Shown piece by piece: positions 1 to 45,119 of a DNA stretch of 45,119 bases. The stretch spans positions 1-45,119 of the forward strand of contig JAUNUJ010000001.1 of the NCBI GenBank assembly GCA_030538235.1, in the 5' to 3' direction. A program made the position numbers and the translations under genes. The DNA is from Alcaligenaceae bacterium (GTDB lineage: Bacteria > Pseudomonadota > Gammaproteobacteria > Burkholderiales > Burkholderiaceae_B). The notes below the pieces were generated by a model, which was not told the origin of the DNA, did no database searches, and saw only the letters and a list, made by a program, of their open reading frames with translations. Within the stretch, counting starts at the first letter, position 1, and every line of letters starts with the position of its first letter.

Positions 1-1054
1 GTTTTTTGGCTTCTGCTATTAGGGTGCGGATGCGTCTGGGATCCAATCTTCTATCTAAACCGACTCTATCGGCCATACCGGCAATACGTAAACGATTGCC
101 GATGCGGGCATAAACTACCTTATGTTCATAGTCGGTAATGCTCACATAAGGTGCTTGTGTTTGGTCCTTAATCTCAAGGGTTAGGCTATAGCCTTTGAGT
201 GGGGCTACAGGTACATTGACCTGAATTGGGGTTAATAGTTCATTTGCAAAAGAGCCTAGGGCAACCACAATCACATCGGCAGTTAAACGACGGCCATTGC
301 TGAGGATAACATCGATATCTTGTAAGCCCGATTTTTGAGTCGGTACCGGTTGCAAAGCCTGAACGCGTTGACTGAATAAGAACTCCACTCCTTTGGCTTC
401 AAGGTGCTCTCTGATGGCCACACTGAGTTTGTAGCTATCAACCACCTCTTCGCTTGGGGTCCAGATGCCACCAACAATTTGTGAGCGGAGCGGTGCCAGT
501 GCCGGTTCTTTTTCAATACATTGTTCAGTATCTAGGGCAAATTGCTCGCAACCCATGGCTCGTTGAATTTCCAACTGCTTAACCGCTGTCTGAAAATGCG
601 CTTGGACTCGATGGATCACTAATTTGCCGGGTCTGTCAAAATCTACCGCGTTGATTTTTTCAAAAAGTTCGTGATATAAATCACGACTTAAAAAAGACAG
701 GGTCAGCAGTTCTTTGGTGGTTTGCTGACTTTGTTCTGCCGTACAGGCTTTGGCAAAGCTAAGACCCCAACAAATATCAGCCGGATTTAAGGAAGGTTTT
801 AAACGCATGGGTGCGTCAGGGTTTAAAAGCCATTTAGGCACTTGACTGAGTACACCGGGTGCGGCTAATGGCGCTACGTAGCTATAGGAAAGCTGAGCGC
901 CATTGGCATAGGAGGTTTGACGACCGACTTCGTGCTCTTGCTCAACCAAGGTCACTTGAAAGCCGGCCTGTTGTAGATAATAAGCGCTACATAAACCGAT
1001 AATGCCAGCGCCCAAAACAAGAGCAGTTTGATGTGTCGGATTCGATTGATTCAT
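1..1054 (-). CDS. dadA: D-amino acid dehydrogenase small subunit-like FAD oxidoreductase, partial (C-terminus beyond the window)
   Basis: The frame reads without a stop from an ATG at 1054 to the left edge, giving 351 codons; the family is usually about 415-435 residues, so roughly the last 70 are missing. Residues 10-31 hold the FAD-binding Rossmann motif GAGIIGLCSAYYLQQAG, followed by VEQE for the adenosine ribose. The segment RQTSYANGAQLSYSYVAPLA is the family's conserved stretch beside the flavin, and a late GMADRVGLDRR segment also fits DadA. The family oxidises D-amino acids (classically D-alanine) to 2-oxo acids and passes electrons to the respiratory chain at the inner membrane face. 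The DUF455 gene lies 24 bp upstream on the same strand and may be cotranscribed. Other FAD-dependent DAO-family oxidoreductases are possible. Confidence 0.85.
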   Translation of the reverse strand, partial: MNQSNPTHQTALVLGAGIIGLCSAYYLQQAGFQVTLVEQEHEVGRQTSYANGAQLSYSYVAPLAAPGVLSQVPKWLLNPDAPMRLKPSLNPADICWGLSFAKACTAEQSQQTTKELLTLSFLSRDLYHELFEKINAVDFDRPGKLVIHRVQAHFQTAVKQLEIQRAMGCEQFALDTEQCIEKEPALAPLRSQIVGGIWTPSEEVVDSYKLSVAIREHLEAKGVEFLFSQRVQALQPVPTQKSGLQDIDVILSNGRRLTADVIVVALGSFANELLTPIQVNVPVAPLKGYSLTLEIKDQTQAPYVSITDYEHKVVYARIGNRLRIAGMADRVGLDRRLDPRRIRTLIAEAKK

Positions 1055-1078
1055 AAAATTTCCGTCATTAAATAATCA

Positions 1079-1906
1079 TTAAGAGCTTTTAGGCTGTTGC
1101 TCAAGCGATTCTAACCAAGCTAATTCCTCGTCACTAAAACCGGCAAGCTTACGCGCTTCTTTATTAAAAGGCCCTCTGGGGTTAGCAACCCCGTATGTTT
1201 TGAGTAACTCGGCGTAGGCCTCAATAGGATCGAGCTGCAGCGCCTCGCACTCCGCTAGATACCAACGATTGCCTACTTCAACGTGGCCGACTTCCTCCTC
1301 TAAAATAATGTCTAGTATCGCCACGCTTTTGTGGTCACCGGCTTGCGCTAGGCGTTTTTGAATACCGGGGGTCACATCAAGGCCGCGAGCTTCTAAAGTT
1401 CGTGGTACGAGAGCCAGACGTGCCAGTAAATTATTTTTGGTTTTTTCAGCCATATCCCATAGACCATTGTGGGCGGTGTAGGAGCCATAATCGTAACCCA
1501 TAGCACCTAAACGTTGGCGTAGTAAACGAAAGTGCTTGGCCTCCTCTTTGACGACTCGGAGCCAATCCAGATAAAAGGTGTCACTTTGATTTGGGAAACG
1601 CCAAACTATATCCAGATGGAGGTTAATGGCATTGAATTCAATATGGGCAATCGCGTGCAGTAGGGTAGCACGACCCTCATCGGTATGGACAGAACGCATC
1701 CCGACGGCTTTGGGGTCGACTAATTCGGGCTTGGATGGGCGGCCCGGGATCTGTGAGTGCTCAGCTAGTGACCGATAATCAGCGGCTCCATCGATTGAGT
1801 AACCACCGTCTAAATCCATACTCTCTACGGTAATCACTTTGGAACAAGGGTCCGGTAAAATTAAAGCTTCTAGCGCCTGCTCACGTAAACATTTAGCTTG
1901 ACTCAT
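1079..1906 (-). CDS. DUF455 family ferritin-like protein
   Basis: This 275-residue protein starts at ATG 1906 and resembles the DUF455 family found next to housekeeping genes in many beta- and gammaproteobacteria. The central part is helical, with His/Glu-rich pairs expected of a ferritin-like di-iron fold: HAIAHIEFNAINLHLD, EEAKHFRLL and EEEVGHVEVGN. No biochemical role is established that I can name. It has no signal peptide or membrane segment, so a cytoplasmic location is likely. It ends 24 bp before dadA on the same strand and is divergent from the ABC exporter at 2042. Family assignment is fairly sure; function is unknown. Confidence 0.75.
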   Translation of the reverse strand: MSQAKCLREQALEALILPDPCSKVITVESMDLDGGYSIDGAADYRSLAEHSQIPGRPSKPELVDPKAVGMRSVHTDEGRATLLHAIAHIEFNAINLHLDIVWRFPNQSDTFYLDWLRVVKEEAKHFRLLRQRLGAMGYDYGSYTAHNGLWDMAEKTKNNLLARLALVPRTLEARGLDVTPGIQKRLAQAGDHKSVAILDIILEEEVGHVEVGNRWYLAECEALQLDPIEAYAELLKTYGVANPRGPFNKEARKLAGFSDEELAWLESLEQQPKSS

Positions 1907-2041
1907 TGCGACCTAACAACTTCTCATGGTTAAAATATCGAAAGACATTGGTTAATTTTAACGTCTAGGGGCTTAGTTTGCCTTAAATAAGGTAGAATTT
2001 TCACTTGCACCCCTTTTTAAATTAAAGCACAGAAGGACAGT

Positions 2042-3901
2042 ATGGATTGGTATAAAGAGTTAGTTGACAGTCTGCAGTGGGTAGGCATTGCTTTTGTAAG
2101 CTCGCTGGCTTTGCTGCTTTTAGTTGGCTTTATTTTAATACGCACAACCCGATGGGCAGCGCAGTTTTGGCATATTGCTCAGACCTACTTCAATCCGCGG
2201 AAGAATCCCATTGCTGTATTAAATTTTGCCTTGATCCTGTTTTTAAGTTTATTCGGCGTGCGGGTCAGTGTCTTATTTTCCAATTGGTACAACAATATGT
2301 ATACCGCCCTACAGGAAAAGGACGAGCCCACTTTCTGGATTCAGATGATGGTCTTTGCCGTGTTGGCCATTATTCATATTTTCCGAGCCCTGACAGCTTT
2401 TTATATGCAACAGGCTTTTACTATCCGCTGGCGTGAAGACCTTAACGAGCGGGTTTTAGGGCAGTGGTTACGCAATAAAAATTACTACCGACTGTTCTTT
2501 TTGAAGCATCAGGTGGATAACCCCGATCAGCGTATTCAACAGGACGTCGCGAGCTTTGTCGGTATATCACTTAATCTGACCCTTGGCTTGATTACTAGTA
2601 TGGTTTCGGTGGTGGCCTTTACCGTGATTTTGTGGAACTTATCCGGTCCCTTGAATTTGCTCGGTGTCGAGATTCCTCGCGGGATTGTTTTTATCCTCTT
2701 TATTTATGTCTTAATCGCCACGGTGTTTGCGTTCAAGATTGGTAGGCCATTAATTCGTTTGAACTTCCTTGATGAGCGATTAAATGCGAACTATCGTTAT
2801 TCTTTAATTCGTGTGCGTGAATATGCTGAGAGCGTGGCCTTTTATGGGGGCGAAAAGGTCGAGGGCTTCAAATTAATGCAACGCTTCAAAGGCGTGATTG
2901 AAAACGTCTGGGATATCGTACATCGTTCCTTAAAATTCCAAGGATTTAACTTTATCGTGTCGCAAGTGGCAGTGATTTTTCCATTTATTCTACAAGCACC
3001 ACGTTTCTTCTCAGGTCAACTGACGCTAGGTGGCATGATACAAACCGCTCAAGCCTTTGGTAACCTACAGGATAATTTGTCCTTCTTTCGTACCGCCTAT
3101 GATGAGTTTGCTGGTTTTAAAGCGGTATTGGATCGTCTGACCGAGTTTATGGGCGCGATCGATGAGGCCGAAGAATTGCCGCACCCTGAGGTGGTGCAAA
3201 AAGGTGATGAGGTGATTTTAAATCATGTCACCATCAGCACACCGGGTGGTCGCGTTCTGGTCAAGGATTTAGCCTTTGACGTGCAACCCGGTCAAGCCTT
3301 ATTGATCCGTGGTCCTTCAGGTTCGGGTAAGACCACGATTTTGAGGACTGTCGCCGGCTTATGGCCTTACGCTGAGGGTGAGATTACTTGCCCTAAGGAT
3401 GAGGCGTTATTTCTCTCTCAAAAGCCATATTTACCGGAAGGTCACCTGATTGATGTGCTTTATTATCCATTTCATGCACCGGACAATGCACGCGAAGAAG
3501 CCATTAAGGTGCTCCACGAGGTTAATCTCGGCCATCTGACGCAGCGTATTGACGAGGTCAATAACTGGATGCATATTTTGTCTCTCGGCGAGCAACAGCG
3601 GGTGGCGTTTGGTCGTATGCTGCTGACTAAACCTAGCGTGGCCTTTTTGGATGAAGCAACCTCAGCGATGGATGAAGGCCTTGAATACTATATGTATAAA
3701 TTGATTCGTGAGCGTTTGCCTGAGTTGCGTCTTATTAGCGTGGGGCACCGTAGTACCTTATTGGCGCATCATACGCATATTTTGAACTTGTCGGCTGATG
3801 CGAGTTGGCAGATGCAAAGTTCCGAAGACGCATTGCAGGAGGTATCTTCGACAGTTTGGAGTCAAGCGACTTGTGCAGCCACAAGGCCTAGCGAGGCCTA
3901 G
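2042..3901 (+). CDS. SbmA/YddA-type ABC transporter, fused permease and ATPase
   Basis: 619 residues, starting at ATG 2042 with AGAAGGACAG just upstream. The N-terminal ~330 residues form a membrane domain (ABC_membrane_2 type) with several hydrophobic helices; NWYNNMYTALQEKD and RWREDLNERVLGQW are hallmarks of the SbmA/BacA/YddA (ABCD-like) family. The ATPase domain follows: Walker A GPSGSGKTT at about residue 424, signature LSLGEQQRV near 513 and Walker B VAFLDEATSAMD near 533, so the protein should be a complete homodimeric half-transporter. YddA-type proteins are inner-membrane transporters of uncertain substrate; SbmA relatives without an ATPase domain move peptides. The C-terminal residues are encoded by a 10-bp tandem repeat that also contains the stop codon (see 3884-3911). 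Confidence 0.88.
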   Translation: MDWYKELVDSLQWVGIAFVSSLALLLLVGFILIRTTRWAAQFWHIAQTYFNPRKNPIAVLNFALILFLSLFGVRVSVLFSNWYNNMYTALQEKDEPTFWIQMMVFAVLAIIHIFRALTAFYMQQAFTIRWREDLNERVLGQWLRNKNYYRLFFLKHQVDNPDQRIQQDVASFVGISLNLTLGLITSMVSVVAFTVILWNLSGPLNLLGVEIPRGIVFILFIYVLIATVFAFKIGRPLIRLNFLDERLNANYRYSLIRVREYAESVAFYGGEKVEGFKLMQRFKGVIENVWDIVHRSLKFQGFNFIVSQVAVIFPFILQAPRFFSGQLTLGGMIQTAQAFGNLQDNLSFFRTAYDEFAGFKAVLDRLTEFMGAIDEAEELPHPEVVQKGDEVILNHVTISTPGGRVLVKDLAFDVQPGQALLIRGPSGSGKTTILRTVAGLWPYAEGEITCPKDEALFLSQKPYLPEGHLIDVLYYPFHAPDNAREEAIKVLHEVNLGHLTQRIDEVNNWMHILSLGEQQRVAFGRMLLTKPSVAFLDEATSAMDEGLEYYMYKLIRERLPELRLISVGHRSTLLAHHTHILNLSADASWQMQSSEDALQEVSSTVWSQATCAATRPSEA

Positions 3902-3911
3902 CGAGGCCTAG
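3884..3911 (+). repeat. 10-bp tandem repeat (AGGCCTAGCG, 2.8 copies) across the ABC transporter stop codon
   Basis: The unit AGGCCTAGCG is repeated in perfect register: two full copies and one eight-base partial copy. The TAG stop of the transporter (3899-3901) lies inside the second copy, and each unit contains a CTAG, usually an uncommon tetranucleotide in proteobacterial genomes. A gain or loss of one unit shifts the frame by one base, so it would change only the last few residues and the stop. Confidence 0.8.
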
Positions 3912-4028
3912 TAATAGGGCTGGAACGATGGTAGATAGGGTAGAAGCTTATTTTTTTTGTCATAGATTGGGTGTAGAATAAATCCTGCAGTAATCGTATT
4001 TTCTGATAATTATTCTGTGGAGGACCCT

Positions 4029-4628
4029 ATGTCTAAAACAAAATTAGCAATCGTTTATTACAGTTCTACCGGTCATAACTACCAAATGGCTCGTTGGGCC
4101 GAAGAGGCAGCCCTTGCCGCGGGCGCTGAGGTGCGCGTGGTCAAGGCTAGAGAGTTGGCTCCTGATGTTGCTATTGATTCAAATCCGGCTTGGCGTGAGC
4201 ATGTTAATGCCACCCAAGAGGTGCCGGTTGCCACTCGTGCTGATCTGGAGTGGGCCGATGCCATTATTTGGAGTGCACCAACGCGTTTTGGTGTGTTGGC
4301 GGCACAGATGAAGCAGTTTATCGATGAGTTAGGTGGCTTTTGGGCTTCCGGAGGCACCGTCAATAAGGTAGTCAGCGCGATGACCTCGGCGCAAAATGCT
4401 CATGGTGGTCAGGAAGCGACCTTATTGTCAATCTACACCATCATGATGCACTGGGCCGCGATTATCGTGCCTCCGGGTTATAGCGATGCAGTGATTTATA
4501 AGTCCGGCGGTAATCCCTATGGTGCTTCAGCAACTGCTGACGGTAACGGTCTGACTGATGAGTTAAAAGCCTCTGTACAGCACCAGACCCGCAGAACGTT
4601 GTCAGTGGCAGCCAAGTTAAAGGATTAG
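4029..4628 (+). CDS. wrbA: NAD(P)H:quinone oxidoreductase, WrbA-like flavoprotein
   Basis: 199 residues from ATG 4029, chosen over an in-frame GTG at 4017 because GGAGGA (4019-4024) sits five bases before the ATG and the family N-terminus begins at KLAIVYYSSTGHN. That early phosphate-binding loop binds FMN. SAPTRFGVLAAQMKQFIDELGG and the later SIYTIMMHWAAIIVPPGYS are typical WrbA segments. WrbA proteins are cytoplasmic tetrameric flavoproteins that reduce quinones by two electrons and so limit redox cycling. The gene stands alone, with 127 bp before it and a perfect 11-bp inverted repeat after it. Confidence 0.87.
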   Translation: MSKTKLAIVYYSSTGHNYQMARWAEEAALAAGAEVRVVKARELAPDVAIDSNPAWREHVNATQEVPVATRADLEWADAIIWSAPTRFGVLAAQMKQFIDELGGFWASGGTVNKVVSAMTSAQNAHGGQEATLLSIYTIMMHWAAIIVPPGYSDAVIYKSGGNPYGASATADGNGLTDELKASVQHQTRRTLSVAAKLKD

Positions 4629-4674
4629 TTTTTTAGCCATAGGGGCTCTTCAAGAGGAGTCTCATAGCGTTATA

Positions 4675-4714
4675 TAATGGCAGAGCAAGAGAGGTTTCTT
4701 AGTCTCTGCCATTA
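4675..4714. other. Perfect 11-bp inverted repeat after wrbA
   Basis: The arms TAATGGCAGAG (4675-4685) and CTCTGCCATTA (4704-4714) are perfectly complementary around an 18-base loop. There is no T-run after the 3' arm, so this is not a standard intrinsic terminator. It may be an mRNA-stabilising hairpin, a Rho-associated end or an operator for the permease gene downstream. Confidence 0.5.
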
Positions 4715-4808
4715 GTAGTATGTTAGTAGTTGTGGTTCAGACATGACAGTCATACGATTAATAAAACCGTGTAGGGCCTTTAGCCTGGCTTTTTTTGGAT
4801 AAGAATAA

Positions 4809-5570
4809 ATGGATTTTGTATTGTCATGGGAATTGCTGTTGCTGTTATTTGCGATAGCAATGCTTGCCGGATTTGTTGATACCCTAGCCGGTGGAGGTGG
4901 TTTAATTACCGTGCCGGTATTGTTATTAAGTGGTTTGCCACCGATTCAAGCGTTGGCCACCAATAAAATTCAAAGTGCCTTTGGGACCATGGTGGCGACA
5001 GGCAATATGTTTCGTAGTCGTTTAATTCGACTGGACAATATCCGCTTGCCTTTTGTGATGTCTTTAATCGGCGCTGCTTTGGGTACCTTGTTGGTACAGC
5101 AGCTAAATGTCGCTGTGCTGGATGTGGTGATTCCAATTGTGTTGGTTTTGATTGGACTATATTTCTTATTGGCAAAAGGGGCCGGTGCTGTTGAGCGTAA
5201 GCCACGCATGGCGGAGAAACCCTTTAATACGACCATCGTGCCGGTGATTGGATTTTATGACGGTTTATTTGGTCCGGGCACCGGCTCATTTTTCTCTCTG
5301 GCCAATGTTGCTCTTCGCGGCGAACAGATTGTACAAGCTACCGCCAAAGCCAAAGCCTTTAACTTTGCCAGTAATATTGCCTCAGCCTTAGTCTTTATGA
5401 TCGGTGGCAAGGTGGTTTGGTCTGCTGGTATTGCCATGATGATTGGACAAGTGATCGGAGCGACTTTAGGTTCAAAAGTGATGATTAGTCATGGGGCAAA
5501 AGTGATCCGACCGATTATTGTCACAGTTTGTTTTTTGATGGTTATCCGCTATTTATGGGATAAATTTTAA
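4809..5570 (+). CDS. TauE/SafE (TSUP) family membrane permease
   Basis: 253 residues from ATG 4809. The protein is almost wholly hydrophobic, with about eight predicted membrane segments. The start carries the family motif AGFVDTLAGGGGLITVPVLLLSGLPP, followed by ATNKIQS, and the second half repeats it as GFYDGLFGPGTGSFF, the internal duplication expected of the sulfite exporter TauE/SafE family (formerly DUF81). Members export or import sulfite, sulfoacetate and other small organic anions across the inner membrane. The substrate cannot be told from sequence. It stands alone between wrbA and rnr. Confidence 0.85.
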   Translation: MDFVLSWELLLLLFAIAMLAGFVDTLAGGGGLITVPVLLLSGLPPIQALATNKIQSAFGTMVATGNMFRSRLIRLDNIRLPFVMSLIGAALGTLLVQQLNVAVLDVVIPIVLVLIGLYFLLAKGAGAVERKPRMAEKPFNTTIVPVIGFYDGLFGPGTGSFFSLANVALRGEQIVQATAKAKAFNFASNIASALVFMIGGKVVWSAGIAMMIGQVIGATLGSKVMISHGAKVIRPIIVTVCFLMVIRYLWDKF

Positions 5571-5673
5571 TTTTTCTTAGCTTTACAGCGACTTAGGGTT
5601 CAACCGGGCAGGCTTTTCACTTATCATAGAGAAGTGATTTTAGTTATCGTTTTAAATAACCACAAGGATTATT

Positions 5674-8139
5674 GTGAGTAGTCGCAGACAAGATTTAGAC
5701 GCCGAAATTCCGATTTTATTAGTGCCGGGAGATCAAGCATCCGCTTATGATCCCGATGTGCCGGCACGTGAAGATATTCTGGCTTATTTCCGAGAGCATG
5801 CCGAGGGCATCGAATTGGATCAGCTCATTGAGCATTTTAAAATTGAGCGCGACGCCACCTTAATCGGTCTCAAGCGTCGTCTTACCGCCATGGTGCGTGA
5901 CGGCCAGTTGCTGACTCGCGCCGGTGCTTGGCACATGGTGAAGTCCAATCCGGCGATTTTGGACGGCAAAATTCAGGGGCACCGAGACGGTTTCGGCTTT
6001 TTTATTCCTGATAACAAGGAATTGCCCGATATCTTTTTACCGCCTATTGAGATGCGCAAGGTACTGCATGGTGACCGCGTACGCGTCAATCCGACCGGTA
6101 ACTATAAGGGTAAGTTAGAGGGCAGTATCGTTGAGGTGCTGGAGCGTGGCACCACGTCCTTAGTGGGGCGTGTTTTGCACGAAGACGGAAATTACGTGGT
6201 GGTCCCCGAAGACCAACGCATGAAGCACGATGTTTATATCGCCCCGGGTGACTTAGGCGGTGCCGTGCATGGTCAAGTCGTCAGTTGTGAGATTATCCGT
6301 CAACCAAGCCGGCATTTGCCTCCTCAAGGCAAGGTCATTGAAGTGCTTGGTGAAATTGACGATCCCGGCATGGAAATCGAAATTGCGGTACGTAAATTTG
6401 ACGTGCCGCATCAATTCAGCGAAGCTGCTTTGGCCGAAGCCGGCAAATTGCCCGCTCGAGTGATGGCGACTGATATGGACGGTCGTGTTGATTTGCGTGA
6501 TGTGCCGTTCTTTACCATCGACGGTGAAGACGCACGTGACTTTGATGATGCTATTTATGGCGAATTAACAGAGATTCCTAGTGGGCGAGGCACTAAACAG
6601 GCTTGGCGCTTATTAGTGGCGATTGCCGATGTCTCACATTATGTGCAACCGGAGCAGCCGATTGATGACGATGCCATGGAGCGTGGAACCAGTGTTTACT
6701 TTCCACGTCGAGTGATACCGATGCTACCGGAAAGTTTGTCCAATGGCATTTGTTCCTTGAATCCTGACGAGGATCGTTTGGTTCTAGTTTGTGACATGAT
6801 AGTACATGCCACCGGCGCACATGCAGGGACTGTGCAGGGTTATCAGTTTTATCCGGCGGTCATTTGTTCCCATGCGCGTACGACCTACACTCAGGTCTGG
6901 GATATGATTCAACAGCCGGAGGGTCCGACCGCTCGTGACTTTGCAGTGGTTAGGGATCAGGTCCTGCAGCTTTACGATTTATACCAACTCTTTGCCCAAC
7001 AGAGAGTAAATCGTGGAGCCATGGATTTTGATACGGTAGAAACGCAAATTGTTTGCAATGATATGGGCAAAATCGAGCGGATTGTGCCTTTACACAGAAA
7101 TCATGCTCACCGTCTGATTGAAGAGTTTATGCTGGCGGCCAATACCTGCGCGGCTGACTTCCTGACCCGCAATAACCGTCTGGGCCTCTACCGAGTTCAC
7201 GAGAGTTCAACGCCAGAGAAGCTAGGCCAATTACGAGAGTATTTGCGCGGGTTGGGACTGTATTTGGGTGGCGGTGATGAGCCAAGCAGTTTGGATTTTT
7301 CCGAGTTACTCAACAAAGTCAAAGCGCGTGAGGATTTTGAAATTATTCAAACCATGATCATGCGCTCTATGTCACAGGCGATTTATACGCCTGAAAATTC
7401 CGGCCACTTCGGTTTGGCCTATAAGAGCTACACTCACTTTACCTCACCGATTAGACGTTATCCGGATTTATTAAATCATCGTGTGATCAAGGCTGCTTTA
7501 AAGCGCAGAAAGTATACGCCTAAGGTTGACGGCATCGAACGGGCTAAAGACGAACCGCTCAAGGAGTTCGAGTTCAGTGTTTGGGATCGTTTGGGTGTTG
7601 TGCTCTCAGCGCATGAAAGACGCGCTGATGAAGCCTCTTATGATGTACAAGCTTGGTTAAAGTGCTGGTATGTGCGTGAGCATATTGGTGAGGTCTTTAG
7701 TGGCAAGGTCACCGGTGTGACTAGTTTCGGTCTCTTTATTACGCTTGATAGTCTTTATGTCGAGGGTTTAGTGCATATTTCTGAGCTAGGCACCGAGTAT
7801 TTCAAGTACAACGAGGCCATGCATGAGTTACGCGGTGAGCGTACCGGTAAGCGTTATCGCTTGACGGATGAAGTGCATGTGCAGATTAGTCGAGTAGATT
7901 TAGAGGCCAGACGCATTGATTTTGCTTTGGTTAGAAATCCTTTAAGCTACGATGCGGTTCAGCGTGAGATCCAACGTGGTGGCGAGGAGCCAGCCAGGCG
8001 CTACAAAAAGGCGGCTAAACCTAAGCCTGAAGCTTTGCGTGGCACAACCGCTAAACAGCGTCGTGAAGCCCAGCGTCAAGCGGTCAAGAAAAAAGCCGCA
8101 GCCGCGCGTGGCAAAAAATCGAGTCGTAAATCGCGTTAG
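5674..8139 (+). CDS. rnr: Ribonuclease R
   Basis: 821 residues with a GTG start at 5674; AAGGATT lies just upstream. The domain order is that of RNase R: an N-terminal winged-helix segment (about 20-90), two cold-shock-like domains, the RNB catalytic domain containing [11 protein letters not shown] at about residues 283-293 (the metal-binding aspartates), then an S1 domain (about 665-745, [15 protein letters not shown]) and a Lys/Arg-rich tail ending in KKSSRKSR. RNase R degrades structured RNA 3' to 5' and takes part in rRNA and tmRNA quality control. The length fits the family. rlmB follows 58 bp downstream, the usual rnr-rlmB pairing. Confidence 0.95.
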
Positions 8140-8197
8140 TTGCGATTATTATTTAGCAACAGTCTTTAGCTTAAATTATCTAGTAATAAAAATTTAC

Positions 8198-8935
8198 ATG
8201 AGTCAACAACACATCTTAGCGGGTTTCCATGCAGTGCAAGCCCGCTTGCAGCATCATCCGGAATCAATTAAAGAAGTTTTTTTCGATCAAAAGCGTCGTG
8301 ATAAGCGTATGCAACAATTAGTCGATCGGGCTCAGTCAGCCGGCGTCAAGCTTAGCCCAGTAAGCGGCGATCAGCTTGATGAATTGGCTAAGGGGATGCG
8401 TCACCAGGGAGTGGTTGCCTTAGCGGCGCACACGCCTTTAGCGGTGACAGTCGATGAGGTCCTGGATGTGATTGAGGGGCCCGCGCTGTTATTGATTCTG
8501 GATGGGGTCACGGATCCTCATAATTTAGGTGCCTGTCTGCGTACCGCAGATGCGGCCGGCGTGCATGCGGTGATCGCGCCCAAGGATCGGGCAGTGGGCT
8601 TAAACGCTACTGTAAGACGTGTGGCTTGTGGTGCCGCAGAAACAGTCCCCTATATTACGGTGACTAACCTAGCGCGCACTATGCGGGCTTTGCGTGAGCG
8701 AGATATCTGGCTAGTGGGCACCTCAGATCAAGCCTCTGGTGATCTTCACTCTATCGATGGTAAGCGTTCGATGGCTTGGGTAATGGGTGCTGAGGGTGAG
8801 GGCATGCGTCGCTTGACTCAGGAAACGTGTGATGAGCTCGTCAGTATTCCGATGGCCGGTACCGTTGAAAGTCTTAATGTCAGTGTTGCCAGTGCGGTTT
8901 GTCTTTTTGAGACGGTACGACAACGCAAGCTTTAG
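8198..8935 (+). CDS. rlmB: 23S rRNA (guanosine-2251-2'-O)-methyltransferase RlmB
   Basis: 245 residues from ATG 8198. The open frame extends upstream to 7952 inside rnr, but [13 protein letters not shown] is the family N-terminus. It has the L30e-like substrate domain (about 1-80) and a SpoU/TrmH knot domain with all three motifs: [32 protein letters not shown] and [18 protein letters not shown]. The enzyme 2'-O-methylates G2251 in the P-loop of 23S rRNA using S-adenosylmethionine. No clear Shine-Dalgarno lies before the ATG, so translation may be partly coupled to rnr, which ends 58 bp earlier. Confidence 0.93.
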
Positions 8936-9040
8936 TCATTAAGTACTTATAAGTCAGGGCTATAAGTAAATTAGTCTAAATTTTAAAAATTATTCGATAA
9001 TAATAGAATTTATTGATTGAGATAAATTCAGAGAGTAGCT

Positions 9041-10282
9041 ATGGAAAACTATGGATTAAGCACCGAATTGGTGCATGCAGAGCGTCGTCAAGGTATTGAA
9101 AATGGCGCAGTCCACAAAGCAATTTATACTTCAAGTCAGTATGCTTACGATGATGCCAACGACTTGGTTGCTGTGTTTCAGGGTCGTCCGGGTTTTTCTT
9201 ATGCGCGCCAAGGCACACCGACCACTGCCAGTCTTGAAAAAAGCATTAATCAGCTAGAAGATGGTGAGGGCACCTGCGCTTTTGCCACAGGCATGGCTGC
9301 TTTGACGGCGATTTTCTACACGCTATTAAAGGCCGGTGATCACATCATCAGTAGTCAGTTTATTTTTGGTAATACCAATAGTTTATTAATAAACTTGGCT
9401 CGTTTGGGTGTTGAAGTCACCCATGTGGACGCACGAGATGTGAGCCAAGTCAAAGCGGCTATTCGTCCAAATACCCGCATGGTTTTTATGGAGACGATCG
9501 CTAATCCCGGTACACAACTAGTTGATCTAGCGGCGATTGGTGATTTATGTGAAGAGCAAAAGTTGTTATATGTGGTAGACAATACCATGACCACACCCTA
9601 TCTTTTAAAGGGCAAAGAGGTCAAGGCCGGCCTAGTGATGAATTCTTTATCTAAGATGATTTGCGGCCATGCTAATGCATTGGGCGGTTCAGTGACGAGT
9701 ACGGGGCTTTTTGATTGGTCAGAGTATCCGAATATATATGATGACTATAAGAGTGGTGATCCAAAGGGTTGGGGGCTGCTACAGATTCGCAAAAAGGGTT
9801 TGCGTGACATGGGTGCTACCTTAAGTGCTGATGCTGCCCAGCGCATTGCAGTGGGAGCAGAGAGCCTGGAACTGAGAGTGCAACGCAGTTGTTCCAATGC
9901 CTTAGCCTTAGCCGAATTTTTGGAGCAACAAGCGGGCGTGGTTTCGGTGAGTTATCCAGGATTGCCTTCACATCCTCAACATGAGCGAGCTAACGCCTTA
10001 TTTGGCGGTAGAGGGTTTGGCAGTTTATTGTCCTTTGAGTTAAAAGAAGAGATAGATTGTATCGATTTCCTGAACCGTCTGGATATTGTTTTATTGGCGA
10101 CTCATTTGGGGGATACGAGAACCTTGAGTTTGCCAGTAGCGAAGACTATTTACCACGAAATGGGCCCTGAAAAACGCAAAGCGATGGGAATTGCTGACGG
10201 ATTACTAAGGGTTTCCCTTGGAATTGAGAATGAAAAGGATTTAATTGGTGATTTTGCGCAAGCTTTGAATTATTATAAGTAG
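9041..10282 (+). CDS. Cystathionine gamma-synthase family PLP-dependent enzyme
   Basis: 413 residues from ATG 9041, preceded by GAGAG. It is a fold-type I PLP enzyme of the Cys/Met metabolism family: SYARQGTPTT (residues 53-62) supplies the phosphate-binding Tyr and Arg of the partner subunit, ATGMAAL the cofactor loop, and NSLSKMICGH the Schiff-base lysine, K205. Members catalyse gamma-replacement or elimination on O-acyl-homoserine, cystathionine or methionine. The SLSKMICGHANALGG form belongs to a subgroup usually annotated only as 'cystathionine gamma-synthase family' in Burkholderiales, so the exact reaction is uncertain. It has its own upstream gap of 105 bp and stands alone. Confidence 0.85.
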   Translation: MENYGLSTELVHAERRQGIENGAVHKAIYTSSQYAYDDANDLVAVFQGRPGFSYARQGTPTTASLEKSINQLEDGEGTCAFATGMAALTAIFYTLLKAGDHIISSQFIFGNTNSLLINLARLGVEVTHVDARDVSQVKAAIRPNTRMVFMETIANPGTQLVDLAAIGDLCEEQKLLYVVDNTMTTPYLLKGKEVKAGLVMNSLSKMICGHANALGGSVTSTGLFDWSEYPNIYDDYKSGDPKGWGLLQIRKKGLRDMGATLSADAAQRIAVGAESLELRVQRSCSNALALAEFLEQQAGVVSVSYPGLPSHPQHERANALFGGRGFGSLLSFELKEEIDCIDFLNRLDIVLLATHLGDTRTLSLPVAKTIYHEMGPEKRKAMGIADGLLRVSLGIENEKDLIGDFAQALNYYK

Positions 10283-10390
10283 CAGAATGGCTTTAAATCA
10301 CTTAATATAAGCTTATGAGCCATGTTGTCTCATCTTGATGGGGCAGAATTTAGTTCTTACTAAATAACAGCTTGTCGGGGTATTTTTTTC

Positions 10391-10419
10391 TTGACAATCT
10401 GAAGAATTCTAGCGAATAT
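10391..10419 (+). promoter_or_regulatory. Probable sigma-70 promoter of the HU gene
   Basis: A perfect -35 box TTGACA (10391-10396) is followed after 17 bases by GAATAT (10414-10419), a weak -10. TATAGT at 10417-10422 is an alternative at 20-base spacing. The position, about 85 bp upstream of the HU start, suits a strong housekeeping promoter. Confidence 0.5.
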
Positions 10420-10504
10420 AGTGCTAGTCGCGGTAGGCATAAGTATTGCTGTCGCATGTTTTCACTATTTTTTTACAATATTAATTAATTAAGGGGTTAC
10501 CTGA

Positions 10505-10783
10505 ATGAATAAGACAGAGTTAATCGAAGCAATCGCTAATGAAGCTGAAATCTCCAAAGCTGCTGCCGGCCGCGCCTTAGATGCAATGATCAACCAAGTT
10601 AAAGTTACTCTACAAGCTGGAGAAGCTGTGACCTTGATTGGTTTTGGTACATTTGATACGTCTGTTCGTGCTGCCCGCACTGGCCGTAATCCACAGACAG
10701 GTGCCGAGATTCAAATCGCCGAGGCGGTTGTTCCTAAGTTCCGTCCGGGTAAAGCACTTAAGGATGCTGTCAACGCTAAGTAA
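10505..10783 (+). CDS. hupB: DNA-binding protein HU
   Basis: 92 residues, the standard length of HU, starting at ATG 10505 with AAGGGG upstream. It begins [11 protein letters not shown] and carries the beta-arm signature GFGTF...[12 protein letters not shown], which inserts into the DNA minor groove. HU is an abundant nucleoid protein that bends DNA and assists replication initiation, recombination and transcription. IHF is less likely because the sequence lacks IHF-type N-terminal residues. It is a single-gene transcription unit with a good -35 box and a perfect terminator. Confidence 0.94.
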
Positions 10784-10804
10784 TTTTTACTTGCTCGATA
10801 TATT

Positions 10805-10832
10805 AAAAGCTCGATAGATTTATCGAGCTTTT
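10805..10832 (+). terminator. Intrinsic terminator after HU
   Basis: The arms AAAAGCTCGATA (10805-10816) and TATCGAGCTTTT (10821-10832) pair perfectly over 12 bp around a four-base loop, and the T-run continues to 10834. It lies 22 bp after the HU stop codon. Confidence 0.9.
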
Positions 10833-10983
10833 TTATTGGCGTCGTATTGTTGTTAAGAGATCAGGTTTCATCTAAAGATGAATTGAAAATTTTATGCAGC
10901 TGACTTGTTTGATTGAATTAGATATGGCCATATTGACACGCCAGGCTGTCCAAGTTATCCATAGCACTTCAAATTTTAGGCAT

Positions 10984-11017
10984 AAAAAAAGCAGCTCTTC
11001 TAAATTAAGAAAGCTGC
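10984..11017 (-). terminator. Intrinsic terminator of the tRNA-Val gene
   Basis: Read on the minus strand, GCAGCT pairs with AGCTGC, extended by TTCT/AGAA, and is followed by seven T residues (10990-10984). It begins about 25 bp after the tRNA 3' end. The 150 bp between it and the HU terminator show no gene. Confidence 0.8.
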
Positions 11018-11042
11018 AATTTATAAAGCACTTAATGGATTT

Positions 11043-11118
11043 TGGTGGGTGCTACAGGGGTCGAACCTGTGACCTACGCCTTGTAAGGGCGCCGCTCTAC
11101 CAACTGAGCTAAGCACCC
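11043..11118 (-). tRNA. tRNA-Val (anticodon TAC)
   Basis: The minus strand folds as a complete 76-base tRNA with encoded CCA. The acceptor stem is GGGTGCT/AGCACCC (7 bp). The D arm is GCTCAGTTGGTAGAGC, the anticodon arm is GCGCC-CTTACAA-GGCGT with anticodon TAC, and the T arm contains GGTTCGAACC. TAC decodes GTA and related valine codons. It is a single tRNA gene with its own promoter and terminator. Confidence 0.97.
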
Positions 11119-11142
11119 ATTTAGTGCTGAACTAAAGATATA

Positions 11143-11171
11143 ATTATAGGTACGATTTGCTGATGTTGCAA
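11143..11171 (-). promoter_or_regulatory. Sigma-70 promoter of tRNA-Val
   Basis: On the minus strand TTGCAA (11171-11166) and a perfect TATAAT (11148-11143) are separated by exactly 17 bases and end 24 bp upstream of the tRNA 5' end. Both spacing and position are ideal. Confidence 0.8.
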
Positions 11172-11361
11172 GTGTTTTTCCCTATAAATTGATTAATCGT
11201 TGTTTTTGTGACAAAAATGCTACAAAATTATTAAAAACCTGCGATGAAGTCAAGGAATCAGAAAAATCTTGGTAGGAGCAAGAGTAAATATTATGTCTGG
11301 TGCAGTATTAGTTAAACGAACTCTATTTTATTATTCAAATAATTTTCTACTTGGTAAGAGT

Positions 11362-11392
11362 TTGACAGACAATAGGGTAGTGTTAGTTTATT
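11362..11392 (+). promoter_or_regulatory. Possible promoter of the glycosyltransferase gene
   Basis: A perfect TTGACA is followed after 19 bases by TTTATT. The spacing is long and the -10 weak, so this is tentative. It lies about 85 bp before the start codon. Confidence 0.3.
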
Positions 11393-11477
11393 AATAGCTT
11401 AAAGCAATAATATTTTTAAAACGTATGGTGTCTAGGGTGTCTCAGTCTGTGATTGATTTTTTTAGAGAATATTTTAA

Positions 11478-12509
11478 ATGAGTTTGAAAGTGACGTTGCG
11501 CAACTGGCGTCTTTCATTGGGCAAGGTATTGCTTGATACAGAGATGAGTCATGACAGCCAAGAGCATCGGGTCCCTAAGCGGCTCTTATTTATGCGTCAC
11601 GATGGTAAGTTGGGTGATTATATAGTTAGTTCATTCAGCTATAGGGAGATTAAGAGCTTTGATCCAACGATTCATATCGGCGTGGTATGCGCACAAAAAG
11701 ATGCCTATTTATACGAAAAAAATCCCTATATTGATGCGTTATATTTTGTTAGAGTGAAGAGTATTTTTGATTTTTTTCGTCTAGGTAGTCAGTTAGCAAA
11801 ACTTAATTATGATACGGTAATTGACCCTACGGAAATCCTAAGAAATCGAAATTTTTTATTTTTACGATTAATTAAAGCGTCTCATTATATAGGTTATCAA
11901 AAATCGAATTACAAGCTATTTGACCATAGTATAGAAGGCATTCAGCATTATTCAGAGCTTTATAAAAAGATCTTAGTTGAACTAAATATTCCGGTTCAGG
12001 ATACTACTTATGACATCCCAACTGATGATGAAGCTGACAGTGAAATTGAAAGCTTTCTTAGGAAAAATGATATTAAAGACTATATAGCGATAAATTTTTT
12101 CGGCGCTTCTAGTTCTAGGGTTATGTCGCCAGACAAAATCAAACAACATATTGAATATATCCAACGACAGACAAGTGATACGTCAATTATCCTCTTGTCT
12201 TATCCTGACGTTTACCCGGCGTTGAGGGTCTTGAGTCAGTTATATTCACAGGTCTATGTTCATCAAACAAAAAATATATTTCACACAGTTGCTTTGATAC
12301 GCCGTTGTAGACAACTGATTACGGTTGATACGTCGACAGTTCATATAGGTTCAGGCTTTAATAAAGCGATGATTGCTTGGTATCGGACTGAAAAAAGTAA
12401 CTTTATACAGTGGGGTCCTAAAAGTAAGGCCGAGACCCATGTGCTGTTTTATAAAAAAACAGTCAATGAAATGAGTCCTGAGGCAATTCAAGCGGAGTGG
12501 TTTATATAG
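11478..12509 (+). CDS. Glycosyltransferase family 9 (heptosyltransferase-like)
   Basis: 343 residues from ATG 11478. LLFMRHDGKLGDYIVSS (about 36-52) is the GT9 N-terminal motif (the heptosyltransferase KxGD region), and the second domain has DTSTVHIGSGFNKAMIAWY, the ADP-heptose-binding HxxxA-type region. This enzyme class transfers heptose or related sugars to lipooligosaccharide at the inner face of the inner membrane. It is more AT-rich than its neighbours, with many ATA and AAA codons, and has no other LPS gene adjacent. That suggests transfer or relaxed constraint. Donor and acceptor cannot be named. No strong Shine-Dalgarno is visible. Confidence 0.8.
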   Translation: MSLKVTLRNWRLSLGKVLLDTEMSHDSQEHRVPKRLLFMRHDGKLGDYIVSSFSYREIKSFDPTIHIGVVCAQKDAYLYEKNPYIDALYFVRVKSIFDFFRLGSQLAKLNYDTVIDPTEILRNRNFLFLRLIKASHYIGYQKSNYKLFDHSIEGIQHYSELYKKILVELNIPVQDTTYDIPTDDEADSEIESFLRKNDIKDYIAINFFGASSSRVMSPDKIKQHIEYIQRQTSDTSIILLSYPDVYPALRVLSQLYSQVYVHQTKNIFHTVALIRRCRQLITVDTSTVHIGSGFNKAMIAWYRTEKSNFIQWGPKSKAETHVLFYKKTVNEMSPEAIQAEWFI

Positions 12510-12680
12510 TGTGCAATGCCTTTCTTCAGCGTCATTTGTCGGTATTTACTATTCGATGGCGGCACGGGATTCAAAACTGACTAATCTAATCTCTCTTGTA
12601 GCTGGACAGTATTTTCTTAAGCCGCTACAAATTAAACCATAAAGCGTATAATCAATCTATCTTAGATAAAAGGTGTATTT

Positions 12681-13355
12681 ATGCGATTACTACTGGTCGA
12701 GGACGATGTTTTTTTGGGTAGCTCGTTGAGTGAGTTTTTGGGGCGTGAGGGCTACGAGGTTGAATGGGCGCAGCGTGGTGGTGAGGCCTTGGATCTTATC
12801 CGACATAAAAACTATCCCTTGGTGATTTTGGATTTAAATCTGCCCGATATGAGTGGTTTGGATATATTGCGTAAAATTCGCGAAAATCATATGCAAATGT
12901 TCGTGATGAGTTTGACTGCACGTGATACTTTGCTTGATAGGGTAGAGGGCTTAGATGCTGGAGCGGATGACTATCTGATCAAGCCTTTTGAGCTTCAGGA
13001 GTTGGCTGCACGTCTGCGAGCGCTTAGTCGTCGAGCTGAGGGCCAGCTTAGCGATATTCTTATTGTGGGTGATTTAAGTCTTGATCTGAATAATAGCGAG
13101 GTCCTCTATAAGGGCGCGCATCTAACGCTTTCTGCGCGCGAATTCGCGCTTTTAGAGCGTTTGATGGCAAGAGCCGGTCATGTGGTGACCAAACAGCAGA
13201 TGGTGCAGACGCTCTCGGCTTCTGAAGAAGAGGTTAGTGATAATGCTATCGAGGTCTATGTGTATCGATTACGTAAGCGCTTAGAGGGCATTAATGTCGA
13301 GATTCATACTATCCGTGGCTTCGGCTATTTATTAGATGTGGTGGCCGAGGACTAA
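12681..13355 (+). CDS. OmpR-family two-component response regulator
   Basis: 224 residues from ATG 12681, with AAAGG upstream. The receiver domain has the acidic pocket E7-D8-D9, phosphoacceptor D51 in VILDLNLPDMSG, T79 and K101 (LIKPFE). The C-terminal winged helix (about 128-222) ends in the typical AIEVYVYRLRKRLEG and HTIRGFGYLL. It overall resembles QseB/TctD-like regulators. Two bases separate it from the kinase gene, so the two form an operon. TATAAT at 12647-12652 may be the -10 box. The signal and target genes are unknown, and no obvious target is adjacent. Confidence 0.9.
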   Translation: MRLLLVEDDVFLGSSLSEFLGREGYEVEWAQRGGEALDLIRHKNYPLVILDLNLPDMSGLDILRKIRENHMQMFVMSLTARDTLLDRVEGLDAGADDYLIKPFELQELAARLRALSRRAEGQLSDILIVGDLSLDLNNSEVLYKGAHLTLSAREFALLERLMARAGHVVTKQQMVQTLSASEEEVSDNAIEVYVYRLRKRLEGINVEIHTIRGFGYLLDVVAED

Positions 13356-13357
13356 GC

Positions 13358-14500
13358 ATGTCCAAGCAATCCAGAAAAAAGCATACTGCTCAATCTAAGA
13401 GATTATGGTCCTTTTTTAAAAGCGACAGTCTCTTTACCCTACTGATAAAAATTCTCACCGTCAGTCTTATCTTAGTGATTTTCCTTGATTGGTTGATGAC
13501 TTGGTCTTTAGTCAGGACAGTTTCTACCGGTACAGTCGACGACAATGCTTTATTTATTCTGGTTGTTGTCAGTCAGTTATTCCTGTTTTTAATCGGGGTC
13601 TTTGCAGTAACTTATTTGATCCGTCAGGCTTTAGGTGTGGTCGAGGAGTTGGGTCAGCAGTTATCACAGCGTAGTCATGATGATTTATCCCCTATCGAGG
13701 TGGAGTATCTGCCTTCCGAGCTAAAACCCTTAGTGGAACGTACAAATCTATTGCTGGCTGATCTCCAAGAGGCTATGCAGGCACAGAGTCGTTTTGTTTA
13801 TCATGCATCCCATCAGTTTCGCACCCCTTTGACTGCGCTCAGAATGGAGTCTGAGTTGATGCTAGGTCAAAACTATAGTGATGATGTGCGTCAACGAGCT
13901 GAACGTATTCACCAGATATCTGATCGTCTGATTCATTTGGGTCAGCAACTACTGGTGCTGGCCAAAGCCGATTCGGGACAACGGATCAAAGATACTTTTG
14001 TTGAGGTGGATTTGACTGAGTGGGCCTTGGAGGTGGGTTCCAAATGGGTGCCTAAAATGCGCCGTGCCGGCATAGAGTTGCAATTTGAGGGGCCTACCGG
14101 TGGGGGTGATGCTGACTTAATTGTGGGGCCACGAAGGTCTTCAGATTGCGTTGTCGTGACAGCCGATCCGATGTTGCTCGAGGAATTACTCGGCAACTTG
14201 TTGGACAATATATTGAAATACGCTGAAGGTGCAAAATTAGTGACGATTGCCGTTAAGGCGGGACCCCCGCGATTAGTGGTAGAGGATGATGGTTCGGGGA
14301 TTCAAACCAAAGATGAGCATTTGCCTTTTGAGATGTTTTATCGCGGTAATAATAACGATACCACCGGTGCCGGTCTAGGTTTAGCAATCGTTAAAGAAAT
14401 CGCCCGGGCTCATAGTGCGGAGTTGAGTCTCGAGAGCCGTCCAAAAATTAACGGCACGAGATTTACTGTGATTTTTTCTAATAACAAATTAGGTTTCTAG
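13358..14500 (+). CDS. Sensor histidine kinase of the adjacent two-component system
   Basis: 380 residues from ATG 13358. Two membrane helices (about 25-48 and 64-88) enclose only about 15 residues, so there is practically no periplasmic sensor domain. The HisKA box reads ASHQFRTPLTALR with phosphorylatable H152; the common form is SHELRTPL, so Q-F is a variant. The ATPase domain shows the N box ELLGNLLDNILKYA, the G1 box EDDGSGI and the G2 box GAGLGLAIV. A Gly/Asp-rich insertion lies just before the N box. Its short loop suggests it senses the membrane itself or a partner protein. TctE-type kinases are related but usually larger. Confidence 0.88.
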   Translation: MSKQSRKKHTAQSKRLWSFFKSDSLFTLLIKILTVSLILVIFLDWLMTWSLVRTVSTGTVDDNALFILVVVSQLFLFLIGVFAVTYLIRQALGVVEELGQQLSQRSHDDLSPIEVEYLPSELKPLVERTNLLLADLQEAMQAQSRFVYHASHQFRTPLTALRMESELMLGQNYSDDVRQRAERIHQISDRLIHLGQQLLVLAKADSGQRIKDTFVEVDLTEWALEVGSKWVPKMRRAGIELQFEGPTGGGDADLIVGPRRSSDCVVVTADPMLLEELLGNLLDNILKYAEGAKLVTIAVKAGPPRLVVEDDGSGIQTKDEHLPFEMFYRGNNNDTTGAGLGLAIVKEIARAHSAELSLESRPKINGTRFTVIFSNNKLGF

Positions 14501-14558
14501 AAAGTGCTCAGCTGTGGCTTCGAGGTATTGGACTGCTAAGCCATATTTAAATTAATAA

Positions 14559-14592
14559 AAAGACCGCTTGTTACGGATAGCAAGCGGTCTTT
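14559..14592. terminator. Bidirectional terminator between the kinase gene and argF
   Basis: The arms AAAGACCGCTTG (14559-14570) and CAAGCGGTCTTT (14581-14592) pair perfectly over 12 bp with a 10-base loop. The T-run is better on the minus strand, serving argF, but the site also lies about 60 bp after the kinase stop. Confidence 0.85.
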
Positions 14593-14628
14593 GTACAATC
14601 TGAAACTAGTTAGCTTTGGTCTTTGGGA

Positions 14629-15579
14629 TTACTGAGTGTCCTCATCCAGGCGGCCTAATAACAAGAACTCCATCAAAGCCTTTTGGGCGTGCATGCGGTT
14701 TTCGGCTTCGTCCCAGACAACGCTTTGGGGACCGTCGATCACGGAAGCGGTAACTTCCTCGCCACGGTGTGCAGGTAAGCAGTGCATAAACAGTGCGTCA
14801 GGCTTGGCGTGTGACATCATCTGATTGTCAACTTGCCAGTCAGCAAACGCACGACGACGAATTTCATTTTCCTCTTCGTAGCCCATGCTGGTCCAGACGT
14901 CAGTGGTTACCAGGTCGGCGCCCACACACGCGTCTAGCGGGTTCTCAAACTCATGGAAGAACTCCTGAGGTACGCCCTGAATCCGTGCCGGGTCGAGTTG
15001 GTAACCACGCGGTGCAGAAATATGCAATTTAAAATTAAGCATCTGCGCAGCTTGCAACCATGTGTAGGCCATGTTGTTGGCATCGCCAATCCAAGTAACT
15101 ACCTTGCCCTCGATATCACCTCGTTTCTCGATAAAAGTCAGAACATCGGCAAGGATTTGACAAGGGTGGAATTCATTGGTCAGACCGTTAATAACCGGAA
15201 CACGAGAGTGATTAGCAAAGCGTTCGAGGCGCTCTTGACCAAAGGTACGAATCATCACCAAATCCACCATACGTGATACCACACGGGCGGTATCCTCAAT
15301 CGGCTCTGAGCGACCGAGCTGTGAGTCGTTTGAGGTCAAATTGATGACTGCTCCGCCTAACTGATACATGCCGGCCTCAAAAGATACGCGCGTGCGTGTA
15401 CTGGCTTTTTCGAAAACCATCGCTAAGGTGCGATCATAAAGTGGCATGTGCGGCTCATAGCGCTTGAACTTATTCTTAATGATCTGAGCGCGCTTGAGTA
15501 CATACTTTAGTTCGTCTAAAGTTAGATCAGTCAGTTGTAAAAAATGGCGAATCGTACTTTTGCTTTGCTTTGAGCTCAT
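14629..15579 (-). CDS. argF: Ornithine carbamoyltransferase
   Basis: 316 residues from ATG 15579; an in-frame TTG at 15597 would add six residues, and I prefer the ATG. STRTR (residues 60-64) binds carbamoyl phosphate, FHPCQILAD lies in the middle and HCLPAHRGEEV (from residue 266) holds the catalytic Cys, all diagnostic of the enzyme. It converts ornithine and carbamoyl phosphate to citrulline in arginine synthesis, as a cytoplasmic trimer. It is a single-gene unit with a clear terminator downstream. I saw no convincing ARG box upstream. Confidence 0.95.
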   Translation of the reverse strand: MSSKQSKSTIRHFLQLTDLTLDELKYVLKRAQIIKNKFKRYEPHMPLYDRTLAMVFEKASTRTRVSFEAGMYQLGGAVINLTSNDSQLGRSEPIEDTARVVSRMVDLVMIRTFGQERLERFANHSRVPVINGLTNEFHPCQILADVLTFIEKRGDIEGKVVTWIGDANNMAYTWLQAAQMLNFKLHISAPRGYQLDPARIQGVPQEFFHEFENPLDACVGADLVTTDVWTSMGYEEENEIRRRAFADWQVDNQMMSHAKPDALFMHCLPAHRGEEVTASVIDGPQSVVWDEAENRMHAQKALMEFLLLGRLDEDTQ

Positions 15580-15700
15580 AGTAAACAAATCTTTCAATAG
15601 TCATAATCGTAAAGCTTAACATAAAGCTAAAGAATTTCTGCGTAAAATTGTCGCGATCAAAGTAAATTTTCGACTGGCTTTATGATGCTTCAACCAAATA

Positions 15701-15729
15701 AAAAGGCGCATCAATTTGATGCGCCTTTT
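15701..15729. terminator. Intrinsic terminator after rpsT
   Basis: AAAAGGCGCATC and GATGCGCCTTTT pair over 12 bp around a five-base loop. On the minus strand T residues follow the hairpin, 25 bp after the rpsT stop. The symmetric flanks could also work on the plus strand. Confidence 0.88.
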
Positions 15730-15753
15730 GAAGAAGAGAAGGCTTAGAATCTC

Positions 15754-16020
15754 TTAGGCAGAGATAGCCTTAATAGCTGCTGATAAGCGGCTTTTTTGAC
15801 GGGCTGCTTTGTTTTTGTGAATGATGTTTTTATCAGCAACACGGTCGATAATGCTAGTTGCTTTGATAAAAGCTTGGCTAGCTAGAGATTGGTCGCCTGC
15901 ATCGATAGCGTGACGTACTTGTTTGATAGAAGTACGCATCATAGAGCGTAGGCTGGAGTTATGTTTGTTGCGAGCAGCAGCTTGACGTGCGCGCTTACGA
16001 GCTTGATTAGTATTTGCCAT
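15754..16020 (-). CDS. rpsT: 30S ribosomal protein S20
   Basis: 88 residues, the family's usual length, from ATG 16020. The basic N-terminus [21 protein letters not shown] and the helical remainder with [16 protein letters not shown] are typical of S20, which binds 16S rRNA early in 30S assembly. It lies downstream of murJ on the same strand, but 243 bp separate them, so it probably has its own promoter. The leader carries a hairpin (16066-16089). Confidence 0.96.
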
Positions 16021-16065
16021 AGTAGTAAAACTTTCCTAGAATTCTTCTCTTCGTGAGTAAATCGT

Positions 16066-16089
16066 AAGTAGCCAAAGGACAGGCTACTT
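16066..16089 (-). promoter_or_regulatory. Hairpin in the rpsT leader
   Basis: AAGTAGCC (16066-16073) and GGCTACTT (16082-16089) are perfect 8-bp arms with an eight-base loop, about 45 bp before the rpsT start. No T-run follows on the minus strand, so it is not an ordinary terminator of murJ. S20 regulates its own translation in E. coli, so a leader role is possible but unproved here. Confidence 0.35.
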
Positions 16090-16263
16090 CTATAAGATAT
16101 TTATTATTGTGCTAACGGTAAGCATAAGATTTTATCATAGCAGCAGATTTTTTCAATTAATTAGTGATGTTTTTGCTAATTAATCCTATTTTTATCTATT
16201 TTTGTAGGAATAAGGGTACAAATTACTTAAAAAACACTGACTTAGCGATAGTTTAGCACTGTC

Positions 16264-17865
16264 TTAGCGATTCAGAAAATCACGCACTCTGAAACCGCTG
16301 AGATAGAGACCGGCAAAGTAAATAACCCCACTGCCCATAAGTACAGTCATGAGTGCTAATAAACGCCAAATGACAAAACTACTGCCACCAAAAATAGACC
16401 ATTGTTGGCTGAGTTGATAAATTAAGCCTGAGCTGCTGTCTTGTTCCCAGTTAATAAAATTAGCACATAAAATTAACCACAACGCCATTAGTAACAAAGC
16501 GGGGAGTAGTCGTAGAAAGAATTTTAACCAAGCGCCACTCGGTTGATAAATCTCGCGACGACGTAAGCCGCGATAAAGTAAAAAGGCATTTAGTGTCGCG
16601 CCTAAGCCGATAGATAGTGCCAAGCCACTATGTTTCAATAGGGGTACTAAGACCGCGTTCATCACTTGGGTCAGTATTAGGACAATAATAGCGATTTTTA
16701 CCGGTGTACGTATATCTTGTTTGGCATAAAAACCGGGGGCTAGGATTTTTACCGCTAAAATACCCAAAATACCAAAGCCATAGGCGATGACAGCCATTTG
16801 TGTTTGTGCGACATCGTGACTACTAAAGGCACCATAATTAAATAGCGTGGCGACTAGGCCGTCACCTAGTAGGGCCAAACCTAACATACACGGTAAGCCC
16901 AATAAACAAATGAGGCGTAAGCCCCAATCCATTAATTGGCTGTAGCGTTGATGATCATCATTAGCATGAGCAGCGGCCAGACTTGGCAGCAGTACAGTGC
17001 CTAGCGCAATGCCAAGCAGGGCCGTGGGGAACTCCATCAGGCGATCGGCAAAAGATAGCCAACTCACACTACCGCCCGGCAACCAGGTAGCAATATTGGT
17101 ATTAATTAAGAGGGAGATTTGAGCCACAGAAACACCGATAGTGGCCGGTCCCATCAATTTGATAATGCGGCGCACGGTGCTGTTTTGCCAGGCCTTGCTA
17201 AAGCTTAAACTAGGCCGTGGTAACATGCCGATCTTGGCAAGCGCCAGCCATTGGGTGCCCAGTTGCAATACCCCACCAATCATTACCCCTACCGCCAGTG
17301 CATAAATCGGCAATTCAAAATAATTGACTAGCAAGAGTGCTGAGCCGATCATTGAGAAATTCAATAAGATTGGCGTAAAGGCAGGAATGGCAAATTTACG
17401 CCATGTATTTAGAACGCCCGACGCCAGTGCGACCAATGACATGCAGAAGATATAGGGGAACATGACGCGAGTCATCCAAATAGCCGCCTCAAAGGGTTGA
17501 CCGCCATCGCGAGCCAGACCGCTAGCCATGATAGTTACAATCAGTGGGGCAAAAATAGCACCCAACATACTGACTATTAATAGCGTCGCCCCAAGAATTA
17601 ATGTCACATGGTTAATTAATTGCTTGACCTGAGCTTCCTCATATTGCTCTTTGTAGGCGCCTAAAATCGGCACAAAGGCTTGAGAAAAAGCGCCTTCGGC
17701 AAACAGCCGACGGAGCAGATTAGGTATTCTGAAAGCTACCCAGAAAGCATCAGTTAAGGCACTCGCACCAAAGGCTCGTGCGATGATGATATCGCGTGCA
17801 AGTCCTGTGATGCGAGATAAAAAAGTCAGACCACTAATAGTGGCGGCAGATTTGAACAGACTCAT
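16264..17865 (-). CDS. murJ: Lipid II flippase MurJ
   Basis: 533 residues from ATG 17865; the A of its ATG is the last base of the SDR stop codon, so translation is probably coupled. The protein has about 14 hydrophobic segments and the MVF-family N-terminus GLTFLSRITGLARDIIIARAFG, with LLRRLFAEGAFSQAFVPIL next, a very conserved MurJ stretch. It flips the peptidoglycan precursor lipid II across the inner membrane and is normally essential. The murJ-rpsT neighbourhood is common in betaproteobacteria. The length is slightly above the usual 510-525. Confidence 0.95.
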   Translation of the reverse strand: MSLFKSAATISGLTFLSRITGLARDIIIARAFGASALTDAFWVAFRIPNLLRRLFAEGAFSQAFVPILGAYKEQYEEAQVKQLINHVTLILGATLLIVSMLGAIFAPLIVTIMASGLARDGGQPFEAAIWMTRVMFPYIFCMSLVALASGVLNTWRKFAIPAFTPILLNFSMIGSALLLVNYFELPIYALAVGVMIGGVLQLGTQWLALAKIGMLPRPSLSFSKAWQNSTVRRIIKLMGPATIGVSVAQISLLINTNIATWLPGGSVSWLSFADRLMEFPTALLGIALGTVLLPSLAAAHANDDHQRYSQLMDWGLRLICLLGLPCMLGLALLGDGLVATLFNYGAFSSHDVAQTQMAVIAYGFGILGILAVKILAPGFYAKQDIRTPVKIAIIVLILTQVMNAVLVPLLKHSGLALSIGLGATLNAFLLYRGLRRREIYQPSGAWLKFFLRLLPALLLMALWLILCANFINWEQDSSSGLIYQLSQQWSIFGGSSFVIWRLLALMTVLMGSGVIYFAGLYLSGFRVRDFLNR

Positions 17866-18623
17866 TATTTGGGTTGTAAGCGAATTGCCCCATCCAGACG
17901 AATGGTTTCGCCGTTAATCATTTCGTTATCAATGATACTGTGGACTAGTTTGGCAAAATCCTCAGCCAGACCGAGACGTGAAGGGAAGGGGATATTCGCA
18001 GCCAAAGCATCCTGAACCTCTTGAGGTAAACCGTAAAGCATTGGCGTACCCATAATGCCGGGGGCGATAGTCACACAACGTACACCATGTCGAGCTAAGT
18101 CACGGGCAATTGGTAGGGTCATGCCGACAATGGCTGCTTTGGATGCGGCGTATCCCGCTTGACCGATTTGACCCTCATAAGCGGCAATCGAGGCTGTATT
18201 GATTAAAACGCCACGCTCTCCGGTTGCCAACGGTGCGTTATCAACCATTTTGGCGGCCGCTAAGCGGATCATATTGAAGCTGCCGATTAGATTGATGTTA
18301 ATGACTTTTTGAAAGTTTTCCAGTGAGTGAGGACCCTCGCGACCAACCACTCGTTCTGCCGGCGCAATACCGGCACAGTTAACTAGGCCGTAGATGGGGC
18401 CAAGGGCTAGGGCGGCGTCAACAACAGCCTGACCGTCGCTTGCTTCAGTGACATCGCAATGGATGTAGGTCTGACCCAGTTCGCTGGCAAGTGCTTTACC
18501 GGCTTCGTCATTAAGGTCAGCCAATACAACCTTGGCGCCATGTTGAGTCAGCATTTTTGCGGTGCCGGCACCTAAGCCTGAGGCACCACCTGTTACGATA
18601 AAGACTTTATCTTTAATTTCCAC
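17865..18623 (-). CDS. SDR dehydrogenase, 3-hydroxyacyl-CoA dehydrogenase type II-like
   Basis: 252 residues from ATG 18623, with AAAGGAGAC in the leader. TGGASGLGAG (11-20) is the classical SDR cofactor loop. D36 after VVLA suggests preference for NAD. NCAGIAPAE, S145 and Y158-x3-K162 complete the active site. SIAAYEGQIGQAGYAASK and MGTPMLYGLP are shared with the HSD17B10/FadB2-like group that oxidises 3-hydroxyacyl-CoA in beta-oxidation. The substrate is inferred from resemblance only. It is cotranscribed with murJ through a one-base overlap, a functionally unrelated pairing, and follows a terminator after adk. Confidence 0.82.
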   Translation of the reverse strand: MEIKDKVFIVTGGASGLGAGTAKMLTQHGAKVVLADLNDEAGKALASELGQTYIHCDVTEASDGQAVVDAALALGPIYGLVNCAGIAPAERVVGREGPHSLENFQKVININLIGSFNMIRLAAAKMVDNAPLATGERGVLINTASIAAYEGQIGQAGYAASKAAIVGMTLPIARDLARHGVRCVTIAPGIMGTPMLYGLPQEVQDALAANIPFPSRLGLAEDFAKLVHSIIDNEMINGETIRLDGAIRLQPK

Positions 18624-18643
18624 TGTTTGTCTCCTTTGTGGCT

Positions 18644-18703
18644 AAAAAAATAATAGCGGCATAGGTCAAGATATTTATTGTCTGCCTAAACCGCTATTTT
18701 TTT
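18644..18703. terminator. Bidirectional terminator between adk and the SDR gene
   Basis: AATAGCGG (18652-18659) pairs with CCGCTATT (18691-18698), with partial pairing of GCATAGG and TGCCTA inside. A-run and T-run flanks are present on both sides, so it can act on either strand. It lies just after the adk stop in the transcribed direction. Confidence 0.75.
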
Positions 18704-18724
18704 AAAATTTAGATTTATAAATTA

Positions 18725-19399
<675 letters not shown>

Positions 19400-19488
19400 T
19401 TAATATAATTATAATTGCAACTAAAAGAATGTCTCATCGCTAAGTTTAATTCAAGCGCCAAATAAATTTTGTGATCTGTCTCAAGATA

Positions 19489-20265
19489 TTAAAAAAAACT
19501 ACGAACTATTTCTAGATCGGCGGCACTATCAACCCCCGGAGCGGGCGCAGTATCAGTAATCATCAATTGAATTTTATAGCCATTTTCCAAAGCTCTTAAT
19601 TGCTCCAACGACTCCAACTGCTCTAAATGACCTTGATTTAAACTTGGAAATACGCTCAGGAAGTGGGCGCGATAGGCATAAAGACCAATGTGGTGATAGG
19701 CTTGCATTGTGCTAGGCAGCTGTGTCGTGTCGGCCTGAAAAGCATCGCGTGCCCAAGGAATCGGGGCACGAGAAAAATACAAGGCTTGTCCGAGGCGGTT
19801 CAGAGCCACTTTGACGACATTGGGGTTAAAGAATTTCTCGGCCTCAGTAATAGGGTAGGCGGCTGTGGCAATGGCTGCATCAGGACTACTCAATAAGGTA
19901 GCGGCTACTTGATTAATTAGCTCCGGTGCGATTAAGGGTTCATCGCCTTGGACATTGACGACGACAGTCTCGGGGCTTAATTTCAATAGTTCAGCTACTT
20001 CAGCTAGTCGGTCAGTTCCCGAAGGGTGCGCGATATCTGTCATCAAGGCATTAAAGCCATGGGCAGTGACGACATCAAAAATCGCCTGATCATCGGTCGC
20101 GACATAAACGGCTTTGGCTTGGGATTCGCTGGCCCGACGAGCTGTATGGACGATCATCGGGATGCCGGCGATATCGGCGAGCATTTTGCCTGGTAAGCGA
20201 GTAGATGCTGCGCGCGCAGGCACGACAGCAATAAAATCAGGCTTGTGGAGGATCGGCGACTGCAT
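19489..20265 (-). CDS. kdsB: 3-deoxy-manno-octulosonate cytidylyltransferase (CMP-KDO synthetase)
   Basis: 258 residues from ATG 20265. VVPARAASTRLPGKMLADI is the nucleotide-binding start of the family, and ATDDQAIFD, VNVQGDEPLI and YHHIGLYAYR are further KdsB signatures. The enzyme activates KDO with CTP for addition to lipid A. It lies 20 bp after the Trm112-like gene and belongs to the lpxK-trm112-kdsB unit. No clear Shine-Dalgarno precedes the ATG, hinting at translational coupling. Confidence 0.95.
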   Translation of the reverse strand: MQSPILHKPDFIAVVPARAASTRLPGKMLADIAGIPMIVHTARRASESQAKAVYVATDDQAIFDVVTAHGFNALMTDIAHPSGTDRLAEVAELLKLSPETVVVNVQGDEPLIAPELINQVAATLLSSPDAAIATAAYPITEAEKFFNPNVVKVALNRLGQALYFSRAPIPWARDAFQADTTQLPSTMQAYHHIGLYAYRAHFLSVFPSLNQGHLEQLESLEQLRALENGYKIQLMITDTAPAPGVDSAADLEIVRSFF

Positions 20266-20285
20266 ATTAAAAGCAAATTTGCTGA

Positions 20286-20465
20286 TTATTTGTTTTTTAA
20301 GGTCGCGCTATCAACAGCTCGCTCAGGCAATAAAATTGGCAGACCATTTTCAATTGGATAGGCTTTGCCATTTTGCTCACAAATCAGGTAGTTGCGGTCT
20401 TCACTCAGGTGTAAAGGGGCTTTGCAAGTAGGGCAAACAAGATTTTTGGTAATTAAGTCGTGCAT
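20286..20465 (-). CDS. Trm112-like small zinc-ribbon protein
   Basis: 59 residues from ATG 20465 to TAA at 20288-20286. It begins MHDLITKNLVCPTCKAPL and continues with LICEQNGKAYPIENGLPIL, the pattern of the bacterial Trm112 family (YcaR-like, formerly DUF343). The Cys pair C11/C14 is present; C29 is the only further Cys, so a four-Cys site is not complete. Its place between lpxK and kdsB is strongly conserved in proteobacteria, which supports it as a real gene. Trm112 proteins activate methyltransferases in eukaryotes; the bacterial role is not settled. Confidence 0.92.
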   Translation of the reverse strand: MHDLITKNLVCPTCKAPLHLSEDRNYLICEQNGKAYPIENGLPILLPERAVDSATLKNK

Positions 20466-20505
20466 AATCTTCCCAATTTAGGACGAATAAAATATCAAGT
20501 ATAAG

Positions 20506-21594
20506 TCAATTATTTATTAGATGTTCAATCTTGTCGAAGAAATCCGGATCAGAAAATTCAGCGCGAACTTTTAAAAACCAGAAACGCTCATCGGCCCAGT
20601 GGCGACATTTGAGCGCATCTTTTTCTGTCATCAAGATAATTTCCTCATCAATACCCTCAAAATCCTCACGACTGAAACTATGATGATCAGGAAAAGCTTG
20701 TTGCTTTTGTGGTGTGATATGTAGTGCAGCCAAGCTATTAAAAAAGCGTTGAGGATTACCGATGCCCGCCACGGCAGCAATCGAGTGGTTTTGGTAGTGC
20801 GATAACCAGGTATCAAGAGCTAGTTCACTGTTGTTTTTGAGATTGACAAAAGCGGTGGGGAGCAGACGCATATCGACCAACAAGGGTGTCTGTGTTTGGG
20901 TGGCGTTGTGTGCTTGCTCCGGCATATTATGATGATTACGGTTGGTGATAATGACATCAACCTCGCTCAGTTTCGTAGCCGATTCTCTTAAGGGACCGGC
21001 AGGTAAGAGACGGCCATTGCCAATGCCTCGCTCATCCTGAACAATAATTTCCACATCCCTTTGCAGAGCAAGATGCTGTAGACCATCGTCAGCGACGATC
21101 ACGTCGGTGTGTGGGTAGTGCGCTAACAAAGCTTTAATCGCCAGCTCACGCTTAGGGTGTACCGCAATCGCCGCATATTGGGCCAGGAGCGCCGGCTCAT
21201 CACCTATTAGTTCGGCCTTAACATTGACACCTTTAGCAATTCGAGCTGCGGGGCCAATCTTCACACCGTAACCTCTGGAGATAATGCCCGGCTGCCAACC
21301 TTTGTCTTGCAGTGCCTGAACGATGGCTGCGACTACCGGAGTCTTACCGGTCCCGCCAACGTAGATATTACCTACCACGATCACCGGATAGGGGGCCCGA
21401 TAACTGCGTTTGATTTGTTTTTGATAAAGTTTTTTTCTGAGACTTTGAATGGCGCCATTGAGTTTGGCTAAAGGGATGAAAGCGCGACTTAACGCACCGC
21501 CACTTTGCCATTGTTTCTGCAATTGATGACTGAAACTCGGTTTTTGGGTAGCTAGTGGGTCTTTGGGGTGGCTTTTCATAGGGGTATCAATCAT
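20506..21594 (-). CDS. lpxK: Tetraacyldisaccharide 4'-kinase (lipid A 4'-kinase)
   Basis: 362 residues from ATG 21594; ATG at 21579 would start MKSHPKDPL. The P-loop GNIYVGGTGKTPVV, GIISRGYG and ADDGLQH are diagnostic of LpxK. The enzyme phosphorylates the 4' position of the lipid A precursor at the inner membrane, and a hydrophobic, basic N-terminal region supports membrane association. It heads the lpxK-trm112-kdsB unit. In related genomes exbB-exbD often precede it; here a DnaA-box-bearing AT-rich gap does. Confidence 0.94.
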   Translation of the reverse strand: MIDTPMKSHPKDPLATQKPSFSHQLQKQWQSGGALSRAFIPLAKLNGAIQSLRKKLYQKQIKRSYRAPYPVIVVGNIYVGGTGKTPVVAAIVQALQDKGWQPGIISRGYGVKIGPAARIAKGVNVKAELIGDEPALLAQYAAIAVHPKRELAIKALLAHYPHTDVIVADDGLQHLALQRDVEIIVQDERGIGNGRLLPAGPLRESATKLSEVDVIITNRNHHNMPEQAHNATQTQTPLLVDMRLLPTAFVNLKNNSELALDTWLSHYQNHSIAAVAGIGNPQRFFNSLAALHITPQKQQAFPDHHSFSREDFEGIDEEIILMTEKDALKCRHWADERFWFLKVRAEFSDPDFFDKIEHLINN

Positions 21595-21607
21595 TCATAG
21601 GAGTTAC

Positions 21608-21638
21608 CCACAAATAATGTGGATAACTTTGTGTATAA
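21608..21638 (-). repeat. 31-bp DnaA-box element, copy 1
   Basis: A palindromic CCACA...TGTGG core is followed by a second box three bases on. It matches the copy at 22041-22071 in 28 of 31 positions. Its two minus-strand boxes read TTATCCACA and TTATACACA. Confidence 0.85.
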
Positions 21639-22040
21639 ATCACGGTATGTCTGTCATTATACGTATCTCAGCGAGTATTGCTCAATTGCTATGCAATTTA
21701 ATTGAAATATTAAAATCATAATAAAATCAATATATTAAGAGTTTTTATTGATGTTTATCTTGAGAAAACCTTGATAAAAATGAGTTTTTAGGCGTGGGAA
21801 CAGTTGTTTTTTTAATTGTGGAAAACTAGTAATAGATTTTTTATCTTCGGGGCTGCTCGTTTCAAAAACTTTGTTTGTAGCGAGCAAAAGCGATTTGCTC
21901 AGGAAAAACTTATTGCGATATAAATTAAAATAGATTCTTGTAAGATGTAGTAGCTGAAACTGATGTTCTTTTTCAATAATCACTACTAAGTACTTACATT
22001 TATTGCCTATTTGCTGCTTTTTTTGTAAAAAAATAATAAT

Positions 22041-22071
22041 CCACAAATTTTGTGGATAACTTTGTGAATAA
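22041..22071 (-). repeat. 31-bp DnaA-box element, copy 2
   Basis: Direct repeat of 21608-21638, 433 bp downstream, with three substitutions. Its minus-strand boxes read TTATCCACA and TTATTCACA. The substitution between the two copies falls at the degenerate fifth base of the second box, so both copies stay within the DnaA consensus. Confidence 0.85.
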
Positions 22072-22309
22072 GTAGCTTGGTCTCCGTATTTCTACGTATC
22101 AAGAGGGTTGTTGCTTAAAAAGCGTGCAATCTTAATGAAATATTATATATTCTTATAAATCAGTAACTTGAGTGATTATATTAAAGTGTTTGTTAAGATA
22201 TCAGTGCTAAAAACTAAATTTCCACAGTAAGTAGCTGTTAATTTCTGAGTTGTGGAAAAGTAGTAGGCTATTTTTATTTTTTGAGTGGATCTTTACCAAA
22301 ATATTTGTT

Positions 22310-23707
22310 ATGCACCTAGAAAAAGTACTTTCTGTTACAGAATTAAGTCATCTCATTAGCCAAACTCTTGACTATCAGATACCACTCTTTAAGGTCGAAG
22401 GAGAGATTTCTCAAATCACCAAAGCCACATCCGGTCACTATTATTTTTCAATTAAAGATGAAAATAGTGCCCTTAGCGCGGTTATGTTCAGAGGGAAGGC
22501 GTCGAGTTTGGATTTTCAACCCAAGCAAGGGGATATGGTTGAGCTTAAAGGCAAGTTGTCTTTATTTGCTGCCCGTGGTTCTTTGCAAATTCAGGTTGAA
22601 GCGATGCGCCGTGCCGGGGTGGGAACGCTTTTTGAACAGTATCTTCAAATTCTTGAAAAGCTTAAAAAAGAGGGCTTATTTGAGCCAGAGCGTAAATTGG
22701 CGATTCCTCCTTATCCACGGCGTGTCGGTATTGTCAGTTCTTTGCAGGCTGCCGCTTTGCAGGATGTGCTAACGGCTTTAAGGCGTCGAGCGCCACAGTT
22801 TAAGGTGATTATTTATCCTAGTCTGGTTCAGGGTGCTGAGGCTGTTGATGAGCTTATCAGAGCTTTAGCTCAGGCGGAGTTACGGCAAGAGGTTGATGTT
22901 ATCTTATTAGTACGTGGTGGTGGAAGTTTAGAAGATCTTTGGTGTTTTAATGATGAGCGTCTGGCACGCATGATCGCCGCCAGTTCAATTCCGATTGTTA
23001 GCGGGGTTGGGCATGAAACGGATATCACCATTGCGGATCATGTGGCGGATTTGCGCGCCGCCACGCCGACAGCGGCAGCTGAACTGATTAGCAAGACTGC
23101 TTATGCGTTGCCGGCTATCCTAGAAGAGTTTACTCAGCGTATTAATCGAGTGATGCTACAGGTATTGACTGAGCGACAGCGACGCTTTGTTGAGTTACAG
23201 CCGCGCCTTAATCGTCTGATCGAGCGAAGCTTGCTTGATAAGAGTATGCGCTACGATGAGTTAAAGTTCAGATTGGTTGCGCCTCGGCGTATCTTTGAGC
23301 AATACGACGATAGGCGTTTACAGCTTCAGCAGTTGTTAGAGCATCATTGGCAATCGCAATTGACAAGTAAATTCAGCCATTTGGAGGGGTTATGTTTGCG
23401 TTTGGCATCGAGAAAGCCTAACATAGGGGCAGAGTACGAGCGCTTAACGCAGTGGCAGGAGCGACTCAATCGAGCCATCAATCAGCAATTCAAAGCACAT
23501 CAACAAAAATTTGAGCAATATTCTCAGCTGTTGCATAATATAAATCCGAAGCAAGTTTTGCAGCGCGGATTTTCTATTGTTTATGATGCCGAGGGCCAAG
23601 TCGTCCACCAAGCTGATCGATTGCGCGTTGGACAAGAGCTTCAGCTGGAATTTGCGAGCGGACGTGCTGTAGTACATGTAAAATCATTAAATTTTAAGGA
23701 GCAATGA
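22310..23707 (+). CDS. xseA: Exodeoxyribonuclease VII large subunit
   Basis: 465 residues from ATG 22310. The frame is open back to a TTG at 22250, but the family begins at about VLSVTELSHLI. An OB-fold (about 8-105: VEGEISQITKATSGHYYFSIKD, AVMFRG) is followed by the catalytic domain with YPRRVGIVSS, VRGGGSLEDLW and SGVGHETDITIADHVAD, then a coiled-coil region. Together with XseB it degrades single-stranded DNA to oligonucleotides in repair. sodB follows three bases after the stop, with its AAGGAG inside the end of xseA. Confidence 0.95.
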   Translation: MHLEKVLSVTELSHLISQTLDYQIPLFKVEGEISQITKATSGHYYFSIKDENSALSAVMFRGKASSLDFQPKQGDMVELKGKLSLFAARGSLQIQVEAMRRAGVGTLFEQYLQILEKLKKEGLFEPERKLAIPPYPRRVGIVSSLQAAALQDVLTALRRRAPQFKVIIYPSLVQGAEAVDELIRALAQAELRQEVDVILLVRGGGSLEDLWCFNDERLARMIAASSIPIVSGVGHETDITIADHVADLRAATPTAAAELISKTAYALPAILEEFTQRINRVMLQVLTERQRRFVELQPRLNRLIERSLLDKSMRYDELKFRLVAPRRIFEQYDDRRLQLQQLLEHHWQSQLTSKFSHLEGLCLRLASRKPNIGAEYERLTQWQERLNRAINQQFKAHQQKFEQYSQLLHNINPKQVLQRGFSIVYDAEGQVVHQADRLRVGQELQLEFASGRAVVHVKSLNFKEQ

Positions 23708-23710
23708 TTT

Positions 23711-24292
23711 ATGAGTAATTTCACTTTACCTCCATTGCCTTATGAGATGAACGCTTTAGAGCCTCACATTTCTAAGGAAACTCTTGAGTACCACTACGGT
23801 AAACATCATCAAACTTATGTGACTAACTTAAACAACCTGGTTCCCGGTACAGAGTTTGAGGGTAAGTCTCTAGAAGAGATTGTTAAGACCTCCAGTGGCG
23901 GTGTTTTCAATAACGCTGCACAGGTATGGAATCACACTTTCTACTGGAATGGCTTAAGTCCAAATGGCGGTGGTCAGCCTAGTGGTGCTTTGTTAGACGC
24001 GATTAACGACAAGTGGGGCACCTACGAAGCGTTTGTTGAAAAGTTCAATGCTTCTGCTGCCGGTAACTTCGGTTCCGGTTGGACTTGGTTAGTTAAAAAA
24101 TCAGATGGTTCTGTTGATATTGTTAATACCAGCAATGCGGCGACGCCTTTGACTACTGATGACAAGCCATTATTAACCTGTGATGTGTGGGAGCACGCCT
24201 ACTACATCGATACACGTAACTCTCGTCCGGAATACTTAAAGAATTTCTGGTCCTTAGTTAATTGGAAGTTTTCTGAAGAAAACTTCGCCTAG
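23711..24292 (+). CDS. sodB: Superoxide dismutase, Fe type
   Basis: 193 residues from ATG 23711, with AAGGAG ending 11 bases upstream. The metal ligands are H28, H75, D158 and H162 (the last two in DVWEHAYY). Q71 in [13 protein letters not shown], together with FGSGW, points to the iron enzyme rather than the manganese one. It converts superoxide to hydrogen peroxide and dioxygen in the cytoplasm. The xseA-sodB pair is conserved in betaproteobacteria. A terminator follows at 24365. Confidence 0.96.
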
Positions 24293-24364
24293 TGGTTGTT
24301 ATTCAGCTCCGGCCGACGCGGTTGTTTGCGCTTGCTAACACGTAAGGCCGGTCTTGATAGACAA

Positions 24365-24394
24365 AAGCTCCTTAGGTTTTAATCTAAGGAGCTT
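24365..24394. terminator. Bidirectional terminator between sodB and the convergent lipoprotein gene
   Basis: AAGCTCCTTAG (24365-24375) and CTAAGGAGCTT (24384-24394) are perfect 11-bp arms with an eight-base loop. T-runs follow on the plus strand, and an A-run before it serves the minus strand. Confidence 0.85.
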
Positions 24395-24418
24395 TGTTGT
24401 TTTTAAGGTGTTAGGTCT

Positions 24419-24796
24419 TTATAGACATTGTCTGATGACTTCATTAATTTCTTCGACTACCGGTTCGCGCTGAAATACTTTGATGTGGGCATGGATAGCC
24501 CCGCTTCCGTAAGTTGGTAGAGCAACTTCAACGACTGCTTGTGGTTGACCGCTATCAGGGCTCGGTACGGCACCGGTCCAGATATTAGTGGTCCGAGGAC
24601 GCATATGAGCGCTCGGCTGATACTCTTTGAGCTTTTCATTGAGGCATTGACCTAATACTTCCGGCAATTTGTCGGTGCCTTGATCCATGGTTCTGACATA
24701 GCGTTCATCACCCACCGTCTGGGTGCCGAAAGAACCGCAAGCACTTAGTGTCATGGCGCTGATGGCGCAAATTCCAATAACTATGATTTTTTTCAT
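24419..24796 (-). CDS. Predicted small lipoprotein
   Basis: 125 residues from ATG 24796. A signal peptide (MKKIIVIGICAISAMTLSAC) ends in lipobox LSAC with C20 as the lipidated residue. The mature part is about 105 residues with ARTTNIW-like and FQREPVVEEINEVIRQCL-like segments and two further Cys that could form a disulfide. I do not recognise the family. It is convergent with sodB and lies 37 bp after the DUF192 gene on the same strand, probably cotranscribed. Confidence 0.75.
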   Translation of the reverse strand: MKKIIVIGICAISAMTLSACGSFGTQTVGDERYVRTMDQGTDKLPEVLGQCLNEKLKEYQPSAHMRPRTTNIWTGAVPSPDSGQPQAVVEVALPTYGSGAIHAHIKVFQREPVVEEINEVIRQCL

Positions 24797-24833
24797 TGAT
24801 GTTCCAAAGGTTCTGATTAAAATTTAAAAGATA

Positions 24834-25343
24834 CTATTGCTGTTGGGATTGTTGTAAGGCTTTTTCGGCTTCAATGGTGTCGTGCCACTCGCCGCTTTGC
24901 AATCGATCGCCGGGCTTGATATGGTGTCTTTCAAACCAACCTTGATTGACCTCTAAGGCGAATAGAGCCGGTGCTGATGAACAGATACTGCGTTCATCCA
25001 ATGGTTGCATATCAAACATCTCGATGATTCTGGCGTCCTTGTCAAGATAGGCAATACTCAGGGGAATGTGAGTATTGCGCATCCAGAAGCAGAGTGGTTG
25101 CGCTTGCTCAAAGACAAATAGCATGCCGCGATGCTCGGCCATGAATTGTCGATGCATCAAACCGCTTTGGCGGCTGCGGTTGTTATCGGCCACTTCGACC
25201 AAAAGAGATGCCTCACCGATGCGCAACGGCAAGAGCTTTAAAGGGGTGATTTGCTCTTGATTAGGAGTTTTGGCCATGATGACGTCGGGGGCTAAAAAAC
25301 TCATAAGACTAAGCCCTAGGCATAGCTGAAGAAAATATCGCAT
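24834..25343 (-). CDS. DUF192 family secreted protein
   Basis: 169 residues from ATG 25343; an upstream ATT-start extension to 25358 is unlikely. The N-terminus is a signal peptide, with possible cleavage after VIMA. The DUF192 hallmarks are present: SGLMHRQFMAEHRGMLFVF, CFWMRNTHIPLSIAYLD and a closing ALEVNQGWFERHHIKPGD. The domain is widespread and of unknown function. It probably acts in the periplasm and shares a transcript with the downstream lipoprotein gene. Confidence 0.85.
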   Translation of the reverse strand: MRYFLQLCLGLSLMSFLAPDVIMAKTPNQEQITPLKLLPLRIGEASLLVEVADNNRSRQSGLMHRQFMAEHRGMLFVFEQAQPLCFWMRNTHIPLSIAYLDKDARIIEMFDMQPLDERSICSSAPALFALEVNQGWFERHHIKPGDRLQSGEWHDTIEAEKALQQSQQQ

Positions 25344-25512
25344 TGACTGAGGTACCAATAATATATACAGTTAGTACTGATTTTAAAGGATTGGCTTGAA
25401 TTATTAGTGTTCGGACTCAAATTAAACAATATTTAAAAATAATAGACTACTCTATTGTTTATTGACCACATTGATTGTGTGTGGTCGATTTGAATTTTAT
25501 TATCTTTTAAAA

Positions 25513-25821
25513 ATGTCTACTAAAACAGAAATTGATAAGGTAAAAAAGAAGCAAAAAGCCACGCTGAAACCGCCTTCTTTTTACCAGGTTCTTATGCATA
25601 ACGATGATTTCACTACCACAGATTTTGTTGTGGAGGTGTTGCAGCGATTTTTTGCTTTTGATATTGAGCGAGCGGTGGCTTTGATGCTCAAGGTCCATCA
25701 CGAAGGTCAGGCGGTTTGCGGCGTGTTTAGTCGTGATGTTGCCATGACTAAAGTTGAATTGGTTAGGGATTATGCTAGACAGCATGAATATCCCTTGCGT
25801 TGTAGCTGTGAACCAGTTTAA
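25513..25821 (+). CDS. clpS: ATP-dependent Clp protease adaptor ClpS
   Basis: 102 residues from ATG 25513; the frame is open back to 25462, but MSTKTEIDK fits the family better. After a basic, disordered N-terminal extension the core has YQVLMHNDDFTTTDFVVEVL, with the Asn-Asp pair that recognises the alpha-amino group of N-degrons, and HHEGQAVCGVFSRDVA. ClpS delivers N-end-rule substrates to ClpAP. clpA follows 67 bp downstream, the usual pairing. Confidence 0.95.
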   Translation: MSTKTEIDKVKKKQKATLKPPSFYQVLMHNDDFTTTDFVVEVLQRFFAFDIERAVALMLKVHHEGQAVCGVFSRDVAMTKVELVRDYARQHEYPLRCSCEPV

Positions 25822-25888
25822 ATGTATTTACTAGTAGAATAGCCAGTTATGAAGCTCTACTTCGACTGACTTAAATAGAGGTACTGAT

Positions 25889-28201
25889 ATGATTTCCCAA
25901 GAACTCGAAGTGACGATTCACCTTGCCTTTGTCTCGGCTCGTTCTCGACGTCATGAGTTCGTGACGGTCGAGCACTTGTTATTAGCTTTGTTGGACAACA
26001 ACGAAGCCGCAGAGGCCTTGCAAGCTTGCCACGCTAACATTCCCTTATTACAAAAGCAATTAGCCGCTTTCATCGAAGACAATACACCGTTACTCAATGA
26101 CGATGATCACGGTGATGCACAACCAACCCTAGGTTTTCAGCGAGTGATTCAACGCGCGGTTATGCACGTTAATGCCACACACGGTTCGGCGGGTGGTGAT
26201 AAGTCCCAGCGTCTGGTGACCGGCGCTCATATTTTGGTGTCCTTATTCTCAGAAAAAGACGCTCATGCGGTTTATTTTTTGCAGGAACAAGAGATTAATC
26301 GTATTGATATTATCGAATTTCTCTCGCATGGCATTAGCAAAGAAAAACCAAGCAAAGAGCCGGAAAGCACCGGCAATCCAAACCAAACAGTTGAAACGGT
26401 AGAAGAAGAACAAAACACACCGCTACAGCAGTGGGCCGTCGACCTAAACGAATTAGCTGAGGACGATAAACTCGATCCTGTCGTCGGTCGTGAGGCGGAA
26501 TTGGATCGCGTGGTGCAGGTGTTATGCCGTCGCCGTAAAAACAATCCGTTATTGGTCGGTGAGGCCGGTGTGGGCAAGACAGCCATTGCCGAAGGTCTGG
26601 CCCAACGCATTGTTAGTGGTAAAGTCCCTGAGATATTAAAAAGTGCCAGAGTTTATTCTCTAGATATGGGCTCTCTTTTAGCGGGAACCAAGTATCGCGG
26701 TGATTTTGAGCAGCGTATCAAGTCTTTACTTAAGCAATTAGAGTCTATTGATAATTCAGTGCTCTTTATTGATGAGATTCACACTATGATCGGCGCGGGT
26801 TCTACCTCAGGTAGCACCATGGATGCGAGTAATTTATTAAAACCGGCTTTATCTTCTGGTAAGTTGCGCTGTATGGGTGCAACCACTTACAAGGAGTATC
26901 GCGGTATTTTTGAAAAAGATCATGCGTTATCGCGTCGCTTCCAAAAGGTTGATGTGGTTGAGCCGACGGTCGAAGAAACAGTTGAGATTCTCAAGGGGCT
27001 CAAATCCCGCTTTGAGGAGTATCACGAGATTCGTTATACTCAGGCCGCTATTGAGGCCGCCGTTGAGTTGTCGGTGCGATATCTTAGTGATCGTTTCTTA
27101 CCTGACAAGGCCATTGATGTACTTGATGAGGCCGGTGCGGCCCAGCGCTTATTGCCTAAGTCACGTCAGAAGAAGTTATTAGGTAAGCCCGAGGTTGAGC
27201 ATACTATCGCCAAAATGGCCCGTATACCGGTGGCAGCAGTCTCCAGTGATGAGCGTAGCAAGTTGCAGAGTCTGGAGTCAGAATTAAAGTCTACTATTTT
27301 CGGTCAGGACGAGGCGATTATTGCTCTTGTATCGGCCATGAAAATGGCTCACTCCGGACTGGGTAGAGAGGATAAGCCGATTGGTTCATTCTTGTTTAGT
27401 GGTCCTACCGGTGTCGGTAAAACCGAGGTCTCCAAGCAATTAGCTGCGAGTCTTGGCATTGAGCTGATCCGCTTTGATATGTCTGAGTATATGGAAGCTC
27501 ATGCGGTCTCTCGCTTGATTGGTGCGCCGCCGGGTTACGTCGGCTATGATGATGGCGGTTTATTGACCGAACAGATTAATAAGCATCCACATAGTGTGCT
27601 TTTACTTGATGAGATTGAAAAAGCACATCCCGCTATTTACAACATACTCTTGCAGGTGATGGATCACGGTACCTTGACTGACACCAATGGCCGCAAAGCC
27701 GATTTCCGCAATGTGGTCATCATTATGACGACAAATGCCGGTGCTCAGGGCTTGAGTAAGACCAGCATTGGTTTTACTCAAAGTAATCAGCAAGGCGACG
27801 AGATGGTCGAAATTAACCGTATCTTTACACCGGAGTTCCGTAACCGTCTAGATGCGATTATCTCCTTTGCGCCACTGGATAGAGATATTATCTTGCGGGT
27901 GGTTGATAAGTTCTTAATCGAGCTAGAGCAGCAGCTTCTGCAAAAAGAAGTTGAGGTGGTGTTCAGTGACAAGCTTCGAGCCTATCTAGCTGAGCATGGT
28001 TTTGATCCGCATATGGGCGCACGTCCGATGCATCGCCTGATCCAAGATAAAATTCGTCGCGCCTTGGCAGATGAGTTACTCTTTGGTCATCTGGAAAATG
28101 GCGGTTATGTGAGCGTAGATATTGATGATCAGGATAAAGTCGCTCTTGATTTCAATGAACCAAAACCTAAAAAGAAAAAAAAGGCCGAGGCAGTTAACTA
28201 A
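25889..28201 (+). CDS. clpA: ATP-dependent Clp protease ATP-binding subunit ClpA
   Basis: 770 residues from ATG 25889, with AGAGG upstream. It has a Clp N-domain (1-145), a variable linker with acidic EEEQ stretch, and two AAA+ modules with Walker [10 protein letters not shown] at about 224-232 and GPTGVGKTE at about 505-513. The second module is followed by [13 protein letters not shown] and an arginine-finger region. It lacks the ClpB middle coiled coil, so it is ClpA, which unfolds substrates for ClpP. The Lys-rich tail [13 protein letters not shown] is unusual in detail but not in kind. Confidence 0.95.
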
Positions 28202-28218
28202 ATCTAATCCCAATCAAG

Positions 28219-28256
28219 CCTAGCTAAACGCTTTAAAGCATTTAGCTAGGTTTTTT
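28219..28256 (+). terminator. Intrinsic terminator after clpA
   Basis: CCTAGCTAAA (28219-28228) and TTTAGCTAGG (28241-28250) are perfect 10-bp arms; GCTTTAAAGC inside can form a second stem. Six T residues follow. It begins 18 bp after the clpA stop. Confidence 0.88.
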
Positions 28257-28292
28257 GTTTTGAGGCCTTTATACCTATAAAGCGACAAATTT

Positions 28293-28321
28293 TTGTACAA
28301 TTTCTGTATGTTGTTTTTAAT
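28293..28321 (+). promoter_or_regulatory. Probable promoter of the binding-protein gene
   Basis: TTGTAC and TTTAAT are separated by 17 bases and lie 24 bp before the start codon, downstream of the clpA terminator. Confidence 0.45.
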
Positions 28322-28344
28322 TAATTAATCTTAAACTTATAACA

Positions 28345-29490
28345 ATGAAAAAACTTTTCCTTAGTACTTTATTGGCCGTCGCTTTGCCTGGTGCGGCGCT
28401 TGCAGATGTTGTGGTTGGCGTGACAGTGTCCAGCACCGGTCCTGCGGCAGCTATTGGTATTCAATCACAAAATGCGATTAATTTGTGGCCCAAAACCTTA
28501 GGTGGTGAGTCAGCTCGATACATTGTCCTTGATGATGCAACCGATGTTAGCAAGGCCGTGCGCAATGTTCGTAAACTGACCTCAGAGGATAAGATCGATT
28601 TATTAGTAGGTCCAAATATCACGGCGAGTGCTTTGGCAATTCTTGATGTCCTGAAAGAAACCAAGACACCGATGATTTCTTTAGTCGGTTCGGGTAGTGT
28701 GGTACAGCCGGTTGGTGAGGGCGGTCGTGAGTGGGCTTATAAAATGTCTCAAAATGACAATCTAATGGCTCAGGCGGTGGTTGAAGATATGCTTAAGCGT
28801 GGCTATAAAACGGTCGGATTTATCGGTTTTGCCGATGCGTATGGCGATAGTTGGTGGCGTGAGTTTTCCGAAGCTGCGGATTCAAAGCTTGAGATCGTTG
28901 CTCGCGAATCCTATCAGCGTACGGACAATAGCACCATGGGACAGGTTCTTAAGTTGATTAGTGCTAATCCCGATGCGATTCTGATTGCCGGCTCAGGGAC
29001 TCCGACTGTGTTACCTCAAAAGACACTGAAAGAGCGGGGTTTTGAGGGTCAGATTTATCAAACTCACGGTATCGCGACCCCTGAGTTTTTACAAGTTGGC
29101 GGTGCAGTCGTCGAAGGCACCTTGTTTCCGACCGGTCCGAGTGTGGTTGCTCGAACCCTTCCCGAAGATCATCCGGCCAAACAAATGGCCTTGGAGTTTG
29201 CCGAAACTTATGAGGCAAGCTATGGTGAAGGCACTGCGACTCAATTCTCCAGTGATGCTTGGGGTGCTTGGGTTTTAGCTGATTCAGCAGTAGAGCGTAC
29301 CTTAGCCGAGGGACATAAACCGGGTACGGTAGAATTCCGCGAGGCCCTTCGTGTGCAGTTAGAGAGTACTAAGGATTTAATCGTACCTACCGGCGTGTTA
29401 AACGTCACGCCGCAGGACCACCAAGGCTTTGATGAGCGTGCGGCGATTATGGGCGAGGTCAAAGATGGCAAGTTCGTGTTTGCTGAGTAG
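28345..29490 (+). CDS. Branched-chain amino acid-type ABC transporter substrate-binding protein
   Basis: 381 residues from ATG 28345. The first 20 residues (MKKLFLSTLLAVALPGAALA) are a signal peptide with cleavage after ALA. The mature protein is a type I periplasmic binding protein (Peripla_BP_6, LivJ-like), with VGVTVSSTGPAAAIG at the start, LLVGPNITASALAILD, KTVGFIGFADAYGDSW and QIYQTHGIATPEFLQVGG. The ligand may be a branched-chain amino acid or an aromatic or organic acid. No permease or ATPase gene adjoins it, so it is an orphan receptor sharing a transporter elsewhere. Confidence 0.88.
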   Translation: MKKLFLSTLLAVALPGAALADVVVGVTVSSTGPAAAIGIQSQNAINLWPKTLGGESARYIVLDDATDVSKAVRNVRKLTSEDKIDLLVGPNITASALAILDVLKETKTPMISLVGSGSVVQPVGEGGREWAYKMSQNDNLMAQAVVEDMLKRGYKTVGFIGFADAYGDSWWREFSEAADSKLEIVARESYQRTDNSTMGQVLKLISANPDAILIAGSGTPTVLPQKTLKERGFEGQIYQTHGIATPEFLQVGGAVVEGTLFPTGPSVVARTLPEDHPAKQMALEFAETYEASYGEGTATQFSSDAWGAWVLADSAVERTLAEGHKPGTVEFREALRVQLESTKDLIVPTGVLNVTPQDHQGFDERAAIMGEVKDGKFVFAE

Positions 29491-29553
29491 TTATACCTCA
29501 GTCTAGCGTTTAATTTGTCTTAATCCCGCAGCCGATAAAAGATACACGTCGTG

Positions 29554-30732
29554 CTAGTTTTTAGAGGTAGGAGCAGAGCCTGTTCCTGCCTCTATTTTTG
29601 CTTTTGCAGCGCGCAAAGTAATTTCGGCGATTTCTGACTCCACCCCAATACGCACCGGCAAACCACCCCAGAGTCCCGCCCCGCGATTTAAGTAGAGATA
29701 CATATCATCAATCGCGTAGAGACCCTTTAAAAAGCCCTTATTAGCCAATTTAGTCAGTAGGTTGATGCCGATAATTTGACCCCCATGAGTATGGCCTGAT
29801 AATTGTAGGCTGACCCCTTTGTTAGCATGCTTTTGGGTATCGATAGGGCGATGACTCATCAGAATAATCATATCGTCTTCCTGAGTATCTGCTAGGGCCT
29901 TATCAATATCAGGCAGCTCTTTTCCATAGCGAGCAGCTACCGGATCAGTGACTGCGGCTAGGACGATTTGTTCTGTACCACGGACGATTCGAATATTTTC
30001 GTTATGCAATACCGGTAGATCGATGCTTTTAAAGGCGCTAAGCCAGTCGGTGAGGCCGGAATAATACTCATGATTACCTAATGAAGCCCACACGCCATCC
30101 GGCGCTCTAAGGAGCTTAAAAGAACGAATATCACGATGACGATGTTCGGGAGAGCCATCAATTAAGTCACCGGTCATCACAATCAGATCCGGATTTAAAA
30201 AGCTTGATGCCCTGAGGACTTCCTCAAGCCAGGATTCGGGCAATAAGCGACTGGTGTGTAAATCGCTCAGATGAACAATACGATAACCGTCAAAAGCTGG
30301 TGGGAGTTTATCGAATTCTAATTCTATGTGAGTTACTGTCGGAAAACTCACGGCCCGCCAAACACCGACGGCGCAGATAAAGGTAGAAAACATCAGCATA
30401 AAACTGCTGTTTAGCGGTGATAGAACAGCGCGTCTGAGACCTTCACCTTTGTTGAAGGTATAGCTCAAAGCCAGTAGTATGTCGCGTAGGATCAATGAGC
30501 AAGCGAGCAGCATCATGGAGGCAAAAGCCCAACCCATGCTCATTACCACCCAACCTGGCAGTTCCGGTGCGGCCATGCCACCGACTAAAAATCTTTGTAT
30601 GAAATGAACCTGTGTAGCCAGTAAAGCAATACCTGCGTAGCTGAGCTTAAACCACCAGCGCAACGGTAGCGGGCGTATCAAACGAATAAAAATATAAATA
30701 AAAATGAGTAAACCAACAAGATGGATCAACAA
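29554..30732 (-). CDS. Membrane-anchored metallophosphoesterase (YkuE-like)
   Basis: 392 residues from ATG 30732. The N-terminal ~140 residues hold about four hydrophobic helices. The calcineurin-like domain then shows every metal-binding block: LSDLHTS, TGDLIDG, LGNHEYY, LMSHRP and LSGHTHGGQ. Related proteins include YkuE and the LpxG/LpxI-type phosphoesterases; the substrate is unknown and could be a phospholipid or lipid A precursor. It is the last gene of a six-gene minus-strand series, 30 bp after nth. Confidence 0.85.
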   Translation of the reverse strand: MLIHLVGLLIFIYIFIRLIRPLPLRWWFKLSYAGIALLATQVHFIQRFLVGGMAAPELPGWVVMSMGWAFASMMLLACSLILRDILLALSYTFNKGEGLRRAVLSPLNSSFMLMFSTFICAVGVWRAVSFPTVTHIELEFDKLPPAFDGYRIVHLSDLHTSRLLPESWLEEVLRASSFLNPDLIVMTGDLIDGSPEHRHRDIRSFKLLRAPDGVWASLGNHEYYSGLTDWLSAFKSIDLPVLHNENIRIVRGTEQIVLAAVTDPVAARYGKELPDIDKALADTQEDDMIILMSHRPIDTQKHANKGVSLQLSGHTHGGQIIGINLLTKLANKGFLKGLYAIDDMYLYLNRGAGLWGGLPVRIGVESEIAEITLRAAKAKIEAGTGSAPTSKN

Positions 30733-30762
30733 GTTAGCTCCTTTTGACAGTAATGCTTAATT

Positions 30763-31446
30763 TTAAGTGATTCGTTTAATGACTTTTTTGTTGCTGCTTT
30801 TCTTGGCACCGGGGCTTGGCTCCTTTGCTTTAAATTCGCAAAGATCACTAATCCCGCATTGCCAGCATTTTGGCGAGCGAGCAGTGCAGATATAGCGTCC
30901 GTGCAATATTAACCAATGATGCGCATCAAGTAAAAACTCTTTGGGTACAAGACGTAAAAGTCTTTGTTCTACTTCTAGGACGTTTTTGCCTTTGGCAATT
31001 GCGGTGCGGTTGGATACGCGGAAAATATGTGTGTCGACGGCCATCGCAATTTCACCAAAAGCCGTATTTAGAACGACATTGGCGGTTTTGCGGCCGACCC
31101 CCGGCAAGGATTCCAGTGCGGCTCGATTATTGGGAACTTCGCCATGATATTGCTCGACTAGTATACTCGCAGTGGCCAATGCGTTTTTAGCTTTGGTTTT
31201 ATAAAGACCGATACTTTTAATGGCATCGGTAAAACGCTCTAAACCCAAATCGAGTAAGTCTTGGGGTGTCTTAACTGTACTGAAAACAGGACCCATGGCT
31301 TTGTTTACCGATACATCGGTGGCCTGAGCAGACAAGAGCACAGCGATGAGTAATTGAAAATTATTACTGAATTCTAATTCTGTGGTTGGTTTAGGATTAG
31401 CCGTACGGAAACGCTCAAAAATTTCTTGACGTTTTAGTTTATTCAT
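30763..31446 (-). CDS. nth: Endonuclease III
   Basis: 227 residues from ATG 31446; the frame is open further upstream but lies inside rnfB, and [13 protein letters not shown] is the family start. The helix-hairpin-helix [13 protein letters not shown] carries catalytic K120, and VDTHIFR carries D138, the same numbers as in E. coli. The C-terminal C-x6-C-x2-C-x5-C 4Fe-4S motif ([17 protein letters not shown]) is complete. It removes oxidised pyrimidines and nicks the abasic site. The start overlaps the end of rnfB by 8 bp, echoing the E. coli rsx-nth operon. Confidence 0.96.
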
Positions 31447-32107
31447 TGTTTTTTTCAGTTGCTGGTGCTGCAGATTGCCGTCGCGCTCGGGCTTTGGCAA
31501 GAGCAGCGGCAATGGCTTGTTGCTTTGAGTCTATGGCCTCTACAGTGCCGCTTTGTTGAGTGTTGATTGGTTTTTTATTTAAAGCGCGTTCGGCAGCAGT
31601 CGCTAAACGCTGTAATTCTGCTGTTTTTTGTTTTTGCAAGCGTGCTTCACGTTTTTGGTAGTTATTCCAGGCTTTGTCGGCATCCTCGTCGCTCCATTGA
31701 CGATTAGCCGAAATCATCTCTATACAATCCACCGGACAGGGGGCGACACACAGCTCACAGCCGGTACAGAGATCAGCGATGATAGTGTGCATATATTTAT
31801 TAGCACCTACGATAGCGTCTACCGGACAAGCTTGTATGCATAGGGTACAGCCAATGCAATGACGCTCTTCGATGACAGCGACTTGCAATGGGGTATGCTC
31901 ACCGCATTCCTCTGTATTAAGCGGTAGAAGAGGGCGCTTAAGAAGGGCGGCAAGTGTTGCGATACCTTTATCCCCCCCGGGCGGACAGCGGTTAATCAGT
32001 TCACCTTCTGCTATGGCTGTAGCATAGGGAAGGCATCCATCATAACCGCATTTAGTGCACTGCGTTTGGGGTAAAACAGAATGAATTTGTTTAACTAATG
32101 GATTCAT
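31439..32107 (-). CDS. rsxB: RnfB/RsxB-like iron-sulfur protein, soluble form
   Basis: 222 residues from ATG 32107. The first 45 residues hold the four-Cys cluster of RnfB (C17, C20, C25, C41; CTKCGYDGC...RCPPGG). Two 4Fe-4S ferredoxin motifs follow: [14 protein letters not shown] and [14 protein letters not shown]. The N-terminal membrane helix of the classical Rnf/Rsx subunit is missing. The Ala/Lys-rich tail is probably disordered. No other rnf/rsx gene is nearby, so it probably serves as a stand-alone electron carrier. It is translationally coupled to nth and lies 19 bp after phaZ. Confidence 0.85.
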
Positions 32108-32126
32108 TGTTTCGTAAACGCAGGCC

Positions 32127-34052
32127 TTAATTTCCGCTGGTTTTGCGAACGGATCTTTTGGTCGGTGCCTTGCTTGCTGCCTTGGAGACTGCTGGAGCTT
32201 TTGCAGCTTGCTTAGAGCCCTCGATTTCTAGGCCTTCGATGCTGGCTTGCTTAGCAGATTCATGAGCTTTTACTTCAGCAGCGGCTTTTTCTGTGGCTTC
32301 GGCGTGAGCTTTAGCCTCAGACTCGGCTTTTTTAGCGGCTTCGACGGCAGCCTTTTCTTGGGCGGCTTTTTCTTGAGCTGCTGTTTCGGCTTCTAAGCGA
32401 GCTTTTTCTGCTGCCTCGGCGCGAGTTTTGGCCTCGGCCTCAGCTTTTTTGGCAGCTTCAGCAGCGGCTTTGGCTTCCTGTTCAGCCATTTTCTTGGCTG
32501 CGGCCGCAGCTTTTTCTTGAGCGACTCTTTCGGCCTCTAGGCGGGCTTTTTCTTCGGCCTCTGCACGTGCTTTGGCCTCGGCCTCAGCCTTTTTAGCAGC
32601 TTCTAATAACTTAGCTTCAACTTCGGCTGCTTCTAGCGCTTCTTGTTTTGCTTTTTCGAGAGCGTCTTCGCGAGCCTTGATTTTAGCTTTTTCTGCTTCT
32701 TTGGCTGCTTTGGCCTCGTCACGCGCTTTTTTGCGGGATTCGGCGCGAGCTTTGGCTTCATTTTCTCTGCGGATAGCTTGTTCTACTTCGGCTCTGAGGC
32801 GAGCAAGTAATTGCTCCTCCTCATCAAGCTGGGCCTCTTGAATAAAGTCTGCCACCACAGGGAAGACATTTTCACGCCAACGACGACCGGAGAAAATACC
32901 GTAGTGACCACTACCCTCGGCAATAAATGCTTTTTTCTTATTTTCAGGGATGTTTGGTGTCATCTCGAGCGCAGCGCTCGTCTGACCGACACCGGTAATA
33001 TCATCTAACTCGCCTTCGACTGTGAGGAGAGCGGTTGAGTCAATGGTACTCGGATCAATTAAGTGACTACCCACATACCAAGTGCCATTAGGCAGGCCAT
33101 GATCTTGGAAGACCACTTTAACGGTTTGTAAGTAGAACTCGGCAGGTAAATCACAGACTGCATTGTACTCATCATAGAAGGTACGATGCTTTTCAGCTTC
33201 CGGTTCATTGCCACGCATCAGATCGAGGTAGTACTCGTGATGCGACTTCATGTGCGAACGAGGGTTCATGGCAATAAAGCCCATCAATTGCATAAAGCCT
33301 GGATAAACTAAACGACCGGCACCCGGATAACGGGTCGGTACGCGTTGAATCATTTGTGTTTCGAACCAAGCTAATGAATGGCGGTCAGCGAGGTTATTGA
33401 CTACTGTCGGTGATTGTCTGGTATCAATAGGGCCACCCATATGGATCATACTCAGTGGCACTAGCGGGTCCTTTTGTTCGGACATCAATGAAACGGCACC
33501 CATAACAGGAACAGCCGGCTGACAGACAGCCATCACGTGAACCCGTTTATTTAAAGCGTGTAAAAACGAAATGATGTAGTAAACATACTCGTCAAGGTCA
33601 AAAGCGCCTTGGTTGACGGGCACAGTACGAGCGTCAAGCCAATCAGTAATATAGACATCAAAATCCGTCAGCATGCGTCTGACCGTATCACGTAAAAGGG
33701 TAGCGTGATGGCCGGAATAGGGCGCAACAATTAAGACGGTTGGATCACCATTTGGATCCTTGGATGCACTTCGTTTGAAGTGTACTAGGTTACAGAAAGG
33801 CTTATTGACGACGGTTTCTATGGTTACTTTGGCCATTTCGCCATTAATCTCAACCTCATCAATACGCCATTGCGGTTTTTCGTATTCTTTGCCGAGACGA
33901 TTGAATAAATCAAAACGCGCAGCAAATTTACGAGAACCGGGTAAATAAGAATAAGGACTAAAAGGGTTTGTAAATGTTTCTGCCACCAAGGATGATGTGT
34001 AGCTCAGCGGCGACAACATCAGGCGGTTCATTTCGTGCAAGTTATATAACAT
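32127..34052 (-). CDS. phaZ: Intracellular polyhydroxyalkanoate depolymerase with TolA-like C-terminal extension
   Basis: 641 residues from ATG 34052. Residues 1-405 match the intracellular PHB depolymerases of Burkholderiales: [16 protein letters not shown] start, catalytic C177 (VMAVCQPA), likely D350 ([10 protein letters not shown]) and H383 ([10 protein letters not shown]). The enzyme hydrolyses stored PHB on granules. The family normally ends near 410-420; here about 230 more residues follow, an Ala/Glu/Lys heptad-like coiled coil with repeats such as [20 protein letters not shown], and a basic tail rich in [17 protein letters not shown]. It lies 75 bp after fpr and 19 bp before rnfB, inside a redox gene series. 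Confidence 0.92.
32270..32760 (-). repeat. Degenerate repeat region encoding the Ala/Glu/Lys coiled coil of PhaZ
   Basis: Near-identical segments encode recurring [30 protein letters not shown] blocks, at least three times, with the third partly degenerate. Such repeats are prone to length change. Confidence 0.75.
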
Positions 34053-34127
34053 TTTTAATTATCTCCACCACTGCGATACATGTTTGACAAGCTCAACAGA
34101 GCAAATTAAAAGCGTGCCGGATAAAAT

Positions 34128-34922
34128 TTACCAGTACTTTTCAACAGCCAAATTACCCAGATTGCCACGTCGACCGGATTTAAATCCGCGCTCACCTAAT
34201 AATTGGCGAGCCTCAGTGGTCATGCCGGGGTTGCCACAAAGCATAAAGCGAGCTACTTCCGGATCCATGGGATGGCCGGCAAGCTCCGCTAATTCGCCAC
34301 TGACAATTAAATCAGTTAAGCGCTTTTGCGGGTAGTCTTTGTGAGCTTCGCGAGTAGAGATAGCTAAATAGACAAAACGCTCGCCGTAACGCTCTTTTAC
34401 ACTTTGTATCATGTCAGTATAAGCGAATTCTTCGATAAAGCGTGTGCCGTGGCACAAAATTACACGATCAAATTGTTGCCAAGTGCGCTCGTCATTTAGC
34501 ATCGGTAAAAAGGCGGATAGGCCTGTGCCGGTAGAGAGTAGCCATAAGTCACCACCCTGGGGGAATTGCTCAATGGTCAGGAAGCCGAACACCGATTTAT
34601 CAATATAAACAGCATCGCCGGCCTCGAGCTCATAGAGACTCGGACTGAACAGTCCGTCAGGTACTAATGTAGCGAAGAACTCCAGATGCTCATCATCTGG
34701 TTGATTTACCATGGAGAACGCGCGCCAAGTCATATCTGCCGCCGGCGGTGTTTTCTCGTCTTCGTCTAAACCGAGTGGCAAGCCCAAGCGGGCGTATTGT
34801 CCCGGTTTAAAGCTAAACGCCGGATCGCGGGTTGTTTTAATGGAAAAAAGCTTACCGGGTACCCAGACCTTTTTTTCAACTAGGGTCTGGACGGTATAGG
34901 GTAAATCTGACACTTCACTCAT
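34128..34922 (-). CDS. fpr: Ferredoxin--NADP+ reductase
   Basis: 264 residues from ATG 34922. The FAD domain has FKPGQYARLGLP and RAFSMVNQPDDEHLEFF (the RxYS-type flavin site with Phe in place of Tyr). The NADP domain has LSTGTGLSAFLPML, and the protein ends in EKYW, the bacterial subclass terminus. The enzyme exchanges electrons between NADPH and ferredoxin or flavodoxin and supports oxidative stress responses. It follows fdxA by 10 bp, so the pair is an operon with its likely redox partner. Confidence 0.93.
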   Translation of the reverse strand: MSEVSDLPYTVQTLVEKKVWVPGKLFSIKTTRDPAFSFKPGQYARLGLPLGLDEDEKTPPAADMTWRAFSMVNQPDDEHLEFFATLVPDGLFSPSLYELEAGDAVYIDKSVFGFLTIEQFPQGGDLWLLSTGTGLSAFLPMLNDERTWQQFDRVILCHGTRFIEEFAYTDMIQSVKERYGERFVYLAISTREAHKDYPQKRLTDLIVSGELAELAGHPMDPEVARFMLCGNPGMTTEARQLLGERGFKSGRRGNLGNLAVEKYW

Positions 34923-34932
34923 TGTTTAATAA

Positions 34933-35256
34933 TTATCTTTCTAAATATTGTAATTTGTCCTCGACGCCATTCCACTCTTCGGCATCCGGTAATGGATCAC
35001 CGGTGCGCGTGATAGGAGTAAATAACGGAGTCAATTCAGCGTTTAATTCGATAAAGTGAACCTGATCTTCAGGTACATCCTCTTCGGCAAAAATGGCATT
35101 AGCCGGGCATTCGGGAACACAGACCGCACAGTCAATGCACTCATCCGGGTCGATGACCAAAAAGTTTGGACCCTCTAAAAAACAGTCCACAGGACAGACG
35201 TCAACACAGTCGGTGTATTTACACTTAATACAGTTTTCAGTTACTACATGTGTCAT
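34933..35256 (-). CDS. fdxA: Ferredoxin FdxA (3Fe-4S/4Fe-4S, 7Fe type)
   Basis: 107 residues from ATG 35256; a longer frame to 35298 adds a hydrophobic stretch not seen in the family, and GGAG lies upstream of the chosen start. [18 protein letters not shown] and [16 protein letters not shown] hold the cluster ligands, and the C-terminal ~50 residues ([24 protein letters not shown]) are typical of FdxA. It is a small cytoplasmic electron carrier. It is the first gene of the fdxA-fpr-phaZ-rnfB-nth series. Confidence 0.94.
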
Positions 35257-35402
35257 GATTAAGACAACTCCAAAGAAAATAGGGCCATAAAACCTCACCC
35301 TTTACACATACACGCTATTTTAACCAATCCTGGGCGCTCAAGTGTTGAAAACCCTTTACTATGGTAATGTATTGATTAATTGCGCTTTTTATCGGATAAA
35401 AA

Positions 35403-36608
35403 ATGATTATTAACTCATTAATGGACACGGATTTATACAAGTTCAGCATGATGCAGGTTGTGCTGCATCAATTTCCTGCGGCTCATGCGGAGTATCGCTT
35501 CAAGTGTCGCAACCCAGATGTCAATCTACGTCCATATATTGATGAGATCCGAGAGGAGGTCAAGCATTTATGCAGCCTGCGCTTTAAGCAGGATGAGCTC
35601 GACTACCTACGTAGTTTACGCTTTATTAAATCAGATTTTGTGGATTTCTTGGGTCTGTTCCAATTGTCCGAGCGAAACTTCTTTATTGGTGAGGGCGAGG
35701 CCCCAAATGAAATCTCCATCGAAGCCAAGGGTCCATGGTTACATACCATTCTCTTTGAGATTCCTGTGTTGGCTATTGTTAATGAGGTGTATTTCCGCAA
35801 TACATACCCGGACATGGATCTTAGTGAGGGTCGTAGGCGCCTACAATCAAAGATCAACATGGTTCACGAGTTTGATCCGCAAGCCGAGTTTTTTAGATTA
35901 GCCGAATACGGTACTCGCCGTCGTTTTTCTCGTGATTGGCATTATGAAGTTGTCAAAACGCTCCGCGAACAAATGGGTCCGTGTTTTGTCGGTACTAGCA
36001 ATGTGTTGTTGGCCCGCGAATACGATACCTTGCCGTTGGGTACCATGGGACACGAGTATTTGCAAGCCTGTCAGGCGTTGGGGCCACGCTTACGCGATTC
36101 GCAGATTTTTGCTTTCGAGCGTTGGGCACGTGAGTACCGTGGTGATTTAGGGATTGCCTTGTCCGACGTGTATGGTATGGATGCCTTTTTACGGGATTTC
36201 GATCTCTATTTCTGCAAGCTCTTCGATGGTGCTCGTCATGATTCCGGCGACCCGTTCGAGTGGGGTGAGCGTATGATTGAGCATTACCTGAAGCACCGTG
36301 TTGATCCTAAGGGTAAGTCTTTAATTTTCTCTGATGGGTTGAATATTCCATTGGCCATGAGGATTGCTGAGCGTTTCAAGGATCGTTGTAAGACGTCATT
36401 TGGAGTTGGTACCAACTTGACCAATGATATGGGAGCGCCGGCGTTGCAGATTGTCATGAAAATGGTTCGCTGTAATGGCCAACCGGTGGCCAAGATTTCC
36501 GATGAGCCGAGCAAAACCATGTGTGATGATCCGGCATATCTGGCCTACTTGCGCCATGTCTTTAATATGCCGACGCCTCAAGATGCGGCGAGCATCGCCA
36601 CCGCTTAA
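35403..36608 (+). CDS. pncB: Nicotinate phosphoribosyltransferase
   Basis: 401 residues from ATG 35403. [18 protein letters not shown] is the family N-terminus. H217 in [10 protein letters not shown] is the histidine phosphorylated during ATP-coupled catalysis, and [15 protein letters not shown] and [11 protein letters not shown] are further signatures. It makes nicotinate mononucleotide from nicotinate and PRPP in NAD salvage. It is divergent from fdxA and convergent with the flavodoxin-like gene, whose end lies only 14 bp away. No operator was recognised. Confidence 0.95.
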
Positions 36609-36622
36609 ACTGCTATCAGCTA

Positions 36623-37156
36623 TCAAGCAGAGAGTAGCGCCATCAAGGTGCTGCCAATTTCTTCAGCCCGAGCAATTTGTTCCGGGCTGAGTTGCTTTTG
36701 GGCGCGAATTTCTTCTTCGGTTGCACTGCCAGTATTGAGGATAATGGCCGGTACTGCCTGATTTAAACGCCACCCGGTGCAAATCCTCTCTAACTGCTTA
36801 AGTGCCCCCGCGCCATCGGTGCCAGCAGCGATGATCGCACTGTAGTAACGACCTTCAATTTTGCCTAATAAATCATAGTAGTATTGGTCAAAGAATTCCT
36901 TCATCTGGCCGCTTAGGCTAGCAAGGTTTTCCGGCGCGCAAAATAAATAGGCTTGGGCACTGAGTAATTCAGCTAAGCTGACTTCGGAGGCTTTTCTGAG
37001 AAGAACCTCATAGTGCCGAATGTTGCTATCGGCTTCTAGCGTAACTAATTCCTCAATTGTTGAACGGGCAGCATGCATTGCTGCGTTAGCCGCTTGCTCT
37101 GAGGTGGCAGTGCGACTATGCCATATGATAAGTAGTCGTTTGGGATCTAAACACAT
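36623..37156 (-). CDS. Flavodoxin-like NAD(P)H oxidoreductase family protein
   Basis: 177 residues from ATG 37156, chosen because GAGG lies five bases upstream and the family begins at KRLLIIWHSRTATSEQ (the FMN phosphate loop). Alternatives are ATG 37198 (191 aa) and GTG 37213 (196 aa). SAQAYLFCAPENLASLSGQMKEFFDQ and YYSAIIAAGTDG match the flavodoxin/NADPH-dependent FMN reductase fold. Substrate unknown. Its gene overlaps no other and is convergent with pncB. Confidence 0.75.
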   Translation of the reverse strand: MCLDPKRLLIIWHSRTATSEQAANAAMHAARSTIEELVTLEADSNIRHYEVLLRKASEVSLAELLSAQAYLFCAPENLASLSGQMKEFFDQYYYDLLGKIEGRYYSAIIAAGTDGAGALKQLERICTGWRLNQAVPAIILNTGSATEEEIRAQKQLSPEQIARAEEIGSTLMALLSA

Positions 37157-37213
37157 ACTGGCCTCAAGGTAAATAGCGTCGAACTCGTTGTTAGTCATTA
37201 GAATAGGGTACAC

Positions 37214-37555
37214 AGTTTTTTATGACTTTAATCGTCTGCCGTGAGCTAGTCGCAAAAAAATACCAACAGGACTATGGACAAATCACGATTAAAGGCTTGG
37301 TTTGTTACTGTGCAGGATCAGAGTAAAGCAGACATTACAAGGCTATACTACTGACAGGTGAGGTTAAAAATCCACCTTTGAGCGGTATTGCTTTAGGGGC
37401 AGGTGACACTTAAAAAAAGCGAATTGAACTGTTCGTTTCTCAGCAGTAAAATATGCCATTGAGACAAGCATCCGATGGGTGCTTTGAGCTATTGATAAGA
37501 GCGATTTAGTCCCTAATTAATACTTTATAATTAAGTTTTCGTATAAGTAGTTCAA
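37214..37555. other. 342-bp intergenic region upstream of relA
   Basis: No credible gene on either strand. It contains CAGGTGA twice (37355-37361 and 37400-37406) and a small hairpin AAGCATCC/GGGTGCTT (37466-37484, one G-T pair) without a T-run. It presumably holds the relA promoter and leader, but I cannot place boxes with confidence. Confidence 0.4.
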
Positions 37556-39952
37556 ATGATTAAAAAAGTGCTTGCAGGTGAAGATGATCACTATTTTAGA
37601 GAGTCTTGGTTAAGTCCTATTTATGAGGATTTAGGCGAAGAGGACGTAGCAAAATTGCGTCTAGCTGTCGAGTGGGCTGAAAAGCACCTCTCCGCGAAGC
37701 ATATGTTTACCGGAGAACCTTGTGTGCGTCACGCCAAGGGCGTGCTGCATTCCTTGTCGCTTTTGCAGATGGATGTTACCTCCATGATTGCCGGTATTCT
37801 TGCTTCTTTGCCGGCCAGCGATGACCCTAAGGCGGGGCATGAAATTCGTCAGGAAATCCTTGATCTTTTTGGTCTTGAAGTACTTAATTTGGTGCAGGGT
37901 ACCCGTACTTTAATACGTATCGGCGCGCAGGCAACCATGGCTGAAAATCCCAACAGCTCACAGGCTCAGGACCAACAAGAGATGTTGCGAAAAATGCTGT
38001 TGGCTCTTGCTAGCGATTTGCGTATAGTGATTTTACGTTTGGCTTCGCGTTTGCAAACTCTGCGTTGGTATAGTGATTCTAAGCGTATCTGTCCGGTTAT
38101 TCTGGCTCAACAAACACGTGATATTTATGCACCTCTGGCGAATCGTCTAGGTATTTGGCAAATCAAATGGGAGTTGGAAGATCTCTCTCTGCGTTTTTTA
38201 GAGCCGGAGATTTATCGAGATATCGCTAATAAGCTCGAAGTGAGACGTACTGAGCGCGAGCAATTGGTGCAGGACTTTATTGATAAGCTTGATAAGAATT
38301 TAAAGCAGCTAAATATCAACTCCGACGTCTCTGGCCGCGCTAAGCATATCTATAGTATTTACAACAAAATGCGTAATAAAAATCTCTCTTTTGAAGAGAT
38401 TTATGATTTGCATGCAATTCGCATTATTACTGAGACTGAGCGTGATTGTTATACCGCCTTATCGATGACGCATTCTTTGTGGACGCCGGTCATGGATGAG
38501 TTTGATGACTACATTGCACGCCCTAAACCTAACGGCTATCGTTCATTGCATACGGTGGTGCAGGATGACGCCGGGCGTAATTTTGAGGTACAGATTCGCA
38601 CCGCTGAAATGCATCAATTTGCCGAATATGGCATGGCGGCGCATTGGCGTTATAAGGAATCTGGCCCCAAAGGCGGGGCGACGACTGCCTCCAGTCTCTA
38701 CGATCGACAAATCTCATGGATGAGACAGTTGCTGTCTTGGCGTCGTGAAGAGGGCATATCTGAGCAGGAAGCGTCTAAACTGCAGGAGCAGATTTTAAGC
38801 AATGCCGATGAGGCGCTAACTCTGGATGGTGTGAGTGATGTGATGTCTGCGTCTGAATCAGATAAAGGCCAAGAGCAAGTGACAGGGCAAGCGGCAGCTA
38901 GTGATAAGGCATCTCGCGGCAAGGTGACAAAGCCTATGCCTTCAGAACCACCTGCGGATGCACCGCCATCGCGTATTTATGTATTAACCCCACAAGCTCG
39001 TGTATTGGAATTGCCTGAGGGTAGTACGCCGGTTGATTTTGCTTATCGATTACATACGGATTTAGGACATCGTTGTCGTGGCGCGAGAGTTGATGGACAA
39101 TTGCTGTCACTTAATACACCCTTACAAACAGGCCAAACCGTTGAGATTATTGCCGCTAAGTCAGGTGGGCCATCACGAGATTGGTTAAACCCGCAATTGG
39201 GTTATTTGGCCAGTCCGCGAGCGCGCGCCAAGGTGCGTCTCTGGTTTAATGCGGTAGAGTTGCAGAAACGGATTGTATCTGGTCAGGATATCGTAGAAAA
39301 AGAGTTGCAACGACTCGGTAAAACCGCCACTAATTTGGAGCAACTCGCCAATAAACTCGGCTTTAGCCATGCCGAAGATTTTTATGTTTCAGTGGCCAAA
39401 GAGGAGTTCAGTTTACGCAATATTGCTCAAGCCTTTGTCGAGCAAGAGGAGCCCGGCCCTGACGAGGAGGTTTTGGCGCGTCTGCAACATAGCCAACCGC
39501 CAAGCGACAGTCCAAACGGGGTCTTGGTGGTCGGGGTGGATTCCTTATTGACGCAGCTCGCTCGTTGTTGTCATCCGGCGCCTCCTGATGAAATTCATGG
39601 TTTTATTACGCGCGGTCGTGGCGTGACTATTCACCGCGAAGGTTGTCCTAGTCTCAAAGCTTTAAGATTAAAGCACCCAGAACGGATCATCGAAGTAGAT
39701 TGGGGTAATACAAGCGATCGCTTATACCCGGTTAATGTTGCTGTTTCAGCTTCTGATCGTCCCGGCTTGATTAGAGATATTACGGAGCTCTTTGCCAAGA
39801 ATAAAATTAACGTGTCTGGCCTGAATACCCAAAGTCGTCAAGGTGTCGCCAGTTTGTTGTTTACCATCGAGGTGCAAGATGGTGAGCAAGTGCGTAAAGT
39901 TCTGAGCGCTATTTCAGAGATGCCTGAAGTGCATTCGGTGAATCGTTCCTAG
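37556..39952 (+). CDS. relA: (p)ppGpp synthetase RelA (monofunctional)
   Basis: 798 residues from ATG 37556. The N-terminal HD-like domain begins RHAKGVLHSL but lacks the catalytic His-Asp pair (ILASLPASDD in its place), so hydrolase activity is probably lost. The synthetase domain has GRAKHIYSIYNKMRNKNLSFEEIYDLHAIR and EFDDY (E315-D318), the EXDD motif of RelA rather than the RXKD of SpoT. A TGS domain starts near residue 474 and an ACT domain covers the last ~75. It senses uncharged tRNA on ribosomes and makes ppGpp. A low-complexity Ser/Ala/Lys linker precedes TGS. It stands upstream of trpB, 66 bp away. Confidence 0.94.
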   Translation: MIKKVLAGEDDHYFRESWLSPIYEDLGEEDVAKLRLAVEWAEKHLSAKHMFTGEPCVRHAKGVLHSLSLLQMDVTSMIAGILASLPASDDPKAGHEIRQEILDLFGLEVLNLVQGTRTLIRIGAQATMAENPNSSQAQDQQEMLRKMLLALASDLRIVILRLASRLQTLRWYSDSKRICPVILAQQTRDIYAPLANRLGIWQIKWELEDLSLRFLEPEIYRDIANKLEVRRTEREQLVQDFIDKLDKNLKQLNINSDVSGRAKHIYSIYNKMRNKNLSFEEIYDLHAIRIITETERDCYTALSMTHSLWTPVMDEFDDYIARPKPNGYRSLHTVVQDDAGRNFEVQIRTAEMHQFAEYGMAAHWRYKESGPKGGATTASSLYDRQISWMRQLLSWRREEGISEQEASKLQEQILSNADEALTLDGVSDVMSASESDKGQEQVTGQAAASDKASRGKVTKPMPSEPPADAPPSRIYVLTPQARVLELPEGSTPVDFAYRLHTDLGHRCRGARVDGQLLSLNTPLQTGQTVEIIAAKSGGPSRDWLNPQLGYLASPRARAKVRLWFNAVELQKRIVSGQDIVEKELQRLGKTATNLEQLANKLGFSHAEDFYVSVAKEEFSLRNIAQAFVEQEEPGPDEEVLARLQHSQPPSDSPNGVLVVGVDSLLTQLARCCHPAPPDEIHGFITRGRGVTIHREGCPSLKALRLKHPERIIEVDWGNTSDRLYPVNVAVSASDRPGLIRDITELFAKNKINVSGLNTQSRQGVASLLFTIEVQDGEQVRKVLSAISEMPEVHSVNRS

Positions 39953-40018
39953 TAAGAAATATTACACGCCGATTTGAGGTAAAATTGATAATTTACTAGA
40001 AGAATCAGCGGAGGTCTC

Positions 40019-41218
40019 TTGGAAGATTACAATTATCCTGATGAGTCAGGGCATTTCGGGCGATTTGGTGGTCGTTTTGTGGCTGAGACCCTAGTTCATG
40101 CCCTTGATGAGCTAAATGAAGCGTATGCCAAATACAAAGATGATGCCGATTTTTTAGCCGAGTATCACTACGAATTAAAGCATTTTGTTGGTCGTCCAAG
40201 TCCTGTTTACCATGCAAAGCGTTGGTCCGAACAGCTCGGTGGCGCACAAATTTGGTTTAAACGCGAGGATTTAAATCACACCGGTGCTCACAAAATCAAT
40301 AACTGTATCGGCCAGATTTTGCTTGCTCGTCGCATGGGCAAAACCCGGATTATTGCTGAAACCGGTGCCGGTCAACACGGCGTGGCGACAGCGACAGTCG
40401 CAGCACGTTATGGTCTTGAGTGCGTCGTTTACATGGGTGCAGAGGACGTGCGTCGTCAAGCACTTAATGTCTATCGCATGAAGCTTTTAGGCGCTACCGT
40501 GATTCCGGTTAATAGTGGTTCTAAAACTCTCAAGGACGCTTTAAATGAAGCCATGCGCGATTGGGTAACTAATGTCGATGACACTTTTTATATCATCGGA
40601 ACAGTTGCCGGTCCGGTGCCTTATCCTCAAATGGTTCGTGATTTCCAATGCGTGATTGGTCGTGAGTCAATCGAACAAATGCAGGAAGCAGCAGGTCGTC
40701 AGCCTGATGTGGTGACGGCGGCGGTTGGTGGCGGCTCTAACGCTATCGGTATTTTCCATCCCTACTTAGCTCATAAAGATGTTCGTCTGATCGGTGTCGA
40801 AGCCGGTGGCAAGGGGGTTGAGACAGGTCGCCATTCTGCCTCACTAAATGTCGGTCAGATAGGTGTTCTGCATGGTAACCGTACCTTGGTTATTCAGGAT
40901 GAGCACGGTCAAGTCCAAGGCACGCATTCTATTTCTGCGGGTCTGGATTATCCCGGTGTCGGTCCTGAGCACGCTTTGTTAAAAGAGCTTGGTTTAGCCA
41001 GTTATGAGATTGTCAATGACGATGAAGCAATCAGAGCTTTTCACGATTGTTGCGCTATCGAGGGTATTATCCCAGCGCTTGAGTCTTCGCATGCTTTAGC
41101 GTTTGCGGCGCGTCTGGCGCCTCAGATGGAGCAAGAGCAGATTATTCTGGTTAACTTATCCGGCCGTGGCGACAAGGATATTCACACGGTTGCCGAATAC
41201 GACAACATTGAATTGTAG
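40019..41218 (+). CDS. trpB: Tryptophan synthase beta chain (TTG start)
   Basis: 399 residues. The start is TTG at 40019: GGAGG lies five bases upstream and no ATG is available near the family N-terminus, [23 protein letters not shown]92 in HTGAHKINN binds PLP, and [12 protein letters not shown] forms the phosphate loop. TrpB condenses indole with serine to give tryptophan. trpA follows 12 bp downstream and accD after it, the Burkholderiales arrangement. No trp attenuator or TrpR-like operator was recognised. Confidence 0.96.
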
Positions 41219-41230
41219 TAGGGACTAGAG

Positions 41231-42064
41231 ATGTCTATAAAAAGAATTGATGATGCTTTCGTTCGTTGTGGTGAGCGTGCAGCCTTGGTGCCTTATATTA
41301 CGTGTGGCGATCCGAGTGCTGAGGCAACCTTAGCCATTATGCACGAGATGGTTAAAAGCGGTGTGGATGTGATTGAATTAGGTGTGCCTTTTTCAGACCC
41401 GATGGCTGACGGTAAGGTGATTCAGTTAGCGACTGAACGTGCCATTGCCAATGGCATGACGCTTAAGGGCGTGATCGAGGTGGTAAGGCAGTTCCGTCTG
41501 GATGATCAAGAAACGCCGGTGGTGTTTATGGGTTACGCTAATCCCATCGAAGCCATGGGTTGGGAAAACTTCACAAAATCAGCAGCTGATGCGGGTGTTG
41601 ACGGGGTCCTGGTAGTGGACTATCCACCTGAGGAGTTTGATCAGGTAGCGCCGTATTTTGAAGCAGCAGATCTGGCACCCATCTTTTTGATTGCGCCGAC
41701 CTCTACCGATGAACGCATTAAAAAGGTCGGTGAAATCGCCAAAGGTTATGTATACTATGTGTCACTTAAGGGTGTGACGGGTTCCGGCGCTTTAGACACC
41801 GATGATGTAAAAAGAAAAGTACAAAATATCAAGCGTTTTGTTGATATTCCGGTGGGTGTGGGTTTTGGTATTCAGGACGTTGAGAGCGCTTGTGCCATTG
41901 CCTCAGTGGCTGATGCAGTAGTGATTGGCAGTAAGTTAATTACCACTATGCAGGCTGCCATTGAGGGTCAAGCCAAGGAGCGTCATACCGAATTGGCTGC
42001 CACTAGTGCAGGTCAATGGTTAGCGGCAATTCGTCAAGGCCTCGAAACAGTTACAAAAGAGTAA
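41231..42064 (+). CDS. trpA: Tryptophan synthase alpha chain
   Basis: 277 residues from ATG 41231, with GGACTAGAG upstream. The catalytic pair is E49 and D60 in [14 protein letters not shown], the same numbers as in the Salmonella enzyme. [13 protein letters not shown] and [14 protein letters not shown] are further signatures. It cleaves indole-3-glycerol phosphate to indole and glyceraldehyde 3-phosphate, and the indole is channelled to TrpB. accD starts six bases after the stop. Confidence 0.96.
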
Positions 42065-42069
42065 AAATC

Positions 42070-42942
42070 ATGAGTTGGTTAGATAAAATTTTACCCCCGC
42101 GAATTAACCGCGAAGATAAAAATACCAAACGCGTACCCGAGGGTGTTTGGGTTAAGTGCCCTAGTTGTGAATCAGCCCTTTATAGTGATGAGCTTAAAAA
42201 GGCGCTAAATGTCTGTCCTAATTGTGGTCATCATATGCGCCTCAAGGCCCGTGCCCGCATCGATTCGCTTTTGGATCCTGAGGGTAGGGTAGAGATTGGG
42301 GAGCATTTGCGCTCCAGTGATCCACTTAAGTTTAAGGATTCGCGCCGCTATCCCGAGCGTTTGGCTGAGGCGGTCAAAGACACCAAGGAAAATGACGCGA
42401 TTGTCGTTGTCGGCGGCACCATCATGCATGTGCCTGCGACATTGGCCTGTTTTGAATTCGGTTTCATGGGTGGATCCATGGGTTCAGTGGTCGGTGAGCT
42501 TTTTGTTCGTGGCGTACAGCATGCGATCGAAAACCGTACGGCCTTTATTTGTGTTAGTGCTTCAGGTGGTGCCCGTATGCAGGAGAGTTTGTTTTCTCTG
42601 ATGCAAATGGCTAAGACCAATGCTATGTTGACCCGTTTATCTGAAGCCGGTTTACCATTTATCAGTATTTTAACCGATCCGACCATGGGTGGCGTATCTG
42701 CTAGCTTCGCCTTTATGGGTGATGTGGTGATTGCAGAACCAAATGCCTTAGTCGGCTTCGCCGGTCCTCGAGTGATTGAGCAAACTGTACGTGAGCAGTT
42801 GCCTGAGGGTTTCCAACGTGCTGAATTCCTCCTGGAAAAGGGTGCTTTGGATATGGTGGTTCAGCGTAATGATATGCGTCAAACAGTCGCTCATTTGATT
42901 GCTTTGTTGACTCATAAATCGCAACAAGCCGTTAGGGAGTAG
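42070..42942 (+). CDS. accD: Acetyl-CoA carboxylase carboxyltransferase subunit beta
   Basis: 290 residues from ATG 42070; the frame is open back into trpA, but [12 protein letters not shown] is the family start. An N-terminal zinc ribbon has C30, C33, C49 and C52 (CPSC...CPNCGHHM). The carboxyltransferase core carries [20 protein letters not shown] and [28 protein letters not shown]. With AccA it makes malonyl-CoA from acetyl-CoA for fatty acid synthesis. In relatives folC often follows; here it does not. Confidence 0.96.
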
Positions 42943-43059
42943 GTATTAGGGTTTGTATCTATTTAGCAATACACTGACATAGTAATTAGCTAAGCAGTTG
43001 TTTTAATATAAAATAATAATTAATATATATCTATATATTTACTGTAGAGGTTCTTTACT

Positions 43060-43572
43060 ATGAAAGCTTTAATATTTTCCGCAACGTTTTTAGCATTGGC
43101 GGCGTGTTCTACCACAAACAGTCTGACCGGTAAGCCTTGGAGTCCTGAAGCTGCATTAACTCAGGTGCAAGAGGGTGAGGCAGCGATGGTGTTCTATCGT
43201 ACAAAAAGTGATTCGCCGGTTGCTGTCAATATTCATATCAATGGTGAGTATTTAAGCTCTTTACAACAAGACGCTTATACACAAATCGAAACCTGTGCGC
43301 AGCCGCAGCGTATCGGAGCTTTCGTAGTAGATACAGACGCCGCCTATCTTGCTAAAAACACACGCGGCGCAGAGTTTAATCCTCCTGTCAATTCTATTTC
43401 ATACTTCAAGGTTAATGTCGCTGATGATAATCAAGTGACATTAACGCTTGTTGATCCGCAAGTGGCGCAACAAGAGGTCAGTAATAAGCGTCAGAGCAAT
43501 ACACTTTCTCGTGTAGATAAGCGTAATACGTGCACAAGCACTGCTGTTCCGCTTGATGGCGCGGCTCAATAA
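43060..43572 (+). CDS. Predicted lipoprotein of unknown function
   Basis: 170 residues from ATG 43060, preceded by GAGG. The signal peptide ends in the lipobox LAAC with C16 as the lipidated residue. The mature protein begins STTNSLTGKPWSPEAALTQ and contains an EGEAAMVFYRTKSDSPVAVNIHINGEYLSSL stretch, which recalls DUF2846-type lipoproteins; two further Cys may form a disulfide. It lies 250 bp before the adhesin gene on the same strand. It may help surface display, but that is inference. Confidence 0.7.
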   Translation: MKALIFSATFLALAACSTTNSLTGKPWSPEAALTQVQEGEAAMVFYRTKSDSPVAVNIHINGEYLSSLQQDAYTQIETCAQPQRIGAFVVDTDAAYLAKNTRGAEFNPPVNSISYFKVNVADDNQVTLTLVDPQVAQQEVSNKRQSNTLSRVDKRNTCTSTAVPLDGAAQ

Positions 43573-43668
43573 GATAGTTTCATCTGGTTTTTTATACTCA
43601 AGCTTAAGGTGTTACAGATAGTTAGAAATCTACGATTTTATTTTTCAAGTAATTATGTGGACGCTAAC

Positions 43669-43721
43669 GATTTGTACGTGGTTTCTTAAGATTTGTACGT
43701 AGTTTTGGATTTGTACGTAGT
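43669..43721 (+). promoter_or_regulatory. Three 14-bp direct repeats upstream of the adhesin gene
   Basis: GATTTGTACGTGGT (43669-43682), GATTTGTACGTAGT (43690-43703) and GATTTGTACGTAGT (43708-43721) lie 101 bp and more before the adhesin start, at 21- and 18-bp spacing, about two helical turns. All contain a GTAC core. They look like sites for a regulatory protein, but I know no regulator with this motif. Confidence 0.6.
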
Positions 43722-43822
43722 GAGAGTTCTGAGCTGCTGTTAATTTTCAGTATCAATAAAACCAAAAGAACAAATTAATTCTCATATTACTCAGTTATTA
43801 AATTTTATACGGAATCTATAAA

Positions 43823-45119
43823 ATGGCTATTATCACATTAAAAGTTAAAGGTGCTACAGAAGATTTAGACACCCTAAATTTCGATACATCAGGTTCAGCG
43901 GTTCAGATTAAAGCAAGCAAGGATGTGAACTATCTATTAATCGATAATGCCACGGGTTTCGCACCGGAAAATATTGCGGTTAAACGTTCCGGTCAGGATT
44001 TAATGGTGGCGTTCGAAGGCTCGGATATCAGCGACCCAGATCTAGTTATTGAAGGCTATTATGACTATGAGGGAACGAACCTTTTAGTAGGACAACATGA
44101 GAATGGCTTGTTTTATGCCTATGTACCTGAGTCAGGACAAGTAGAGCATGCGGTTAGTCAATTAGCAGAGGAAGTAGCAGCCGGTCAGGCCTTAGGTGGT
44201 AATACATTAGCTAATCCAGCATGGATGTTGGCACCGGCTTGGTTACTTGCTGCCTTGTTGCCAGTAGGTGCTATAGCGGCAGCCGGCGGTGGCGGTGGTG
44301 GTGGCGGTAGTGGTAGTGCGCCTGTTAAAGATACAACAGCGCCAAGTAAGCCGACACTTGTGGCAAATAATGATGGTTCTGTGACAGTAACTCCAGCGAC
44401 AGACCCTGATGTGAAGAAAACAACCATTACCTATACTGATGAAGACGGTAAAGAGCAGACCGTAGAATTCACTAAAGGTGCTGATGGCAAATGGAATGAT
44501 AACAATCCAGATGATGATATTACCGTTGACCCCACGACCGGTGTAGTGACGATTCCTGAAGCGACCGTTAAAGATGGCTCTGAGGTTGAGGCCACCAATA
44601 CGGATGATTCAGGTAATACAGGTGAAATCGGTTCAGTTGAAGCGAAAGACGTAACCGCACCAAGTAAGCCTGGCTTAACGGCGAATGACGATGGATCAGT
44701 AACGATTACTGTGCCTGATGATGCTGAAGTCGGTGATACCGTGGTGGTGGAAGTGGTGCCTGAAGGCGCTACCGAGCCCGTTATCGTTGAGTTAGAGAAA
44801 CAAGACGACGGCAGCTGGACATCGAGCAACCCAACCATCGTACCTGATGTACCGGCGGGCGAAGATACAACGACCATTCCAGGTAATCAAGTGGAAGACG
44901 GCAGCACCGTGACAGCCACCTCAGAAGACCCAGCGGGTAATAAGAGCGAGCCTGCGACAGTGGTGGCGGGTGATAGCACTGCGCCAAGTGCGCCTGTATT
45001 AGACAACGGTGAGCAAGGTGATGTGACGTTGACCGTTCCTGCCGATGCGGAGCCAGGCGATAAAGTGGTGGTGGAAGTGGTGCCTGAAGGCGCTACCGAG
45101 CCCGTTATCGTTGAGTTAG
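43823..45119 (+). CDS. Large BapA-like repetitive surface adhesin, N-terminal part (runs past the window)
   Basis: The frame starts at ATG 43823 (weak GGAAT upstream) and is open to the right edge: 432 codons. Residues 1-130 form an N-terminal domain of the BapA-prefix type. A hydrophobic segment (about 134-155, WMLAPAWLLAALLPVGAIAA) runs into a glycine tract (about 156-165). Ig-like repeats then begin at residues 170, 276 and 384, each starting D-x-TAPSxP. The repeats are acidic and Thr/Val rich. There is no Sec signal, so secretion is expected through a C-terminal type I signal outside the window. The Gly tract and repeat style match biofilm-associated adhesins. Confidence 0.82.
   Translation, partial: MAIITLKVKGATEDLDTLNFDTSGSAVQIKASKDVNYLLIDNATGFAPENIAVKRSGQDLMVAFEGSDISDPDLVIEGYYDYEGTNLLVGQHENGLFYAYVPESGQVEHAVSQLAEEVAAGQALGGNTLANPAWMLAPAWLLAALLPVGAIAAAGGGGGGGGSGSAPVKDTTAPSKPTLVANNDGSVTVTPATDPDVKKTTITYTDEDGKEQTVEFTKGADGKWNDNNPDDDITVDPTTGVVTIPEATVKDGSEVEATNTDDSGNTGEIGSVEAKDVTAPSKPGLTANDDGSVTITVPDDAEVGDTVVVEVVPEGATEPVIVELEKQDDGSWTSSNPTIVPDVPAGEDTTTIPGNQVEDGSTVTATSEDPAGNKSEPATVVAGDSTAPSAPVLDNGEQGDVTLTVPADAEPGDKVVVEVVPEGATEPVIVEL
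44330..45119 (+). repeat. Ig-like domain repeats with exact DNA-level identity
   Basis: Repeat units start at 44330, 44648 and 44972 (318 and 324 bp). The 55 bases at 44741-44795 recur exactly at 45065-45119, up to the last base of the window, so recent duplication or gene conversion is indicated and the true identical stretch may be longer. Confidence 0.88.

Follow-up and report, generated by a model that had tools for sequence, protein, structure and literature searches.

The control of replication timing is far less known in Betaproteobacteria than in E. coli, in which DARS sites convert ADP-DnaA back to ATP-DnaA. According to the parts of PMC5742627 consulted, DARS1 and DARS2 share equally spaced DnaA boxes with box I opposed to boxes II and III, and the text consulted of PMC10380432 describes the head-to-head box pair as characteristic of DARS and functionally essential. 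By the same sections of PMC5742627, datA is a cluster of strong boxes with IHF in non-coding DNA, and its essential boxes share one direction. On distribution, the consulted section of PMC4245941 restricts conservation of the DARS2 core to gammaproteobacteria related to E. coli, that of PMC5742627 describes a conserved DARS2 spacing for E. coli-proximal beta- or gammaproteobacteria, and that of PMC10380432 ascribes DARS-like sequences to many proteobacteria. Since reviews report DARS-like sequences in other proteobacteria, this kind of site is already known; the site upstream of xseA described below is not named in the parts of these three papers that we consulted.

The window, i.e., the whole stretch of DNA analyzed, is the initial 45 kb of contig C9 in a draft genome of 2.43 Mb and 14 contigs from an Alcaligenaceae bacterium. 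Between the divergent genes lpxK and xseA it contains a gap of 715 bp with 71% A+T, compared with 54% across the window, in agreement with the original prediction of an AT-rich, gene-free spacer between outward-facing genes. The xseA reading frame was called from a TTG at 22250; remoter XseA homologs mostly align from about residue 21-26, and the ATG at 22310 is the more likely start. The encoded XseA is 80% identical to that of two Alcaligenaceae bacterium MAGs. An Rfam search of the window found only a tRNA at 11046-11118 and no RNA element in the gap, and blastn of the gap against 50,697 phage records gave no match.

The sequence TTATNCACA occurs five times in the window (100 shuffles: mean 1.84, sd 1.36, with five shuffles reaching five), and four of these lie within 454 bp in the gap as the two predicted pairs, every one on the minus strand (boxes II and III in Table 1). 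The 31-bp repeat around the pairs was confirmed as well (21608 vs. 22041, 433 bp apart, 28/31 identical), as were two TTTTCCACA boxes and two near-matches, TTACCCACA and TAATCCACA, the latter both on the plus strand. The first reading had rightly remarked that all strong boxes point the same way, but the remark hid a weaker, opposed box I; both opposite-strand near-matches in fact belong to the repeated element. Also unnoted were a second IHF consensus and the full extent of the repeat, as the two modules, A and B, can be aligned across some 268 bp with 68% identity (180 identities, 85 mismatches, 7 gaps). On the minus strand, core A is TTATACACA-AAG-TTATCCACA-TTATT-TGTGGGTAA and core B is TTATTCACA-AAG-TTATCCACA-AAATT-TGTGGATTA. 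The accessory TTTTCCACA box of module B is retained in several genus members.

Table 1. Features in and around the lpxK-xseA gap (positions in the window; offsets of protein sites counted from the core).
Feature	Position	Strand	Remark
HU-type DNA-binding protein gene	10505-10783	+	best match HU-beta, below model cut-off
lpxK (tetraacyldisaccharide 4'-kinase)	20506..21594	-	divergent neighbor; ATG at 21594
DARS-type core A, 35 bp	21604..21638	-	9 bp from lpxK ATG
Core A, box I, TTACCCACA	21604-21612	+	opposed; 5 bp from box II
Core A, box II, TTATCCACA	21618-21626	-	3 bp from box III
Core A, box III, TTATACACA	21630-21638	-
Fis consensus (GNNYANNNNNTRNNC), exact	21680..21694		module A, between IHF site and core, at -56; suggestive
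IHF consensus AATCAATATATTA, module A	21725..21737	+	-99 from first base of core A box III
Accessory TTTTCCACA box, module A	21817..21825	-	213 bp from core A left end
DARS-type core B, 35 bp	22037..22071	-	triple box, spacings 3 bp and 5 bp
Core B, box I, TAATCCACA	22037-22045	+	opposed; 5 bp from box II
Core B, box II, TTATCCACA	22051-22059	-	3 bp from box III
Core B, box III, TTATTCACA	22063-22071	-
IHF consensus (WATCARNNNNTTR), AATCAGTAACTTG, module B	22158..22170	+	-99 from core B
Accessory TTTTCCACA box, module B	22251..22259	-	214 bp from core B left end, 50 bp upstream of xseA ATG
xseA (exodeoxyribonuclease VII large subunit)	22310..23707	+	divergent neighbor; ATG at 22310

The joint occurrence of DnaA boxes, an IHF site and AT-rich DNA would also suit a replication origin, and a relocated oriC was the first proposal for the gap. 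However, the GC skew keeps its sign here: it is positive on both sides of the gap, in all 30 1.5-kb windows of the 45-kb stretch and in each of 19 additional stretches sampled over the 401 kb of contig C9, with slightly negative values in three of 13 1-kb sub-windows at about 204-212 kb. On C10, the other of the two contigs sampled out of 14, the skew is negative in 19 of 20 stretches (the remaining one +0.005), and 2-kb windows over its last 20 kb are negative until 357.8 kb and positive beyond. This flip at about 356-358 kb adjoins mnmG and parA/parB-like genes, with dnaA and dnaN some 10 kb off. The stretch C10:355800-358400 (L029) combines the skew switch with TTATCCACA boxes beside these genes, and a skew minimum with a stronger box cluster next to dnaA was among the findings expected to count against an origin in the gap. 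The real origin is probably located there. The gap was rejected as oriC because no skew switch occurs at the site; in addition, cores upstream of xseA persist in complete genomes with a distant dnaA, and a relocated or secondary origin at the gap is therefore extremely improbable.

In both modules, three boxes form a core in which box I is opposed to boxes II and III, with spacings of 3 bp and 5 bp as in DARS1 and DARS2. The corresponding E. coli cores are TAATACACA-TGG-TTATCCACA-GGAAT-AGTGGATAA for DARS1 and TTCTTCACA-ACT-CTATCCACA-GAAAA-GGTGAATAA for DARS2, and no box in any of the four cores departs from TTWTNCACA by more than one mismatch. We consider the gap likely to be a DARS2-like site in tandem duplicate. 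One point against this reading is box I, which is the weakest box in cores A and B and is poor in two related loci (L185 and L186).

The repeat element of the original prediction is conserved in related genomes. All eight genomes of the genus match TTATNCACAAAGTTATCCACA with at most two mismatches, while a reversed-pattern control gave none in any of them. Two matches 433-454 bp apart are present in seven of the eight, and in six of these seven the pair marks the lpxK-xseA gap; in the remaining genome (G004), the pair lies near a contig end, apart from an xseA fragment. Across genus and family loci, a core is found upstream of xseA in 32 of 33, and the one locus that lacks it is an xseA fragment with no DNA upstream. 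In a set of 80 named loci, which overlaps the genus set (L087 and L088 are contigs G002:C118 and G003:C60), 16 have the core upstream of xseA, and the other 64 are labeled mostly as gammaproteobacteria and other groups, with one Betaproteobacteria (L132) and one Proteobacteria (L127). These 80 loci contain 40 copies of TTATNCACA in the 56 kb just upstream of xseA, compared with 20 in the other 649 kb, and all 40 are on the strand opposite to xseA. No triple core was found at gammaproteobacterial xseA loci, 12 of which have an occasional single TTATTCACA or TTATCCACA upstream.

At the level of the order, one genome per family gave 48 regions, of which 47 were long enough for the test. On the strand opposite to xseA, 37 of these 47 family representatives have a core with a score of 22/27 or more, and three matches on the other strand are merely these cores read in mirror image. 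The remaining 10 of 47 have no core upstream of xseA at the 22/27 threshold, which counts against the DARS reading.

It is the arrangement of the boxes, rather than their number, that exceeds chance. One-mismatch DnaA boxes are not enriched in the window (95 found vs. 97 expected), a frequency that would suit chance or neutral repeats in an AT-rich spacer. By contrast, when both window strands are scanned for triple boxes spaced by 3 and 5 bp, cores A and B score 26/27 and the best other place scores 21, mirror readings of the two cores set aside. At a threshold of 22, there were no matches in 302 kb of other stretches of the genome (L029 and L030 left out) and none in the dnaA-oriC stretch L029, and L030 matches solely at a second array described below. 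When regions from the 47 families and the window were anchored on an exact TTATCCACA, which 38 of the 48 contained, box similarity peaked at exactly -12 in direct orientation (mean 7.03/9; background 3.23, sd 0.81) and at +14 in inverted orientation (mean 7.08; background 3.36, sd 0.73). A grid of spacings, in which minus-strand loci were still unturned, peaked at (3,5) in 31 of 46 loci; the same grid gave (5,5) in 21 of 46, presumably from the ACACA self-similarity of the box. With strand and spacing conserved in 37 of 47 family representatives, the IHF offset conserved in many, and the 302-kb background empty, an origin of the cores by chance or neutral repetition is hardly credible.

We also built a core model, R1, from 48 of 73 core sequences, hand-picked to drop near-duplicates and containing no E. 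coli sequence. In the genome of the window it recovers core A (E = 5.8e-10) and core B (E = 4.8e-10), both of which are part of R1, and at E ≤ 0.01 it matches at least 147 of 150 genomes of the order, some of which supplied R1 sequences. Among the R1 matches listed, 29 loci were new (L220-L248), 16 of them just upstream of xseA and 13 elsewhere. Applied to 203 kb of E. coli picked to include DARS1, DARS2, datA, oriC, dnaA and xseA, R1 ranks the DARS1 core first (E 2.8e-4, positions 7-40) and the DARS2 core fourth (E 2.4e-3, positions 2-38), with shorter matches to datA (positions 3-25, E 5.7e-4) and oriC (positions 10-27) in between. These partial matches outrank DARS2, which weakens the DARS reading; however, only DARS1 and DARS2 are matched over more than 30 positions, and a mismatch-count scan of 200 kb of E. 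coli found three places, all within the gaps that hold DARS1 or DARS2. R1 has no match in the E. coli xseA-guaB stretch (L252).

The original prediction had offered a datA- or DARS-like site as a fallback, and the DARS half of it fits in box number, order, orientation and both spacings, while the datA half fails on box direction. A datA-like sink would titrate DnaA or promote ATP hydrolysis after initiation, and a cluster of strong boxes with IHF in non-coding DNA describes datA too, as outlined in the consulted part of PMC5742627; the R1 match to datA, above DARS2 but confined to model positions 3-25, points the same way. Against it stands the common direction of the essential datA boxes given in that part of PMC5742627. 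Identity with datA was rejected on this ground, box I being opposed in both modules, and position by itself is indecisive. In 34 complete genomes, the distance between xseA and dnaA (taken between these genes rather than from core to origin, with several genome lengths rounded to 0.1 Mb) ranges from 0.03 to 0.97 of the replichore. Its median is 0.77 in 16 family genomes, one of them at 0.03, and 0.58 in the other 18; xseA is thus mostly far from dnaA in the family, compared with 0.20 for E. coli datA, and we regard a datA-like sink as very unlikely. Since the distance varies, no fixed dosage position is supported; this also speaks against a DARS site, as chromosomal position matters for the DARS of E. 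coli.

The second element shared with DARS2 is the IHF site, fixed on the box III side. The predicted IHF consensus in module A is an exact match, and both modules have the site at -99, compared with -87, 12 bp nearer, in E. coli DARS2, where it lies on the same side in the same orientation and is followed by a second IHF site 3 bp further. The two DARS2 sites found fit IBS1 and IBS2 as described in the sections of PMC4245941 consulted. Among 52 modules upstream of xseA (related rows, with L087, L088 and further Pseudoduganella copies dropped), 50 show the IHF consensus between -101 and -94 with no more than one mismatch, 33 of them exact, against 19 matches across 492 other offsets. In the 48-region set (one genome per family plus the window), 21 matches fall at -99 to -96 among 38 anchors, compared with 18 over 342 other offsets; most of the 37 family representatives with the core have the IHF site as well. 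In relatives the site mostly lies 8-13 bp more distant from the core than its DARS2 counterpart, roughly a helical turn, and the helical phase of IHF would be kept despite the shift. In DARS2, according to the same sections of PMC4245941, activity was moderate when the IHF sites were shifted 10 bp outward from the core, and partial when they were shifted 5 bp outward or 5 or 10 bp inward.

For Fis, the consensus given in the consulted text of PMC8682772 has no exact match in module B. Upstream of xseA in relatives, an exact Fis consensus is located at -66 in 10 of 67 regions, and with up to one mismatch it is found at -56 in 20 of 67, but also at +2, inside the core, in 18 of 67 (related rows in both counts). 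There is a hint that Fis matches between the IHF site and the core are over-represented in relatives. Fis sites are essential in DARS2, and their conservation is not clear here, another point against a DARS function.

Further cores exist in this genome and in relatives. A second array (C9:210477-211404; L030:6478-7405), 189 kb away on the same contig, has four cores spaced by about 295 bp. They occupy a 1.3-kb gap flanked by two convergent genes, malate synthase G and a gene of 159 aa that follows a TRAP permease, and each of the four has an IHF-like site (one mismatch) at exactly -29. In Pseudoduganella (L091-L094 and L096), xseA is preceded by a tandem series of five to seven triple-box cores; several have a forward IHF consensus at -29 or -30, which matches the placement in the second array. 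Among the 13 R1 loci away from xseA, 11 have IHF (at most one mismatch) at -95 to -99, the exceptions being L221 and L232. The neighboring genes were examined at 11 of these 13: three loci lie upstream of priA, each in a different family (L224, G260; L234, G149; L245, G261), one lies beside recC (L241) and one beside a TatD-type gene (L223), and the rest adjoin proS, hrpA, an ABC-F gene, a gene for a polysaccharide deacetylase, or genes of no named family.

These neighbors bear on the main rival to a DARS site, a divergent promoter under DnaA and IHF in which xseA/lpxK transcription is tuned to the cell cycle without nucleotide exchange. Core A lies immediately next to the lpxK start, and in 22 of 26 loci (L174-L199, about 1.5 kb of flank) the element stays with xseA without lpxK. 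Cores beside priA, recC and a TatD-type gene would fit as well, and E. coli has a compact DnaA regulon including replication and repair genes, as given in the consulted part of PMC11317965. The xseA, priA, recC and tatD neighbors, like uvrB and mutH in E. coli, also fit DnaA-controlled promoters, and cores beside proS, hrpA, ABC-F and polysaccharide deacetylase genes are a further difficulty for the DARS reading. However, a promoter would give no reason for an opposed box I at 5 bp together with a DARS2-like IHF placement, and the four-copy array of the same core lies between convergent genes. Overall, we regard transcriptional control as an unlikely sole explanation, although both functions may coexist.

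Of the proteins on which a DARS2-like site would draw, the genome encodes DnaA with a conserved box-binding end, IHF alpha and IHF beta (both above cut-off), an Hda-like protein (Hda is the best match, 6.5 bits under the curated cut-off), and an 83-aa Fis-like protein with a Fis-type HTH, the gene of which adjoins what we take to be a dus-like gene. By analogy with E. coli, and with sequence architecture and conservation as the observed part, ADP-DnaA would bind head to tail on boxes II and III and in the opposite direction on box I, and head-to-head contact of DnaA on boxes I and II would loosen ADP. IHF, perhaps with Fis, might bend the flanking DNA and so activate the complex; apo-DnaA would then depart, take up ATP and be able to start replication. 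The two adjacent modules, along with the four cores of the second array, would raise the reactivation capacity of the genome.

For Betaproteobacteria as a whole, we see even chances for an order-wide DARS system that predates the split from the gammaproteobacteria. Its ancestral main site would be the one upstream of xseA, with additional sites such as those upstream of priA in three families, and the arrays into which some lineages have amplified it (two and four cores in this genome, five to seven in Pseudoduganella) would set the rate of ATP-DnaA recharge. Probably, this means of timing replication reaches further back, and is more widely distributed, than the relatives of E. coli. In a literature search of titles and abstract starts, which excluded most subscription journals and the 2009 DARS paper from its scope, no paper on the xseA site was found, and none on its spread through the order, on the displaced IHF site or on the tandem arrays. 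If these are DARS sites, the DnaA recharge cycle becomes testable in Betaproteobacteria at a predictable address upstream of xseA, and the placement beside repair and restart genes (xseA, priA and recC here, uvrB and mutH in E. coli) becomes a question of its own.

Compared with known systems, the locus resembles datA as a non-coding cluster of DnaA boxes plus an IHF site, but its opposed box I differs from the single direction of the essential datA boxes (in the part of PMC5742627 consulted), and datA is origin-proximal. It is also similar to the DnaA double-box promoters, such as E. coli nrdA (TTATCCACA-aag-TTATGCACT; Table 1 of PMC11317965), in its direct pair with a 3-bp spacer, even aag, whereas a fixed opposed box I and a fixed IHF site fall outside the double-box description in the consulted text of that paper. 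With DARS1, in the bioD-uvrB gap, it shares the core geometry, and DARS1 is the best E. coli match of R1; unlike the present modules, DARS1 has no IHF consensus within 250 bp in our scan. The closest likeness is to DARS2, in the rppH-mutH gap: box order, orientation and the 3-bp/5-bp spacings are identical, the IHF consensus is on the box III side in the same orientation, and both sites lie in non-coding DNA beside a DNA repair gene. The differences from DARS2 are the IHF offset (-99 here and mostly -95 to -100 in relatives, vs. -87), the Fis candidate (between the IHF site and the core here, with the exact consensus beyond the IHF site, at -125, in E. coli), and the location at xseA, with two tandem modules in the genus of the window.
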